DNA of 64,000 nucleotides from Opitutaceae bacterium (lineage in GTDB: Bacteria > Verrucomicrobiota > Verrucomicrobiia > Opitutales > Opitutaceae), in contig JAIXWY010000013.1 in the NCBI GenBank assembly GCA_027490995.1, forward strand, positions 1 to 64,000, given 5' to 3'. The notes beneath the pieces are model-generated. The model worked only from the letters and a program-made list of their open reading frames with translations, did no database searches and was not told the origin of the DNA. This document shows positions 1 through 64,000 of this stretch, in pieces. How positions within the stretch are numbered: the first letter of the stretch is position 1; each line of letters starts with the position of its first letter. Made by a program: the position numbers and the translations under genes.

Positions 1-981
1 GCGACGTTCAGTGTCACGGCAACGGGAACGGCTCCGCTGAGTTATCAGTGGAGAAAGGATGGAGCCGCGATTTCCGGCGCGACGAGCTCGACGCTGACGC
101 TCGCGTCGGTGTCCGCGGCTAACGCGGGTACGTACACGGTGGTGGTGACGAACAGCGCGGGCTCGGTGACGAGCACGGGTGCGGTGCTTGTCGTGAATGA
201 GCTACCTGCTTCTCGCATTGTTAATGTCTCGATTCGCACGACGTTAAGTCCCCGCCAGCTTCTCATCGTTGGTCTTACGATGTCGGGTGGTGCGAACAAA
301 AATGTCCTCATGCGGGCGGTAGGTCCGGGACTTGGTGCTTTCGGTGTGGGCAACGCGATGATCGATCCAGACCTGTCCCTCTACGACGGTAATTCAAGAG
401 TCGCGGTTAATGACGACTGGGGCGGCGGAACGTCGCTCGCTACTGCTGCCGCCTCGGTTGGTGCTTTCCCGCTTGCACCGTCCAGCAGGGACGCCGCATT
501 GCTGCAGAGCTTCTCTGGTGGCCGAACGCTACATGTTCAGGGCGCGGATGGAGGTAACGTACTCGTTGAAGCGTACGACGCCGGCAGCGGCAACTCGCCT
601 CGTTTGACTAACGTGTCGGCCCGCAACTTCGCCGGCTCTGGCGGTGACACGCTGATCGCGGGTTTTGTGATCGCGGGAGATGCACCCAAGCGAGTGTTGA
701 TTCGCGCAGTGGGTCCAACGTTGGGGATATTCGGTGTGCCGGGTGCGATTGCCGATCCTATGCTCGAGGTGTATGCCGGTTCCAGCCGTATCGCGCAGAA
801 TGACAATTGGGGCGGCGGCCTAGCTTCCATTTTCGGCTCGGTTGGAGCATTCGGGCTGACGGCTGGTAGTCGGGACTCAGCGTTGGAGATTAGTCTCAAT
901 CCTGGTGGTTACACCGTGCACGTGACGCCGGCCTCGGGCGCTGGTGGTGAAGTGCTACTCGAGATTTACGAGCTGCCGTAG
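1..981 (+). CDS. Secreted Ig-like domain protein with two C-terminal repeat modules (5' end outside window)
   Basis: The reading frame is open from base 1, so the true start lies upstream. The first ~65 codons form the end of an immunoglobulin-like (I-set type) domain, with the hallmark Tyr-Gln-Trp core and the later Ala-Gly-Thr-Tyr motif. The rest is two tandem modules of about 125 residues, at bases 214-600 and 601-978. Each module has an N-x-S-x-R start, an L(I/M)RAVGP-like core, a DP motif, a ND(D/N)WGGG motif and a closing E-x-Y. The protein ends in ELP. The same pair closes the FG-GAP protein at 6468-8786. By domain type it is probably exported or cell-surface. Its binding partner and function are unknown. 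Confidence 0.85.
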   Translation, partial: ATFSVTATGTAPLSYQWRKDGAAISGATSSTLTLASVSAANAGTYTVVVTNSAGSVTSTGAVLVVNELPASRIVNVSIRTTLSPRQLLIVGLTMSGGANKNVLMRAVGPGLGAFGVGNAMIDPDLSLYDGNSRVAVNDDWGGGTSLATAAASVGAFPLAPSSRDAALLQSFSGGRTLHVQGADGGNVLVEAYDAGSGNSPRLTNVSARNFAGSGGDTLIAGFVIAGDAPKRVLIRAVGPTLGIFGVPGAIADPMLEVYAGSSRIAQNDNWGGGLASIFGSVGAFGLTAGSRDSALEISLNPGGYTVHVTPASGAGGEVLLEIYELP

Positions 982-1546
982 CGACCGAGATCGGCGAGCG
1001 TCCGAAGGCGATGCTCCCAGTGCGAGCGACTGTAGTAGTGTCCGAGTGCGTGGGAAGGCGGGCGCGGCCATCTGCTTTCATATCATCGCGCACTTAGTCA
1101 CGGCCCGTGCGGCTATGCCCAGAAGAGTCGATCGACGGAATGGAACGCTGGAGTGCTCTCGAGCAACCAGAATTCATGCTGGCCGAAATGTGCGTGTATT
1201 GTTCTGAATGTTACGCATTTTGTCCAGCGCAGCTTAGGCCTTAGTGGGTGCGGACAAATTTTAATAAAAGCCACTGGCGCAGTGTAAGAGTTTGAGCGAT
1301 AAAGTACGCGTTCAGCAGCTCGAGCAGTTGCTGCGCGTCACGGTAAACGGAGGCAGGTGGGCTTTGTCCACGGGCTTCTGGTTCTCCGAGACACAGTGCT
1401 CGCGGGTCGATTGGTCCGCGGGTCCACGCTCGTATATCCCCAGAACCTTAAATCCTTCGAACATCTGGCCCGGGGTGCGCGATCGCGTGCATGCGGGCGG
1501 TGCAGGTGCCGTACCTCCTTCTCATGAACTCTTCTGTGTTTATCCA
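982..1546. other. Intergenic stretch without a convincing gene
   Basis: These 565 bases separate the secreted Ig protein from the small HTH gene. A TTG-initiated extension of the HTH frame begins at 1292, but its first ~85 residues resemble no protein family I recognise. Part of the stretch around 1195-1270 is more AT-rich than the surroundings, and promoter elements could sit there. I see no RNA gene and no strong hairpin. Confidence 0.4.
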
Positions 1547-1912
1547 ATGTCTCGGTCTCAGTCGTCGGATCGAACGGACCAGTCCGTCTTTTCGGCCAGT
1601 GTTTCGTTACTGTCGTGCCCATCCGCCGCGGGTCCGGCCCAGATCGTGGGCGTAGTGTCTTCGTCCGGGGAAGTGCTCCTCAATCTTTCCTCGGAGAAAG
1701 TTCGCCGCGCACTGGGCTCTCCCCGGATGTTTCAACGGGTGGTGCGCGCCGGCTGGTTGAAGCCGCTCGGCACGTCCCGCGACAACGTGTATCCCGTGAG
1801 TCGGGTGATCGAAGTCCAGCGGCGTCTGGAGTCGGGGGAGCTTCCACCGCTTCTGCCGAGCGAAGAACGCCAACGGGACGCGCGGCGCGCGTCGCGAGCC
1901 TCCGCGAACTGA
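1547..1912 (+). CDS. Small helix-turn-helix protein, possible excisionase
   Basis: This 121-residue protein has a C-terminal half that reads like a MerR/excisionase-type winged helix. It has an S-x-x-K-V-R-R-A-L helix, a turn, R-x-V-x-A-G-W-L-K-P, then a basic strand with a Tyr-Pro and a final helix. Such domains decide the direction of site-specific recombination or bind DNA as regulators. The gene stops only 6 bases from the stop codon of the convergent integrase, which supports a recombination role. I chose the ATG at 1547. A TTG at 1292 would add 85 residues of unlikely sequence. The excisionase assignment is inferred from the fold pattern and context. Confidence 0.5.
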   Translation: MSRSQSSDRTDQSVFSASVSLLSCPSAAGPAQIVGVVSSSGEVLLNLSSEKVRRALGSPRMFQRVVRAGWLKPLGTSRDNVYPVSRVIEVQRRLESGELPPLLPSEERQRDARRASRASAN

Positions 1913-1918
1913 CCTCGG

Positions 1919-3109
1919 TTAACCCGCTGCGAGTGGGACCACGTTCGACGCTCCCGCAGGAGGGAGTAGGGCGTAGAAGCGTTCGGCATCGGCGCGCGTC
2001 GCCGCACCGAGGTAGTGCTTATGCAGCACGGCGGCCGTGTGGCCGCCCCAGCGCGCCGTTTGGTCCACGCTGCCGGAGAGTCCGACCCGGTACGTGATAG
2101 CCGTGTGCCGAAGGACGTTCTTTGGAAGCGGGACGTCGGCGGCGTTCGCCAATTGGCCTAACCGGTAGGTGTAGGCGTCCTCGATTCCGCGGGTGTCCTT
2201 CGGGTTAAAGTCGACGCCCTCGAGTTCAAGGACCCGGCCTGTCCGAGGGGGAAGCGTTGCCAGCCACCGGATCAGCGCCTCGGGCATGTCCACGGCGCGC
2301 GGTTGCCGCGTCTTGGTTAGATCGAGACGAAGGAAGTGGTCCTTCATGTGCTCCCAGCGGACGTGGGGCAGTTCCGAGCGCCGGACGCCCGCGAACAGCT
2401 GCAGCAGTACGCCGGGGAAGATGTCGGAAAACTCCACACGCGAGGCGGTCTCGAGCAGTTTCGCCACCTGCGCCGGCTGGAGTGTTGCGGGGCGAGACTC
2501 GTCGAGAATGGGCTTACTGATGCTCGCAGCGGGGTTCTCGCCGCGCCACCCGCGGTCGACGGCGTAATTGAAGAGGGCGTTGATGGAGGCCAACACGTTC
2601 CGCCGGGTCTTGGGGCTCGCGGGGGTCTCGCCGTCTTTCTTGGTAAGGTCGCCGAGGTAGCGCTCGATCTGTTCCCGGGAGACCGAGTCGATCGTCCGGC
2701 GCGGGAACTCCCCCCGGAAGGCGCTGATGTCGCTCCCGAGGACCGCGAGGTAACGGTCCTTGCAGTTCTTGTCCTTGCGCGACTGGAGGAAGCCCGTGCA
2801 GGCGTCGCCGAGGTCGACCTTGGCAGTGCGTGGGGCGTTTTTGAGGGCGTAGTGGATCGCGTCGGAGACGGTCATCCCACGCTCCTTGAGTTGGGAGACC
2901 AGATCAGGGCTGACCGCGAGGTGGGCTTCCAAGAGGCCGGCGGAGTGGTCCTTGGCTTCCTTCTCGGACTTGAAAAAGACCCGCTTCTTGCGGCCCCCGT
3001 TGAGGGAGGCCGGGACATTGAGTCGCCAGCGGTGCGCGCGCCCGTTCGGGCCGCGGACGACGCGCTTGTCCTTGTCCACCTTCACGGGTGGTCGGATGTG
3101 GTTTTTCAC
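1919..3109 (-). CDS. Tyrosine recombinase / phage-type integrase
   Basis: This 396-residue protein catalyses site-specific DNA recombination. Residues ~95-200 form the SAM-like core-binding domain and ~205-385 the catalytic domain. Visible catalytic residues are Arg243 (in GVRRSEL), Lys266, Arg334 (in LRHT), His357 (in WGGH) and the nucleophile Tyr366 (in HYLG). The usual His of the HxLR box is Asn331 here. The N-terminal ~90 residues are basic and may form an arm-binding domain. The gene starts 113 bases from the initiator tRNA gene and reads away from it, as expected for an integrase beside its attachment site in a tRNA. Direct GGACAC repeats lie between the two. Confidence 0.92.
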   Translation of the reverse strand: MKNHIRPPVKVDKDKRVVRGPNGRAHRWRLNVPASLNGGRKKRVFFKSEKEAKDHSAGLLEAHLAVSPDLVSQLKERGMTVSDAIHYALKNAPRTAKVDLGDACTGFLQSRKDKNCKDRYLAVLGSDISAFRGEFPRRTIDSVSREQIERYLGDLTKKDGETPASPKTRRNVLASINALFNYAVDRGWRGENPAASISKPILDESRPATLQPAQVAKLLETASRVEFSDIFPGVLLQLFAGVRRSELPHVRWEHMKDHFLRLDLTKTRQPRAVDMPEALIRWLATLPPRTGRVLELEGVDFNPKDTRGIEDAYTYRLGQLANAADVPLPKNVLRHTAITYRVGLSGSVDQTARWGGHTAAVLHKHYLGAATRADAERFYALLPPAGASNVVPLAAG

Positions 3110-3128
3110 GGTACCGGAAGGCCCTTAA

Positions 3129-3180
3129 TTTGGACACTTTTTGGACACCAGTCAACCGGAAGGCCCCAAACACCGGACAC
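3129..3180. repeat. GGACAC direct repeats between integrase and tRNA (candidate arm-type sites)
   Basis: TTTGGACAC occurs at 3129-3137 and again at 3140-3148, 11 bases apart or about one helical turn. A variant CCGGACAC follows at 3173-3180. The repeats lie just upstream of the integrase start and beside the tRNA 3' end, where integrases of this type usually bind arm sites. This function is inferred from position only. Confidence 0.45.
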
Positions 3181-3182
3181 AA

Positions 3183-3217
3183 AAAACCCCTGTAACCACG
3201 TGGGCCACAGGGGTTTT
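3183..3217 (-). terminator. Rho-independent terminator of the initiator tRNA gene
   Basis: Two perfect 11-base arms (AAAACCCCTGT at 3183-3193 and ACAGGGGTTTT at 3207-3217) enclose a 13-base loop. On the minus strand the stem ends in a run of six T (the last four stem bases plus 3182-3181). It lies just past the 3' end of the minus-strand tRNA. The stem is flanked by A and T runs on both sides, so it may work in both directions. Confidence 0.75.
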
Positions 3218-3221
3218 AAAT

Positions 3222-3298
<77 letters not shown>

Positions 3299-3312
3299 AC
3301 AAAGGGAGGGCT

Positions 3313-3341
3313 GACGTTGCGCGCGGCGCGATGGGTGTCAA
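3313..3341 (-). promoter_or_regulatory. Candidate sigma-70 promoter for tRNA-fMet
   Basis: On the minus strand a perfect TTGACA (3341-3336) is followed after 17 bases by a weak -10 hexamer, AACGTC (3318-3313). Transcription would start within a few bases of the mature tRNA 5' end at 3298. The spacing and the -35 box are good and the -10 box is poor. Confidence 0.45.
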
Positions 3342-3517
3342 TGGCCTTTTCGGAATTCTCCCGAATTCTCGCTTGCCAGGGTGGGGCGGCTGCTCTGTTT
3401 TGGACGACTCCGCCCATCTCGGGTGGAGGCCAACTCAACCACAACCCATACCACTCGATCGCAAGGCGGCCATTCCGGCCGACCTGTGTTCAAGGTTAGG
3501 AACATAGATCAACTGCC

Positions 3518-4441
3518 ATGAGCCTCAGTATCAACGTCAAGGATCTCCTCGATGCCGGCGTCCATTTTGGACACCAGACCAAGCGCTGGAATCCGCGCTC
3601 CAAGCCCTACGTCTTCGATCACCGCCAGGGAATCACGATCATCGATCTCGGCAAGACGTTCACCGCCCTCGAGAAGGCGGTCGCGTTCCTCGAGGAAACC
3701 GTCGCCAACGGAGGCAATGTCCTCCTCGTCGGCACCAAGCGCCAGGCCCAGGACATCGTCCGTGAGGCCGCCGGTGCCACCAACATGCCGTACTGCGTCG
3801 ACCGCTGGCTGGGCGGCACGCTGACCAATTACGAGACGGTTAAGAAGTCCATCGCCAAGTACAAGAAGTACCAGCAGATGGATACCGCCGGCGAGCTGGG
3901 CAAGTTCTCCCGCAAGGAGGAATCCGCCATCCGCCGCGAAATGGCCCGCATGCAGCGTAACTTTGCTGGCATCGTCGACATGGGCGACCTCCCGAGCGCG
4001 ATGTTCGTCGTCGACGTTTCCCACGAGGCCATCGCCGTCGCCGAGGCGGACCGCTGCGGGATTCCGGCCGTCGCCTTGGTCGATACCAATTCCGACCCGA
4101 CCACCGTCAAGTTCCCGATCCCGGGCAACGATGATGCCGTGAAGTCGATTCGCATCATCGTCGATGCCGTCGTCGCCGCCATCCAGTCCGGCCTCGCCCA
4201 GCGCGACTCGCGTCGTCAGGCGCGTGGCACCGCCGACCTGAAGGCCGCCACGGCTGCCGTTGCTGCGGCGACCGGCGCCACCGCCGAAGCGGCTGCTCCG
4301 GCTGCTGAGGTCGATCTCTCTTCCCTGCCGGGCGCGCTCGTCGCGACCGTCGAGGGCGAAGGCGACGCCGCCACGGCTGCCGCCGCCGCCAAGAAGAAGG
4401 CCCCGGCCCGCAAGAAGATCGCGGCGCCGAAGAGCGAGTAA
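3518..4441 (+). CDS. rpsB: 30S ribosomal protein S2
   Basis: This 307-residue protein is a component of the 30S ribosomal subunit. Residues ~1-228 match the S2 fold, with the LLDAGVHFGHQ start, RWNPRSKPY, the GTKRQAQ stretch and a WLGGTLTNY motif. S2 is usually 230-260 residues long. Here a further ~80 residues follow, rich in Ala, Lys and Pro, with a small acidic island and a basic end. The gene heads an operon with tsf 118 bases downstream, the standard bacterial order. The ATG at 3518 gives the conserved N-terminus. Confidence 0.97.
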   Translation: MSLSINVKDLLDAGVHFGHQTKRWNPRSKPYVFDHRQGITIIDLGKTFTALEKAVAFLEETVANGGNVLLVGTKRQAQDIVREAAGATNMPYCVDRWLGGTLTNYETVKKSIAKYKKYQQMDTAGELGKFSRKEESAIRREMARMQRNFAGIVDMGDLPSAMFVVDVSHEAIAVAEADRCGIPAVALVDTNSDPTTVKFPIPGNDDAVKSIRIIVDAVVAAIQSGLAQRDSRRQARGTADLKAATAAVAAATGATAEAAAPAAEVDLSSLPGALVATVEGEGDAATAAAAAKKKAPARKKIAAPKSE

Positions 4442-4559
4442 GTCCAACGCACTGCCTGCCCGGTGCGCCCCGCGTCGGCCGTCGCCCTCCCGCGACGCGC
4501 TGCCGAGGTGCCCCCTCCGGCGGGCCGTGCATCCCGTAACCATTCCCTGAATTATCGCC

Positions 4560-5153
4560 ATGAGCACTCCCATTACCGCCCAGATGGTCAATGACCTCCG
4601 CGCCCAGACCGGCGCGGGTCTGATGGACTGCAAGCGCGCGCTCGTCGAGACGAACGGCAACACCGAGGAAGCGATCACGCTGCTCCGTAAGAAGGGCGCC
4701 GCCTCCGCCGCCAAGAAGGCCGATCGCCTCGCCAAGGAAGGCCTCGTCGAGAGCTACATCCACCTCGGTGGAAAGGTCGGCGTGATGATCGAGGTCAACT
4801 GCGAGACCGACTTCGTCGCCCGCAACGATGAATTCCGTTCCTTCGTGAAGGACCTCTGCCTGCACATCGCCGCCGCCAGCCCGTTGTACGTGACGCGCGA
4901 TCAGGTTCCCGAGGCCGACCTCGCCTCCGAGCGCGATATCGCCGCGGCTCAGGTCGCCGGCAAGCCGCCCGCGGCCGTCCAGAAGATCGTCGAAGGCAAG
5001 CTCGAGAAGTTCTACTCGACGGTGGTCCTCCTCGACCAGCCGTTCGTCAAGATCCCCGAGAAGACGGTGAAGGAGCTGATCACGGAGAAGATCGCCAAGA
5101 CCGGCGAGAACATCCAGATCCGCCGCTTCGTCCGCTTCCAACTCGGCGGCTGA
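4560..5153 (+). CDS. tsf: Elongation factor Ts (short form)
   Basis: At 197 residues this is the nucleotide exchange factor that regenerates EF-Tu-GTP. The N-terminal UBA-like domain carries [16 protein letters not shown], followed by the TDFVARN core motif. The length matches the short EF-Ts class, like that of Thermus, and not the ~280-residue enterobacterial form, so one of the two core subdomains is reduced. It follows rpsB in the usual operon and is closed by a clear terminator 28 bases after the stop codon. Confidence 0.97.
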
Positions 5154-5180
5154 GCCAGCAGCAAAAACGGTTTCAACGAA

Positions 5181-5215
5181 AGACGCTTCCCCAATCACGG
5201 GGGGCGTCTTTTTTT
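5181..5215 (+). terminator. Rho-independent terminator of the rpsB-tsf operon
   Basis: AGACGC (5181-5186) pairs with GCGTCT (5204-5209), and the stem is extended by CCCC/GGGG pairing inside. A run of seven T follows directly. It lies just downstream of the tsf stop codon. Confidence 0.85.
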
Positions 5216-5459
5216 GTGCCCGCGCGTGGCGCATGGGCGTGCCGCAGCGGATGGAAGAAGGGCGCAGGCGGTGTGGCGATGACCACGGTGCCGGCGATGT
5301 GGAGCACGTCGCGCTCGCGCCGCGCCGCCGATAAAACCATGAGATCTTGAGTCGGCATGCTTGAGGTGGTGCGCGGCCGCCGTAGGCTCAAGCTCGGTCG
5401 TAGAGCAGACGACGACCCCCGATGACCGGATCGATCCTTCCACTCTTTCTTCCTTCCCC

Positions 5460-5870
5460 ATGCAGGTGACGCGTGCGCAGATCGCCGCGCGGGGGATGAC
5501 CCTGTGCTGCCCGAATTGCGGGGCGCGGTCCTTGTTCCGCGACGACCGCCTCTTCGTGCTGAACCGGGAGTGCCCGGAGTGCGGCCTGCGGCTGGAGCGC
5601 GATGAGGGCGGGTTTCTCGGGGCGATGTCGTTGAACTATGGCATCACGGTGGTAGGCTTTCTGGTGCCCGTGCTGCTGTTGTACCTCGCCGGCGTATTCT
5701 CGGGTCGGACGGCTGCGATCGTAGCGGGGGTGGGCGCAATCGCGGTGCCGCTCGCGCTGTACCGCTTCTCGCGGAGTTGGTGGCTGATGAACTATTACCT
5801 CGTGCTTCCGCACCATCTCCCGGTGAACCAGGAGGCGCGCCGTTCGGTGCGCGACGACGAGAATACGTGA
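5460..5870 (+). CDS. DUF983 zinc-ribbon membrane protein
   Basis: This 136-residue protein starts with a cytoplasmic zinc ribbon of two Cys pairs (CPNCG and CPECG, residues ~17-41), then two hydrophobic segments (~60-80 and ~85-105). The end is short and charged. This layout matches the DUF983 family, which has no settled function and is often found near cytochrome oxidase genes. No oxidase gene is visible here. The ATG at 5460 puts the ribbon at the N-terminus. An in-frame upstream codon at 5361 would add 33 residues unlike the family. Confidence 0.8.
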   Translation: MQVTRAQIAARGMTLCCPNCGARSLFRDDRLFVLNRECPECGLRLERDEGGFLGAMSLNYGITVVGFLVPVLLLYLAGVFSGRTAAIVAGVGAIAVPLALYRFSRSWWLMNYYLVLPHHLPVNQEARRSVRDDENT

Positions 5871-5960
5871 ACGCGGGTGGGTGCGCTCGGCTTGCGGCCG
5901 AAGACGCATTTTCGACTTCCGTTTTCCCGGGTCGACGGTACGGTTTGCCTTCCTGCGCCC

Positions 5961-6050
<90 letters not shown>

Positions 6051-6467
6051 GCATCCGCTCGGCCTACGGCTGGCGGGCCGGAACCGGCAGGTGGCAGATG
6101 GCGGGTGGCAGCTCCCGGATGGGGGATTTTGGCGGACGCGTTCCGCCGTAAGCGTGGCGACCGGCGAACCTTCGTTTTCGATCACGTCGTGGGCCCCGGT
6201 CGGAGTGCTCAGCGCCCGCTCGCCCTCTCCCTGAACACCGGTGGTCTGGATCGCCTATACCGGGGAGCCGCGGCGGGGTCGGTCAGAGGGTGAGCGGACC
6301 ATGCCGCCGGGAGGGCCGTAGACCCACGGAGGAGCGTCGCTTGAAACGGTCGGAAGAGGCGTGCAGCCTGCGATGTTCCGGCAATCTTTGCATTGAAGGT
6401 CGCTGGTCTGTGGATACTGGTGGGCACGTCCATGGTTCGCATTTTCCCGATTTTCTCCTGCCCCTCC
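6051..6467. other. Intergenic region upstream of the FG-GAP protein
   Basis: These 417 bases have no convincing gene. Near the tRNA end is a small degenerate GGCAGGTGGCAG-type repeat (about 6088-6114), and a short inverted repeat GGCGG/CCGCC lies at about 6131-6147. The frame of the downstream gene is open from 6393, but its first 25 residues do not look like coding sequence. Confidence 0.4.
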
Positions 6468-8786
6468 ATGCGCCGCGCGGCGCTCCTTGGACTGCTTCTC
6501 CCGAGCCTCGGCTTTGGTCAGTTCCTGACGATGGGGCCCTCGGCGCGGACCTTGGGGCCGGACCTGACCAATCGCGAGACCAGCAGCTACCGGGTTGGGA
6601 GCTTCGGCTGGTTCGGCATCTCCATCACCGAGAGGCACCCGGCCTTCTACTACCCCACGAGCGCCGATTACCGCGAGGCCGGTGTGCTGGCTACGGACCT
6701 TGGCGACGTGGGGCGGGGTGACTTCAACGGCGATGGTCGTGAGGACTGGGTCGCGACGTTTCCCCTCTTTCCCCATACCGTCGAACGGCAATCCCAGCAG
6801 CCTGTGGTCGTGTTCCTCAACGACGGGAACGGGGGCTTCCGCGCGGCGCCGGAGATCTGGGCGACCGGCGCTCCGCCGCTCCGGCGCTACCATCAAGTGC
6901 GCCTCGCCGTGGCGGATTTCAATCGCGACGGCCGGCCCGACTTCGTGGTCGCGTGCGAGGGACTGAACCTGCGCAACCCGAATGGCACGCTGACGCAGGC
7001 GTTTGAGCCAATCGTGCTCGCGCTCTCTGGAGCGGACGGAAAGCTGCGCGACGGGACAGCCAACATCGCCGGACAGGAGAACGGAGGAGTCATCCCTGGA
7101 CTTCTGGTCGGCCATGAAATCTGCGCGGGAGACGTCAACGGCGACGGCGCGCCGGACATCTACACAGGCGGCACCCTGCTCCTGAACGACGGCACGGGTC
7201 GGTTCTCGAATGGCTCGGCGCAAATGCCCGACGAGGTCCGCAATTTTCGCTCACAAATCATGTCGTCGGCGATTGCCGACCTGAATGCCGATGGCATCGG
7301 CGACCTCGTGGCGGCCTACTTTGACGGCGCCCCCAACGGGGAGTCCGGGTACATTTGGCTCAGCCAAAACGGCGCGAAGAGCCTCGCCGGTCGCAAGCTC
7401 GTACGTTTGCCGCCCGGGCGCTACGGCACGGGCACGACCAAGTTCAACGAGTGTCGCCTTGTCGACGTCACCGCTGACGGACGTCCTGACATCGTCTTTG
7501 CGGTGACCCGCGCATCACCGTACTATCGCGGTCGCACCCTCCAGGTTTTGGTGAACCAAGGGAACGACACCTTTGTCGACGAGACGGCGGCCAGAGTGGT
7601 TTCGCCCGCCGACCTGGACCAAGAGTGGGGGCAAAGCATCATGGCGGTGGTGGACGTCAATCGTGACGGCATCGCCGACGTGGTGCAGACCGGCGGGCGA
7701 GTGACGGACGCCAACGCGAAAAACTCCTCCACCGTGTACCTAGGAGGCGCGGACGGCGTCCTGCGCGCGCAAGACCGGGCGGTCCTGCCGTGGGTGCAGC
7801 CCTGGCAGCTCACGGGATATGCCATGACCAAGGGATTCGTGGACCGGGCGCTCTCGGTGGCGATCCCGATGGACATTGATGGCACGGGTCAGGTCGATTT
7901 TGTGGGCTGGGTCGACACACCCTTCACGCAGTGGCCACAAGTTGAGCCCACCGAGGCGACGCTCTACTCCATCGTCTCGAAGGAGACGGAGCCGGCGCGT
8001 CCGGCGAGCGTGCTTTACAACCTTTCGATCCGGACCGGGACGGGTGCCGGACTGATTGTCGGCTTCGTGGTCGGCGGCGGGTCGAGGGATGTGCTGATGC
8101 GCGGCATCGGGCCCAGCCTGGCGCAGTTTGGCGTCCCCGGAACGATCGCGGATCCCAAGCTGGAAGTCTATCAGGACGCGGGGCGAATCGCGGCGAATGA
8201 CGACTGGGGCGCGAGCGGCGTCCTTGGGCGGGACTTCACGAACGCGGGAGCGTTTCCCCTCGCGGCGGGCACCCGCGATGCGGCGCTGCGCTTGGCGGTG
8301 CGGGGAGGCCGGACGATTCAAGTTGCCGGTGCGAATGGTGGTTCGGGCATTGCCTTGGTGGAATTGTACGACCTTGGGGCGGGGCGGGGACGGCTCGTGA
8401 ATGTCTCCACTCGCGCACAGGTCGGTACCGGCGCGGACGTGTTGGTCGCGGGCTTCTCGGTCGTGGGAACCGCCTCGAAGCGCCTCCTGATCCGTGCGGT
8501 CGGTCCCTCGCTCGGGGTGTTTGGGGTGACCGGGACGCTGGCTGACCCTGTGGTGGAGGTGCGGGCCTTGGGCGCGACGACGGTGACCGCGACCAACGAC
8601 AACTGGGGTGGGACGGCGGCGCTGAAGACTGCGTTCGCTTCGGTCGGCGCCTTTGGCCTCGCGGCGGACTCGAGTGCCGACGCGGTGGTGATCGTCGACG
8701 TCCCGCCCGGTTCCTACACGGCGACGGTGTCGGGCAAGAACGGCACCACCGGCGTGGCCCTCGTGGAAATCTACGACCTGCCGTAG
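6468..8786 (+). CDS. Secreted FG-GAP/VCBS repeat protein with paired C-terminal modules
   Basis: This 772-residue protein begins with a short signal peptide (MRRAALLGLLLPSLGFG). It then has at least seven calcium-binding-like D-x-N/D-x-D-G-x-x-D motifs (DFNGDGREDW, DFNRDGRPDF, DVNGDGAPDI, DLNADGIGDL, DVTADGRPDI, DVNRDGIADV, DIDGTGQVDF), as in FG-GAP beta-propellers. Residues ~515-772 are two copies of the module that also ends the Ig protein at 1-981, and the final residues are EIYDLP. It is probably extracellular or on the surface. The ligand is unknown. The ATG at 6432 is an alternative start. I preferred 6468 because it gives a cleaner signal peptide. Confidence 0.85.
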   Translation: MRRAALLGLLLPSLGFGQFLTMGPSARTLGPDLTNRETSSYRVGSFGWFGISITERHPAFYYPTSADYREAGVLATDLGDVGRGDFNGDGREDWVATFPLFPHTVERQSQQPVVVFLNDGNGGFRAAPEIWATGAPPLRRYHQVRLAVADFNRDGRPDFVVACEGLNLRNPNGTLTQAFEPIVLALSGADGKLRDGTANIAGQENGGVIPGLLVGHEICAGDVNGDGAPDIYTGGTLLLNDGTGRFSNGSAQMPDEVRNFRSQIMSSAIADLNADGIGDLVAAYFDGAPNGESGYIWLSQNGAKSLAGRKLVRLPPGRYGTGTTKFNECRLVDVTADGRPDIVFAVTRASPYYRGRTLQVLVNQGNDTFVDETAARVVSPADLDQEWGQSIMAVVDVNRDGIADVVQTGGRVTDANAKNSSTVYLGGADGVLRAQDRAVLPWVQPWQLTGYAMTKGFVDRALSVAIPMDIDGTGQVDFVGWVDTPFTQWPQVEPTEATLYSIVSKETEPARPASVLYNLSIRTGTGAGLIVGFVVGGGSRDVLMRGIGPSLAQFGVPGTIADPKLEVYQDAGRIAANDDWGASGVLGRDFTNAGAFPLAAGTRDAALRLAVRGGRTIQVAGANGGSGIALVELYDLGAGRGRLVNVSTRAQVGTGADVLVAGFSVVGTASKRLLIRAVGPSLGVFGVTGTLADPVVEVRALGATTVTATNDNWGGTAALKTAFASVGAFGLAADSSADAVVIVDVPPGSYTATVSGKNGTTGVALVEIYDLP

Positions 8787-8804
8787 CGGGCGGAGTGGTG
8801 GGGG

Positions 8805-10223
8805 TTATGGCCCGTCGTCCTCGAGGAACCGTGGCCGCTGTAGCCCATTGGCGATCACGCTGCCGAGGGCGATGAGGAAGCTCAGCAGTGCGGCGGCGTT
8901 GGCCGCGACCGCCTGGCGAACGGTGGTGGCGGGTGGTTCCTCGAAGCGGAACACCGGCACGCTGGCGTAGAGCCGGGAGAGGTTGTCGGCCGACTGTTCG
9001 GCGAGGGAAGTTCCCGCGTGGGTGCGTAGCGCGTGAGCGAAGCGCCACGCCTGATCCTGAAAAGCCACGGCGCGGGTCGCGTCGGTTCCAGCCAAGCGCT
9101 CCAGAGTGTCCTGAACGGCAGTCGCGGGTGACGCGAAGCGGAGGTCGTGGGCGAAGTCACGGCGTGCCTGCTCCCGATCTCGGAAGGCGTCGCGGACGGG
9201 CGCGTAGGCGGCCATGTCCTCCTCGACCCGCGCGAGCGTGCGTCGCAGCGCCGCGGCGCGATCCTCGCGATCGGCCGTGCTGCGCGTCGGCGGAGTCTGG
9301 CGCCGTGCCTCCTGACGTTCCAGTTCGATGTCCCTCAGGCGGTTGGCGTAGGCGGCGCTCGAAGGTGCCGGATGAAGAAGATCGACGGCCGACGCGAGCA
9401 CCGCGGGCAGCAGGGCGGTGACCCCGAGCCAGATCGCCCCGCAAGCGAGGGCGGCTCCGGCGGCGTGGCGGACGAACACATTGACCGTGAGTGCCACGGC
9501 GATCCAGAAGGCGCCGTAGAGAAGGATCGTCACACCCAGCGCGGCCAGTGCCGGGCCACCTGGGCCGTTCGATCCGGCAAAACCGAGCAAGGGGATCATC
9601 ACGAGGGCCGCGAGTCCAAGCAGCACGGTGGCTCCCAGGGCGATCGCTTTGCCGAAAAACAACACCATCGGCGAGATCGGCTGCGCGAGGAGCAGACGTG
9701 CCGTGCCGCGCTCGCGCTCCCCCGTCCAAAGATCGTAGGTCAGGGCCAGCAGGAAGACCGGCAGCAGGTAGACGATCACGAACGCCAGATCGAATGATCC
9801 CGCGGCGAGAGCGGCCGGGTTGGTGAGGCTAGCCTCCCGCGGCGCGAAGAGCGTCCGCGGACTGACCGGATGGAACCGGACATCGAACGGATACCCGTCC
9901 GCCTGCCCGATGGCCAGCGGTGCCAGGGGCAACAGCGGTAGTGTCGGTTGGTACCACACACCCGCGGAGATGGACCCCTGGCTGAACGTACGGCCAGGTT
10001 GAGCCGCCGCGGCGGTGGCCAGGCGGGCGCGGGAATCTTCGCGTGACTCCTGCAGATCGATCTCGATCTGGCGCAGTGCCTCCGCTCGCTGGTCGGCCCA
10101 GCGTTGCCCGTTCCACGCTGCGTAAAGACAGATGGCGGCGAAGAGCAACGCGAGCACGGGCGTCGCCCGATCTCGGGTCAGGCGGCGTAACTCGTGGCGA
10201 ATGACGGTGAACAACGCGTTCAT
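8805..10223 (-). CDS. ABC-2 type transporter permease (DUF3526-like), second subunit
   Basis: This 472-residue membrane protein has one N-terminal transmembrane helix (LALLFAAICLYAA), a large extracytoplasmic stretch with a helical, charged middle, and a C-terminal block of about five hydrophobic helices. This fits ABC-2 permeases with a DUF3526 region. Its start overlaps the stop of the sister permease by ATGA (10220-10223), so translation is probably coupled. The two permeases and the upstream ATPase should form one exporter. A true start at 10223 is supported by that overlap and by the sister protein's matching N-terminus. Confidence 0.85.
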   Translation of the reverse strand: MNALFTVIRHELRRLTRDRATPVLALLFAAICLYAAWNGQRWADQRAEALRQIEIDLQESREDSRARLATAAAAQPGRTFSQGSISAGVWYQPTLPLLPLAPLAIGQADGYPFDVRFHPVSPRTLFAPREASLTNPAALAAGSFDLAFVIVYLLPVFLLALTYDLWTGERERGTARLLLAQPISPMVLFFGKAIALGATVLLGLAALVMIPLLGFAGSNGPGGPALAALGVTILLYGAFWIAVALTVNVFVRHAAGAALACGAIWLGVTALLPAVLASAVDLLHPAPSSAAYANRLRDIELERQEARRQTPPTRSTADREDRAAALRRTLARVEEDMAAYAPVRDAFRDREQARRDFAHDLRFASPATAVQDTLERLAGTDATRAVAFQDQAWRFAHALRTHAGTSLAEQSADNLSRLYASVPVFRFEEPPATTVRQAVAANAAALLSFLIALGSVIANGLQRPRFLEDDGP

Positions 10224-11635
10224 GAGAGGCGGTGCAGTCGGCCTGCGGTTCCGAGGGCGAAGCCCATCGAAACGACGAGCCAGATCAGGAGGAGGACGCC
10301 GTTGGACCACTGGCGCTGCCACGTTTCGCTAAGGGTGAGCGAGCGTCCGGCGACGCGATCCACCTCTGCGGTGATGTCCGCCACGCGGACCGGGGGGCGG
10401 GGTTGCCCGGGTGGGGACTTGACCACTGCCTGGTTGAGCGCCTGCACGAACGCGTAGCGGTATTGCTCGGCGTCCTGCAAGAATGCCCGGTGGGCCGCGA
10501 AGTCCGTCTCCGCCAGGCCTGCCGACCAGGCCTGAAGCGGGAGGCGAGGGGACAGCGGACTGAGCGCCTGAAGCAACCCAGACTGCCGCTCGTAATTTGT
10601 GAAGAGAGCGTCGAAGTGCTGGCGATACGCCTCGGTGGTGGCGGCCTCGCCGTACTCTAGGGCGAGGCCGCTAAAGTTGACCGGAAGGTCCTCGATCCGG
10701 GTGACGCCGTACTGAGCCATCGCCCTTGCGCGCAGTCGATCCAGCCGGGTGTGGCGAGGATCGTGGCCGTCCAGACCCTCATCGATCGACTCGCTGACTT
10801 GGTTCGCGAAGACGGGGACGGACGGCACCGGGAACACTTGTGCAGAGATCGAAGGGCCGATCCGTGGCAGGAGGAGGACCGCCGCCAACCAGAAGGCGAG
10901 CAGGCTGGCGAGAGCGGGCCGGGCGGAGTGGCAGAGCGCTGACACCCCCAAGGTCAGGGCGAGGAACGTCAGCAGATACGCCGCGTAGCCGATAAGTAGC
11001 AGAGCGAGCCGGACAAAGTCTGACGCGGGCGCGTCGGTCAGCCAAAGGCCCACGCCGCCGCCGAAGCCGAAAAGGCCGAGGACGGCCGAGATGCCGATCC
11101 CGAGGGCGAGGAAGCGCCCCACCATGAGGACCCGCGGATTGACGCCGGCGGCGAGTTCGAGACGCAGCACTTGGCGGGCGGCCTCGCCGGAGAACACCCC
11201 GAAGCCCGCCAGAATGACCAGCACCGGAGCAAAGATCTGCAGGGCCGAGGCCGCGGTGAATGGCACGAACGCGGTGAGGGCGGTGCCGGCGTCGCTGGGT
11301 CGTCCGCTCGCCACGTTCTGTTTGTGGGCCTCAAGGCGCACCATGGAGCCGATGTGGTCGAGCAGACCCGGATCCAAGGACGAAAGCAGCGAGATCGGCT
11401 TGAATGCCGTCCGCCCGAAGTGGGCGGCGCCGTGTGCATCGACCACGCCCTGCCGACTCCAGGCCTCGGCGTCGGCCCGGATGGCCTCCACGCGTTCGAT
11501 GGACCACCGCTGCTGGCGGGCGAGGCCGCTCAGCAACGCCGCGAGCGCGGCGAGGACGAGGGCGATCGCCAACCAGCGCACGCGCTGGTCGCGCAGCGCC
11601 TGCTGCAGCTGATGACGGATGATCGTGGTGAGCAT
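10220..11635 (-). CDS. ABC-2 type transporter permease (DUF3526-like), first subunit
   Basis: This 471-residue protein is built like its downstream neighbour, with a short basic N-terminus (MLTTIIRHQLQQALRD), one TM helix, a ~110-residue external region, then clusters of hydrophobic helices. The two are similar in layout and probably form a heterodimer. The ATPase gene lies 146 bases upstream on the same strand. The export substrate cannot be read from the sequence. The His-rich exported protein at the head of the unit hints at metal handling. Confidence 0.85.
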   Translation of the reverse strand: MLTTIIRHQLQQALRDQRVRWLAIALVLAALAALLSGLARQQRWSIERVEAIRADAEAWSRQGVVDAHGAAHFGRTAFKPISLLSSLDPGLLDHIGSMVRLEAHKQNVASGRPSDAGTALTAFVPFTAASALQIFAPVLVILAGFGVFSGEAARQVLRLELAAGVNPRVLMVGRFLALGIGISAVLGLFGFGGGVGLWLTDAPASDFVRLALLLIGYAAYLLTFLALTLGVSALCHSARPALASLLAFWLAAVLLLPRIGPSISAQVFPVPSVPVFANQVSESIDEGLDGHDPRHTRLDRLRARAMAQYGVTRIEDLPVNFSGLALEYGEAATTEAYRQHFDALFTNYERQSGLLQALSPLSPRLPLQAWSAGLAETDFAAHRAFLQDAEQYRYAFVQALNQAVVKSPPGQPRPPVRVADITAEVDRVAGRSLTLSETWQRQWSNGVLLLIWLVVSMGFALGTAGRLHRLS

Positions 11636-11781
11636 GGGTTCAGTGGGACGACTCCCGTCCAGCCGCAGCCCTCTGTCCAAGTGCCGCGGCGCACGCGGAC
11701 TGCGGGTCGCGAACACGGTTCGAGGCCGCTGGTGCGAGCAGCGCGTCGGGAGATGCGGGTTGGGGACGGGGGTTTTCGTGC

Positions 11782-12483
11782 TTACGCCCGCATGGTCTCG
11801 AGGTAGAGGCGCTCGAGGTCGGCGCCAGACACTTCCTCGGCGGACAATTCGCGGACGAGGCTTCCACGCCGCATGATGCCGACGCGGGTCGCGTCCTCCT
11901 TGGCCCGGAACAGATCGTGCGTCGCCATCAGGATGGCGACCCCTTGACGCCGCAGCCGGGCGAGCAACTGGCTAAACTCATGGCTCGCGCTGGGATCGAG
12001 TCCGCTGGTGGGTTCGTCGAGCAGCAGGGCCTTGGCCTGCTTCGCAAGGGCGATGGCGATACCGACCTTCTGGCGCATGCCTTTCGAAAAGCCGCTGACC
12101 CGGCGCTCGTGCGCCTCGGGCTGTAGCCCGACTTCGCTGAGGAGAGCCCGCAGTTGCTGGGGGGCGTAGTGGTGCCCGCCTAGCTGGGCGAAGTAAGCCA
12201 GGTTCTCCGCGGCGCTGAAGTGGCCGTAGAGATTCACCTGCTCAGGGATGTAGGCGAGGCGTTGCTTGGTTTCCAGCGGGTGGCTGGCGACGTCGAGGCC
12301 ATCGATCGTCACCCGGCCGCCATCGGGCGAGAGGAAGCCGAGGAAGCAGTTGATGGTCGTGGTCTTGCCCGCCCCGTTGGGGCCGAGCAGGGCGTAGAGT
12401 TCGCCCGGGGCGACGGAGAGGTCGAGGGCGTGTAGCGCGACGGTGGATCCGTAGCGCTTGTGGAGTTTTTCTGCGTAAAGCAT
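11782..12483 (-). CDS. ABC transporter ATP-binding protein
   Basis: This 233-residue ATPase has Walker A (GPNGAGKTT, residues ~36-44), the Q-loop replaced by an IPEQ motif, a signature-like FSKGMRQK, Walker B (ALLLDEPTSGLDP) and the switch His in MATHD. It powers the two permeases downstream. The family is the ABC-2 export group (CcmA/NosF-like). The ATG at 12483 places the family's usual start. An upstream in-frame codon at 12585 adds 34 Pro/Arg-rich residues and was rejected. Confidence 0.93.
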   Translation of the reverse strand: MLYAEKLHKRYGSTVALHALDLSVAPGELYALLGPNGAGKTTTINCFLGFLSPDGGRVTIDGLDVASHPLETKQRLAYIPEQVNLYGHFSAAENLAYFAQLGGHHYAPQQLRALLSEVGLQPEAHERRVSGFSKGMRQKVGIAIALAKQAKALLLDEPTSGLDPSASHEFSQLLARLRRQGVAILMATHDLFRAKEDATRVGIMRRGSLVRELSAEEVSGADLERLYLETMRA

Positions 12484-12655
12484 GAAGGAAGGGTGCGGGC
12501 GGGAGGGCTGGCGGTTCATTCGGGCAGGCGGCCGGACGTTCGGCACGGGGAGGAACGGTCGCCGGGTGCGTCCGCGCAGGAGCACGGACTCATCGCGCGG
12601 CCGAACGCAGTTCAGGGCGGCCCCAGCAGGGCCGCGCCGAACGATCAGACGGAAC

Positions 12656-13114
12656 TCAAGCCCACCGCGGGGGACCGCAGCTGGGCGCCGGCCATGCTAG
12701 GGGCGTCCGATCCGGCTTCCGGTCGACCAAAGGGGTCTGCCCCGAGGGTGCAGCCACACTTCGCGGGTCGGCGAGGATCTGCGGATTAAAGGGATCGGTG
12801 GCTCCCGCGGCAAATCGCACGACCGCGCAGCCCGGATCGTCACAGACTGCGCCAGATCCCTCTCCCTCTTGGCCGCAGCCGTGGCTGGAGGTGTCGTCTC
12901 CCTGGTGATGACACGCATGATCGCCGCGCGCGTCGTCATCATGCGTATGCTCGCTGTGCGCGTGCGTGGCGGCAGACGCGGCGGCGTGGAGTCCGACGTG
13001 CGACGAGGGATCAACCGCCAGCCAACTGAGGGCCAAAATCAAGCCCACCGCCCCGAGCGCGACCACCCGCCGCAGGCAGCGGAAGGCACGCAGCGAGGTG
13101 TGACCGTTTGGCAT
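12656..13114 (-). CDS. Exported histidine-rich protein, probable metal binder
   Basis: This 152-residue protein has an N-terminal hydrophobic segment (VVALGAVGLILALSWLA, ~17-33) that serves as signal or anchor. A His/Asp/Cys-rich stretch follows at ~50-95 (HAHSEHTHDDD, HACHHQ, SHGCG), then a Cys pair (CDDPGC) and a Pro-rich tail. Such a composition binds Zn, Cu or Ni in many exported proteins, but no named family is certain. It precedes an ABC exporter by 172 bases on the same strand, so a role in metal sensing or trafficking next to that exporter is inferred. Confidence 0.6.
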   Translation of the reverse strand: MPNGHTSLRAFRCLRRVVALGAVGLILALSWLAVDPSSHVGLHAAASAATHAHSEHTHDDDARGDHACHHQGDDTSSHGCGQEGEGSGAVCDDPGCAVVRFAAGATDPFNPQILADPRSVAAPSGQTPLVDRKPDRTPLAWPAPSCGPPRWA

Positions 13115-13390
13115 CGGGGTGAAACCTCATCCTTTTGTGAGCGTCGTCAAGCTCTCCCTACGCCGCCCGCTGCCGCCGACGGTGCCGGCTGAACCAGCCC
13201 TTGGCCCCGAGGCTTGGCCGTCGCGCCTCGGCGCGCGCGGCTAGTCCGCCCGGGGCGAAGCAGGACCAAAACGGAGCATCTCACCGCGAGCCGTCGGCCA
13301 ACGAGGTTCGGGTCCAGGCTCTTTCACGGTGACGGTCTCAGGCGGGAACGAAATCTCCGGCGTGCCGAGCGTCGCATGCGACGACCCGCC

Positions 13391-14962
13391 TCAGTCGGTG
13401 GTCGGCGGCCGGACGGGCGCACGTTCCGGCGGCTCGGCCGGGAAGGTGAGCAGGATGCCGGAGCGCACGACGGCGGCGATGCGGCGGGAATTGCGGATGT
13501 CGTCGAGCGGATTGGCGTCGAGGAGGACGAGGTCGGCGAGACGCCCCGGGGCGATTTCGCCGAGTTCGGAGGACAGGTTGATGGCGCGGGCGTTGTTCCG
13601 CGTCGCGGCGATCAAGACCGCCGCCGGCGGCACACCGGACTCGACCATGAGTTCAAGCTCCTGGTGAAAGGAGTATCCGGGAGGCACATACGGAAAGGGG
13701 GCGTCGGTGCCGACGAGGAGTTGGACTCCGGAGCGGTGGAGCAGCCCGGTGAGTTCCTGCAGCTTCGCGAACTGCCGCCGGCGCAGCGCCTGCGTCTCCG
13801 GGCTGGCTCCGGCGTGATGCGCGAGGGAGTCCCAGTACTCGACGAGGCGGCGCGGGGTGCGCTGGAGGTCCGGGTGCTCGCGGGTTTCGGGGGTGTCGCT
13901 GAGCAGCATCCAGCTGCGGTAGACGATGAGGGTCGGATTGACCATGACCCCGTTGCGGGCGAACGCGGTGATCAGCTCCGTCGCCCGCGGGTGCGCGTAG
14001 TCGGTCTTGACCTGTTCCTCGAGGATCTTCCTCCGCAGGCTCTCCACCGCCATGACGGACAGGTGCGTGCGCTCGTCACGCAGAAGCCACTCGGGGACCT
14101 CCGGGGGCGTGAGGAAATTGAAGACCGACTCGATGTGCTCGACGCTGTCGATGCCGTCTTCAATCGCGTCGAGCGGGTGATACCTCCGCAGGTGGGCGGT
14201 GGCCCAGCGGCCGTGGCGGTGGGCTTCGTGAATGATCGCCGATCCGATCCGGCGATCCATCCCGACGTAGATCTTGAAGGTCTGCACGCCGAGTTCAGCC
14301 ATCGAGGCAACGAACGGTGGCACCTGTTCAGGGTCGGTGATCGCGAGACTCACGCCCGCGTGGTACGGGGGTAACTTGTCGAAGAGCGGGCTGGCCATCA
14401 CCAGCCGTGGGGCGCGGTCGGGGTGTTCCTCGCTGTAGGCTCGGACCCGGAGTTGCACGTCGATCGTGTCGCCGGTGGCGCGGAGCGTCGTGATGCCGTT
14501 GCGGAGGTAATCAGGCAGAATTTCCTCAACGGACACCCCGGCCTGCGGGAGCAGGTGCGAGACGTGGGAGTGGCCGTCGATGAAACCTGGCAGGAGGAAA
14601 CGGCCGGTGCCGTCGACTTCGATCGCGCCCTCGGGCGGCGTCACCGTACCTCCGGGCGGGATGACGGCGACGATGCGGCCCTCTTGGGTCACCACCGCTG
14701 CGCTCGGGGTGAAGGCTCCGTCTTGGAACACGGCGGCCCGACGGATCACCAGGGGCGGCGGCGGTGCCAGCAGAGGGGGCGGCGGGGTGGCCTGCGGCGG
14801 CGGTGACGGGAGGGGCATGGTCGACGAGGGCGGCGCGGCCCTGGTGTCCGCGGTGGCGGAGTCTCCCGCTGCGAACATCGCCGGCACCCATCCCACTGCC
14901 AAGGCCGCGGTCGCGAACGCGGCAATCCATGCAGCCCGGCCACGCCCGTTGCGAATCCTCAT
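13391..14962 (-). CDS. Secreted amidohydrolase family protein
   Basis: This 523-residue protein has a signal peptide (~1-32), a Pro/Ala-rich linker (~40-72) and then an amidohydrolase barrel. Metal ligands are visible as HSH in DGHSHVSH, a Lys in FKIYVG, His in TAHLRR, His in SVEHIES and Asp in VGTDAPF. The C-terminal LGEIAPGRLADLVLL is typical of imidazolonepropionase/prolidase-like members. The substrate is not evident, and exported members often act on dipeptides. It is a single gene on its own strand, with no obvious partner. Confidence 0.85.
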   Translation of the reverse strand: MRIRNGRGRAAWIAAFATAALAVGWVPAMFAAGDSATADTRAAPPSSTMPLPSPPPQATPPPPLLAPPPPLVIRRAAVFQDGAFTPSAAVVTQEGRIVAVIPPGGTVTPPEGAIEVDGTGRFLLPGFIDGHSHVSHLLPQAGVSVEEILPDYLRNGITTLRATGDTIDVQLRVRAYSEEHPDRAPRLVMASPLFDKLPPYHAGVSLAITDPEQVPPFVASMAELGVQTFKIYVGMDRRIGSAIIHEAHRHGRWATAHLRRYHPLDAIEDGIDSVEHIESVFNFLTPPEVPEWLLRDERTHLSVMAVESLRRKILEEQVKTDYAHPRATELITAFARNGVMVNPTLIVYRSWMLLSDTPETREHPDLQRTPRRLVEYWDSLAHHAGASPETQALRRRQFAKLQELTGLLHRSGVQLLVGTDAPFPYVPPGYSFHQELELMVESGVPPAAVLIAATRNNARAINLSSELGEIAPGRLADLVLLDANPLDDIRNSRRIAAVVRSGILLTFPAEPPERAPVRPPTTD

Positions 14963-15160
14963 GCCCCATCACAGCCAGATTCGCGACGGACTGTAAACAG
15001 GAAGCGGGTGATCGTTTCCTTGTCGGCCGGGGGTGGCGTGTCCGGTGGCTCCGGGTGGTTCACCGGGGGGCGGGCAGGCCCCCGCAGCAAGAGAACCCGA
15101 AGTGATCAGGTTCGGGTTGCCCTGGTTTGACGGACAGTGGACCGGGGATGAGAAACTCGG

Positions 15161-15601
15161 TCACCGCCGCGTTCGGAAATACCTGCGCGAGCCGGCGAGG
15201 GGAACTCCGAAGAGGAGGAGCATCGCCACGTTGAGCAGCACGTTTCCCCAGACGCCGTGCGCGATGGAAAACGTGGTGTCGATGATGAACCACCCGCCGA
15301 GCGGCAGCGCGAGGTTAGACCAAGCGGAGGGATCGCCGGATGCAAACGGTCCCCGGGCGATCATGATGATGGCGATCATCCAACCCGCCATCACCGCGCC
15401 GATGATGCCATTGGCGAAACGGATGTACGCCACCACAGACTCAGGAGCGTGGGCAGGGCTCGCGGGCTGATGATAGTAGATGACGTTGAAGAACTGCTCG
15501 CCCAGCGAAGGGGCCAGCAGCAGGACGGCGCTGAGGCCAAGCACGGTCGCCGCCGCCGCCTGGATCAGGCGCGACCAGAAGACGAGGGGGGTGGGGCGCA
15601 T
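15161..15601 (-). CDS. Small integral membrane protein of unknown function
   Basis: This 146-residue protein has four predicted membrane helices (~8-30, ~62-84, ~98-118 and ~119-137). There are no cofactor or catalytic motifs that I recognise. A conserved-looking periplasmic loop (VIYYHQP) lies between helices 1 and 2. It stands alone between the amidohydrolase and a divergent SDR gene. Confidence 0.6.
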   Translation of the reverse strand: MRPTPLVFWSRLIQAAAATVLGLSAVLLLAPSLGEQFFNVIYYHQPASPAHAPESVVAYIRFANGIIGAVMAGWMIAIIMIARGPFASGDPSAWSNLALPLGGWFIIDTTFSIAHGVWGNVLLNVAMLLLFGVPLAGSRRYFRTRR

Positions 15602-15764
15602 GCCTGGAGGTAACTTCGGAGGGTCGCGGCAGGCAATCCACGATGGCGAATGGATCGACGTGGCACGTGGTCGGGCAAAGGCCTTACTTCGCTCCGGCGT
15701 CTGCGGGCTCGCCTCGCGCGATGCGGGCGGCTAGCGTTCGCGGGCAATCCGATCCCTTTTCCCG

Positions 15765-16538
15765 ATGAATCTCCAACTCTCCGGTCAGACGGTGGCGGTG
15801 GTGGGTGCAGCCCGCGGAATTGGTCGCGCGATGGTCACGGCGTTTCACGCCGAGGGGTGCCGGGTCGTTGGCTTTGATCGCGCGGGTCCGGAGCTGGCGC
15901 TTCCGGTGGGCGTGGAATGGGTGACCGGGGATGCGACGCTCGCTGATGATGTCGCCCGGTTCGTCGCTGCCTGCGACGAGACCGATCACTTGGTCTTCTG
16001 CGTCGGCGCGGGCTCGGGCAAGGCGGGTTTTCCGTTCTGGAACCTCTCTCCGGCGGATTGGCCGCGGGTTCTCGAACTGAACTTAGTTTCCGCCGTGCTG
16101 GCCGCCCACGCGTTCGCGCCGAACTTCGCCCGCCGCCGCCGCGGCTCGCTTCTCTTCCTCGTCTCGGTCGCGGGTCAGGTCGGCTCGCCGACCGATCCGC
16201 CTTACAGCGCGGCCAAGGCGGGGCTCATCAACTTCGTGCACTGCGCGGCCCGCGACTTTGCCCCGTACGGGGTGCGCGTGAATGCGCTCTCGCCCGGAAT
16301 GGTGAAGACCGAGCTGAACCAGTCAGTGTGGGAGGCAGTCCAGCGCACCCTGCCGCCGGCTGAGCGGCGGGACTACGCCTCTTGGGCGGAGGACAAGATC
16401 CGGCGGATCTCTCCGCTCGGGCGTTGGCAGACGGCCGAGGAGTGTGCCGCGCTGGCGGCGTTCCTCGCTTCGGACCACGCGCGTAGCATCACCGGCCAGA
16501 CCCTGAACGTGGACGGCGGCCAGGTGATGCACGCCTGA
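15765..16538 (+). CDS. Short-chain dehydrogenase/reductase
   Basis: This 257-residue classical SDR binds NAD(P)(H) in a Rossmann fold (GAARGIG at ~15-21). It has the catalytic Ser (in SVAGQVG) and the YSAAK Tyr-Lys pair. The NG motif that is usually NNAG reads FCVGAG, so the Asn of the tetrad is changed. The C-terminus ends in the common GQTLNVDGG. The substrate cannot be told. It has no operon partner on either side. Confidence 0.88.
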   Translation: MNLQLSGQTVAVVGAARGIGRAMVTAFHAEGCRVVGFDRAGPELALPVGVEWVTGDATLADDVARFVAACDETDHLVFCVGAGSGKAGFPFWNLSPADWPRVLELNLVSAVLAAHAFAPNFARRRRGSLLFLVSVAGQVGSPTDPPYSAAKAGLINFVHCAARDFAPYGVRVNALSPGMVKTELNQSVWEAVQRTLPPAERRDYASWAEDKIRRISPLGRWQTAEECAALAAFLASDHARSITGQTLNVDGGQVMHA

Positions 16539-16963
16539 GCGCGGCCATCGGCAGTTCCCGAAAAAGGCGGGCGTGGCGGCAGAGGTTCCGCAGCGCGGCA
16601 AAGGGCAAAGCCTGACCCCTTTTCAGCTGGTTGACCTCTTTTCAGCTGGTCGGACCGACGGGCTGGATCGACGTCTCCACCGGGGGGCTAGGCATTGGTC
16701 GCGGGTTCCGACCCACGCTTGGCAGACCGCGCAGCAAGGTGCCGAGGAGTGGGCTGGCCCTTAATGGGGGCTCTTTTCGCTGGGCGGGGAGGCATGCTTG
16801 GGAGGGGCTGAGGGGGATGCACTACGTCGAGAGTTACCAAGGAGTCTCTGGGTTCCGTCACCGCACTGCAGTCGTCGTCATGCCGTGGGCGCGACGGGAG
16901 CGAGTAGGCGTCGCTGGCCGACCTGGCTTGACGCAAGACTCGCCTGAGTCTTGGTTGAGACTC
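16539..16963. other. Intergenic region with REP-like and tandem repeats
   Basis: These 425 bases separate the SDR gene from the antitoxin-like gene. The only structure I see is the repeat block at 16600-16650. An open frame from 16631 runs into the antitoxin, but its first 111 residues look non-coding. Confidence 0.5.
16600..16650. repeat. REP-like hairpin followed by a 19-bp tandem repeat
   Basis: AAAGGGCAAAGCCTGACCCCTTT (16600-16622) can fold with AAAGGG against CCCTTT. Motifs of this kind recur in REP sequences tied to RAYT transposases, in my recollection. Overlapping it, a 19-base unit TGACCCCTTTTCAGCTGGT (16613-16631) is repeated head to tail at 16632-16650 with one change (C to T). 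Confidence 0.5.
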
Positions 16964-17191
16964 ATGCAGACGTTCAGGATCTCCGAGGCAAAACGGAACT
17001 TCGGGAAGCTCTTCGCGCGGGCGAAGAGAGGGGAGGTCGTCGTGCTCCAGAATGGCTCCGACTTCATGCAACTGGTGCCATTCGTGCTGCCCGAGCCGGT
17101 GCCGCTCCGGCCGGTGGGATATTTCCAGCCGTCCGACGAGGAGATCGCCCGGATTAACGCGGCACCCGCCGACTCTGGTCCACTGCGATGA
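16964..17191 (+). CDS. Phd/YefM-type antitoxin-like protein
   Basis: This 75-residue protein starts MQTFRISEAKRNFGKLFARAK, with a helix and the GEVVVLQNG turn typical of the Phd/YefM N-terminal DNA-binding fold. The C-terminal part (~50-75) would be the toxin-binding tail. Antitoxins of this type neutralise a partner and repress their own promoter. A MazF/PemK-like protein follows 151 bases downstream on the same strand. The gap is unusually long for a toxin-antitoxin operon. The ATG at 16964 gives the family's start. Confidence 0.7.
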   Translation: MQTFRISEAKRNFGKLFARAKRGEVVVLQNGSDFMQLVPFVLPEPVPLRPVGYFQPSDEEIARINAAPADSGPLR

Positions 17192-17342
17192 GGCGCCGTT
17201 GCCCCTTCGGACTCCGGATCCCTTTCCGCGTCGACGGGCGGTCGGTGGCCGGGAGGATTCGTGCGTCCGAGGACCCAAACCGAGGAAGGTCGAGATCGGA
17301 GACCTCCTGCGTTAGGGCGTCGACAGACGGCCGCAGATCCCG

Positions 17343-17699
17343 ATGAAGAATCGTCACGGCGTGGAACTCCATCCTTGGTCGGTCGTGTGGCTGCGGTTTC
17401 GTCCGACGGATCGAGACCTGCATCCCGCAGTCATTCTGTCGAATGAGGAGTACTGTGCGGATCCCCGGATTCTGCGGGTGAACGTGCTGCACGGAACCAA
17501 GGTGTCGCCGGGGAGTCCCGCCCGCGCACATCAGGTTCTGCTCAATGGCGCAGAGGGTCTGGATTTCCTGACCGCGGTCGATTGTGGGTATGTGTACGCG
17601 GTCAACAAGGACGACATCGAGGCGGACATCGGGACGGTGGGCGCAGAGCGCCGCCGGGCGCTCAAGCGAAAGATCATCGAGGTGCTGCGCCTCATGTGA
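17343..17699 (+). CDS. PemK/MazF-like protein, possible toxin
   Basis: This 118-residue protein resembles the PemK/MazF barrel. It has an early V-V-W-L-R-F strand, R-D-L-H-P-A-V-I-L-S (compare the RPxVVLS motif of MazF) and a strand with L-R-V-N-V-L-H-G-T-K. Toxins of this fold are usually mRNA endonucleases. The match is partial, because the Arg of RPxVVLS is replaced by His. It follows the antitoxin-like gene, and the two may be a pair. Confidence 0.55.
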   Translation: MKNRHGVELHPWSVVWLRFRPTDRDLHPAVILSNEEYCADPRILRVNVLHGTKVSPGSPARAHQVLLNGAEGLDFLTAVDCGYVYAVNKDDIEADIGTVGAERRRALKRKIIEVLRLM

Positions 17700-17943
17700 G
17701 GCTCTGCTGCGCGGTTGAGGCCTCATGGGTCCCTTTGGGGTCGCGTGGCACGTTTCACCGGATGCGGATGGGTCGCCTCCTCGTCGTGGCCGGTTCGCTC
17801 GGGCCGAGTCGCGGAATCCGATTGTCCCCGTGGAGCAAGTCCGGTCTCGCGGGTCGGAGGTGCGCTGAAGGCTCGGCCTCAGCGACGCCGGCGCGAGGGC
17901 GCCGGAGCGCGGGTGCGCATGGACTCCCGGTCGCCGCTTGCCG

Positions 17944-19092
17944 CTAGGCGCTCAGGCGGCGGGTGCGGGCGACGACGGGCCAGACGGCGTCCACGCGGTT
18001 GGCGTGGGAGACGTGCACGAAGCTCTGCAGTGCCACCGTGGGGCAGATGTGCCACGGGATTGCTCCGAGCACCGTGCCGACCGGGAATTCCGCGGCGCGG
18101 GGCGTTTCCAGCACGAGGTGCTCTTCGCTGTGCACGACCGGCTTCGCTTCTGGCAGCGCGGGGAAGATCGCGCGCGGGTGGGGCATTTCGCTCGCGACCG
18201 CTTTGTGGCCGAGGTCGAGGCAGAGGCGGTTTGGGCCGGGCCGGCTGATCACGCGGGTGAGCAGGATCGCGGCGTGTACGAAGTGGAGGTCTGGCACCTT
18301 GCTCGCGTAGCCAGCATCCCAGAGCACGCAGGTGCCGGGACTGCATTCCACGTCGGGACGTCGTGCGTGGATCGGGAAGGTCGGCGTACCACCCGCGACG
18401 ATCACCGGCACGGGCAAGCCGGCCGCGCGCAGGCGATCGCGCAGGGCGACGACTGTGGCGAAGCCCGCGTCGCAGGCCGCGGTGCGCTCGGCGAGATCGG
18501 ATTGGCTGAGGTGGCCGTCGTACGCGTGCAGTCCCGCCGGTCGCAGCCCGGGCGTGTGCGCGAGGCGTGCGTAAAGTGCGGCGGCCGCATCATCGGGCGC
18601 GATGCCGGTGCGGTGCATGCCGACATCGAGGTCGACAAAGACCGGCAACGTAAGGCCGGCGCGATGGAACGCCGCGCCGAGTGCATCGAGGGCCGCCGGA
18701 TCGTCGACCAGCGCGGAAAACTGCACGTGGGGAAACGCGCGGACCAATTCGACGAGTCGCGGGACGGTCGGCCCGATCGCGGGGAAGGCGAGGAGCACGT
18801 CGCGCGCACCGGCGGTGGCGGCCATCTCCGCTTCGGCGATGGTCGCTGCCTTGGCCTTGGTCACACCGAGCTCCGCGAGCCGTGCGATGATCTGCGGGAG
18901 CTTGTGGGTCTTGAGGTGCGGCCGCAGCCGCGCCGGTGAGCCCACGCGCTCGATCATGCGGCGGAGGTTTTCCTCGACCGCCTCCCAGCGCAGGATCAGC
19001 GCGGGCGAGGGGATATCGTCCGCGTTTTCCGGCAGAAACGACAACTCCCGCCAAGAGACCGTGGCGGGCGTGGGAGAGGCGGCGGGGCTCAC
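17944..19092 (-). CDS. D-threonine aldolase-like PLP enzyme (alanine racemase fold)
   Basis: This 382-residue enzyme has the PLP-binding Lys61 in RPHLKTHK at the start of an alanine racemase-type barrel. Its C-terminal domain carries the metal site His348-x-Cys350 (HICPTVAL). The combination is the mark of the D-threonine aldolase / D-serine dehydratase group, which splits D-beta-hydroxy amino acids. The exact substrate cannot be chosen from sequence. The cyclophilin gene lies 66 bases upstream on the same strand, which is probably chance. Confidence 0.85.
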   Translation of the reverse strand: MSPAASPTPATVSWRELSFLPENADDIPSPALILRWEAVEENLRRMIERVGSPARLRPHLKTHKLPQIIARLAELGVTKAKAATIAEAEMAATAGARDVLLAFPAIGPTVPRLVELVRAFPHVQFSALVDDPAALDALGAAFHRAGLTLPVFVDLDVGMHRTGIAPDDAAAALYARLAHTPGLRPAGLHAYDGHLSQSDLAERTAACDAGFATVVALRDRLRAAGLPVPVIVAGGTPTFPIHARRPDVECSPGTCVLWDAGYASKVPDLHFVHAAILLTRVISRPGPNRLCLDLGHKAVASEMPHPRAIFPALPEAKPVVHSEEHLVLETPRAAEFPVGTVLGAIPWHICPTVALQSFVHVSHANRVDAVWPVVARTRRLSA

Positions 19093-19158
19093 GGAACGGC
19101 GGGAGTCGGGAGAGCCACCGCGACGCGGGCCGCGCGCGGTGGAGTGGGTGCGAACGGA

Positions 19159-19680
19159 TTAGCTGGCCGCCGGCACGATGGTCACCTTCGTGACCTCGAT
19201 GCGATCGACCGGCGTGCTGCGCTCGCCTCCGCCGCCGGCGCGGGTGGGGACGGACGCGATGCGCTCGAGCACATCGTCACCGCCGACCAGCTGGCCGAAC
19301 GCGGTGTACTGGCGGTCGAGGAACGACGCGTTGCCGTGGCAGATGAAGAACTGGCAGCCGGCCGAATCCGGATCAGCGGCGCGAGCCATGGAGATCACGC
19401 CGCGCTGGTGGGACTTGGCGTTGAATTCCGCCTTGAGCTTGTAGCCCGGGTCGCCGGTGCCGGGCATCCCGCGGGCGCCGGCGCGCGTGTTCGGGCAGCC
19501 GCCCTGAATCATGAAGCCCTTGATGATCCGGTGAAACGCCGTGCCATCGTAGAAACCCTCGCGGGCGAGCTTCTTGAAGTTCTCGACCGTCTTCGGAGCG
19601 ACCTCGGGCCAGAAGGCGAGGGTCAGGTCACCGTAGGTGGTGCTGATGATGGCGTTCTCTTTCGCAGGTGCAGTGCTCAT
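19159..19680 (-). CDS. Peptidylprolyl isomerase, cyclophilin type
   Basis: This 173-residue enzyme catalyses cis-trans isomerisation of prolyl bonds. The active-site Arg lies in FHRIIKGFMIQGG, and the Q-F-F-I and F-G-Q-L-V-G motifs follow. No signal peptide is visible, so it is probably cytoplasmic. The ATG at 19680 was preferred to 19695, which adds only five residues. A GGCTTAAGCC palindrome lies 16-33 bases upstream. Confidence 0.93.
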   Translation of the reverse strand: MSTAPAKENAIISTTYGDLTLAFWPEVAPKTVENFKKLAREGFYDGTAFHRIIKGFMIQGGCPNTRAGARGMPGTGDPGYKLKAEFNAKSHQRGVISMARAADPDSAGCQFFICHGNASFLDRQYTAFGQLVGGDDVLERIASVPTRAGGGGERSTPVDRIEVTKVTIVPAAS

Positions 19681-19695
19681 GGAGGCGTGAGCCAA

Positions 19696-19713
19696 CCCCG
19701 GCTTAAGCCCGGG
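19696..19713. repeat. Palindrome upstream of the cyclophilin gene
   Basis: GGCTTAAGCC is a perfect 10-base palindrome, extended to CCCC...CGGG on its flanks with one offset. It sits just upstream of the cyclophilin start codon and could be an operator or a transcript hairpin. Confidence 0.35.
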
Positions 19714-19873
19714 ATCAAGCCGTCAGTGTGCGTCCCTCCCTATCGCGGGCGGGGAGCGCGTCTCACGCGTCCCTCTGGTTCGAGCCCTTGGAGCGCGTCG
19801 AGGCGGGGCTGGACTTCACGGGCTCCGACTGGCGAAATGCCGGGCGCGGCGACCCTCCGGCGCCACCCCAGCC

Positions 19874-20641
19874 ATGAGCCTCCCTCCTGCTTCCGCTTCC
19901 GCCCGTTTTTCAGGTCAGACCGCCGTTGTCACCGGCGGCACCTCCGGTCTCGGCCTCGCCATTGCGCGGCGGCTGCACGAGGAAGGCGCGTTCGTCGCGG
20001 TGCTGGACTTTAACCCGAAGGGATTCCCCGAGACCCACCAGTGGCTCGGAGACCGGGGACTTTGCCTCCAAGTCGACGTCACGGATGACGCGGCAGTGGC
20101 GGCGGCGGTGGCGACCATCCTGGCGCGGCGCGGGCGCATCGACGTCCTCGTGAACAGTGCGGGCGTGACCGGCAAGACCGCGCTTAAGGCGCACGATGTG
20201 GATCCGGCGGACTTTGATTTTGTCGTCCGGACGAACCTCCGCGGCCCCTTCATCCTTTCGCGGCACGTGATTCCCGCGATGCTCGCGCGCAACTACGGGC
20301 GTGTGCTCCATATCGCCTCGATTGCGGGGAAGGAGGGCAACGCGGGCATGGTCGCGTATTCGGCATCGAAGGCGGCGGTGATCGGCATGACCAAGACCCA
20401 AGGCAAGGATTACGCGGAGACCGGTGTGACCGTGAACGCACTCGCTCCGGCGGTGGTGCGCACCCCGCTGGTGGACGCGATGCCGGAGGCGCAGGTGAAG
20501 TACATGACCGACCGCATCCCGATGAAGCGCTGCGGCACCTTGGGGGAGGTCGCGGCGATGGCGGCGTTCATCGTTTCGCCGGAGAACAGTTTTACGACCG
20601 GCTTCACCTTCGACCTGACGGGTGGCCGCGCGGTGTATTGA
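19874..20641 (+). CDS. Short-chain dehydrogenase/reductase, sugar-acid dehydrogenase-like
   Basis: This 255-residue SDR has TGGTSGLG for the cofactor, the NSAG motif, the catalytic Ser in HIASIAG and YSASK. The ending DLTGGRAVY and the MKRCGTLGEV segment resemble 2-keto-3-deoxy-L-fuconate and related sugar-acid dehydrogenases more than FabG. This is only a family-level hint, and a 3-oxoacyl reductase remains possible. No sugar-catabolic genes lie beside it. Confidence 0.88.
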   Translation: MSLPPASASARFSGQTAVVTGGTSGLGLAIARRLHEEGAFVAVLDFNPKGFPETHQWLGDRGLCLQVDVTDDAAVAAAVATILARRGRIDVLVNSAGVTGKTALKAHDVDPADFDFVVRTNLRGPFILSRHVIPAMLARNYGRVLHIASIAGKEGNAGMVAYSASKAAVIGMTKTQGKDYAETGVTVNALAPAVVRTPLVDAMPEAQVKYMTDRIPMKRCGTLGEVAAMAAFIVSPENSFTTGFTFDLTGGRAVY

Positions 20642-20908
20642 GCGGCAGGCGTTCGCCGAGCTGTCGGGCTCGGCCGTGAGGGGGATCGCAACGCGGAGCC
20701 CCGTGGGCCCCAAGGTCAACGCGCGTCCAACCGATGCAGGATCATCGGATCAGACGCATGGCGATGCCGGTGGATCCGATGCGAAACCCCCGCGCGGCGA
20801 CGTGGGGTGTTTGCGGTGGCTGACGAGCACGCTGATACCCCCAATTTGGGCGGTCGACCCGACGGGTCTGCGATTGCCCGGTAAGACCCGGCCACGCAGG
20901 GGTTGCGG

Positions 20909-22309
20909 ATGGAAATCGCGCTGTCTCGTTCGCAGGCCCGCTTGGTGCTCAATGCCCTCCCGCATCTTGGGCCAATCACGGCGAATCGACTTCTGGAGGC
21001 TTGCGGCGGTGATCCGGTGGCGGTGTTGACGGCGGACTCCGCGACACTCCGCGCCGTGCGTGGAGTCGGGCCGGTGATCGCGGAGACGCTGGTCGGGTGG
21101 CGGAGTCACGTGGACCTTGTGGCGGAGGAGCGCGGACTCCGGGAGTGCGGAGCGGCTTTCTTCGCGGCGGGAGACGACGGCTATCCGCGGCTTCTGAGGG
21201 AGATTCATGATCCCCCGATCGGCCTGTATTGCCGAGGGCGGTATGATCCGGCGAGGACCTGCGTCGCGATTGTCGGGTCGCGGCGCACGACCCAGTACGG
21301 GCTGGCGACGGCGCGGGGGCTGGGTCGGGAACTGGCGCGTCGGGGTTTCTGCGTGGTGAGCGGCTTGGCGCGGGGGATCGACACGGCGGCGCATGAAGGT
21401 GCGCTGGAGGCTGGCGGCAGCACGGTCGCGGTGCTCGGCACGGGCGTGGATCTGGTCTATCCTCCGGAGAACCGGACGTTGACTGAGCGGATCGCGCGGG
21501 AAGGGGCGTTGCTCTCGGAGTTTCGCTTGGGGCGTCCCGCGGATCGGCAGTCCTTCGCGATGCGCAACCGGATCGTGGCGGGCATGAGTGCGGCGATTGT
21601 GGTGGTGGAAAGCGATGTGGATGGCGGGTCGATGATCACCGCACGCTTTGCGGCGGAGCAGGGCCGCGTGGTGCTCGCGGTGCCGGGGCGGATCGATCAG
21701 CCGACGAGTGCCGGTTGCCATCAGTTGATCCGGGACGGCGCGGTGCTCCTGACTTCGGTGGAGGATGTGGTGGACGAGTTGAGCTATCTGCGAGGCCTGC
21801 GGCCTAGTCCGATTCCCGACAACGCGGCGCGGGGTGTGGTGCGCGGCGAAAATCTGGATCCCCACGATACGGACTCCGAAGACGCGGGTGAGCAACGGTC
21901 CGACCCCGCGCCGGTGGGCGTCGTTTCCAGCCGCCACCACCACCGGCGCCTCGAGAGCCACTCGCATCACGACGTGTGCCCGTACGACGAGGTCCATCGG
22001 GACAACGACGAATGCTGCTACGGCGATGAGCCTCGAGGCAACGAAGAGCGCAGTGACGCCTGCGATCCAAGCGACGGCCGGAGCGGCCCGCGAGCGCTCG
22101 GGGCGCCGTCGCTGGAGACCTCGCCGGCGGAGGCGGCCGTGCTCGAGCTCTTCCGCGGCGGAGCGATCCTCGCGACCGAAGAGGTCGCGCTGGCGTTGGG
22201 CTGGTCGGCGAAGCACGCGATGGCGGTCATTCTGCGGCTGGAGCTTGGCGGCCGCTTGGTGAAGCGGGCCGACGGCCTCCACGAGGAACGCTTTCGGAGT
22301 GAGCGATAA
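20909..22309 (+). CDS. dprA: DNA-protecting protein DprA with a His/Asp-rich insertion
   Basis: This 466-residue protein loads RecA on incoming single-stranded DNA during transformation. Residues ~5-75 form a helix-hairpin-helix/SAM-like region. The Rossmann-like core (~80-300) has the motifs GSRRTTQYG, SGLARGID and FAMRNRIVAG. The C-terminal winged helix is at ~403-456. Between core and winged helix lies an insertion (~312-395, bases 21842-22093) rich in His, Asp, Glu and Cys (HHHRR, SHHDVC, DECC). I do not know such an insertion from the family. The ATG at 20909 gives the usual N-terminus. A TTG two codons earlier is an alternative. Confidence 0.93.
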   Translation: MEIALSRSQARLVLNALPHLGPITANRLLEACGGDPVAVLTADSATLRAVRGVGPVIAETLVGWRSHVDLVAEERGLRECGAAFFAAGDDGYPRLLREIHDPPIGLYCRGRYDPARTCVAIVGSRRTTQYGLATARGLGRELARRGFCVVSGLARGIDTAAHEGALEAGGSTVAVLGTGVDLVYPPENRTLTERIAREGALLSEFRLGRPADRQSFAMRNRIVAGMSAAIVVVESDVDGGSMITARFAAEQGRVVLAVPGRIDQPTSAGCHQLIRDGAVLLTSVEDVVDELSYLRGLRPSPIPDNAARGVVRGENLDPHDTDSEDAGEQRSDPAPVGVVSSRHHHRRLESHSHHDVCPYDEVHRDNDECCYGDEPRGNEERSDACDPSDGRSGPRALGAPSLETSPAEAAVLELFRGGAILATEEVALALGWSAKHAMAVILRLELGGRLVKRADGLHEERFRSER

Positions 22310-22358
22310 GGGTTGGTTCGCGGTGGCGAAATCGCGAAGCGTGCCTAGGCTGTTCACC

Positions 22359-24533
22359 ATGAGACGTTTAATCCTGTCCTTTGGCTGCGTCCTGATCGAC
22401 TTCGCGGCGTTCGCTGCGGCGCCCGAGATTCTGGCGGCGCCAACCGTGATCGAGGCGTCGGCCGGGGCCAGCCGTCCCGCTACGGTTCCAACGGTCGCCT
22501 CGCCTCGCGCGATCACGCACGAGGATGTCTGGCTGATGAAGCGGGTGGGAGCGCCAGTGCTCAGTCCGGATGGCACGCGCGTGGTGTTTTCGGTGACAGA
22601 TCCGGCGTACGACCCGAAGGATCAGGCGAGCGATCTTTGGCTGGTGGCGACCGATGGGGCATCGCCGCCGCGGCGACTGACCTACAGTCGTGGCCCGGAG
22701 TCGGGAGCGACGTGGAGTCCGGACGGGAGCCGACTCGCCTTCTCGGCGAGGAGGGACAGCGATGAAGCGCCGCAGGTTTATCTGTTGAACCTTGAGGCCG
22801 GCGGCGAGGCCGAGCGTATCACCCAACTCTCCACTGGAGCGCGTAGTCCGAAGTGGAGTCCTGACGGGAAGCGCATCGTTTTTTCGAGCGACGTGTACCC
22901 GGGTGCGAACGATGATGCGGCAAACCAGCGCGCCGCGAAGGAGCGCAAGAACCGTCCGTGGACGGCGCGGGTCTACGATGGGTTCCCGATTCGCTACTGG
23001 GACCAGTGGCTTGATGAGCGTCGGCCCTCGCTCTTCGTGCAGGACGCACGGGCTGGAGCGGCGGCTCGCGATCTGCTTGCCGGCTCGCAACTGGTCGCGA
23101 AACGGGGGTTTGCGGGACGGCTTTCGGATGCCGGACAGAGCCTCTCGGCAGCGTGGACGCCCGATGGTGATGGGGTCGTCTTTGTCGCGACGGCCGATCG
23201 CGATCGCGCCGCGTACGCGGATACCAGTGTGCAGCTCTACTGGGTCGGTCTCAGCGGCGGAGAACCACAGGCCCTGACTTCGGGCTCCGATGAATTTGGT
23301 GGGCCGGTCTTTACTCCGGATGGACGCCATCTTCTCGTCAGCTTCAGCCCGGGCGGAGACGGGAAGAACTACCATCACAGCCGAGTGGCCTCCTTCCCGT
23401 GGCCGATGCAAGGTGCAGCGCGGGTTGATTTGACGGCATCGCTGGATCTCTCGGTTGCGGATTTTGTGCTCCTCGCGGACGGGCGCACCGTGCTCCTAGC
23501 CGCGGAGGAAGGCGCGCAGACCCGTCTGTTCAGCGTGCCGGTGACAGGTGGCCCGATGGCACCGCGGCCCCTGATGGGCACGGGCGTGATCTCGTCGCTG
23601 GCGGCGGAAGCCGGCCGGATTGTTGCCTCCTCTGAGAGCGCGCTGAGTCCGCCTGAGTTGGTGGAGATCGAACTCGCAACTGGAGCACGCAAGCCCCTGA
23701 CCCGTTTCAACGCGGAACGCCTCGCGTCGCTCGACCTGAGTCCGTTGGAGTCGTTTGTGGTGACGAGTGCGCTGGGACGTCCGGTCGAGACCTTGGTTCT
23801 GCGGCCGGCCGGGTTCGATCCCGCGCTTCGCTATCCGGTGCTTGTCGTGATACACGGCGGTCCTGCGCCGCAGTTCCGGGATGCGTGGAGCGTGCGCTGG
23901 AACTACCAACTGCTCGCGGCACCGGGGTACGTGCTCGTGATGACGAACTACTCCGGGTCACGAGGCTACACCGAAGCCTTTGGCCAGGCGATTCAGGGCG
24001 ATCCCCTCAAGACTCCGGCGGATGAAATCAATCAAGGGCTCGATGAGGCGCTGCGTCGCTACTCCTTCCTCGATGGCACCCGTGTGGCGGCGGCGGGCGC
24101 GAGCTATGGCGGGCATCTCGTGAATTGGCTGCAGGCGACGACGACGCGCTATCGCGCCTTCATCTCGCATGCCGGGCTCGTGAACCTCGATTCGCAATGG
24201 GCGACGAGCGACGTGATCTACCACCGGGAAGTCGGCAATGGGGGACCGGTGTGGGAGCAGGGCCCAGTCTGGCGAGAGCAGAACCCGGTGCGCCTCGCGG
24301 GCAATCAAGCGAAAGGCACGGGCTGGCGGACCCCGATGTTGCTGACCGTGGGTGAGAACGACTTCCGGGTTCCGCTGAACAACACTCTGGAGAATTGGAG
24401 CTTTCACCAACGCCTGCAGATTCCGAGTCGCCTGATCGTCTTTCCCGACGAGAACCACTGGATCCTCAAGGGAGAGAACAGCCGCTTCTGGTACCGAGAA
24501 GTGGAGAGCTGGTTGGCCCAGTGGCTGAAGTGA
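22359..24533 (+). CDS. Exported S9 family peptidase (prolyl oligopeptidase / acylaminoacyl peptidase type)
   Basis: This 724-residue serine peptidase has a signal peptide (~1-28), then a beta-propeller whose WD40-like repeats carry S-P-D-G motifs (LSPDGTR, WSPDGSR, WSPDGKR, WTPDGDG, FTPDGRH). A C-terminal alpha/beta-hydrolase domain follows. The triad is Ser582 in GASYGG, Asp668 in ENDFRVP and His700 in DENHW. It probably degrades short peptides in the periplasm. An in-frame GTG at 22299 overlaps the dprA end, but would hide the signal peptide behind 20 residues. Confidence 0.93.
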   Translation: MRRLILSFGCVLIDFAAFAAAPEILAAPTVIEASAGASRPATVPTVASPRAITHEDVWLMKRVGAPVLSPDGTRVVFSVTDPAYDPKDQASDLWLVATDGASPPRRLTYSRGPESGATWSPDGSRLAFSARRDSDEAPQVYLLNLEAGGEAERITQLSTGARSPKWSPDGKRIVFSSDVYPGANDDAANQRAAKERKNRPWTARVYDGFPIRYWDQWLDERRPSLFVQDARAGAAARDLLAGSQLVAKRGFAGRLSDAGQSLSAAWTPDGDGVVFVATADRDRAAYADTSVQLYWVGLSGGEPQALTSGSDEFGGPVFTPDGRHLLVSFSPGGDGKNYHHSRVASFPWPMQGAARVDLTASLDLSVADFVLLADGRTVLLAAEEGAQTRLFSVPVTGGPMAPRPLMGTGVISSLAAEAGRIVASSESALSPPELVEIELATGARKPLTRFNAERLASLDLSPLESFVVTSALGRPVETLVLRPAGFDPALRYPVLVVIHGGPAPQFRDAWSVRWNYQLLAAPGYVLVMTNYSGSRGYTEAFGQAIQGDPLKTPADEINQGLDEALRRYSFLDGTRVAAAGASYGGHLVNWLQATTTRYRAFISHAGLVNLDSQWATSDVIYHREVGNGGPVWEQGPVWREQNPVRLAGNQAKGTGWRTPMLLTVGENDFRVPLNNTLENWSFHQRLQIPSRLIVFPDENHWILKGENSRFWYREVESWLAQWLK

Positions 24534-24601
24534 TGCGTCCGGCCTAGCGGCAGGATGAACGTCCCGCGCGTAGCCTCTGGGCAAGCGGGCTGCGCCGAAC
24601 G

Positions 24602-25402
24602 TTAGGCCGCGGGCCGGGCGGGCCGCCGTGCCCGCAGGTGCAGGAAATAAGGAGCGACCTCTCCGTCGCGAAGCGTCGGTCGCTCAGCCACAGCGGCTGC
24701 GGAAGGCCGCGGCTCGGCGCAGCGCTCGATCACGAGGCCGGAATCCACCAACAGGTTCATCCACTCGGCGAGCGTGCGGTGGAAGCGCGGAACCTTGAAG
24801 TCTCCGTAGGTGCGCCGAAGCGATTCCGGCACACTCCCGAATGTCCACGTATCGACCCGTCCCTCGGCATCGAGAAAGTAATCGCTGACCTCGATCGCTG
24901 TCGCGTCGCCGGCTTCGTCGCGTACGACTCGCCGGTGGGGAGGGTTGAAGCACGGGTGGAGGATGGAGAACTGGAGGAAGCCGCCCGGCCGGAGGACGCG
25001 GACGATTTCCCGCAGCACGACCTCCAGTTCCGGAATGTCGTGCAGGCTCATGAATCCGGTGACGAAGTCGAAGACCCGGTCGGGAAACGGGAGATGGACC
25101 GCGCTGGCGGTGACGTAGCTGATGCCCAGCGGGGCGCGGGATTCCTCGGCCTCGGCGTGCCGGATGAACGTCGGAGCGATATCCAGCCCGGTCATCAGAG
25201 CCCCTTGTCGCGCGAGCAATCGCGTGTGGTGGCCCTCGCCGCAGCCGAGGTCGAGCCCGGCGAGACCCGCGACGGGAGGGAGCAGGGCGAAGAAGGCCGG
25301 CGTGTTGACCTGATCGCGGAACACATCGTGCCCGGCGCGGGCGAGCTGCGTCCACGCCTCGGCGTTGCGTTCCCAGAAGGCGCCGGCTTCGGAGTGATTC
25401 AT
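24602..25402 (-). CDS. Class I SAM-dependent methyltransferase
   Basis: This 266-residue protein has motif I LDLGCGEGHHTR and a post-I acidic residue in TGLDIAP. Motif III follows as an F-x-x-V-x-G-F-M-S-L-H-D stretch, then the LRPGGFLQFSIL motif. This is the methyltransferase_11/25 type. The substrate (small molecule or lipid) cannot be told. It lies downstream of icd on the same strand, separated by a perfect hairpin. Confidence 0.9.
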   Translation of the reverse strand: MNHSEAGAFWERNAEAWTQLARAGHDVFRDQVNTPAFFALLPPVAGLAGLDLGCGEGHHTRLLARQGALMTGLDIAPTFIRHAEAEESRAPLGISYVTASAVHLPFPDRVFDFVTGFMSLHDIPELEVVLREIVRVLRPGGFLQFSILHPCFNPPHRRVVRDEAGDATAIEVSDYFLDAEGRVDTWTFGSVPESLRRTYGDFKVPRFHRTLAEWMNLLVDSGLVIERCAEPRPSAAAVAERPTLRDGEVAPYFLHLRARRPARPAA

Positions 25403-25438
25403 CGACGGGCGCGGGCAGGAAACGCGTTGCCGGCACCG

Positions 25439-25461
25439 CCGGGCTCGCGGGGCGAGCCCGG
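25439..25461. terminator. Perfect GC hairpin between icd and the methyltransferase gene
   Basis: CCGGGCTCGC (25439-25448) and GCGAGCCCGG (25452-25461) pair without mismatch over 10 bases around a 3-base loop. It begins 11 bases past the icd stop codon. No T run follows, so it may be a factor-assisted terminator or an mRNA-stabilising hairpin. Confidence 0.5.
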
Positions 25462-25471
25462 CCCGGGCGGC

Positions 25472-27820
<2,349 letters not shown>

Positions 27821-28033
27821 CTACGACCCATAAGCCGGTGCGAAGTGGGCATGCCCTGGGTGCGAGGTCTCGGCTTACCCGAATCACCGCGAGAGCGAAA
27901 CGCCGAGGATGTGCGGGAGGGCGGTCGGCCCCCGCGACCCAAAGGCTCGGGTGGCGCCCCAGATGATGACGATGCCCCGCTGGGCGGGCTCGCGGTCCCT
28001 TTCCCGATGGCGTTGGCACGGGGTGGGCGTGGG

Positions 28034-28288
28034 TTATCCAGCAAGCGGTGACGCTGGAGCGGACGCGTGGTTGGGCAGGGTTGGCCGGTGGGGGCGGTCG
28101 TCGGAAAAGTCGTTCTCGATCCCCGGGTGGGCCCGGTCTTGCTTGTAGATCTGCAGGATGCGCGCGTGCTCGTAGTCCGAGGTCGGAAACACCCGCGGCG
28201 GCTCGCCAGGGAGGAAGATCGCGGTGTAAGCGCGGTCGCGGTCGATTTGCCGTCGGATCAGGATCATCGCGGAGCGGAAGCTGACCAT
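28034..28288 (-). CDS. Small conserved-looking hypothetical protein
   Basis: This 84-residue protein is hydrophilic with alternating charge (QIDRDRAY, YEHARILQIYKQD). It has no membrane segment and no motif I know. Third codon positions are strongly G/C, as in its neighbours, which supports coding. The ATG at 28288 is the most sensible start. A perfect hairpin lies 70-108 bases upstream. Confidence 0.5.
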   Translation of the reverse strand: MVSFRSAMILIRRQIDRDRAYTAIFLPGEPPRVFPTSDYEHARILQIYKQDRAHPGIENDFSDDRPHRPTLPNHASAPASPLAG

Positions 28289-28357
28289 AGGCAACGCGTT
28301 CGGATGACATCCGCAACCTTCGGGGGAAGTTTGCCTGCGGACGATTGGCAAAAAGGA

Positions 28358-28396
28358 GCCGCCGGTGCGACCCCACATAACTTTCGCACCGGCGGC
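28358..28396 (-). terminator. Strong hairpin with T tract on the minus strand
   Basis: Perfect 13-base arms GCCGCCGGTGCGA (28358-28370) and TCGCACCGGCGGC (28384-28396) enclose a 13-base loop. On the minus strand TCCTTTTTG follows, as in an intrinsic terminator. It could end the gmhA-TPR transcript some 290 bases after the TPR gene, or act as an attenuator in the leader of the small gene at 28034-28288. Confidence 0.6.
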
Positions 28397-28682
28397 CGTT
28401 GTTTATGACGCGGGTTGAACCGTGTGACCGCGCCAAGGGGACTTCACCCTAGGGATGCCGCGATCCGGTTGCCAACGGCCTGGCCTTGTGGGACGGGGGA
28501 CGGGGGCGGGATCATGGCTGCCGGGGGTGGGATGTCGCGGGCCCACAGGCGACCTTTGACGGAACCCAGTATGCCGGAAGCAGCGGCGTTTGCCTCCGCA
28601 TTAATTGGTAAACTTCCCGCGTCGCTTGAAGTCCGGGAAAGCGGGCGCTGAATCCCTCCCCTCGCCGGAGACGTCCGGAGCG
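28397..28682. other. Region between the TPR gene and the hairpin, coding status unclear
   Basis: On the minus strand a GTG overlapping the TPR stop codon (GTGA) opens an 80-codon frame to 28444, rich in Ser, Pro and Ala. It ends 48 bases before the hairpin. The plus strand has an equally poor frame. I cannot decide whether a small protein, an RNA or spacer lies here. Confidence 0.35.
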
Positions 28683-29177
28683 TCACGCGTCCGCCGGCGG
28701 AGGCGGTGAACGGCGCAGCGGTTCGAGATCATCGTCGGTGTCCGCGAGGGTGCGGTAGGCCGCGTCGATCGCGGAGGCGGCCTCGACAAGGCGTCGGGCG
28801 AGCGCGAGGTCGCCCCGCTGGCAAGCGTAGCAACCGAGATTGAACAGCACCGTCGGGTTGCGGGGGTGGTGCTCGCGGGCCGCGACGAGGATGCGCTCGG
28901 CCTCGGCGAGGCTGGTGGCGCGGCGGACGGCGTAGGCCCACGTGATCCAGGCCGCGGCGGAGTCGGGGCGTAACCGTACTAGTTTCTCCGATACGCGGGA
29001 GAGCGCCGGCCACTCGTGGTGTTCTTGGTGCACGGCGGCGAGCAGGCCGAGCGCCTCCTCGCCCTCGGCGACGGAGGTGGGCAGGCGAGCCAGCTCACGG
29101 GCGGCGTCGTCAAACATCCCCAGCTCGACGTAGCCCCGGGCGTGCGAGAGCAGCCAGCGGGGGGCGACGGCACTCAT
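28683..29177 (-). CDS. Tetratricopeptide repeat protein
   Basis: This 164-residue protein consists of helical hairpins with TPR spacing. Examples are A-R-G-Y-V-E-L-G-M-F-D-D-A-A-R-E-L at ~13-29, A-x-x-A-x-x-x-A-E-A-E-R-I-L in the middle, and L-F-N-L-G-C-Y-A-C-Q-R-G-D at ~110-122. TPR proteins are scaffolds for protein-protein contact. It starts 13 bases after the gmhA stop codon and is probably co-transcribed with it. The partner is unknown. Confidence 0.8.
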   Translation of the reverse strand: MSAVAPRWLLSHARGYVELGMFDDAARELARLPTSVAEGEEALGLLAAVHQEHHEWPALSRVSEKLVRLRPDSAAAWITWAYAVRRATSLAEAERILVAAREHHPRNPTVLFNLGCYACQRGDLALARRLVEAASAIDAAYRTLADTDDDLEPLRRSPPPPADA

Positions 29178-29190
29178 GCGCGGGGCGGGC

Positions 29191-29757
29191 TCAACCCTGG
29201 GCCGGGAAAGCGGCCTCGATCGCGTCGCAGAAATGATGGATCAGGAAAAGGTGCGCCTCTTGGGCGGCGCGACCGGAGTCGCCGGGGACGATCACGTCGA
29301 CCGAGGCCCGGCCGCGGGCGTGGCCGCCGGAGCGGCCCAGTAGTGAGACGCTGCTCAGACCGAGGCGCGCGGCCTCTTCTAAGGCGGCGATGATGTTGGT
29401 CGAGTTGCCGCTGGAGGAGATGACGATCACCAGGTCGCCTGGGCGCGCGAGGCCGGAGATCTGGCGCGAGAAGACCTGATCGAAACCGAAGTCGTTACCG
29501 ATGCACGAAAGCAGGGAGCCATCGGCGGAGAGGGCGAGTGCGGGAAGGGAAGGACGGTTGCGCAGGTAGCGACCGACCAACTCGGTGGCGAAGTGCTGCG
29601 CTTCCGCGGCGCTTCCGCCATTGCCGCAGATGAGCAGCCGACCCCCTTGGCGCAGGGTCGTGAGAATCAACTCCGACGCCCGCTCGATCTCATCGGAGAT
29701 CTGGGTGAGTGATTGGAAGGTACGGACGGTCTGCGCGAGCGAGACATCAAGCGACAT
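29191..29757 (-). CDS. gmhA: Phosphoheptose isomerase (sedoheptulose-7-phosphate isomerase)
   Basis: This 188-residue SIS-domain enzyme makes D-glycero-D-manno-heptose-7-phosphate for LPS core or surface glycans. The motifs CGNGGSAAEAQHFATELVGR and SSSGNSTN are canonical. The later Q-E-A-H and H-H-F-C-D-A-I-E segment supplies the catalytic His. The ATG at 29757 gives the usual length. The frame is open far upstream, but that part is not coding. A more divergent SIS isomerase occurs at 47144-47761. Confidence 0.93.
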   Translation of the reverse strand: MSLDVSLAQTVRTFQSLTQISDEIERASELILTTLRQGGRLLICGNGGSAAEAQHFATELVGRYLRNRPSLPALALSADGSLLSCIGNDFGFDQVFSRQISGLARPGDLVIVISSSGNSTNIIAALEEAARLGLSSVSLLGRSGGHARGRASVDVIVPGDSGRAAQEAHLFLIHHFCDAIEAAFPAQG

Positions 29758-30057
29758 GGCGAAAGGAGGGTGCCGGAGGCAGCGGCGGGGACGCAAGCCT
29801 CCGCTCCCGCGGTGGCGGCCCGGCGACGCGGGAGTGAGCCAGTAACGAGGCGGCGAAGCGCGGGCTGGTCTGGCGTCGGAGTGGGCCGGCCACCGCGACG
29901 ACAGCAAGGCGTGTTTGCTCTGGGCGAGGGCAGGGCGCGTGGTTATTGAAGCGCCGCGCGGAGAGACGGTGGTCAGGCCGTGGGCGCGGTGAACCTGAAG
30001 GCGCCGAGTTCGGGCTCGGATTTTTCGCGGTGAGTGTGCGTAATGGCGGTTTCCCGC

Positions 30058-31251
30058 ATGCGCTTGCAGCGAATCACCCTCCAGCACTTCCGAAACCTCG
30101 CCGCGGCGAAGGTGGAGTTTGGCGGCGCGCGTCACTTCCTCGTGGGGCCGAACGGTCAGGGGAAGTCGAACCTTCTCGAGGCGGTGGGCCTGCTGACCGC
30201 GTTGCGTTCGTTCCGCACCAGCGATGCGCGCGTCCTGATCGCGCACGGTCAGGCGGAGGCGGCGGTGGCGTGCGAGGTGGAACATGAGCGCAGCGGCGCG
30301 ACCCGGGTGGAGCTGCGCCTCCGGCCCGGGGGCAAGGAGGTCGTGGTGGATGGCGTGGCGGTCACGCGCCTCGCGGATTATCTCGGCCAGTTTCCAACCG
30401 TGGTGCTGTCCTCGCAAGACCAGCAACTCGTGCGTGGGGCGCCGGGCCTGCGGCGGCGGTGGTTGGACCTGACGCTGGCGGCGACGGACCCCAGTTACCT
30501 GCGGCTGTTGCAGGCGTACCATCGTGCGTTAGCGGAGCGGAACGCGCTGCTCCGCCGCGGGGCGGCGGTGGCGGAGCTCGCCGCGTTCGAGCGTCCGATG
30601 GCGGCCGCAGCCGCGCCGCTCGTCGCGGCGCGGGCGGCGGGGCTGGAGCACCTTGCGGCGCAGTTGGCCCGCGCCTACTCACAGCTTGCCATGGGGGCGT
30701 CGGTCCCGGAATCCGCCGGCTTCGCCTATGCGGCGAACGGCGCGAAGCACGTGGTCGTTGCGGCCAAGGCGGGCGGTGCGGGGAGTCCGGTGGCGCCCCC
30801 AATTCCCTCGGCGATGCCCGCCGGGCTGCAGGGTGCGAAGGAGGCGGACTGGCTAGCCCGCTGGGAGGCGAGTCGGGCCCGCGATCTGCAGATGCGCACC
30901 ACGATGACTGGGCCGCACCGCGATGACGTCGACTTCACGCTGGAGGGACGGCCGGCGGTGGATGTTGGATCGGAGGGACAACAACGCAGCCTCGTCCTCG
31001 CACTCCGCGTGGCGCAGGCGCATTGGTTCCAGGAGCACCTCGGGGTGGCGCCGCTGATCCTCGCGGATGACGTACTTGGCGAACTCGATCCCGGACGTCG
31101 CGAACGCTTCTGGGCTGCCCTCACGCCGGGCTGGCAGGTGATCGCGACCGGCACCTCGCTGCCGACGGATGAGCCGCGCGCGTGGCAGGTCACTCAGGTA
31201 GAGGCGGGACGCTTTCAGCCGGTCGCGGCGGACGGGAGGTCGGCCCTATGA
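30058..31251 (+). CDS. recF: DNA replication and repair protein RecF
   Basis: This 397-residue SMC-like ATPase helps load RecA at gaps. It starts MRLQRITLQHFRN. Walker A is GPNGQGKSN, the signature motif is SEGQQRSL and Walker B is LILADDVLGELD. The C-terminal part is somewhat longer than usual and has an Ala/Pro-rich stretch (~240-265). ATG codons at 30043 and 30058 are both possible, and 30058 gives the family start. The stop overlaps the tauE-like gene by ATGA. No dnaA or dnaN is adjacent. Confidence 0.95.
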   Translation: MRLQRITLQHFRNLAAAKVEFGGARHFLVGPNGQGKSNLLEAVGLLTALRSFRTSDARVLIAHGQAEAAVACEVEHERSGATRVELRLRPGGKEVVVDGVAVTRLADYLGQFPTVVLSSQDQQLVRGAPGLRRRWLDLTLAATDPSYLRLLQAYHRALAERNALLRRGAAVAELAAFERPMAAAAAPLVAARAAGLEHLAAQLARAYSQLAMGASVPESAGFAYAANGAKHVVVAAKAGGAGSPVAPPIPSAMPAGLQGAKEADWLARWEASRARDLQMRTTMTGPHRDDVDFTLEGRPAVDVGSEGQQRSLVLALRVAQAHWFQEHLGVAPLILADDVLGELDPGRRERFWAALTPGWQVIATGTSLPTDEPRAWQVTQVEAGRFQPVAADGRSAL

Positions 31252-32000
31252 CCCTAGAACCCTGGCAATGGATCCTCCTCGTGGCCGGCGCCGTGATGGT
31301 GGGGATGGCGAAGACGGGCCTCTCGGGACTGGGTACCCTGTTCATCGCGATCTTTGCGAACGTGTTGCCGACGAAGCAAGCGACTGGGCTGGTGCTGCCC
31401 CTGCTGATTCTCGGCGACGTGGTGGCGGTGGCGGTGTATCGCCGCCACGCCGTGTGGTCGCAGCTCTGGGGACTCTTTCCTTGGGCCGTTGTTGGAGTGG
31501 TGGCGGGCTATTTTGCGATGGATCGGATCGACAACCACCAAGCGCGGGTGTTGGTGGGTGGCATCGTGCTTGCGTTGCTGGTCCTGCACGGCGTCCGGCG
31601 GTGGCGAGAGCGTCGATCGACGGCGGAGACGAGCGAACCGCGCGTGCCGCGTGTGGTCGTGGCATCGGTCGGAGTACTGGCGGGGTTTACGACGCTCATC
31701 GCCAACGCGGCTGGGCCGCTGATGGCGGTGTATCTGCTCGCGCTGCGGCTCCCGAAGCTGGAGTTCATCGGTACGAGCGCGGTGTACTTCCTCCTGTTGA
31801 ATCTCTTCAAAGTCCCTTTCATGGTGGACCTCGGGTTGATCACCGGATCCAGCCTTTGGGTGAACCTCCTGTTGGCTCCCGCGGTGTGGATTGGCGCGCT
31901 CATCGGCCGTTGGCTGGTGCAGCGGATCAACCAGCGCTGGTTTGAAATTCTCACCCTCGGCTTCACCGCGGTAGCGGGGTTGCGGCTCGTGCTTGCGTGA
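31248..32000 (+). CDS. TauE/SafE family sulfite/anion exporter-like permease
   Basis: This 250-residue protein has about eight hydrophobic helices in two similar halves. The TauE pattern shows in G-M-A-K-T-G-L-S-G-L-G near the start and G-F-T-T-L-I-A-N-A-A-G-P in the middle. Family members move sulfite, sulfonates or related anions across the inner membrane. The start codon overlaps the recF stop (ATGA), so the genes are translationally coupled. A functional link to recF is not obvious. Confidence 0.9.
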   Translation: MTLEPWQWILLVAGAVMVGMAKTGLSGLGTLFIAIFANVLPTKQATGLVLPLLILGDVVAVAVYRRHAVWSQLWGLFPWAVVGVVAGYFAMDRIDNHQARVLVGGIVLALLVLHGVRRWRERRSTAETSEPRVPRVVVASVGVLAGFTTLIANAAGPLMAVYLLALRLPKLEFIGTSAVYFLLLNLFKVPFMVDLGLITGSSLWVNLLLAPAVWIGALIGRWLVQRINQRWFEILTLGFTAVAGLRLVLA

Positions 32001-32083
32001 GCGTGGACGCGGCGCGGCGCTTCCGGGTGTGAGTCGGGCATTGAAGCGGGCGCTGGATGTGGCAGGCTGCGGAGCGAGCCAAT

Positions 32084-32734
32084 ATGGGTCGATCCAGTCT
32101 CCGAAAACTATGGGCCGCGAAACTCGCCGGCGTGCCGGACGGTGGGCGGCTGCCGCGCGCGCCCGAACGGCCTTCGTTGCCGGTGGGCGGGATGGTCGGG
32201 GCGGCAGCGGTTGCGGGCGGAATGGTGCGCACGCCTTTTCGTGGTTTGGTGCTGGGCATCGATCCTTCCCTGCGCGGGACGGGCTTGGCGCTGATCGACT
32301 TCGCGGCGGGTCGCGCGCCTGTGTTGCTGCGGTGCCGCACGGTGCGCGTGCCACCGCGCGAGCCTTTCCCGGTGGCGCTGGCGGAGATTCACCGGGCGGT
32401 GGAGTCATTCCTCGCCGATTTCGATGCGCGGCACGTCGCGCTGGAGCAGACGATCTACGTGCAGAACTTCCAGACGGCGCAGATCCTCGGCGCGGCGCGG
32501 GGCGCGGCGGTGGCGGCGGCGGCGCTCCGAGAGAAGCCGATCTTCGAGTACCCGCCCCTGCGCGTGAAGCAGGCGGTGGTGGGCTTGGGGCGCGCCAGCA
32601 AGGAGCAGATGGCGCGGACCGTGATGGCGATCCTCGGTCACGGCCGCCCGCTGGCGTCGGATGAGGCCGACGCGGCCGGCGTCGCGTTGTGCCACGCCTT
32701 CACCTGGCGTGGCGATGACCGCACGGCACTTTAG
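32084..32734 (+). CDS. ruvC: Holliday junction resolvase RuvC
   Basis: This 216-residue nuclease cuts Holliday junctions. The acidic residues are Asp in GIDPSLRGTG, Glu in ALEQTIYVQN and Asp/Glu in SDEADAAGVALCH. It carries about 55 extra N-terminal residues (basic, then Pro/Gly-rich) before the first strand, whereas RuvC usually starts within a few residues of the first Asp. An internal start near MVRTPFRGLVLG would give the normal length. I kept the ATG at 32084 because the extension reads as coding. Confidence 0.92.
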   Translation: MGRSSLRKLWAAKLAGVPDGGRLPRAPERPSLPVGGMVGAAAVAGGMVRTPFRGLVLGIDPSLRGTGLALIDFAAGRAPVLLRCRTVRVPPREPFPVALAEIHRAVESFLADFDARHVALEQTIYVQNFQTAQILGAARGAAVAAAALREKPIFEYPPLRVKQAVVGLGRASKEQMARTVMAILGHGRPLASDEADAAGVALCHAFTWRGDDRTAL

Positions 32735-32955
32735 GCGCGCTGGGCGAAGTCGGCCGCGGCGGCCGAGGCGCAACGGTCCCGCTCGTTCCGGAGGGAGTCC
32801 TCGGCCTGAGCGGCCCGAGTCGGGAAAGCCGTCAGGCCCTCCGGACTGATTTCGGGTTCGTCCGATGACGGGCCAGCGGCCCATTCTCGGAAGCGTGGAC
32901 CAGCCCTTCGGTGCTTCAGCGACGACGCTGTGACTCGCCAGCGGAAGGCCGGCAC
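32731..32955 (-). CDS. Possible small hypothetical protein
   Basis: This 74-codon frame has high third-position GC and an ordinary hydrophilic composition (EPEISPEGLTAF, then a charged helix with DSLRNERDRC). It overlaps the ruvC stop codon by 4 bases on the opposite strand. No family match is apparent. It may be real or a chance frame in the ruvC-hemH gap (32735-33036), which otherwise holds nothing I can see. Confidence 0.35.
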   Translation of the reverse strand: MPAFRWRVTASSLKHRRAGPRFREWAAGPSSDEPEISPEGLTAFPTRAAQAEDSLRNERDRCASAAAADFAQRA

Positions 32956-33036
32956 CGGGGCGCGATCAGACTCGGGCGCGCGGTGCGTGAACGCTCGAAC
33001 CGCCCGGCTCGACCAGCGGGGTGGTGAGCGGGCAGC

Positions 33037-34113
33037 TTAGGCTGAGGGCGTCGCGGCCGCTTCGCGGACGTGGGTCGCGAACGTCGGCGTTCCCTCGAGC
33101 CAGCGGTGGACGCGGCCGGCGAGGAAGCTGATGTACTGCGGTTGGTCGTTCAGGCAGGGAATGTGCTGGAACGATTCACCTCCCGCGTGGAGGAAGTCTT
33201 CCTTCGCCTCGCCCGCGATTTCCTCGAGCGTCTCGAGGCAGTCGGACACGAAGGCGGGAGTCATGACCAGCATCCGCTTCCGCCCTTCCTGCGCGAAGCG
33301 CACCAGTTCCTTGTCGGTGTACGGCGTCAGCCACGGCTCGCCGGCGAGACGGGACTGGAAAGACACCGAATGCTGTTCCTCGGAGAGTCCGGCCCGCCGC
33401 ACGAACGCCCGCGTCGTCGCCAGGCACTGCGCCTTGTAGCATGTAGCGTGGGCCGGGGAGCACGTCGCACAGCAATCCGGGACTTTCGTGCAGTGTCCCT
33501 TCGACGAATCGCCTTTCCGCAGGTGACGTACCGGGATGCCGTGGTACGAAAAGAGTACGTGATCGTACGGCTGCGTCAGGTAGGGCGCGGAAACCTGGTA
33601 CAGGGCCTCAATGTAATCGGCATCGGCATAGAACGGCTGGACGCAGTCCACGCGCAGCGTCGGGGCAAGGCGGGCGGCCTCCTCGTAGACCTTCACCACC
33701 ACCGTTTCCCACGACGACATTGCGTAATGCGGGTACTGCGGGAACAGCAGTACCTCGGTGATCCCGTCGCGGGCCATCTGGCTGATCGTGCTGGCAATCG
33801 ACGGCGTGCCGTAACGCATCGCGAGGTACACCGGCACGTCCGGTCCGAGCGCGGTGGCGAGCTTGGCGGCGACGCTCTTGGACGTGAGGATCAGCGGTGA
33901 GCCATCCTTGGTCCAGATCTCCGAGTAGGCATGGGCTGACTTCTTCGGCCGGGTGCGCAGGATGATGCCCTCGAGCAGCAGCCAGCGCAGCGGGGCCGGC
34001 AGGTCGAGCACGCGCTCGTCTCCGAGAAACTCGCGCAGGTAGCGGCGAACGTCGGGGACGGACGTCGAATTAGGGGAACCGAGATTGACCAGCAGGACGG
34101 CGCGCGAAGACAT
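33037..34113 (-). CDS. hemH: Ferrochelatase with a cysteine cluster
   Basis: This 358-residue enzyme inserts iron into protoporphyrin to make heme. The start VLLVNLGSP, catalytic His191 in SYHGIP and the acidic motif in LETLEEIAGE are typical. After the His an insertion carries six Cys in 23 residues (Cys208, 214, 215, 218, 225, 230). Similar Cys-rich inserts occur in Bacteroidota-like ferrochelatases. They could hold an iron-sulfur cluster, but this is inference. It is divergent from gpmI. Confidence 0.96.
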   Translation of the reverse strand: MSSRAVLLVNLGSPNSTSVPDVRRYLREFLGDERVLDLPAPLRWLLLEGIILRTRPKKSAHAYSEIWTKDGSPLILTSKSVAAKLATALGPDVPVYLAMRYGTPSIASTISQMARDGITEVLLFPQYPHYAMSSWETVVVKVYEEAARLAPTLRVDCVQPFYADADYIEALYQVSAPYLTQPYDHVLFSYHGIPVRHLRKGDSSKGHCTKVPDCCATCSPAHATCYKAQCLATTRAFVRRAGLSEEQHSVSFQSRLAGEPWLTPYTDKELVRFAQEGRKRMLVMTPAFVSDCLETLEEIAGEAKEDFLHAGGESFQHIPCLNDQPQYISFLAGRVHRWLEGTPTFATHVREAAATPSA

Positions 34114-34463
34114 GCGAAGCAGTTAAGGGGGAGGTAATTCCGCGCGGAGTCAAACGGCCTTGAGGGCTCGCGCGAGCCGGGAAACGGACAAGCGACCGGC
34201 CGGAGCGCACCAAGCCCCGGCAAACGGCCTTGCCGGGTCGCGCGGACCCGGGGAGGCAACCAAGGAATTGACCGGAGGGGATTACGCGCCGTCTCAAGGC
34301 AAAGCGCGGTCGTTTGAACCGGGGGGGCGGGGCGCTTCATCGTGCGGCCATGTCCGGGTGGATCGGCCGACTGGCTTCCCTCGGTCCGGCGCGCCACGGC
34401 GGTTTAGTCTTTCGTCGGGCCGGGCGTCGGGTCATTTCTGATGGCTGGTCACCTCCTTTCTTC
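34114..34463. repeat. hemH-gpmI intergenic region with two copies of a structured repeat
   Basis: CAAACGGCCTTG occurs at 34151-34162 and 34221-34232. Each copy is followed at once by a GC palindrome around CGCG (GGCTCGCGCGAGCC at about 34165-34178; CCGGGTCGCGCGGACCCGG at about 34233-34251). The two units lie 70 bases apart in the divergent promoter region. No gene is convincing here. Confidence 0.65.
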
Positions 34464-36050
34464 ATGAGCAATGCGCGCAAGCCGGTCCTTCTCGTCATCC
34501 GCGATGGCTGGGGTCACAATCCCCACGCCGATCAGAACGCCTTCAATGCCGTCCATCTGGCTAAGAAGGCGGCCGATGACCGGCTGCACGCCCGCTATCC
34601 GCATACGCTGGTCGCCGCGTCCGGGCTCGATGTGGGCCTGCCGGATGGGGTGATGGGCAACAGCGAAGTGGGCCACGAGAACATCGGCGCCGGCCGGGTG
34701 GTCGATCAGGAGCTCGTGCGCCTGAATAAGCTTTTTTCGGAGAACCAGCTCCCGTCGAACGCGGTCTGGCGCGGTCTCGTCGACCGCGTGCGGACGCGGG
34801 GATCGCGTCTGCACCTCATGGGTATTGTCTCCGATGCCGGTGTGCACGGCATGCTCGAGCACCTGTACGGACTGCTGCGTCAAGCGAAGGTCGAAGGCCT
34901 CACCGAGGTGTTTATTCACGCCTTCACGGATGGCCGCGACACGCCGCCCACGAGCGGCGCGGCGTACGTCGAACAGGTCGAGGAGCAGTGCCGCAAGATC
35001 GGGGTCGGCCGCATCGCCACGGTGTGTGGACGCTTTTGGGCGATGGACCGCGACAACCGCTGGGAGCGCGTCGAGAAGGCGTATCGGCTCCTGACTGGCC
35101 AGGGGGCCGAGGGCACCGCGACGAGTGCCGTAGCGGCGGTGCGCGCCTACTACGAAAAGCCGATGAGCGAGACCCAGAAAGGCGACGAATTTGTGCCCGC
35201 GACCTGGGTGGTCGACGCGGCGGGGAAGCCGATCGCGACGATCCGTGACGGCGACGCGGTTCTCTTCTACAATTACCGCGGCGATCGGCCCCGCGAGATC
35301 ACGCGGGCATTCGTGAACGATGACTTCACTGCCTTCGCGCGCGGGCCGAAACTCGACCTGTATTACGCAACGATGACGGAGTACGAGTCCGGCCTCCCGG
35401 TGAAGGTGATTTCGCCGAAGCCGGCGGCCCTGAAGCACATCCTCGGGCAGGTCGTCGCGGAGGCCGGCATCGCGCAGTTCCGCTGCGCGGAGACGGAGAA
35501 AAACCCTCACGTCACCTTTTTCTTCAATAATTACCGCAAGGACCCGTTTCCCGGCGAGGAACGGGCGTGCCCAGCCAGCCCGAAAGTCGCGACCTATGAC
35601 CTGCAGCCGGAGATGTCGGCGTCGGAGGTGACGCGCCTCGCGCGCGAGGCGATCCTCTCGGGACGCTATGGTCTGGTGGTGGTGAACTTCGCGAACCCTG
35701 ACATGGTCGGACACACCGGCTCGCTGCCGGCGGCGATCCAAGCGGTGGAGGCGACGGACCGCGGCGTGGCGACCCTCCTGCAGGCGATCGATGACATGGG
35801 AGGCAAGGCGGTGGTCTGCGCGGACCACGGCAACTGCGAGCAGATGTGGGATCCCTCGACGGATTCCCCGCACACGGCACACACGTTAAACCTCGTGGAA
35901 GTCTTTGTGGTGGGCGCGGACTATGCCGCGGGCCGCACGGCGATGCGCTCCGGTGGCCGCCTAGCGGACATCGCGCCCACGGTGTTGGACCTGATGGGCC
36001 TCCCGAAGCCGCCGGAGATGACCGGTCGCAGCCTCTTGCAGGTTCCCTAA
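34464..36050 (+). CDS. gpmI: 2,3-bisphosphoglycerate-independent phosphoglycerate mutase
   Basis: This 528-residue Mn-dependent glycolytic enzyme interconverts 3- and 2-phosphoglycerate. The nucleophile is Ser67 in MGNSEVGH. Metal ligands lie in IRDGWGHN near the start and in CADHGNCEQM, with the MVGHTG motif between. The ATG at 34464 gives the usual start LLVIRDGWG. The open frame further upstream is not coding. It stands alone, divergent from hemH. Confidence 0.97.
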   Translation: MSNARKPVLLVIRDGWGHNPHADQNAFNAVHLAKKAADDRLHARYPHTLVAASGLDVGLPDGVMGNSEVGHENIGAGRVVDQELVRLNKLFSENQLPSNAVWRGLVDRVRTRGSRLHLMGIVSDAGVHGMLEHLYGLLRQAKVEGLTEVFIHAFTDGRDTPPTSGAAYVEQVEEQCRKIGVGRIATVCGRFWAMDRDNRWERVEKAYRLLTGQGAEGTATSAVAAVRAYYEKPMSETQKGDEFVPATWVVDAAGKPIATIRDGDAVLFYNYRGDRPREITRAFVNDDFTAFARGPKLDLYYATMTEYESGLPVKVISPKPAALKHILGQVVAEAGIAQFRCAETEKNPHVTFFFNNYRKDPFPGEERACPASPKVATYDLQPEMSASEVTRLAREAILSGRYGLVVVNFANPDMVGHTGSLPAAIQAVEATDRGVATLLQAIDDMGGKAVVCADHGNCEQMWDPSTDSPHTAHTLNLVEVFVVGADYAAGRTAMRSGGRLADIAPTVLDLMGLPKPPEMTGRSLLQVP

Positions 36051-36200
36051 GGCTTGCGGGCCGGTGCGACTGCTGGGTTGCCCTCTGCGCCGGTAGCGGA
36101 GAGCGCGGTGGTGCGTGTCAACGAGCGGGGAAGGCATGCGAATGCTCCGGCTCCGGGGTTTTCGCTTGGCGTGTCCGGCGACGTCGGGGAACGTCGTCGC

Positions 36201-37505
36201 ATGGCCGAGGCCGCCCAGACCCCGAGAACGCCGAAGCAGCCGGATCAGCCCGATGAGCGTGACGCGTGCGAACCCTTTGTTTCCGTGCGGGCGGAGTTTC
36301 ACGTCTCAGACGAGCAGATTTATCTCGATGGTAACTCGCTCGGGCTCCTCTCGCGTCGCGCGGAGGCTTCGCTGCAGCGTGCGGTGGAGACCTGGAAGCG
36401 GGATGCGATCGACGGCTGGACGCGAGGGCCGGATCGGTGGATTGACCTTGCGGAGCGGATTGCGGAGCGGCTCTCGCCGCTGCTGGGCGCGGAGTCGGCG
36501 GCGATTGCGGTCCGAGGCCAGACCACAGAGAACCTTCACCAACTCCTCGCGACCCTCTATGATCCTGGGCATCCGACCCGCCGGGTGATCGTGGCCGACG
36601 CGCTCAACTTTGCCTCGGATACGTACGCCCTGCAGAGCCATCTTCGCCTTCGTGGGCAGGATCCCGAGAAGGCGCTGCGGCTGATTCCCTCGCGAGACGG
36701 CCGTTGCCTGTGGTTGGAGGACATCTTGGAACAACTCACGGATGACGTGCAGCTCCTCCTCTTGCCCTCCGTGATCTTCACCAGCGGGCAGTTGCTGGAC
36801 ATTGCGACGATCACCCGGAAAGCACGCGAGCGTGGCATCATGGTCGGGTGGGATCTTGCGCACAGCATTGGAGTGGTGCCCCATACGCTGGATCGGGACG
36901 GCGTGGACTTCGCTTTTTGGTGCCATTACAAGTGGCTCAACGCGGGTCCGGGAGCGCCGGGTGGATTGTATCTGAACCGGAGACATTTCGGTCGGCCGCC
37001 CGGACTCGCGGGATGGTGGGGCGTGCGGCCGGAGCGGCGCTTTGAGATGCGCCCCGAGCACCTCGCGGCAGACGGAGCGGCGGCGCTGCACGTTGGCACC
37101 CCGTCGATTCTGGCGCTGGCGCCCCTGGAAGGAGCGCTGGAGCTCATCGCGGAGGCGGGTGGCATCGCGGCGCTCCGGGAGCGCTCGCTGGCCCTGACCC
37201 AGGCGTTGCTGGCGGCGGTGGACGAAGCATTGGGGCCGTTGGGATTCAAGGTGGTGACCCCGCGCGGTGCGGCGGCGCGCGGCGGGCACATCGCGCTCGC
37301 GCATCCCGACGCGTGGCGTCTCTGTCAGGCCTTGAAAGCGCAGGGCGTGGTACCTGATTTCCGCGCTCCGGATCTTCTGCGCCTTGCGCCCTCGCCCCTG
37401 TACACCCGCTTCGCGGACGTGCGGGAGGCGGTGCGGCGACTGCGGATCATCGCTGAGACCGGTGCGCAGCGTGGGATGGAGAGGGAATTGCCGCTGGTGC
37501 CCTGA
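36201..37505 (+). CDS. kynU: Kynureninase
   Basis: This 434-residue PLP enzyme cleaves kynurenine to anthranilate and alanine. YLDGNSLGLL near the start, the VGWDLAHSIG stretch and the PLP Lys244 in CHYKWLNAGPG are diagnostic. The formamidase gene kynB lies 308 bases downstream, so two of the three steps of the aerobic tryptophan route to anthranilate are here. No tryptophan 2,3-dioxygenase is in the window. The ATG at 36201 was chosen because the sequence before it is not protein-like. Confidence 0.95.
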   Translation: MAEAAQTPRTPKQPDQPDERDACEPFVSVRAEFHVSDEQIYLDGNSLGLLSRRAEASLQRAVETWKRDAIDGWTRGPDRWIDLAERIAERLSPLLGAESAAIAVRGQTTENLHQLLATLYDPGHPTRRVIVADALNFASDTYALQSHLRLRGQDPEKALRLIPSRDGRCLWLEDILEQLTDDVQLLLLPSVIFTSGQLLDIATITRKARERGIMVGWDLAHSIGVVPHTLDRDGVDFAFWCHYKWLNAGPGAPGGLYLNRRHFGRPPGLAGWWGVRPERRFEMRPEHLAADGAAALHVGTPSILALAPLEGALELIAEAGGIAALRERSLALTQALLAAVDEALGPLGFKVVTPRGAAARGGHIALAHPDAWRLCQALKAQGVVPDFRAPDLLRLAPSPLYTRFADVREAVRRLRIIAETGAQRGMERELPLVP

Positions 37506-37813
37506 GTCTGCCGCAACGTGCGCGGGAGCGGGCGCGGCATCGCCCCGAGTTGAGCGAACGACGGCGCTGTCGGCGCAGCGTCGTGACGTCGATCTCCGCA
37601 GCGTTCTGGATCGACGTGCTCTGGATCGTGCTGCTTCAGGCTTTGCCGCTGGCGCATCCGTGGCCCCGTTCTGAAGCCGTGCCCCGCGTTGTCCGATGCG
37701 AAGGTCCTGCGACATTGCACGTGACGTTGGCCTTGAACGATCCTTACGGTGCAAGTGTCTCCGCGTTCCGAAACCTCTTCGAAGCCGTTTAGTTCGGCGC
37801 AGACCAGACCGCC
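37506..37813. other. kynU-kynB intergenic region
   Basis: These 308 bases contain a TTG-started 80-codon frame (37550-37792) without family resemblance. I see no hairpin or RNA gene. It may simply be the leader of kynB. Confidence 0.35.
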
Positions 37814-38479
37814 ATGTCGACCGATCCGATTCGCCTGATTGATGTTTCTCGTCCGCTCTTTGGTGGAGCGCCGCACTGGCCTGGGGATACGCCCACGGAA
37901 CTTGCGGCGACCGCCCGCATGGCGGATGGCGCCTCCTGCAACGTCGGTCGCCTCTCGCTTTCGCTGCACAACGGCACGCACGTGGATGCGCCCTATCACT
38001 ACGCGCCGCGCGGGGTGACGATGGAGAAGGTGCCGCTGGAGATCTTCGTGGGGCCGGCGCGGGTGGTGGACGCGCGCGGAAGTGGGGCAGTGACGGCCGC
38101 GTTGTTTGAGAACCTGAGCCCGGCGGAGATAGCGGCGGCGCCGCGGATTCTCTTTCGGACGGACGCGTGGACGGATCCGACCGTGTTTCCGTCGACATGG
38201 CCTTTGCTGGAGCCCGGTCTGGCGCGGTGGCTGGCGGAGCGGGGCGTGTGCCTGATCGGCGTGGATGTGCCCTCGGTGGATGCGTTGAAGAGCCGCGAAC
38301 TACCGCGGCATCACGAATTTGATGCGGCGAGGGTGATCATCCTCGAGAACCTCGACCTGACGGCGGCGGAGCCCGGAGTCTACGAGCTCCTTGCCCTCCC
38401 GCTGGCGGTCGTCGGGGCGGATGCCTCTCCCGTGCGGGCGGTGCTGCGGTGCGGGCTGGCCGGTCTGGAGAGAACGTAA
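37814..38479 (+). CDS. kynB: Kynurenine formamidase (arylformamidase)
   Basis: This 221-residue member of the cyclase family hydrolyses N-formylkynurenine to kynurenine. The metal motif H-N-G-T-H-V-D-A-P-Y-H is complete, the start LIDVSRPL and a later GVDVPSVD are typical of KynB, and the length fits. It follows kynU on the same strand, which supports the kynurenine role over other cyclase-family functions. Confidence 0.93.
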   Translation: MSTDPIRLIDVSRPLFGGAPHWPGDTPTELAATARMADGASCNVGRLSLSLHNGTHVDAPYHYAPRGVTMEKVPLEIFVGPARVVDARGSGAVTAALFENLSPAEIAAAPRILFRTDAWTDPTVFPSTWPLLEPGLARWLAERGVCLIGVDVPSVDALKSRELPRHHEFDAARVIILENLDLTAAEPGVYELLALPLAVVGADASPVRAVLRCGLAGLERT

Positions 38480-38645
38480 CGCACCGCACATCTCTCCGAG
38501 TCTGTTGAACCGCGTTGCGGTTGGATTCTGGGGAATCACGCGGGCGTCCTTTCTGACCTCCCGCGAGTAGGGTCGGAGGCGGCGAAGCGACGGCGTCGCG
38601 AGCGGATGCGATGCAGCGGGTGACGGAGCCGGTGAGCCGTGAAGG

Positions 38646-39275
38646 CTACCGTTTCCGGCTCGACGGCGTCGTCGAAAACTCGCTACGGCGGATGAAGGTC
38701 TGGTCCACCTCGCGCTTCAGTTGCTCTGCGGCGACGGGGTTGGACTCGCGGAGAAGCGACACCTTGTCGGAGGCCTCCCGCATGTTTTTAAGACGCTCCT
38801 CCTGCTCGTAGAGCATCAGGGCGTATTGCTCCTTCGACATGCCGAAGAGCGGGAGATGGTACGCGTTGAGGGCCTTGCCCGTCTCCCCGAGAAAGCGCTT
38901 CACAGCGATCTCGCCGAGCCCTTTCTGCGTGTTCACGTCTTTCTCGCGGAAAACGGGCGGCCGCTCGCCCTGCACGACGTACTCGGGCAGGCGGATGATT
39001 CCATTCTTCGGCGCGTCCGCCTCCTCTTGCTCCTCGGCCTCGGGCGCGGCCGGGAGCGGGGCAGGTGGAGCCGGCGGCTGGAAGGTAATTCCGGCGGACA
39101 CCGCACTCAGCGTGGATCGGGAAACCCGATCGGATGGACCGCTCACCTCGACGGTCGGTCGATCGCCGGCCGGGCGCGGAGCGCTGGGCGAGCCTTGGCC
39201 GAAAAGGATCGGGGCAGTCGATAGGCCCAGCGCGGCGGAGAGCGTCCAGAGGGCGATGCGAGGGGGCATGGGCAT
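38646..39275 (-). CDS. Exported hypothetical protein with Pro/Ala-rich linker
   Basis: This 209-residue protein has a signal peptide (MPMPPRIALWTLSAALGLS, ~1-25), then a Pro/Ala/Glu-rich linker (~58-85). A compact region with I-R-L-P-E-Y-V-V-Q-G-E follows, and then a coiled, charged C-terminus. The LPEYVVQGE motif recalls segments seen near the N-terminus of outer-membrane receptors, but no receptor domain follows. Function unknown, probably periplasmic. The proA stop-to-start direction suggests no operon. Confidence 0.65.
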   Translation of the reverse strand: MPMPPRIALWTLSAALGLSTAPILFGQGSPSAPRPAGDRPTVEVSGPSDRVSRSTLSAVSAGITFQPPAPPAPLPAAPEAEEQEEADAPKNGIIRLPEYVVQGERPPVFREKDVNTQKGLGEIAVKRFLGETGKALNAYHLPLFGMSKEQYALMLYEQEERLKNMREASDKVSLLRESNPVAAEQLKREVDQTFIRRSEFSTTPSSRKR

Positions 39276-39362
39276 TTGGACTCTGAGTGCGAGAAAAGGT
39301 TCGTTTGTCTGAAACGCAAGCCGCACGCGAAATCGGTCGTCGGGGCGGGACGTTGGGTGAGG

Positions 39363-40670
39363 TCAGCCGCGAATCTGACCAGTTCCGTCCATGATGTACT
39401 TATAGCTGCACAGCTCCGGCAGCCCCATGGGGCCTCGGGCGTGCAGGCGGTCCGTGCTGATTCCGATTTCCGCGCCGAAGCCGAATTCAAAACCGTCGTT
39501 AAAGCGCGTGCTGGCGTTCCATCCGACCACCGCGCTGTCGACGGCGGCCTGAAACCGCCGAGCGGTAGCCTCGTCGGCGGTGACAATGACGTCGGTGTGG
39601 CCGGAGCCGTCGCGATTGATCGTGGTGATCGCCTCTTCGACCGAGTCGACGATGCGGACGGCGATGACGAGGGCGAGGAACTCATCGCGGAAGTCGTCGG
39701 GAGACGCCGGTCGGACGTGGTCGGTCCACGGTCCGCTCGACTGGGCGAGGATCGCCTGCGCACGCGGATCGCAGCGCAGCTCAACACCCTTGGCGGCGAG
39801 GGCGCCGGCGATGCGCGGCAGGAGCACCGGAGCAACCTCGGCGTGCACCAAGAGTTGTTCGGCGGCATTGCAGACCCCGGGGCGGGAGACTTTCGCATTG
39901 ACGGTAATCGACTCGGCGAGCGCCGCGTCGGCGCGGGCATCGAGGTACACGAAGCAGACTCCGTTATAGTGCTTGATGACCGGGATCCGGCTGTTCTCGA
40001 CGACGAAACGGATCAGGCTTTCGCCCCCGCGCGGAATGATGCACTGCACGAGATGGTCGAGCGAAAGCAGCGTGTTGAGGGCCGCCCGGTCGGTAGTCGG
40101 AATCAGTTGCACCGCCGTGGCGGGGAGACCGGCCTCAGCGAGGCCCCGGGCGATGACTTCGGCCAACGCCTGGTTTGTATTAAAACTTTCACTACCTCCG
40201 CGGAGGATGGCGGCGTTGCCGGACTTCAGGCAGAGCACGGCGCAGTCGATCGTGACGTTTGGGCGCGACTCGTAGATGATGCCGATGACCCCGATCGGCA
40301 CGCGCACCTTGCGCAGGCGCAGGCCGTTGGGACGGGTCCAGGCGGCGAGTTCCTCGCCGACGGGGTCGGGGAGGGCGGCGACCTGTTCGACGGAGCGCGC
40401 GAGGGCCTCGAGGCGCGGGGCGGACAACGTCAGTCGGTCCACCTGCGCGGTGGCGAGACCGTTTTCGCGGGCCCGAGCGACGTCCCGAGCGTTGCCGGCA
40501 AGAATCGCGTCGGTTGATTCGGTCAGCAGCCGTGCGATCGCTGCCAGCGCGCGATTTTTCTGCGCACTGTTGCACGTGGCGAGCGTGAGGGCGGCGGCGC
40601 GGGCGTTTTCGGCGAGCGACGTGACAAGTCGGACGAGGGCGGGATCTTCGGCGGGGCGTGCGGGAGTCAT
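39363..40670 (-). CDS. proA: Gamma-glutamyl phosphate reductase
   Basis: This 435-residue enzyme reduces glutamyl phosphate to the semialdehyde in proline synthesis. It has the aldehyde-dehydrogenase fold, with catalytic Cys in RPGVCNAAEQ, IPRGGESLI, and the HARGPMGLPEL end. The proB partner is not adjacent in the window. A PfkB kinase lies 39 bases upstream on the same strand. Confidence 0.97.
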   Translation of the reverse strand: MTPARPAEDPALVRLVTSLAENARAAALTLATCNSAQKNRALAAIARLLTESTDAILAGNARDVARARENGLATAQVDRLTLSAPRLEALARSVEQVAALPDPVGEELAAWTRPNGLRLRKVRVPIGVIGIIYESRPNVTIDCAVLCLKSGNAAILRGGSESFNTNQALAEVIARGLAEAGLPATAVQLIPTTDRAALNTLLSLDHLVQCIIPRGGESLIRFVVENSRIPVIKHYNGVCFVYLDARADAALAESITVNAKVSRPGVCNAAEQLLVHAEVAPVLLPRIAGALAAKGVELRCDPRAQAILAQSSGPWTDHVRPASPDDFRDEFLALVIAVRIVDSVEEAITTINRDGSGHTDVIVTADEATARRFQAAVDSAVVGWNASTRFNDGFEFGFGAEIGISTDRLHARGPMGLPELCSYKYIMDGTGQIRG

Positions 40671-40709
40671 GGCGGCGGACGCGGCGGGAAGGCGCGAGCG
40701 ATGGTGGGA

Positions 40710-41762
40710 TCAGGTGCCTGTCGCGCCGGTGGAGCGAGCGCGGGCGATCGTGCGATGCGATTCGGCCTGGGCGTGCACCTCGGGCCAATGGGCGGGTGGG
40801 ATGATCGGCCCGAGATGGCGGACGGTTTCGCCGCCGAGGACCGAGGCGATGCGACCGGCGTCGGGCAGCCCGAGCCCGTGGAGGTGTCCGTAGAGAAAAC
40901 CGGCGGCCCACGCGTCACCGGCGCCATTGGTATCGCGCACCTCGGCGACGCGGACTGGCTCGATCTGGTGCCGCTCGTTGCCCTGGGCGATCCACGCGCC
41001 CTCGGCGCCGACCTTGACGGCGGCGAGCACGCCGTGGCGGGCCAGTTCGGTGGCGAGGTCGGCGAACGGCACGGCGGTGCGGGTCGGAAACAAGGCACGG
41101 ATCTCGTCTTCGTTGGCGAACACGACGTCGATTCCGCGGCGGAACTGCGAGAACAGCCAGTCGCGTGAGGCGTGCACGACCTCGAAGGAAGACAAGTCGA
41201 GGCTGACGGTCGCGCCGGCGGCCCGCGCCGCGGCGAGGGCCGCATCCGCGAGGGCGGGATTGAAGGCGAGGTAGCCCTCGATGTGGGCGTGGCGGCAGCC
41301 CGCGAAGTCGGCGGCGGAGATTTCCTCAGGGGCGAGCGTCAGGGCGGCACCGAGGTTGGTGCGCATCGTGCGCTGGGCGTCGGGCGTGATCAGGGCGAGG
41401 CACCGTGCATTGGCGCGGTCGCCCTTCTTGAACCGCGACGGGTCTACGCCCACGGCCTCGAACTGGTGGCGGTAGCGATGGGCGAGTGGGTCATTGCCCA
41501 GCTTGCCGAGAAACGTGGACCGCAGGCCGAGGCGGGAGGCGTTGAAGGTCACGTTTGCCGCGGAGCCTCCGGTCGCGTGGGCCGGATCCGCGCCCAGCAG
41601 CGAGAGGATGTGGGCCATCTCGGCGTCGTCGACCAAGACCATGCCGCCCTTTGCGCCGCGGATTTTCGTGAGAAAGTCCTCCGGGACCGTGGCGACCAGA
41701 TCCATGATCGGGGAGCCGACGCCGATCAGGTCGAAAGAAGGAGTGGTAGCAGCGGAAGACAT
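40710..41762 (-). CDS. PfkB family carbohydrate/nucleoside kinase (adenosine kinase-like)
   Basis: This 350-residue kinase has the PfkB motifs GGSAANVTFN and LGKLGNDP near the start and the catalytic DTNGAGDAWAAGF at ~285-297. It resembles the adenosine-kinase-like branch, which phosphorylates nucleosides or sugars with ATP. The exact substrate is uncertain. The ATG at 41762 gives a normal start (SFDLIGVGSPIMD). It is upstream of proA and may be co-transcribed. Confidence 0.85.
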   Translation of the reverse strand: MSSAATTPSFDLIGVGSPIMDLVATVPEDFLTKIRGAKGGMVLVDDAEMAHILSLLGADPAHATGGSAANVTFNASRLGLRSTFLGKLGNDPLAHRYRHQFEAVGVDPSRFKKGDRANARCLALITPDAQRTMRTNLGAALTLAPEEISAADFAGCRHAHIEGYLAFNPALADAALAAARAAGATVSLDLSSFEVVHASRDWLFSQFRRGIDVVFANEDEIRALFPTRTAVPFADLATELARHGVLAAVKVGAEGAWIAQGNERHQIEPVRVAEVRDTNGAGDAWAAGFLYGHLHGLGLPDAGRIASVLGGETVRHLGPIIPPAHWPEVHAQAESHRTIARARSTGATGT

Positions 41763-41929
41763 GGTTTTGCCGACCATTAGGCCCCCGCTGCCCCCGGGGC
41801 CGCAAGCAGAACGCGTGGCAGCAGCCCTTGGCACGGCGGTTTCGCGGGGGCATTGCAAAGCGGTTTCGGAAGGCATGGACTCTACGCTCGACCGGAGGCG
41901 TGGGTTGGCGGAGAATCAACGATCGGACG

Positions 41930-42118
41930 ATGGATCTCGCGGAGATGATGCGCTTTTTGGAGGCCCAGCCCCCTTGGCTCCTCGCCTTGGGTGGGGCGGT
42001 GCTGCTCGCGTTGGTTCTTTGGATTTTGGCGCGATTGCTGAAGTGGGGCCTGACGATCCTTGCATTCCTTGTCCTCGTGGCGGGAATCGTGGCGGCGGCG
42101 CTGTTGCTATTCGGCTGA
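41930..42118 (+). CDS. Small membrane protein
   Basis: This 62-residue protein has two hydrophobic segments (LLALGGAVLLALVLWILA and LTILAFLVLVAGIVAAALLL) joined by a short basic turn (RLLKWG). No known family. It sits 60 bases before pyrG on the same strand and may be a leader gene of that operon. An earlier in-frame ATG at 41828 adds basic residues and is less likely. Confidence 0.6.
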   Translation: MDLAEMMRFLEAQPPWLLALGGAVLLALVLWILARLLKWGLTILAFLVLVAGIVAAALLLFG

Positions 42119-42175
42119 GTGCTCAGAATCGCCGATCTTTTCTTGCGCGACGCGAAGGCGGACGGTTAACCCTAA

Positions 42176-43810
<1,635 letters not shown>

Positions 43811-43825
43811 GTCGGTTCTTTTCTC

Positions 43826-44620
43826 ATGCTCTACGATCCTTCCCGGCTGCTGGTGATCGCAGGCCCGTGCTCACTTGAGAGCGCGGACGTGTGTCGTGCG
43901 GTCGCGGATACGCTGGCGCGTTTGCGGACCGCGCATCCCGAGTTGAACCTCGTGTTCAAGGGTTCGTTTGACAAAGCGAACCGCACGTCGCTCGCGGGGG
44001 CGCGCGGCACAGGGCTAGCGGAAGGGTTGCGGCTCCTCGCGGACGTGCGGCGTAGCCATGGTTTTCCGGTGCTGACGGATGTGCACGAATCGGCCCAGAT
44101 GGCGGCGGTCGCGGAGGTTTGCGATGTCGTGCAGATTCCGGCGTTCCTTTGCCGCCAGACTGACCTGCTCCTCGCCGCCGCGGGCACCGGTCGCGTGGTG
44201 AACGTGAAAAAGGGGCAGTTCCTTTCTCCGCAGGAGATGAGTCACGTCACCGACAAGCTGCGGGAGGGCGGGGCGGCGGAGATCTGGCAAACGGAGCGCG
44301 GGACGACCTTCGGCTACCAAAACCTAGTCGTGGATATGCGTTCCTTCCCGATCATGGCCCGCAACGGCTATCCGACGGTGTTCGACGCCACGCACGCCGT
44401 GCAGTTGCCCGGAGCGGCTGGAGGCCGCAGCGGCGGCCAACGCGAATTCGTTGCACCGCTGGCCCTCGCCGCGGTCGCGGCAGGCGCCAATGGAGTGTTC
44501 ATCGAAACGCATCCAGACCCGGATCGCGCGATCAGCGACGGACCCAATATGATCGCCCTGGCCGACCTCCCGGCCCTGCTGCAGCGCATCCTCGCGGTAT
44601 GGCGCGCGGTGCGGGCGTGA
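43826..44620 (+). CDS. kdsA: 3-deoxy-8-phosphooctulonate synthase (KDO-8-phosphate synthase)
   Basis: This 264-residue aldolase condenses PEP with arabinose-5-phosphate to KDO-8-P, the first committed KDO step for lipopolysaccharide. It has [23 protein letters not shown] and the [10 protein letters not shown] end. It is coupled to pyrG. Its presence shows a Gram-negative outer membrane with LPS. Confidence 0.97.
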
Positions 44621-44740
44621 TCTGACCGAGCGGCGGCGCGTGAGCGATCGCGAGCGAACGGCGATCGCCCGGAGTGAGGCTGAGCCGGGCATTGACCGAC
44701 GCTGGTCTTCGCGCAAGGCTCTCCTTCCTCGTCACCGCGC

Positions 44741-46360
44741 ATGTCCACCTTCCTCATCGACGTTCCGATGCCCTCGATGGGCGCCACGGTCAACGAGTTG
44801 ACCATCATCGACTTGAAGGTCGCCGCGGGAGCAGCGGTACGCAAGGGGCAGATCATTGCGGAGCTCGAGAGCGACAAGTCGGTCTTCGAGTACGAGGCGC
44901 CGTGTGACGGGGAGATTGTGTCCGTCCACTGTCGCGCCGGTGACATCGTCCCGAGCGGCGGACTTTTTCTGCGCATCCGGACCGCAGACGTTTCGCTGCA
45001 GCACCTGAAGGCTGCGGAGGGCGAGACGCCGGTCGCCGGCTCCAAGGTGTCGGGTAGCGCTCCGATGGCTGCGGCCGCGCCCGTCATGGCGCCGGCCACC
45101 GCGGCATCGAGGACGGTGGCGGCTCCCGTGTCGCCCCTCCCGGCGTCACTCGCGACGACCGCCCGCGGCGGGACCGCTCTGGGCTGGACGCCGCGTGCGC
45201 TCAAGCTGGCACAGGATGCCGGGCTCGATCCGGCGACTCTGACGGATGTGCCGGCGACCGGTCCCGGCGGTCGAGTTTCCGGGGATGACTTTGCCCAGTA
45301 CCTTCAGCGTCGCGGTGCGGGAACGTCTACCCCGGTGTCGGCTGGATCCTCCGGCGTCGCCTCCACAGTGGCGGCCGATACCGTGTGCATCGCGGGCGTC
45401 GGCTATGCGGTGCCGAAGAACATCCGGCCCACGAGTGAGATCCTGAAGGCCTTTCCTGATCGGACTGAGGAAGAGATGATCAAGCTCACCGGCATCAAGG
45501 AGCGCCGGTATGCCGACGGGGATGAGACGGCGACGAGTCTGGCCGTGACCGCAGTGCGGCGTGCGCTAGAACAGTCGGGAACGTCACTTGGCGAGATCGA
45601 CGGCATCATCATGGCGACGATCCTCCCGGACCAACCCGTGCCGGCGATGGCGAGTGCCCTGGCGCGGGAGTTGGGCATTCCCGGCGTGTTTGCGTTCGAC
45701 CTGAACGCAGCCTGTTCCGGATGGCTGTATGCGCTGGAGGTCGGCCGCTCGCTGATTTGTGGTGGCTCGGCGCGGAGCTTGATCGTCGTGACGGCGGAAT
45801 TGCTGTCGCGGATCACCAACCCGACGGACCACGAGACGGCATTCCTCTTTGGCGATGGAGCCGGAGCGGCGATTCTCTCCCGCGCGCCGGGTGGACATCG
45901 GCTGCACCGCATGGCGCTCGCGGGTGATGCCACGCAGTTCTCGGCGATCCAGCGGCGTGGCGGTGGAGCACTGCGGCCCTTCCCGGAGCCGGGTGGCAAA
46001 GACCGGGCGGATTTCTACCTGCAGATGAACGGGGCGATGGTCTTCAAGAGCGCGGTGGTCGCGTTTGCGGACCAGATCGAAGCCACGCTCAAGCGTCACG
46101 GGCTGCGTCCCGAGGACATCGCATGGGTCGTGCCGCATCAGGCGAACGAGCGGATCTTGCGCGCGGTCAGCAAGCGCGTGGGCATTCCCTTTGAGAAGGT
46201 CGTGATGACCATCGACCGTTACGGTAACACCAGTGGAGCCTCGGTCTCGATGGCGCTGGGGTGGGCGGCGCAGGAAGGCATCTTCCAGCCGGGTGACCGC
46301 ATCATCTTCTGCAGCGTGGGTGCGGGCCTGACCTTCGCCGGCGGCCTGCTCGTCTGGTGA
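44741..46360 (+). CDS. Fusion of lipoyl domain, E3-binding domain and beta-ketoacyl-ACP synthase III
   Basis: This 539-residue protein joins three domains that are normally separate. Residues ~4-80 form a lipoyl domain with Lys46 in ESDKSVFEY, an Ala/Pro linker follows, and residues ~149-187 look like a peripheral-subunit (E3)-binding domain (WTPRALKLAQDAG, TGPGGRVSGDD). Residues ~215-539 are a full KAS III (FabH) with Cys325 (AACSG), His466 (PHQAN) and Asn496 (GNTSG). FabH primes fatty-acid synthesis from acyl-CoA. The added domains come from 2-oxoacid dehydrogenase E2. An acyl group could pass from lipoyl to the synthase, but this is inference. It follows kdsA by 120 bases. Confidence 0.93.
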   Translation: MSTFLIDVPMPSMGATVNELTIIDLKVAAGAAVRKGQIIAELESDKSVFEYEAPCDGEIVSVHCRAGDIVPSGGLFLRIRTADVSLQHLKAAEGETPVAGSKVSGSAPMAAAAPVMAPATAASRTVAAPVSPLPASLATTARGGTALGWTPRALKLAQDAGLDPATLTDVPATGPGGRVSGDDFAQYLQRRGAGTSTPVSAGSSGVASTVAADTVCIAGVGYAVPKNIRPTSEILKAFPDRTEEEMIKLTGIKERRYADGDETATSLAVTAVRRALEQSGTSLGEIDGIIMATILPDQPVPAMASALARELGIPGVFAFDLNAACSGWLYALEVGRSLICGGSARSLIVVTAELLSRITNPTDHETAFLFGDGAGAAILSRAPGGHRLHRMALAGDATQFSAIQRRGGGALRPFPEPGGKDRADFYLQMNGAMVFKSAVVAFADQIEATLKRHGLRPEDIAWVVPHQANERILRAVSKRVGIPFEKVVMTIDRYGNTSGASVSMALGWAAQEGIFQPGDRIIFCSVGAGLTFAGGLLVW

Positions 46361-46384
46361 GCGCGCGTCCCGCCGACCACACGG

Positions 46385-47140
46385 TCAGCGGTTCTGCAAT
46401 TCGTACGCGAGCACGCTGACGGCGTACGTTGCGGCAGTCTCGCAGCGCAGGACCAGCGGGCCGAGCGTGATTGGAACGAAGCCGCAGGATGCGCTGGTGC
46501 TCATCTCGGCCGGGGTAAAGTCTCCTTCGGGCCCGATCAGCCAGAGCACGCGTTGCGGCGCGCGCCCGTGCTGCGACCGAAAATCGGTCAGGACCTCGCG
46601 GAGCGAGCGAGCACCTGGTTGCAGCGAGGCGATCAACTTCAAGTCGTCGGTGCGCTTCGACTGCATGAAAGCCATCGCGGTCTGCACCGGGAGGATCTCC
46701 GGGAGCCAGGGATTACCGCACTGTTTCGCGGCCTCGAGTGCAGCCAGCTTCCACTTCTCCGACTTGCGATCCTGCCGGTCGGAATCGAGGTGGACCTGGG
46801 TTCGCTCGCTCTCGAGCGGGACGATCGCGGCGACGCCGAGTTCGGTCGCCTTGCGCACGATCGCGTCCATGGACGGCCCCTTCGGCAGCGCCTGCCCGAG
46901 GGTGATGGCGTAGGGCAGCGGCTTAGCCTGCTGGTGGAACCGCACCGCGAGCGTGGCGGCGCGGCGGTCATCGCGGACGAGTTCACCGATCCACTCGCGG
47001 CCACGTCCGTCGAATGCCACGACGGTATCGCCGCGGCGGGCGCGGTTGACCGAGATGAGATGGTGCGACTCGTCAGCCGAGAGTGAGATCTCGGTCGGCT
47101 CGGTCGAGGTCGGCTGGCAGAAAACGCGGAAGTCGGGCAT
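46385..47140 (-). CDS. rsmE: 16S rRNA (uracil-1498-N3)-methyltransferase
   Basis: This 251-residue SPOUT methyltransferase modifies U1498 of 16S rRNA. The knot motifs are LIGPEGDFTPAEM and LGPLVLRCETAATYAV near the end, and the N-terminal domain has R-x-G-D-T-V-V-A-F-D-G. It is the last gene of the minus-strand sugar operon and starts 3 bases from the end of the SIS gene, which suggests read-through transcription and not shared function. Confidence 0.95.
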   Translation of the reverse strand: MPDFRVFCQPTSTEPTEISLSADESHHLISVNRARRGDTVVAFDGRGREWIGELVRDDRRAATLAVRFHQQAKPLPYAITLGQALPKGPSMDAIVRKATELGVAAIVPLESERTQVHLDSDRQDRKSEKWKLAALEAAKQCGNPWLPEILPVQTAMAFMQSKRTDDLKLIASLQPGARSLREVLTDFRSQHGRAPQRVLWLIGPEGDFTPAEMSTSASCGFVPITLGPLVLRCETAATYAVSVLAYELQNR

Positions 47141-47143
47141 GGC

Positions 47144-47761
47144 TCAGCGCGCGGAGGGGCCGGGGGTGGCGAGGCTTTCCCACTTGGTGGCATGGGCCTT
47201 CAGGTCGGGATGGGAAACCCAGAGATGCCAGACCACCGCCTGAAAGGCCTCGGCGTGCGGCGTGATCGCGGCGGGATTTACGGTCGGGATCAGCACGCAG
47301 GCATGCGCCGCTTTCGCCGTGTACCCGCCGTCCTTTCCGACGATGCCGATGATCCGGCAGCCCACCTGCTGGCCGAGTTGCAGCGCCTCCACCAGATTGG
47401 GTGAGACGTTGCGTTCGAGGCTCCCCCCGCCGACGGAGAGGACGAGAAGCAGATCGCGGCTCGTGAGCCGCGAGCCCCGGAGCCATTCCGCGAACACGCT
47501 CGCCCATCCCTCGTCGTTGGTGCGCGCGGTCAACTCGGACACATTGTCGGTGGGCGCGTAAGCCTCGATCCCGGCGATCTTGCGGAAGTCATTCACGGCA
47601 TGCGACGCATTGGCCGCGCTGCCGCCGACGCCCAGGATAAAGAGCCTTCCGCCGCGGGCGCGGACCTCAACCAGCTCGCGGACGCAGGCCTCGCAGGCAG
47701 TGGTGTCGATGAGGGAAGCGATCTGGGCGGTTTCCTGGAGGTGGCGGGCGGAGGCATTCAT
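47144..47761 (-). CDS. SIS-domain phosphoheptose isomerase-like protein
   Basis: This 205-residue SIS protein resembles GmhA, with the GVGGSAANASHAVNDFRK motif and the LSVGGGS loop. It is divergent from the canonical gmhA at 29191-29757, because the SSSGNS loop reads SVGGGS. It overlaps the nucleotidyltransferase stop by ATGA and lies with a heptose kinase, so an isomerase role for sedoheptulose-7-phosphate is likely. A different sugar phosphate remains possible. Confidence 0.8.
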   Translation of the reverse strand: MNASARHLQETAQIASLIDTTACEACVRELVEVRARGGRLFILGVGGSAANASHAVNDFRKIAGIEAYAPTDNVSELTARTNDEGWASVFAEWLRGSRLTSRDLLLVLSVGGGSLERNVSPNLVEALQLGQQVGCRIIGIVGKDGGYTAKAAHACVLIPTVNPAAITPHAEAFQAVVWHLWVSHPDLKAHATKWESLATPGPSAR

Positions 47762-48516
47762 GGACGGGAAAGGGAGTGGGGAGCTGCGGAAGAGGAGGAC
47801 CGAGAAAGCGTGGACGCACTGAGGTGTGCATCGAGTTCCTGCAGCCCGCTGGGCGATCCGATCTCGTAGAAACGCTCGGAGATCAGGTAGCCGACGAGTT
47901 GAGCGCGGGCCGCGAGCGCGTGCTGCACATCGCTGAGATCGACCGCCGCATCGCGCGGATAGCCGTCAAAGGCTTCGGCACGGAACGCGCCCAGTCCGTA
48001 GTCGACGTGGTGCATGGCAGCTGTCGGCTGCCGCTTATTGTAGGCGAGGATCCGTCCCCCGACGAACTCGACATTGCTACGCTCGAGCCGGCCGTGGTTT
48101 TCGTAGACGGTCATGAGTCCCGGTGCGCCCGACCGGATGAAGTGATCGCCCACGGCGCGGTAGTCGACCGGCAGGTAGCTGTCGCCGTACAGCACGTAGA
48201 AGGCGGGCCCCAGCGTGGGTAAAGCCCTGATCAGCGCGCCGGCGGTGCCGAGTAGCTTCGGTCCATCGAAGCAGTAGTCCAGGCTCAGACCGAAGGCGGA
48301 GCCCGAGCCATAGCGTTCGACAACCTGTTCCCCGAGATGCCCGAGGCACAGGACGACGCGGCGGAGGCCGGCGGCCGCGAGCAGGCGGAGCTGATGGTGG
48401 AGAAAGGGCTCGCCGGCGACCTCGACAAGCACTTTGGGAATGCGCTCGGTGATGGGCCGCAGGCGGGTCGCGAGTCCTCCGGCGAGGAGCGCGACGGGTA
48501 GGTCGGCGGCGTTCAT
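47758..48516 (-). CDS. Sugar-1-phosphate nucleotidyltransferase (HddC-like)
   Basis: This 252-residue protein has the nucleotidyltransferase start LLAGGLATRLRPITERIPKV and the Asp motif YGDSY. The layout fits transferases that form GDP- or UDP-sugars. Next to the heptose kinase, HddC (GDP-D-glycero-alpha-D-manno-heptose synthesis) is the best guess. The base specificity cannot be read from sequence. The start at 48516 removes a spurious 55-residue leader. Confidence 0.85.
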   Translation of the reverse strand: MNAADLPVALLAGGLATRLRPITERIPKVLVEVAGEPFLHHQLRLLAAAGLRRVVLCLGHLGEQVVERYGSGSAFGLSLDYCFDGPKLLGTAGALIRALPTLGPAFYVLYGDSYLPVDYRAVGDHFIRSGAPGLMTVYENHGRLERSNVEFVGGRILAYNKRQPTAAMHHVDYGLGAFRAEAFDGYPRDAAVDLSDVQHALAARAQLVGYLISERFYEIGSPSGLQELDAHLSASTLSRSSSSAAPHSLSRP

Positions 48517-48529
48517 GGCGGCAAGCGAA

Positions 48530-49513
48530 CTAATTCTGGGCCACGACCTTCGTGCCTTCGAAATCGAAGCGGAAGCGCACTTCCTGCAGTCCCTCGGCGC
48601 GGAGCGCGCGGCGGACGCGGGTCTTGTCGACGGCGTAGAAAAGGAGAAAGCCACCGCCTCCGGCACCGATGAGCTTCCCACCCAGCGCGCCGTTGTCCAT
48701 GGCGAGGCGGTACCACCGATCGATCGGACCGTTACTCATGCCTGGGCTGCGCTCCCGCTTGCGCTGCCAGTGCACATCCATGAGCCGGGCAAACTCGGGC
48801 AGGTCGCCCGACTCGAGCGCGGCGAGGGACTCAAGGCCCAGGCGCTTGGTGAAGTGAAGATTCTCCAGCATGTCGGGATCGGCGCGCTTGGAGCGCTCGT
48901 TTTGATCGCGCAGCAGATTGGAGGCGCTTCGGGTGAAGCCGGTGAAGAAGAGAAGTAGGTTGTCCTCGAGGGTGAACTGCGTGTCCTCGGAGAGGGCGAC
49001 CGGTCGATAGGTGACGCGTCCGTCGGGATGGAACGTAAAGGCCGTGATCCCGCCGATGGCGGCGATGTACTGATCCTGCTTCCCGATCGGCTCGCCGAGT
49101 CGGTCGAGTTCGATCGCGCAGGCCTGCTCCGCGAGTTCCGCCGGAGAATGTAGCGTGTGCTGCGCGGTGTGCAGCGCTTTCAGCAGCGCCGTCGTGAAAC
49201 TGCCGGAACTCCCCAGTCCGGTGCCGCCTGGAATATCCGCCATCGACGTGAGCTCGAGCTGGGGCGAGGTGACGCCGACGAGCTTCAGGGCCTCGCGAAC
49301 GATCGGGTGCTCGACTTGATCGACGCTGGTGACGCGCTCCAGTCGGGAGTACTTGACGATGATCTCCGGCTGGAACGTCCGGTGGTGCGTGATGTAGACG
49401 TACTTGTCGATGGCGCCGGCGACGAGGAAACCACCGTGCTCGCGGTAGTAAGACGGGAGATCCGTGCCGCCGCCGCCGAGGGAGATGCGCAGGGGAGAGC
49501 GGGTGATGATCAT
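48530..49513 (-). CDS. hddA: D-glycero-alpha-D-manno-heptose-7-phosphate kinase-like GHMP kinase
   Basis: This 327-residue GHMP kinase has SPLRISLGGGGTDLP at the start, PGGTGLGSSGSF for ATP binding and KLIGAGGGGFLLF near the end. This pattern is typical of HddA-type kinases, which phosphorylate heptose-7-phosphate at C1. The start overlaps the Gfo/Idh stop by ATGA. The neighbours (SIS isomerase and nucleotidyltransferase) support the heptose assignment. The GmhB phosphatase is absent from the window. Confidence 0.88.
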   Translation of the reverse strand: MIITRSPLRISLGGGGTDLPSYYREHGGFLVAGAIDKYVYITHHRTFQPEIIVKYSRLERVTSVDQVEHPIVREALKLVGVTSPQLELTSMADIPGGTGLGSSGSFTTALLKALHTAQHTLHSPAELAEQACAIELDRLGEPIGKQDQYIAAIGGITAFTFHPDGRVTYRPVALSEDTQFTLEDNLLLFFTGFTRSASNLLRDQNERSKRADPDMLENLHFTKRLGLESLAALESGDLPEFARLMDVHWQRKRERSPGMSNGPIDRWYRLAMDNGALGGKLIGAGGGGFLLFYAVDKTRVRRALRAEGLQEVRFRFDFEGTKVVAQN

Positions 49514-50550
49514 GAGGAAGGAGCGGAAGAAGAGCGGGAGTCTGAGCTAGGCGCGCTCAAACGGTAGACTTCCTCCACGACCCGCAGCGTGCGGAGTCCC
49601 TCGGCGAGACCGGGCGATGGCTCGCGGCCGGTGCGGATGTCGTCGATGAACGCGGCCGACTCGCGCTCCCATGAGTCGTCCCCGCGGGGGAATTCCCAGG
49701 CCGTCGTGTCCGGTGGTCCCATTTCCGGGCGCATGCGGTAGAACGTGAGCCGCTCAAGTCCGTAACTGCCGCCAAGCCCATCGATCGCCAGCTTTCCCGT
49801 GCGCCCGTAGAGCTCGAGAGAGAAGAGGTTCTTCCATTCGGTGCAGCTCACGTGCAGCCAGGCCGTCTGGCCTCCTGCGGTGCGCAGCGAGACGAAGGCA
49901 TTGTCGTCGACTGGCATGTTCCAGAAATACGTCGCCGCATGTCCCTCGACGCGACTGAAGTCGCCGAGGAACCAACCGGCGAGGTCGATGACGTGCACCC
50001 CCTGATCGATCAGCTCTCCTCCGCCGGAAAGTGCGGGATCGGCGCGCCACTCGCGCTCGTAGCCGACGCGTCCCCCGTGACCGTAACGAGCGCGGAGGAA
50101 CATCAGCGGCCCGATCTCGCCGGCGTCGACCAGCTCGCGCGCGCGGCGCAGGGCAGGATGGAACCGATGATTGTAGCCCAACCGCACCCGCGCTCCCGAG
50201 GCGGCGGAGGCGGCGGCGACGGACTCGAGCGCTTGGACGCTGATGGCGCCGGGCTTCTCGAGCAGGACGTGTAGTCCGAGGCTCGCGGCATCGCGGGCAA
50301 TGTCAGCGAGGGACGAGTGAGGCGTGGCGACCACGGCGGCGGACACGCCTGGCAACCGCAGCGCCTCGGCCGCCACCGTGCGCACGGCGCAACCGGGGAA
50401 GTTCTTGGCGACGGACTCGGCGCGGGAGGGATCGCGGTCACAGACGGCGACGATGCGAACACCGGCGATCCGTGCGAGCGCGGCGGCGCGGCGGGCGCCG
50501 ATGAGCCCGCAGCCGATCACCGCGATGCCGAGGGAGGAGGAATCTGCCAT
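49510..50550 (-). CDS. Gfo/Idh/MocA family oxidoreductase
   Basis: This 346-residue NAD(P)-dependent sugar oxidoreductase has the Rossmann motif IGCGLIGARRAAA, the EKPGA motif and a C-terminal alpha/beta domain. Family members act on sugars, sugar nucleotides or inositols. In this operon it probably modifies a nucleotide sugar. The start at 50550 gives the Rossmann fold close to the N-terminus. Confidence 0.87.
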   Translation of the reverse strand: MADSSSLGIAVIGCGLIGARRAAALARIAGVRIVAVCDRDPSRAESVAKNFPGCAVRTVAAEALRLPGVSAAVVATPHSSLADIARDAASLGLHVLLEKPGAISVQALESVAAASAASGARVRLGYNHRFHPALRRARELVDAGEIGPLMFLRARYGHGGRVGYEREWRADPALSGGGELIDQGVHVIDLAGWFLGDFSRVEGHAATYFWNMPVDDNAFVSLRTAGGQTAWLHVSCTEWKNLFSLELYGRTGKLAIDGLGGSYGLERLTFYRMRPEMGPPDTTAWEFPRGDDSWERESAAFIDDIRTGREPSPGLAEGLRTLRVVEEVYRLSAPSSDSRSSSAPSS

Positions 50551-50625
50551 GGACCAGGAAAAGCTTCCCCGCTCCGGGGTACTTGCGGCAAGGCCCAAGT
50601 GGCGGCGGCGTGCCGGGTCGTCGGC

Positions 50626-51465
50626 CTAGGCTGGAGGAGCGCCCCAGTCTCGGCCTCGATCGGCCGGGGTGATGCGTCGCAGCGTGAAACAGTCGCTCGT
50701 CGCGAGGTCCGCGGTATGCTGTCCGAGGGTTGGCCACGGATCCCACGGAGCGCTGAGCAGGCGGCCGGTGATTCCGTCGCTCTCTGCCGACAGCAGCCAG
50801 CGCAGGAGGGCGAGGGCCCGTTCGGCCGGAGCGCTGCCGGCGGTCTTCGCGCGAAGGGCGGCCGCGTATTCGGCCGCTCCAGCTCGCTCGGGCCCGAGGG
50901 CGATGACTTCGTCGAGCATCGGTGTGGCGATAGCGCCCGGCGCGACCGCGTTGATGTCGAACGCGGCGGCTGGATTTTCCGCCGCGATGGTCTCGACCAG
51001 ACGCACCACTGCGGTCTTGGCCACCCCGTAGGCGGAGAAACGCGGGCGCGGCTGAGTGGCGCCACCGCCGGAGAAGCAGACGATTTTCCCTCGGTGTGAG
51101 CTCGACCGCACGTGCCCATGCAGGGCGCGGATGGGATGGAATGTGCCGTTAAGATTCACGTCGACCGTTTCGGCCCAGCGCACCGGGTCCGCTTCCAGAG
51201 CCGGGGCGACCTCGCCGATGCTCCCGGCGGCGCAGATCAGCGCGTCCACGGAAGGCCATTCCGCCGCGATGACCGCGGCGGCGGCTTGGACTTCGTTCCA
51301 CGCGCCGACGTTGACTTGGGTATGGCGGAAACGACCGCGGTGGAGGTCGGCGAACGCGGACTGGTCAGACCGGGCCCATCCCCAAACCTCGTGCCCGCGA
51401 GCGAGCAGATCGCTGGTGACGGCGCGCCCTAGTCCACTGCTGGAGCCGGTGATGACAACGCGCAT
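50626..51465 (-). CDS. Short-chain dehydrogenase/reductase in the sugar operon
   Basis: This 279-residue SDR has TGSSSGLG for cofactor binding, the CAAG motif replacing NNAG, a catalytic Ser in CFSGGGA and the YGVAK motif. It lies between the epimerase and the Gfo/Idh genes in one transcription direction, so a sugar or nucleotide-sugar reduction is likely. The C-terminal ~60 residues are longer than usual for SDRs. Confidence 0.83.
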   Translation of the reverse strand: MRVVITGSSSGLGRAVTSDLLARGHEVWGWARSDQSAFADLHRGRFRHTQVNVGAWNEVQAAAAVIAAEWPSVDALICAAGSIGEVAPALEADPVRWAETVDVNLNGTFHPIRALHGHVRSSSHRGKIVCFSGGGATQPRPRFSAYGVAKTAVVRLVETIAAENPAAAFDINAVAPGAIATPMLDEVIALGPERAGAAEYAAALRAKTAGSAPAERALALLRWLLSAESDGITGRLLSAPWDPWPTLGQHTADLATSDCFTLRRITPADRGRDWGAPPA

Positions 51466-51509
51466 AGTTCGGAAAACGGTGGGAAGGGAAACGGCGCGGG
51501 TTTGAGTTC

Positions 51510-52502
51510 CTAGGCCGGATGGCGGGAATCGTAGACCCAGCGATTGGACTCGAGCCAGCGCAACGTGCGGACCAATCCCTCGCGAATCGTGCAGGCGGGC
51601 TTCCAGCCGGTGGCTTGGATTTTTCTAGTGTCGAGGAAGATGAACGGATTGTCGCCCACCCAGCCCCGATCGCCCCCGGTGTAGCGCAGCTCTGGTTGCA
51701 GGTTGAGGGACGTGCAGAGCGTGCGCACGCTGTCGTTCACCTCGACGTATTCCGGCGTGCCGAGGTTGTACACCTGCGTGCGGTGCTTTGCTTCGCGCGC
51801 GGTGGCGAGCGTGACCACGCGCTGAATCGCGCTGATGCAGTCGCCCACGTAGAGGTAGCTCTTGCGCTGGCGGCCATCGCCGAGGATGCGCAGCCAGTCA
51901 GGGTGTTCGAGCAACTGGCGGTAGAAGTCGAACACGTGGCCGTGCGTGTAGCGCTCGCCCAAGATCGAGACGAAGCGAAAGATGTAGGCCTCGTCCAGCT
52001 GTCCGCCCTCGGCATAGGCTGAGATCAACGCCTCGCCGGCGACCTTCGAAGCGGCATAGAGAGAAGTCTGGATTGGGAATGCGTCGGTCTCCGGGGTGGG
52101 ACGGTCGGGCGTGACGAGGGCCTCGCCATAGACCGAGCCGGTGGAGGAAAAAACGATGCGCCGCACGCCGGCGGCGCGCATTGCCTCGAGCACGTGAAAT
52201 GTGGCGATCGTGTTTTGCTGAAGATCCTTGTCGGGATGGTTCCAGCCATCGCGCACATCGGCGTTCGCGGCGAGATGGTAAACGATGTCGCAACCCCGCA
52301 TCGCGGCGGCCATGCCCTCGCGATCGAGGGTGTCCCCGCGCACCAGCCGGAAGCTGGGTGACGTGAGGGCGGACGCGAGGAAGCGCTCCTGACCGGTGGA
52401 CAAGTTGTCCCAGCCCACGACGGAGGCGCCCTCAGCGAGGAGGTGATCGACGAGGTTGGAGGCGATGAAACCGGCGGCACCGGTGACGAAAGCGCGCTGC
52501 AT
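51510..52502 (-). CDS. NAD-dependent epimerase/dehydratase (nucleotide sugar)
   Basis: This 330-residue extended SDR has TGAAGFIASNLVDHL, the catalytic YAASK, and a C-terminal domain with a DTRKIQATGW motif. It resembles UDP-glucose/UDP-galactose 4-epimerases and related nucleotide sugar dehydratases. It heads the operon of surface-sugar genes, so it probably makes an activated sugar for surface glycans. The substrate is not certain. Confidence 0.87.
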   Translation of the reverse strand: MQRAFVTGAAGFIASNLVDHLLAEGASVVGWDNLSTGQERFLASALTSPSFRLVRGDTLDREGMAAAMRGCDIVYHLAANADVRDGWNHPDKDLQQNTIATFHVLEAMRAAGVRRIVFSSTGSVYGEALVTPDRPTPETDAFPIQTSLYAASKVAGEALISAYAEGGQLDEAYIFRFVSILGERYTHGHVFDFYRQLLEHPDWLRILGDGRQRKSYLYVGDCISAIQRVVTLATAREAKHRTQVYNLGTPEYVEVNDSVRTLCTSLNLQPELRYTGGDRGWVGDNPFIFLDTRKIQATGWKPACTIREGLVRTLRWLESNRWVYDSRHPA

Positions 52503-52695
52503 GGCGGCACGCTGAGCGGGGAACGCTGGGAAGGCGACGTCGAAACGAGCGTGCGGAGCACCGGTTGCAGATCCGGAGTGCCGATCTGGGGGGCGTTACG
52601 GCGTCATTCGGCAGCGCTCGCGTGCGAGCGGAGCGATGCGGGTGACTGAGCAAGGTTGCGCTCGGGCGCGCCTTGCGTTTGGATCTCCTGTTCTC

Positions 52696-55600
52696 ATGAC
52701 GGCACCCGTCTTCCCGCGACGCCACCGGGTTTCAGGGGTCTGTCCGCCCGCCCGGGCGGCAGTCCTTGATGGGCTCCTGTGTGCGCATTCGGCGCCGGTG
52801 TGGTTGGTGGTTCTGGCGGAAGCGCGGGCGGCGGAGCAGTTGACCGAGGACCTCGCCTTCATGCGGGCCGCGAGTGGCGCCGGCGCCGCGCTCGAGGTCT
52901 TGTATTTTCCCGAAGGCATGCCGGACGGGCGGGATATGCGCGAAGCGTTTTCAGTGTCGGCGGATCGGCAGACCGTGCTCTCGCGTCTGCGGGCGCGACG
53001 TTCGGCGCCGGCCGGTGCGCCGCCCTCGGGAGGATCGACGCTGGTGGTGGTGACCACTCCGGCCGCGCTGGCGCAGCCGGTGCCGGCGCTGGACGCCTTT
53101 GCGGAGCGCGAAGTCACGCTGCAGCGCGGGCAACCTCAGGGATTCCAAGCGCTGCTCGAGCGACTGCGTGAGCTCGACTACGATTGTGAGGCGGTGTGCG
53201 AGTCGCCGGGACACTACGCGATCCGCGGCGGCATCATCGACGTCTATCCAATCACCGCGTCGGAGCCGTACCGGCTGGACTTCTTTGGCGACGAGATTGA
53301 GGAGATCCGTGCCTTCGATCCCGTGACGCAGCGCTCGGGTGCTTCGGTCGAGACCATCGCCCTTTCGGCCTCGCCGCGGCTGCGCCTCGCGACCTCGCAG
53401 ACCGGCATCGCGGACTACCTTCCGCGTGGCGCGGCGCAGTTGGCGCTGATCGAACCCGCGGGGCTGGATGCGGAGTGGAGCGCACGGGCGAGGGAAGGGT
53501 GGGGTGGGCTTGAACCGCTCCTTTCACGGATGGGTGGTATCTTTGGGATCAGCGACCTCGACGAGGCGACCGCGTTGCTGGAAGGACCGGACATCGACGA
53601 AAGCACGTGGGATACGGATAGCCTCGTGCATCACCGCGCCTACCCGGACGATCGCCTTGTGGCGCAGGATCGCCTCCTCGCGGAGGTCGAGGCGCGGCGG
53701 GAGTTCCTGGAACGAGTCCGGGAATGGAACCGGATCGGCTACGCGGTGGCCTTCGTGGTGTCGAAAGAAGGCGAGGAACAGCGCGCGAAGGAGATTCTCG
53801 ACGAGGAAGGCTTTGCCCCGAAATTGCGGCCGGTCTGGTTCCGCGGGACGATCAACGAAGGCTTTCGCGTCACCTTCCGTGGCGAGGCCGGCGCGGTGGG
53901 CTCGCCACGCCTCGCGTGGCGTGGGCTGGCTTCGGAACGTGGCTTGGTGGTGGTCACCGAGACCGAGCTCTTTGGCCGTCAGCGTTCGAGGCGGGTGGGC
54001 GGCACGCGGCGGGCGCAGGCGCAGCGAGCGCAGGTGGATCAACTCTTGGATTTCTCGGAGCTGGTTGAAGGAGATTTTGTCGTACACCTCCAACACGGCG
54101 TGGCATTGTACCGCGGCCTGACGCGGTTGGAAACGGCGCAGGGCCTGCGCGAAGTCATTTCGCTGGAGTTCGACGATCACGTCACCCTGCACGTCCCGCT
54201 GACCGAGTCGCATCTGATCAGTCGCTATGTTGGCCTGTCCAAGACCCGGCCGCAGCTTGGTCGGATTGGCTCTGGCCGATGGGAGAAGACGCGGCAGGCG
54301 GCGGAGCGGGCGACGGTGGATCTGGCGGCGGAGCTCCTGCGGATTCACGCGGCGAGGGAGGCGCAGCCGGGCTTCTCGTTTCCGCCGGACAATGCTTGGC
54401 AGAAGGAGTTCGAAGCCTCTTTTCCCTACACTGAGACCCGGGACCAACTCCGGGCGATTGAGGAGACCAAGGCGGATCTTGAGCGGGCGCGGCCAATGGA
54501 TCGGCTGATTTGCGGTGACGTCGGCTTTGGCAAGACGGAGGTGGCGATTCGGGCCGCCTTCAAGGCGGTGCAGGGCGGTCGGCAGGTCGCGGTGCTCGTG
54601 CCGACCACGGTTCTGGCGCAGCAGCACCTGAACACCTTCCGCGAGCGCATGGCGGGTTACCCCGTAGCGGTGGAAATGGTCAGCCGCTTCCGTTCCCGGG
54701 CGGACATTGCGAAGATCCTGCAGGCGACAGGAGCGGGGCAGGTGGATATCCTCATCGGGACACACCGGGTACTGCAGCGCGATGTCGTATTCAAAGAACT
54801 GGGACTTGTGATCATCGACGAAGAGCAGCGCTTTGGCGTGAAGCACAAGGAACGCTTCAAGGGCCTCCGGGCGACGGTTGACGTCCTCTCCATGAGTGCG
54901 ACCCCGATCCCGCGCACGCTCTACATGGCGATGACGGGAGCGCGTGACATGAGTGTGATCGAGACGGCGCCGACCAACCGGCATCCGATCCAGACGGTGG
55001 TGAAGACCTACGATGAGAAGGTCGTCGTGGATGCGGTCCGTCATGAACTGCGGCGCGGAGGCCAGGTGTTTTATCTGCACAATCGCGTCCAGACCATCGA
55101 CCTCGTGGCGGCGCGTCTCCGGGAGCTCCTGCCGGGCGTGCGCATTGGTGTCGGGCACGGGCAGATGGACGCGGATGAACTGGAAGAGCGGATGACGGAG
55201 TTCGTCGCGGGGAAGCATCAAGTCCTCGTGTGCACGACGATCATCGAGAGCGGCATCGATATCCCGAACTGCAACACCATCATCATCGAAGGGGCTGACC
55301 GCTTCGGACTTTCGCAGCTCTACCAACTGCGTGGGCGCGTGGGGCGCTTCAAACATCAGGCCTACGCGTATCTGCTCCTGCATCGCCATACCCGCCTCGT
55401 GGAGGTGGCGCGACAGCGCCTGGCGGCGATGAAGTCGCACAGCCAGCTGGGCGCCGGTTTCCGAATCGCGATGCGTGACCTCGAGCTTCGCGGCGCGGGC
55501 AACCTGCTCGGAGCGGAGCAGAGCGGCCACATCGTCGGAGTCGGATTCGAGCTTTATTGCCAACTCTTGCGGCAGTCGGTGGCCCGGCTGAAGGGTGAGA

Positions 55601-56133
55601 AGCAGGCGGCGGCGATCCGGGCGACCGTGAAACTGGACTTTGTGTTCGTGGGTGAAGGCGACCCGGCGCCGACGGAGCGAACGCGCGCAACGCGGCATGG
55701 CGAGGGCTATGCGGCGCTCACCGAGCAGGAGCGCGAGGACAGCGGCGTCGTTGAGGTGGCTCGCATTCAGGCTCGGATCCCGACCACGTACGTGTCCGAG
55801 ACCCGGTTGCGCATCGACCTCTACCGACGCCTAGCCTTGGCGGAGGATCCGAAGCAACTCCGGGAAATTGAAAACGAACTGCGGGATCGCTTTGGAAAGT
55901 TCGGTCCTGAAGTGGCAGCGCTCTTTTTGGTGACGGAGATCCGGGTTCGGGCGGAACAAAAGGGCATTGTGTCCGTCGAAATCGAGTCTAACCGCCTCAA
56001 ATGCCTCCGTTCCAGTGGCCGACGGGATGACTTTGTGATGCTGGGATCGAGGTTTCCGCGGTTGACCAGTACCAAGCCCCTTCTACGGTTGAAGGAGATT
56101 ATCGTCTTTTTGAACAATTTGCCTCGCCCATGA
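52696..56133 (+). CDS. mfd: Transcription-repair coupling factor Mfd
   Basis: This 1145-residue protein removes RNA polymerase stalled at DNA lesions and recruits UvrA. It has a UvrB-like N-terminal domain, a RNA polymerase interaction domain (EGDFVVHLQHGVALY, ~455), SF2 helicase motifs with Walker A GDVGFGKTE (~607-615) and DEEQ (~708-711), then ESGIDIPNCNT and a TRCF C-terminal domain. The stop overlaps the downstream foldase by ATGA. The ATG at 52696 was chosen because it begins the protein-like sequence. Confidence 0.97.
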   Translation: MTAPVFPRRHRVSGVCPPARAAVLDGLLCAHSAPVWLVVLAEARAAEQLTEDLAFMRAASGAGAALEVLYFPEGMPDGRDMREAFSVSADRQTVLSRLRARRSAPAGAPPSGGSTLVVVTTPAALAQPVPALDAFAEREVTLQRGQPQGFQALLERLRELDYDCEAVCESPGHYAIRGGIIDVYPITASEPYRLDFFGDEIEEIRAFDPVTQRSGASVETIALSASPRLRLATSQTGIADYLPRGAAQLALIEPAGLDAEWSARAREGWGGLEPLLSRMGGIFGISDLDEATALLEGPDIDESTWDTDSLVHHRAYPDDRLVAQDRLLAEVEARREFLERVREWNRIGYAVAFVVSKEGEEQRAKEILDEEGFAPKLRPVWFRGTINEGFRVTFRGEAGAVGSPRLAWRGLASERGLVVVTETELFGRQRSRRVGGTRRAQAQRAQVDQLLDFSELVEGDFVVHLQHGVALYRGLTRLETAQGLREVISLEFDDHVTLHVPLTESHLISRYVGLSKTRPQLGRIGSGRWEKTRQAAERATVDLAAELLRIHAAREAQPGFSFPPDNAWQKEFEASFPYTETRDQLRAIEETKADLERARPMDRLICGDVGFGKTEVAIRAAFKAVQGGRQVAVLVPTTVLAQQHLNTFRERMAGYPVAVEMVSRFRSRADIAKILQATGAGQVDILIGTHRVLQRDVVFKELGLVIIDEEQRFGVKHKERFKGLRATVDVLSMSATPIPRTLYMAMTGARDMSVIETAPTNRHPIQTVVKTYDEKVVVDAVRHELRRGGQVFYLHNRVQTIDLVAARLRELLPGVRIGVGHGQMDADELEERMTEFVAGKHQVLVCTTIIESGIDIPNCNTIIIEGADRFGLSQLYQLRGRVGRFKHQAYAYLLLHRHTRLVEVARQRLAAMKSHSQLGAGFRIAMRDLELRGAGNLLGAEQSGHIVGVGFELYCQLLRQSVARLKGEKQAAAIRATVKLDFVFVGEGDPAPTERTRATRHGEGYAALTEQEREDSGVVEVARIQARIPTTYVSETRLRIDLYRRLALAEDPKQLREIENELRDRFGKFGPEVAALFLVTEIRVRAEQKGIVSVEIESNRLKCLRSSGRRDDFVMLGSRFPRLTSTKPLLRLKEIIVFLNNLPRP

Positions 56134-57152
56134 CGCTGGTTCGTAACGGTTCGTTGTCTTTCCTCCTGAGCGCCCGGGTTGCGGTCGTTGCCTTGGCCCT
56201 TGTGCACTCGGACTCGCTCCGCGCGCAGAGTGCGTCGGCGTCCGATGGGTTGGACCTGCGCTTCGCCAACGGCATTGCCGCGATCGTGGAGTCCAAGGTG
56301 ATCACCGTGGAGGATATCCGCCGAGAGATCGCGCCCCTTGTTCCGGAAGTGCAGCGCGAGTCGCGCAATGAGCAGGAGTTCAATCAGAAGCTTGAGGCGC
56401 TGCAGGACGACATTATCCAAAACCTGATCGACCGGGAGCTCATCGTGAAAGAGTTCCGCAAGGATGAAAAGAGGCGCATCCCGGAGAGCTACGTCGACAA
56501 CCAGATCGCGGAGACGCAGATCAGTCAGTTTGATGGAGATCGCTCAAAGTTTCTCGCTTACCTCCGGAGCCGGGGCAAGACCCTGCGGGAGTACCGCAAG
56601 GAAGTGGAGGAAGACATCATTTATGGCTACATGCGGCAGCAGCAGCGCAAGTCGCAGAGCACCGTGAGCCCGGTCAAGATCGAGACCTTCTACAACGAGA
56701 ACAAGGAGCGCTTTTTTCAGGAAGACGAAGCCCACCTTCGCCTGATCCAAGTCTCGCGCACGGGCGCGTCGGATGCTGACCTCAAGGCGCGGGCGCAGGT
56801 CGTGCATGACCGCCTCAAGGCCGGAGAAAAGTTCGAGGAGGTGGCTCGTGAAGTGTCGCAGGACTCGCGTCGTGGCAAAGGCGGAGACTGGGGCTGGCAG
56901 AAGAAGTCGGATCTCAAGGCAGAGTTCAGCGAGCCACTCTTCGCCCTCAAGAAAGGCGAGTTCACTCCGCCGATCCTCACGCCCGAGGGAGCATTCCTCC
57001 TGTACGTTGAAGACCGTCGTTATGCGGGCATTCAGTCGATTGACGAAGTCCGCGACCAGATTGAGCGGATCTTGATTCAGCAGAGCGCCCGGCAGTCGCA
57101 AGAGCGCTGGCTGGAGCGGCTGCGCCGCAACGGTTACGTGAAGCACTTCTGA
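56130..57152 (+). CDS. SurA-like parvulin peptidylprolyl isomerase
   Basis: This 340-residue periplasmic foldase has a signal peptide (~1-32), a SurA_N-like helical region (FANGIAAIVESKVITVED, then many charged helices ~60-180) and one rotamase domain (~190-300). The parvulin cues are LRLIQVS, A-R-E-V-S-Q-D-S-R-R-G-K-G-G-D-W-G-W and PILTPEGAFLLYV. It assists outer membrane protein folding. The start overlaps mfd (ATGA), so it is translationally coupled. Confidence 0.9.
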   Translation: MTLVRNGSLSFLLSARVAVVALALVHSDSLRAQSASASDGLDLRFANGIAAIVESKVITVEDIRREIAPLVPEVQRESRNEQEFNQKLEALQDDIIQNLIDRELIVKEFRKDEKRRIPESYVDNQIAETQISQFDGDRSKFLAYLRSRGKTLREYRKEVEEDIIYGYMRQQQRKSQSTVSPVKIETFYNENKERFFQEDEAHLRLIQVSRTGASDADLKARAQVVHDRLKAGEKFEEVAREVSQDSRRGKGGDWGWQKKSDLKAEFSEPLFALKKGEFTPPILTPEGAFLLYVEDRRYAGIQSIDEVRDQIERILIQQSARQSQERWLERLRRNGYVKHF

Positions 57153-57227
57153 GCGGCGGGGTTTCCTCGATCCGCCGGCTGAGACGGCGAGGATGACCGC
57201 CGCCGGGTGCGAGCCTATACCCCTCTC

Positions 57228-58052
57228 ATGAACGTCGGTATCCTCGGACTGGGATTGATCGGGAGCATCTGGGCTCGGCATTACGATGCCGCCGGAAAAC
57301 TAGCGGGCGCGTGGAATCGCACGGCGCAGCCGGAGTTTCTCCACTGGAAAGCGACCCCCGAGGCCGTGGCCGCGGCAGCGGACGTGGTGCAGATCGTGGT
57401 GGCGGATCCACCGGCGGTGCGCGACCTCCTGAACCGGATCCTGCCGGCCTTGGGCCCGGGAAAGATCGTGGTGCAGTCGAGCACGATCGATCCCGGCTCG
57501 AGTGCGGAGTTCGAAGCGCTGGTCGCCAGCCGGGGTGCGCGCTACCTTGAGGCTCCCTTCACCGGCAGCAAGCCCGCGGCCGAGCAGCGGCAGACGGTTT
57601 ATTACCTTGGCGGAGATCGCGGATTGATCGCGGAGTTGGAACCCCTGCTCGCCACGGTGTCGGCACATCGCTTCGTGATCGGCTCCGCGCCGCAGGCCGC
57701 GTCGCTGAAACTGGCGATGAACCTGAACATTGCGGCACAGATGGAGGCGCTGAGCGAGGCCCTGACCCTCGCGCGGCGGGCAGGCGTCGATGACGACGTG
57801 TTTTTTGCGGCGCTCGGCAAGAATGCCAGCTATTCCGGGGTGACCAAGCTGAAGGAGCCCAAGCTCCGGACGGGCGACTTTAGCCCGCAGTTTTCGGTGA
57901 AGCACATGCTCAAGGACCTTCGCCTCGCCTCGCGCATCAACGGATGTGAGGACTTTCCGGTCCTTGATACGGTGCGTGATCGACTGGCGATGGCCGACCG
58001 GGCGGGATTCACGGACGAGGACTTCTGCAGCCTGATCAAGCTCTTCAAGTGA
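57228..58052 (+). CDS. NAD(P)-dependent beta-hydroxyacid dehydrogenase
   Basis: This 274-residue enzyme of the 3-hydroxyisobutyrate dehydrogenase/6PGDH group has GLGLIGSIWARH for cofactor binding, the substrate motif EAPFTGSKPAAE and a catalytic Lys in SLKLAMN. Similar proteins reduce glyoxylate or succinic semialdehyde. The ATG at 57228 gives the Rossmann start. No partner gene indicates the substrate. Confidence 0.88.
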   Translation: MNVGILGLGLIGSIWARHYDAAGKLAGAWNRTAQPEFLHWKATPEAVAAAADVVQIVVADPPAVRDLLNRILPALGPGKIVVQSSTIDPGSSAEFEALVASRGARYLEAPFTGSKPAAEQRQTVYYLGGDRGLIAELEPLLATVSAHRFVIGSAPQAASLKLAMNLNIAAQMEALSEALTLARRAGVDDDVFFAALGKNASYSGVTKLKEPKLRTGDFSPQFSVKHMLKDLRLASRINGCEDFPVLDTVRDRLAMADRAGFTDEDFCSLIKLFK

Positions 58053-58162
58053 GCGGGGCCGGGCATACGGCGGATGCAAATCTGTCGTAAAATAGCGCAG
58101 GGCTGTGGTTTGATGTGGCGGCGGTGCGTTGACGCCCCTGCCGCCGTGAGCACGCTGGCGGG

Positions 58163-59134
58163 ATGAGCGACTTTGTATCCGCGTCGGCCATCGGTGACGC
58201 ACGGGCGGCGTTTGGGCGCCTGCGCGAGAGCATGGCGCGGACCATTCGGGGTAAGGACGAGGTGATTGATCGCGTCGTGATCTGTCTCGCCGCAGGCGGG
58301 CACGTCCTGATTGAGGACCTGCCGGGCGTGGGCAAGACCACACTGGCGTATTCGTTGGCGCGGTCGATGGACTGCGCGTTCTCGCGGATCCAGTTCACCA
58401 GCGATTTGCTGCCGAGCGATGTGCTGGGAGTATCGATCTATGATGAGGTGCGGCGGGAGTTCGTGTTTCGCCGCGGTCCGGTCTTTGCCAACGTCGTACT
58501 GGCGGATGAAATCAATCGCGCGACCCCCAAGACCCAGTCGGCTCTGCTCGAGGTGATGGATCGGGCGCGGGTGTCCGTTGACGGGGAGACCCACGAAGTC
58601 GGAAAGCCCTTCATGGTCTTTGCGACCCAGAACCCGGTGGACTACGAGGGAACCTTCCCTCTCCCGGAGAGCCAGATGGACCGCTTTCTGATGCGGATCC
58701 ACATTGGTTATCCGGAACCGGCGGATGAGCGCGAGATTCTCCGGGGTGGCCAGTCGAGCTACGACGCGATCCAGCTCAACCCGGTGGTGCTCCATGACGA
58801 CATCGTGCGGCTGCAGTCGCTGACCAAGGAAGTGTTCGTTGAGGACAGCGTGCTGGATTATCTCCTCGCGTTGGTGGTGGCGACGCGGACGGAGGCGGAC
58901 TTCAAAGCGGGCGTGAGCGTGCGTGGCGGTCTGGCCCTGAAGACTGCGGCGCAGGCGCGGGCGTTACTTTACGGCCGAGACTTTGTCTTGCCCGAGGACG
59001 TGTTCAGTCTGGTGGAGCCGGTGTTCGCTCATCGGCTCAGCCTCACGCGGAGCGGAGGCGATGCCTTGGAAGAGCGACGCGCGGTGGCGGCGACGCTGCG
59101 CCGGATCGTGGCGGCGGTGCGTTTGCCCCAGTAA
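58163..59134 (+). CDS. MoxR-type AAA+ ATPase
   Basis: This 323-residue AAA+ protein has Walker [11 protein letters not shown] and Walker [14 protein letters not shown], followed by the MoxR sensor motifs. MoxR ATPases help mature partner proteins and normally work with the DUF58 protein that follows 19 bases downstream and with a transglutaminase. The three genes form one operon here. Confidence 0.93.
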
Positions 59135-59153
59135 ACCGGGAGATCCTGGACCG

Positions 59154-60332
59154 ATGGCGTCATCGCGCACCCTCACTCGCTCGACCACGGAGGCGTGGGC
59201 GGGACCTGGCGCGGACGGACGGGACGCGGGCCCAGGACGATGGGCGACTCTGTTATGGGCCCTGATTTATCCCCCGCGTGGTGAGCGTGTGGCGCCCACC
59301 ACCTCGGGCGTCGTCCTTGTCTCGCTCGCGATTGGCGTGGGAACGGCGGCCTACAACACGGCGAACAACATTCTCTTCCTGACGCTGGCCCTGCTCCTTT
59401 CGTGCCTCGTGCTGAGCGGTGTGCTCTCCTGGATGAACCTACAGCACATTACCTGGCGGGTGCGGGCGGAGCGGGCGCTGCGTGCCGGACGGACGACGAC
59501 GCTGGGCTTGGAGGTCCGCAACGGGAAGCGACTCCTGCCGACCTATGGATTGAACTTCGAAATGCAGGCGGGTGGGGAGCGCGCGGAGCGTGTGCCCTTG
59601 GCGTTGTCCGCGCGGCTTGATCCCGCCGGCGGAGAGACTTGCCTCGAGTGGCAGTGGCGTCCGGAGCGGCGGGGAGAGACTGCGATCACGCTGGTCCGGG
59701 TCAGTTCGCTCTTTCCCTTTGGATTTCTGCGTAAGAGTTATCCGGGGCGGATGAATCGGCGCGTGTGGGTCTGGCCGGCGACGATACCCTACGAGCGGCA
59801 TGGTGTGCTCGCGCCGGCGCGCCGTGCGTCGGGCGAAACCGTTGCGCGGCTTGGACAGAGTGATGACCTGCTCGGCTTACGACGCTATGCGCAGGGTGAT
59901 TCGCAGCGCCTGATTCACTGGAAAGCGAGTGCGCGCACAGGCGAATGGCTGGTCCGCCAGTTCGCGACGGAAGCGGAGCAGGGCCTCTCGCTCGTTGTCG
60001 ATGCGGATTGCATGCGCTGGCCGCGTCCGGAGCAGTGCGAACTCATGATCAGCCTCGCGGCCACGCTCGCCGAGGACCTTTTCCGAGAAGGGCGCCTCGC
60101 GTGGGTGGAGATCGTCCCCGATGCACCGCATCGCGTGCGCCGATTGGCAGACTTGGAGACGGTGCTGGACCGCCTCGCGCGCATTCCGGAGGGGGGCGAA
60201 ACACGACCGCTGCAGCCCAAGCGAAGTGGGCCGGCGGAGCAGCCGGAGCGGCACAATCGGTTGCGATTCATGCCGGAAGGCAGTCGCGGCGTCGGAGCCT
60301 TTCTCGATGGACAACGAGCGGCCCACGCTTGA
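59154..60332 (+). CDS. DUF58 domain membrane protein
   Basis: This 392-residue protein has two membrane helices (~50-90) and then a soluble region with the DUF58 core L-R-R-Y-A-Q-G-D, IHWKASARTGEWLVRQF and the later VWA-like part. It acts with MoxR ATPases. The C-terminal tail overlaps the start of the transglutaminase gene by 26 bases in another frame. The ATG at 59154 starts beyond the MoxR stop. Confidence 0.9.
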   Translation: MASSRTLTRSTTEAWAGPGADGRDAGPGRWATLLWALIYPPRGERVAPTTSGVVLVSLAIGVGTAAYNTANNILFLTLALLLSCLVLSGVLSWMNLQHITWRVRAERALRAGRTTTLGLEVRNGKRLLPTYGLNFEMQAGGERAERVPLALSARLDPAGGETCLEWQWRPERRGETAITLVRVSSLFPFGFLRKSYPGRMNRRVWVWPATIPYERHGVLAPARRASGETVARLGQSDDLLGLRRYAQGDSQRLIHWKASARTGEWLVRQFATEAEQGLSLVVDADCMRWPRPEQCELMISLAATLAEDLFREGRLAWVEIVPDAPHRVRRLADLETVLDRLARIPEGGETRPLQPKRSGPAEQPERHNRLRFMPEGSRGVGAFLDGQRAAHA

Positions 60333-62538
60333 TTCGAACGACCTGCACCAGCTGCGCTGGGCGCTCGGTACCTGCCTCGCGATGCTCTCGGCGAGCAGCG
60401 CCTTCTTTCTCGATCTCGACGTGGTCCCGTGGGCGATCGCGGTCCTCTTATCAGGCTTTGCGGTGTTCGCGTGGCCATCCTTGCCGGGCCGGATCCCCAC
60501 CTGGGGTCACCGACTCGCCTTTCCCCTTATTTCCACGGCCTTTCTCGCGGATCTCTATGCCGGCACGGATACCATGACCGCGCTCGTGCGGGTGCAGTTA
60601 CTGCTGCTGACGTATCGGATAATCACTTACCGAAAAAGGAGGGATGACCTGCAGGTGGTACTCCTGAGCCTCTTCCTCGTCGTTCTGACGGGCGTGCTCA
60701 CCCTGTCCTTGGGCTTTGCGGTGCAGCTGTTCGCTTTCACGGGCTGCGCGCTTGCGCTGCTCCTGGTGACCACGCTGGCGGACGTGACCACGGTAGGGGC
60801 GGCAGTAGGTTCCGGTCAGAGCGAATCTCCGGCGGCGCGACGAGCCATCCCGGCGTGGGCGATGGACGTGCGCTGGCTGCGCTTGGGGGCGCGGCTTCGT
60901 GCCGGAGTGGAGTGGCGACTGGTGGGATTAGGGGTGGGACTCTTCCTAGGGGTCGTGGCGGTGACGGCCCTCTTGTTCACGGCGATTCCCCGTTTTGAGT
61001 TGGGACGATCGTTCTTTCTGGATCAGCTGATCACGAAGAAGACGCGGACGGGGTTCTCGGACAGTATTCGGTTTGGCGACGTCACCCAGATCCAGGAAGA
61101 TACCAGCGTCGCGTTCACCGTGGACGGGGTTTCGCCGGAGCGCCTGCCGGGGGTGCCGTACTGGCGTATGGTGGTGCTGGATGAGCATCGTGACGGAGGC
61201 TTTCAGAGCTCGGCGGCATTGCGGTCCGAGTTGGCGCGACGCACGTGGCAGCGGCGCGTCGCCGTCGAGGGTGGAGTCACGCGGCGCGGAAGCGAATCGG
61301 AGAGGTGGCGCTTCTATTTGGAGCCGGGAGTGAGCCGTTACCTCCCGCTGACGGGATCCTTTCGGGAGCTGCGCTTCAATCGTCCGATGGATTTTCAGCA
61401 GAACATTCCCCTGCGGATGGTGGTCCTCGCGAGTGATCCCGTGGAACTCGTCGGCTTTGAGGTCGAAGGCATGGAATCGGCGGCGATTCTCCCGGACCCG
61501 GTTCAGGCCGATCGCACCCGCGAGTCTGCGGACGTGGCGGGCTTCGGGTACTGGCAGTTGGCGGTGACGCCGCAGGAACGCCTGCGGCTGGAGCAATGGG
61601 TGAAGGAGATCACTGCGGGTGAGGAGTTAACTCCGGAGACCTTCGCAGTGCGGGCGGTGCGCTGGCTGGCGTCGCGGCACCGGTACGGCCTTGAATCGGA
61701 GCTTCCGGTCGGGCGGGGTGATGCCGTCGTCCGCTGGCTTGAAGGCGGTGACGTCGGTCACTGCGAACTCTTCGCGGCGAGTTTCACCCTGCTAGCGCGG
61801 GCGGCGGGGCACCCTGCGCGACTGGTCACGGGATTCAAAGGCGGCTCGTGGAATGACTTTAGCGGGAGCCTGATTGTGCGAAACTCGATGGCGCACGCGT
61901 GGTGTGAGCTGTGGGATGGAAAGGGAGCGTGGATTCGGGTGGACCCGACCCCGGGGTCCTTTGCGGTGGGCGAGCCGACCCCGGAGCTGGCGGCAGCGCA
62001 GCAACGCGGGCGAATTGTGGATCGTGGGTGGGGTGCGCGGCTCGATGGACTGCGCGTCTTTTGGTACCGGCGGGTGATCAACTTTGACCAGAGCGCGCAG
62101 CTGGAACTCGTGGAAGACGTACGAGGAGGCGTGAGGGCATGGCTGGCGCAGAGCCGGGAGTGGGTGGAGGCAGTCGTGCGCGGCGTCGTGGACTGGTTCC
62201 GTAGTCCGCGACTGGCGGAGCAATGGCGGCTGATCTTCCTCCTCTTTATTGCGCTTCCCCTTTCCCTGTGGGTGGGACTGCGGTGGGGTGAGCCAGCGCT
62301 GTGGTGGGCAGTGGCGCGACTTCGGGGACGAGGCTCGCGTGGGCACGCGGCGGTCCGACGGGAGGCGACCCGTTGGCTCCGGCGCCTGCCGGGTGAGCGA
62401 AGCGGTACCGGGGAGATTCCGCGCGTCCGTGCGGAACTGGAGGCCCTGCGTTTCGGCCGCCCCGTGGATCGCGACGCGGCGCGTCAGGTGTTTGTGCGCG
62501 CGCGAAGGGCGACCCGCGGAGAGCGGGCGGGCCGTTGA
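60307..62538 (+). CDS. Membrane transglutaminase-like protein (TgpA type)
   Basis: This 743-residue protein has an N-terminal block of membrane helices (~25-250), an extracytoplasmic region (~250-460), a transglutaminase-like domain with Cys in GDVGHCELF, His in MAHAWCELW and Asp in IRVDPTPG, a helix near ~640 and a short basic tail. TgpA-type proteins act with MoxR and DUF58. The substrate is unknown. The ATG at 60307 overlaps DUF58 by 26 bases. Confidence 0.92.
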   Translation: MDNERPTLDSNDLHQLRWALGTCLAMLSASSAFFLDLDVVPWAIAVLLSGFAVFAWPSLPGRIPTWGHRLAFPLISTAFLADLYAGTDTMTALVRVQLLLLTYRIITYRKRRDDLQVVLLSLFLVVLTGVLTLSLGFAVQLFAFTGCALALLLVTTLADVTTVGAAVGSGQSESPAARRAIPAWAMDVRWLRLGARLRAGVEWRLVGLGVGLFLGVVAVTALLFTAIPRFELGRSFFLDQLITKKTRTGFSDSIRFGDVTQIQEDTSVAFTVDGVSPERLPGVPYWRMVVLDEHRDGGFQSSAALRSELARRTWQRRVAVEGGVTRRGSESERWRFYLEPGVSRYLPLTGSFRELRFNRPMDFQQNIPLRMVVLASDPVELVGFEVEGMESAAILPDPVQADRTRESADVAGFGYWQLAVTPQERLRLEQWVKEITAGEELTPETFAVRAVRWLASRHRYGLESELPVGRGDAVVRWLEGGDVGHCELFAASFTLLARAAGHPARLVTGFKGGSWNDFSGSLIVRNSMAHAWCELWDGKGAWIRVDPTPGSFAVGEPTPELAAAQQRGRIVDRGWGARLDGLRVFWYRRVINFDQSAQLELVEDVRGGVRAWLAQSREWVEAVVRGVVDWFRSPRLAEQWRLIFLLFIALPLSLWVGLRWGEPALWWAVARLRGRGSRGHAAVRREATRWLRRLPGERSGTGEIPRVRAELEALRFGRPVDRDAARQVFVRARRATRGERAGR

Positions 62539-62574
62539 ACGGTCGGATCGTGTGACGGAACCGCGGGTGCCGCG

Positions 62575-63858
62575 TTACAGCAGCAGCAACGCAGGCTTCT
62601 GCAGCACGTCGCGCAGCGCGGCAAGGAACGTAGCGCCAACTGCCCCGTCGACGACCCGGTGGTCGCACGACAGCGTGAGTGACATCCGCTGACCGACGAC
62701 GATCTGGTCGCCCTCGACGACCGGCTTGGTCACGGTGGCGCCGACGGCGAGGATTGCGGCATTGGGCGGATTGATGATGGCGGAGAAACGATCGATGCCC
62801 ATCATTCCCAGATTGCTGACGCAGAAGGTACCACCGGTGAACTGTTCCGGCTTGAGCTTCTTGTCCTTGGCCAGCCGCCCGAGTGACTTGGCCTCGCTGC
62901 TGATTGCGAAAATCGACTTGGCGTGTGCATCGCGCACGACCGGGGTGATGAGCCCATCCTCGATCGCGACGGCGAAGGAGACGTGAGCGGCGCCGTGGTA
63001 GCGGATGTGCGATCCCTCCCACGAAGCATTGACGGCGGGAACGCGACGCAGCGCCTCGGCGCAGGCCTTGAGGATGAAGTCGTTGACGGAGAGCTTGACG
63101 CCCTCGGCCTCGAGGCTCGCGTTCAACTGCTGACGCAGCGTGAGGAGCGGCGCGACATCCACCTCCACCTCCAGGTAGAAGTGCGGGATCTGAGTCTTGG
63201 ACTCGAGCAGGCGCTTGGCGATCACGCCGCGCATCGTGGAGACCGCGACGGCGCGATCCTCTTGGATGGGGCCCTTGGCGAAGACGGAGCTGGTGGGCAG
63301 GCTTGCGGAGGACCGACGCGCGCTGGGATTGGCGGCAGCCGCGAGAACGTCGGCGCGGACGATCCGCCCGCTGGGGCCGGAGCCCTGAATCGAAGCGGGA
63401 GCGATCTGGTGCTCGTTGGCGAGCTTGCGGGCGAGCGGGGTGATCCGGATGCGTTCAGAACTGCTGGTGGCTGCGGCGGCGGCTGGGGCCGGAGTCGGAG
63501 CCGCGGCGGCCGGAGCAGGAGCGGGGGCGGCCGGGGTGGGAGCGGGGGCCGGTGCGACCTTGGCGGTGGGCGCGGGTTGGCTGGCAGCGGCGGCGGTGGC
63601 GGTCGTGGCGACCGTCTCGCCCGGCTTGCCGACGGCGCAGAGCGGGGCGCCGATCGCGACCTGAGAGCCGGCCGGAGAAAAGATCTTGAGCAGCGTGCCA
63701 TCGAAGAAGCACTCGAGCTCCATCGTCGCCTTGTCCGTCTCGACCTCGGCGAGCATGGTGCCCGACTTCACGACGTCGCCTTCCTTCTTTAGCCATTTGA
63801 CCAGCGTACCCACCGTCATGGTGTCGCTGAGTTTGGGCATCTCGATGATTTGGGCCAT
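62575..63858 (-). CDS. pdhC: Dihydrolipoamide acetyltransferase E2 of pyruvate dehydrogenase
   Basis: This 427-residue E2 core has a lipoyl domain with Lys43 in ETDKATME, a long Ala/Pro linker (~90-130), an E3-binding domain (~138-172; ITPLARKLA, GSGPSGRI) and the acyltransferase domain with DHRVVDG (His400, Asp404). It transfers the acetyl group to CoA. The E1-beta-like gene end lies just upstream on the same strand. Acetyl specificity follows from that context. A branched-chain E2 is less likely. Confidence 0.94.
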   Translation of the reverse strand: MAQIIEMPKLSDTMTVGTLVKWLKKEGDVVKSGTMLAEVETDKATMELECFFDGTLLKIFSPAGSQVAIGAPLCAVGKPGETVATTATAAAASQPAPTAKVAPAPAPTPAAPAPAPAAAAPTPAPAAAAATSSSERIRITPLARKLANEHQIAPASIQGSGPSGRIVRADVLAAAANPSARRSSASLPTSSVFAKGPIQEDRAVAVSTMRGVIAKRLLESKTQIPHFYLEVEVDVAPLLTLRQQLNASLEAEGVKLSVNDFILKACAEALRRVPAVNASWEGSHIRYHGAAHVSFAVAIEDGLITPVVRDAHAKSIFAISSEAKSLGRLAKDKKLKPEQFTGGTFCVSNLGMMGIDRFSAIINPPNAAILAVGATVTKPVVEGDQIVVGQRMSLTLSCDHRVVDGAVGATFLAALRDVLQKPALLLL

Positions 63859-63910
63859 GGCGGGAGGGGAGTGCGGTTCGGCGGAGAAAGACTAGGCTGC
63901 GTGAATGCGA

Positions 63911-64000
63911 TCAGGCGAGCACCTTGAGGGCTTCCAGGAAGATCCGGTTGGGATTTGGCAGCTGCTCGACTTCGACGGGCGGACTATAGATGGCCGGGGC
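63911..64000 (-). CDS. pdhB: 3' end of probable pyruvate dehydrogenase E1 beta (truncated by window)
   Basis: Only the last 29 codons lie inside the window. The sequence ends LPNPNRIFLEALKVLA, with the final-helix pattern of E1 beta subunits, and the stop is 53 bases before the E2 start. The order E1 beta then E2 fits a pdh operon. The name rests on context and a short stretch only. Confidence 0.6.
   Translation of the reverse strand, partial: APAIYSPPVEVEQLPNPNRIFLEALKVLA

Follow-up and report, generated by a model that had tools for sequence, protein, structure and literature searches.

Coenzyme A (CoA) is taught as the exit from the 2-oxoacid dehydrogenase complexes and as the entry to type II fatty-acid synthesis. 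In Bacillus-type branched-chain priming, the BCKDH complex yields an acyl-CoA, which is passed on to the β-ketoacyl-ACP synthase III (KAS III) FabH. The E3-binding protein (protein X) of mitochondrial PDH carries lipoyl and E3-binding domains without active E2 chemistry. Within FabH, the adenine of CoA is described to stack between Trp32 and Arg151 and to touch Thr28, and Arg36 contacts the pantetheine part (PMC4606726). Here we analyze a gene of an Opitutaceae bacterium that joins a lipoyl domain, an E3-binding domain (E3BD) and a KAS III in one protein. No published description of such a fusion was found among the listed matches in the open-licence literature, a body of text that leaves subscription journals mostly outside and does not imply absence from print.

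Domain architecture, conservation and distribution of the fusion

The gene lies at positions 44741..46360 on the + strand of the window, by which we mean the whole stretch of 64,000 nucleotides analyzed. It is a single open frame, starting with ATG and free of internal stops, and encodes 539 residues in the order lipoyl, E3-binding and KAS III (Pfam, NCBIfam). The lipoyl domain (residues 1-90; 44741..45010, +) matched the Pfam family Biotin_lipoyl (PF00364) over residues 7-78 (E-value 1e-13, 51.3 bits against a cut-off of 22.1) and has the expected lipoyl-lysine, Lys46, in the motif ESDKS. The DK(S) motif, and the presence of E2 profiles among the NCBIfam matches of this stretch, speak against a biotinyl rather than a lipoyl domain. 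A flexible, Ala/Pro-rich linker 1 (residues 91-147; 45011..45181, +) leads to the E3-binding (peripheral subunit-binding) domain (residues 148-188; 45182..45304, +), which matched E3_binding (PF02817) over residues 150-183 (1.2e-7, 32.2 bits against a cut-off of 23.7) and carries Arg152 in WTPRA and Arg178 in GPGGRVSGDD. Linker 2 (residues 189-212; 45305..45376, +) is followed by the KAS III domain with Cys325, His466 and Asn496 (residues 213-539; 45377..46357, +). Both halves of this domain were matched in Pfam, ACP_syn_III (PF08545) at residues 319-391 (1.1e-22) and ACP_syn_III_C (PF08541) at residues 450-539 (2.7e-30). Among the NCBIfam models, residues 214-539 scored 304.2 bits with PRK09352 'beta-ketoacyl-ACP synthase 3', above the cut-off of 249, and 273.5 bits with TIGR00747 fabH, below the cut-off of 292.1. 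The acyltransferase domain PF00198 gave no match in the 539-residue protein at E-values up to 1 in the Pfam scan. The initial annotation had placed a lipoyl domain with Lys46, an E3-binding domain and a complete KAS III in this one frame, which is borne out by the conservation described below and by the profile searches it had proposed, all three of which were significant.

An AlphaFold2 model of the fusion (mean pLDDT 75.1, pTM 0.63) has a beta-rich part at about residues 1-90, a small helical part at about 149-190 and the KAS part from about 213, with pLDDT below 50 at residues 95-145 and 193-210. When the PDB was searched with Foldseek, the best 50 of 1076 matches (E up to 0.001) were all of the KAS III type with FabHs first, the top ones being the enzymes of Yersinia, E. 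coli, S. aureus and Aquifex at 33-36% identity.

Purifying selection acts on each of the three domains. Over 31 fused rows, a set outside which loci L262-L265 lie, the mean identity to the window residue was 70% for the lipoyl domain, 72% for the E3BD and 78% for the KAS part, and 0.20 and 0.21 for linkers 1 and 2, respectively. The dN/dS ratios of seven pairs, which are partly dependent with two sequences used twice, were 0.06-0.12 (lipoyl), 0-0.37 (E3BD), 0.01-0.06 (KAS) and 0.19-0.68 (linker 1). Selection maintains the lipoyl, E3BD and KAS parts alike, and the linkers resemble tethers. Position 46 is Lys in all 50 lipoyl-E3BD modules compared, position 178 is Arg in 49 of them (the exception being Ala in the fusion of genome G277), and position 152 is Arg in 39 and Lys in 11. 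For these counts and for those of the 41 KAS domains below, rows were picked by match coordinates alone; not counted are the G019 and G412 pieces at contig ends and, for G015, G195, G267 and G325, the module parts. A decayed or decorative N-terminus is ruled out by the conservation together with the purifying selection.

Within the 38 nearest genomes, the window's own included, the full-length protein was encoded on one frame in 19; two genomes (G012, G015) have the two parts as neighboring genes, G023 has the lipoyl-E3BD part only, and G019 and G022 contain contig-edge pieces. Matches to the fusion model above 650 bits were obtained in 23 of the 384 genomes of the class, 18 of them fused and five as separate genes (G012, G015, G195, G267, G325). 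All 23 belong to the Opitutaceae except G031, a member of a second family. Six of the eight genomes of that family encode the full-length protein and a seventh has two contig-end pieces; the fusion was not found in the eighth, which is 88% complete. A peptide scan of genome contigs with the window protein returned 19 loci, 18 of which are relatives at 58-91% identity, labeled as Verrucomicrobia groups in 17 cases and as Sumerlaeota in one. The initial annotation had suggested a search for this domain order and its taxonomic spread, and had regarded its absence from every related genome as suggestive of an assembly or annotation artefact. Such an artefact is ruled out, because the full-length fusion recurs in many independent assemblies, including the single-contig genomes G013, G021, G117, G257 and G411. 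The carriers are some soil and water bacteria, in which the lipoyl arm is joined to a fatty-acid starter enzyme instead of its usual partner. The five class genomes with the two parts as separate neighbors present a Rosetta stone arrangement.

Active-site and CoA-site residues of the KAS III domain

We aligned one KAS domain per genome, 41 in all (35 fused, 5 separate and 1 truncated at a contig edge), to E. coli FabH and to 25 canonical enzymes of Opitutaceae and G031, among them that of the window's genome. The residues C112, H244 and N274 (E. coli FabH numbering, corresponding to Cys325, His466 and Asn496) were Cys, His and Asn in 41/41 KAS domains and in 25/25 canonical FabHs. K214 and R249, which we take to be the ACP-side basic residues of E. 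coli FabH, were likewise kept in every member of both sets. In contrast, T28, W32, R36 and R151 were kept as T/W/R/R in all 25 canonical FabHs but in none of the 41 fused or adjacent KAS domains, where mostly Arg, Glu, Leu and His replace them; the window protein shows the changes T28 to R, W32 to E, R36 to L and R151 to H. By these counts (0/41 versus 41/41), a condensing enzyme with its ACP-side residues intact has lost the residues that hold CoA in FabH. Position 87, which is Val in 41/41 KAS domains and varies in canonical FabHs, was dropped as a discriminator, as 3 of the 25 have Val there, too.

The initial annotation had also raised the question of a separate fabH. A canonical KAS III is indeed present in the window's genome (G000:C14:597644), adjoining a plsX-like gene, and a canonical FabH was also found in all 25 genomes searched.

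Fused E1, lipoyl machinery and gene context

Three classes of E1 emerged from a census of PF00676 matches in the 38 relatives: PDH-type E1alpha, OGDH-type E1, and a fused E1alpha-beta about 680 residues long. Class-wide, the fused E1 was found in 37 of 384 genomes (above 1100 bits, the next match scoring 527). All 23 KAS-bearing genomes have it, and the 347 genomes without it gave no KAS match above 321 bits. The remaining 14 fused-E1 genomes all have a stand-alone lipoyl-E3BD protein (13 at 218-267 bits; G023 at locus L056), so that the lipoyl-E3BD module is present in 37/37 fused-E1 genomes of the class. The stand-alone form is 157 residues long, and those scanned (L056, L054) contain no PF00198. 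These 14 of 37 genomes lack a fusion-type KAS yet keep both E1 and lipoyl-E3BD, so the E1-lipoyl pair persists without the KAS part, which weighs against the priming route proposed below. Among genomes without fused E1, stand-alone modules were sought in four Opitutaceae (G059 and G262, assigned by the class-wide search, G017 and G018 by the 38-relative census) and twelve other Verrucomicrobia, which gave module matches of at most 73 bits. The 38-relative census fits this link somewhat less cleanly, as it listed no fused E1 for G004 and only a contig-edge piece, possibly one, for G022, and both carry the fusion or part of it.

The fused E1 of the window's genome is a separate gene with no E2 beside it (G000:C9:129917-131962). 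Neither E2 nor E3 was seen near the fused E1 when three genes on each side were read by eye in 17 loci; among its closest relatives in the rest of the class, E1alpha-E1beta is directly followed by an E2-like gene in 9 of 10 loci. The fused E1 matched pyruvate and branched-chain E1s of the PDB about equally, favoring neither substrate. As reported in the initial annotation, a conventional E2 of 427 residues lies in the window at 62575..63858 on the - strand, where PF00198 matched (G000:C4:62578-63261). E1beta- and E1alpha-like ORFs (E1alpha at 287 bits) are located upstream of it, beyond the window (L067), in a PDH-type operon. The view that the fusion is an extra output of this same lipoyl machinery needs amending: a separate fused E1 without adjacent E2 tracks the module, and the PDH E1/E2 operon is for this reason probably not the main partner. 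The co-occurrence pattern makes the fused E1 the likely E1 partner and disfavors that role for the PDH E1 encoded next to the E2 of the window.

Of the 24 relatives with KAS or module, 19 had exactly two PF00198 matches (one match each in G002 and G022 being a piece at a contig edge), three had three, and no E2 catalytic domain (PF00198) was found in G019 (67% complete) and G031 (96% complete). A fused-length E1 was listed in 22 of these 24, that of G019 being judged by length only. The window's genome has E1 and E2 of both the PDH and the OGDH type; the E1 census gave no PDH- or OGDH-type match in G031. G031 carries the fusion together with the fused E1, lipA (the match spanning one TGA) and one Lpd over the cut-off, and the fusion is the only E2-like protein found in it. 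Both lipA and Lpd exceeded the cut-off in 4/4 genomes tested, G031 included. In addition to the Lpd adjoining the OGDH-type E2, the window's genome has a second, stand-alone Lpd gene, a candidate E3.

Upstream of the fusion lie a kdsA-like gene (43826..44620, +), presumably for Kdo-8-phosphate synthase, and a pyrG-like gene (42179..43810, +), presumably for CTP synthase. The kdsA-like ORF is the usual upstream neighbor of the module, on the same strand and within 600 bp in 29 of 38 loci, and the order pyrG-kdsA-module recurs in most loci listed. Stand-alone lipoyl-E3BD genes adjoin kdsA- and mostly pyrG-like genes as well. The fused E1 neighbors a KdsC-like phosphatase, directly adjacent in 32 of 40 loci (by motif), and LptC/LptA-like genes. 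We presume the neighbor names kdsA, kdsC, pyrG, lptC/A, rsmE, plsX and oleA/B from sequence features, E. coli genes excepted. That Kdo/LPS neighbors at both the module and the fused-E1 loci reflect a product serving lipid A is speculation.

A quick tree of 40 fused E1s was rooted on five E1 operons and leaves out the E1s of G012, G011, G267, G002, G005, G006, G008, G009 and G019. The genomes with the fused form (G031 on a long branch, G021 and the G020 group) branch first, with a weakly supported base, and four changes among the fused, adjacent and alone states are required. On the simplest account, an old three-domain protein came apart at a later stage and two groups dropped the KAS part, although the well-supported branches by themselves require no more than one KAS loss. 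In a tree of lipoyl-E3BD sequences with ordinary E2s, the module formed one group (support 95), with long branches that blur its origin. A single-chain E1-lipoyl-E2 protein (Pfam scan, G018 copy) was found in 15 of 41 genomes (E-values of 1e-100 or below), in open frames of 1033-1140 residues and two of 1408 and 1580. It occurs in 2/23 KAS-bearing genomes, 9/14 KAS-less genomes with the module and 4/4 genomes without it (the query genome G018 included), i.e., in 13/18 KAS-less versus 2/23 KAS-bearing genomes (Fisher p 4e-5, kinship ignored). Five KAS-less genomes (G139, G186, G229, G316, G330) have neither KAS nor single chain. The pattern fits the idea that the fusion route and the single chain can stand in for each other as sources of starter acyl groups, and the single-chain system may explain how the KAS part could be lost.

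Proposed route, alternatives and comparison with known systems

On balance, we regard the fusion as probably serving in priming, with the lipoyl arm rather than CoA as donor of the starter acyl group. The orphan fused E1alpha-beta of about 680 residues, encoded elsewhere, would decarboxylate a 2-oxoacid, probably a branched-chain one, and reductively acylate the lipoyl group on Lys46. The lipoyl domain would then swing on its linker to the KAS III of the same or a partner chain and deliver the acyl group to Cys325. Condensation with malonyl-ACP would yield a 3-oxoacyl-ACP, with which (branched) fatty-acid synthesis begins, and the arm would be reoxidized by dihydrolipoamide dehydrogenase (E3) bound to the E3-binding domain. 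KAS III would stand in place of the E2 acyltransferase, and CoA would be bypassed. Chances are evenly poised for the broader reading of a 2-oxoacid dehydrogenase assembly with a C-C-forming condensing enzyme for its E2, leading from the orphan E1 over lipoyl and the KAS III cysteine to 3-oxoacyl-ACP with no acyl-CoA. A path from E1 over the lipoyl arm to KAS III without free acyl-CoA, and with recycling by E3, had been put forward in the initial annotation; with CoA-site residues lost, ACP-side residues kept and the E1 co-occurring, it is the best-supported reading, short of proof.

The fatty acids of Opitutales point to branched oxoacids as substrate. Lacunisphaera and other Opitutales are described as rich in iso- or anteiso-C15:0 (PMC5303756, PMC12193912), with iso-C13:0 3-OH in Lacunisphaera and 48.6% iso-C15:0 in Lacunisphaera limnophila (PMC5303756), and branched acids are reported from other Opitutales families, too (PMC12193912). 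A branched-chain substrate of the fusion route is plausible. However, G262, taken as Lacunisphaera limnophila, has neither fused E1 nor module; since this species is rich in iso-C15:0 all the same, branched fatty acids can be made without the module, which is at most one of several routes to them.

The intact KAS III fold and triad, and the PDH- and OGDH-type E1 and E2 of the window's genome, would also suit an ordinary acyl-CoA-dependent FabH, whose lipoyl-E3BD part only docks to a 2-oxoacid dehydrogenase complex and thereby channels new acyl-CoA. We consider this unlikely, as the CoA-site residues are replaced in 41/41 KAS domains, Lys46, needless for a mere dock, is present in 50/50 modules, and G031, a carrier of the fusion, has no E2 catalytic domain with which acyl-CoA could be made. 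Somewhat less probable still is a KAS domain that does not condense and instead passes the acyl group of the lipoyl arm on to ACP or some other thiol, like KSIII enzymes of the CerJ/ChlB3 type. KSIII-like acyltransferases do exist (PMC9573744), and the canonical FabH in all 25 genomes searched could do the priming. The Cys-His-Asp set described for ChlB3 and CerJ (PMC9573744) is, however, not found here, where Asn occupies the E. coli N274 position in 41/41 domains and completes a condensing Cys-His-Asn set.

The same mechanism might also run with the PDH E1 at the window edge as partner and acetyl as starter. The PDH-type E1/E2 operon starts 16 kb away, and E1s can acylate foreign lipoyl domains, but the module tracks the fused E1 and G031 is without a PDH-type E1alpha match, leaving this variant improbable. 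Least credible of all, and very improbable, is a lipoyl arm that serves as a redox or regulatory device, e.g., keeping the KAS cysteine reduced via E3, instead of carrying acyl groups. Retention of lipoyl-E3BD without fusion-type KAS in 14 genomes would agree with such a role, which nevertheless leaves unexplained both the co-occurrence with an acyl-making E1 in 37/37 genomes and the loss of the CoA-site residues.

There is a real chance that the fusion represents a new way to start fatty acids. If true, the priming reading would connect oxoacid decarboxylation to lipid priming with no CoA in between, and in G031 the fusion would form the sole assembly of the 2-oxoacid dehydrogenase type in the cell. 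A candidate E1 and natural variants (fused, adjacent and KAS-less) are at hand to ask why the condensing enzyme was attached and lost, and a culturable host is probable, one split form being found in a genome taken as Opitutus terrae PB90-1.

Among known systems, protein X resembles the stand-alone 157-residue lipoyl-E3BD form; the module differs from it in having no E2-like core domain and in tracking a fused E1 without adjacent E2. As proposed for the fusion, Bacillus-type priming feeds a KAS III by 2-oxoacid decarboxylation, but its diffusible intermediate is acyl-CoA, whereas in the fusion this part would fall to the lipoyl arm. CerJ and ChlB3 have the KAS III fold in a transfer role and differ by Cys-His-Asp in place of the fusion's Cys-His-Asn; no lipoyl domain is described for them in the sections of PMC9573744 consulted. 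With the E2s of PDH, OGDH and BCKDH, the fusion has in common the order lipoyl, linker, E3-binding, linker and catalytic domain, the lipoyl DK motif and the E3BD profile match, but it carries KAS III where these have the PF00198 acyltransferase domain. Lacking the latter, it is not an E2, and because KAS III replaces it, the acyl acceptor would be the enzyme cysteine and malonyl-ACP, not CoA. With KAS III/FabH it shares the fold, Cys-His-Asn, the ACP-side Lys214/Arg249 and 33-36% identity to the best solved FabHs; it differs by the loss of T28/W32/R36/R151, a score under the TIGR00747 cut-off, albeit above that of PRK09352, and an acyl arm of its own, and is not a typical FabH, as the CoA-site residues are absent. 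The fusion would work like an E2 and a FabH in series.

Surroundings of the fused E1 and lipoyl-KAS genes

In the genome that supplied the window, the gene for the fused E1, an E1alpha-beta protein, lies at G000:C9:129917-131962 (L099, L132), immediately 5' of kdsC-lptC-lptA-like genes. Kdo/LPS surroundings are common to this locus and to that of the lipoyl-KAS fusion, for which kdsA followed by the lipoyl-KAS gene is the usual order. At the left end of the window, a recombinase-like open reading frame (1919-3109, minus strand) adjoins a tRNA-Met gene (3222-3298, minus strand), and this stretch (1919-3298) may mark the border of an inserted mobile or other integrated element.

Fusion variants and a genome poor in 2-oxoacid dehydrogenase parts

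Arg178 of the E3-binding loop is present in 49 of the 50 aligned rows and is replaced by Ala in the remaining one, the G277 fusion (L122), whose loop reads GPGGAISGDD. Two lipoyl-E3BD-KAS copies were found in G272, the main one scoring 861 bits and a diverged, nearly full-length one (G272:C66:12449-13978) 711 bits. The fusion is also present, at 74% identity, on the 3.2 kb contig JADZDZ010000320.1 (L037), labelled Candidatus Sumerlaeota, which is likely a mis-binned Opitutaceae contig.

Neither an E2 catalytic domain nor a PDH- or OGDH-type E1 match was found in G031 (96% complete), which carries the fusion, one Lpd and a lipA match. Perhaps a second genome of this kind is G409, from the same genus, where, apart from the fusion and FabH, the search showed just two frames: a lipoyl-like one of 84 aa and another of 396 aa.

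Single-chain E1-lipoyl-E2 proteins and a third KAS III-like gene

One long polypeptide combining E1, lipoyl and E2 parts (open frames of 1033-1580 aa) occurs in 15 of 41 genomes, mostly those without the lipoyl-KAS protein. A Pfam scan of the G018 copy (L116:132-3308) detected E1alpha-like, E1beta-like, lipoyl and E2 catalytic domains and no E3BD match in that copy.

The third KAS III-like gene of the window's genome, within G000:C14:383000-401000 (L059), is clustered with genes for a FabI-like reductase, a dehydratase-like protein and an alpha/beta hydrolase, an arrangement resembling that of the OleA/OleB hydrocarbon genes.
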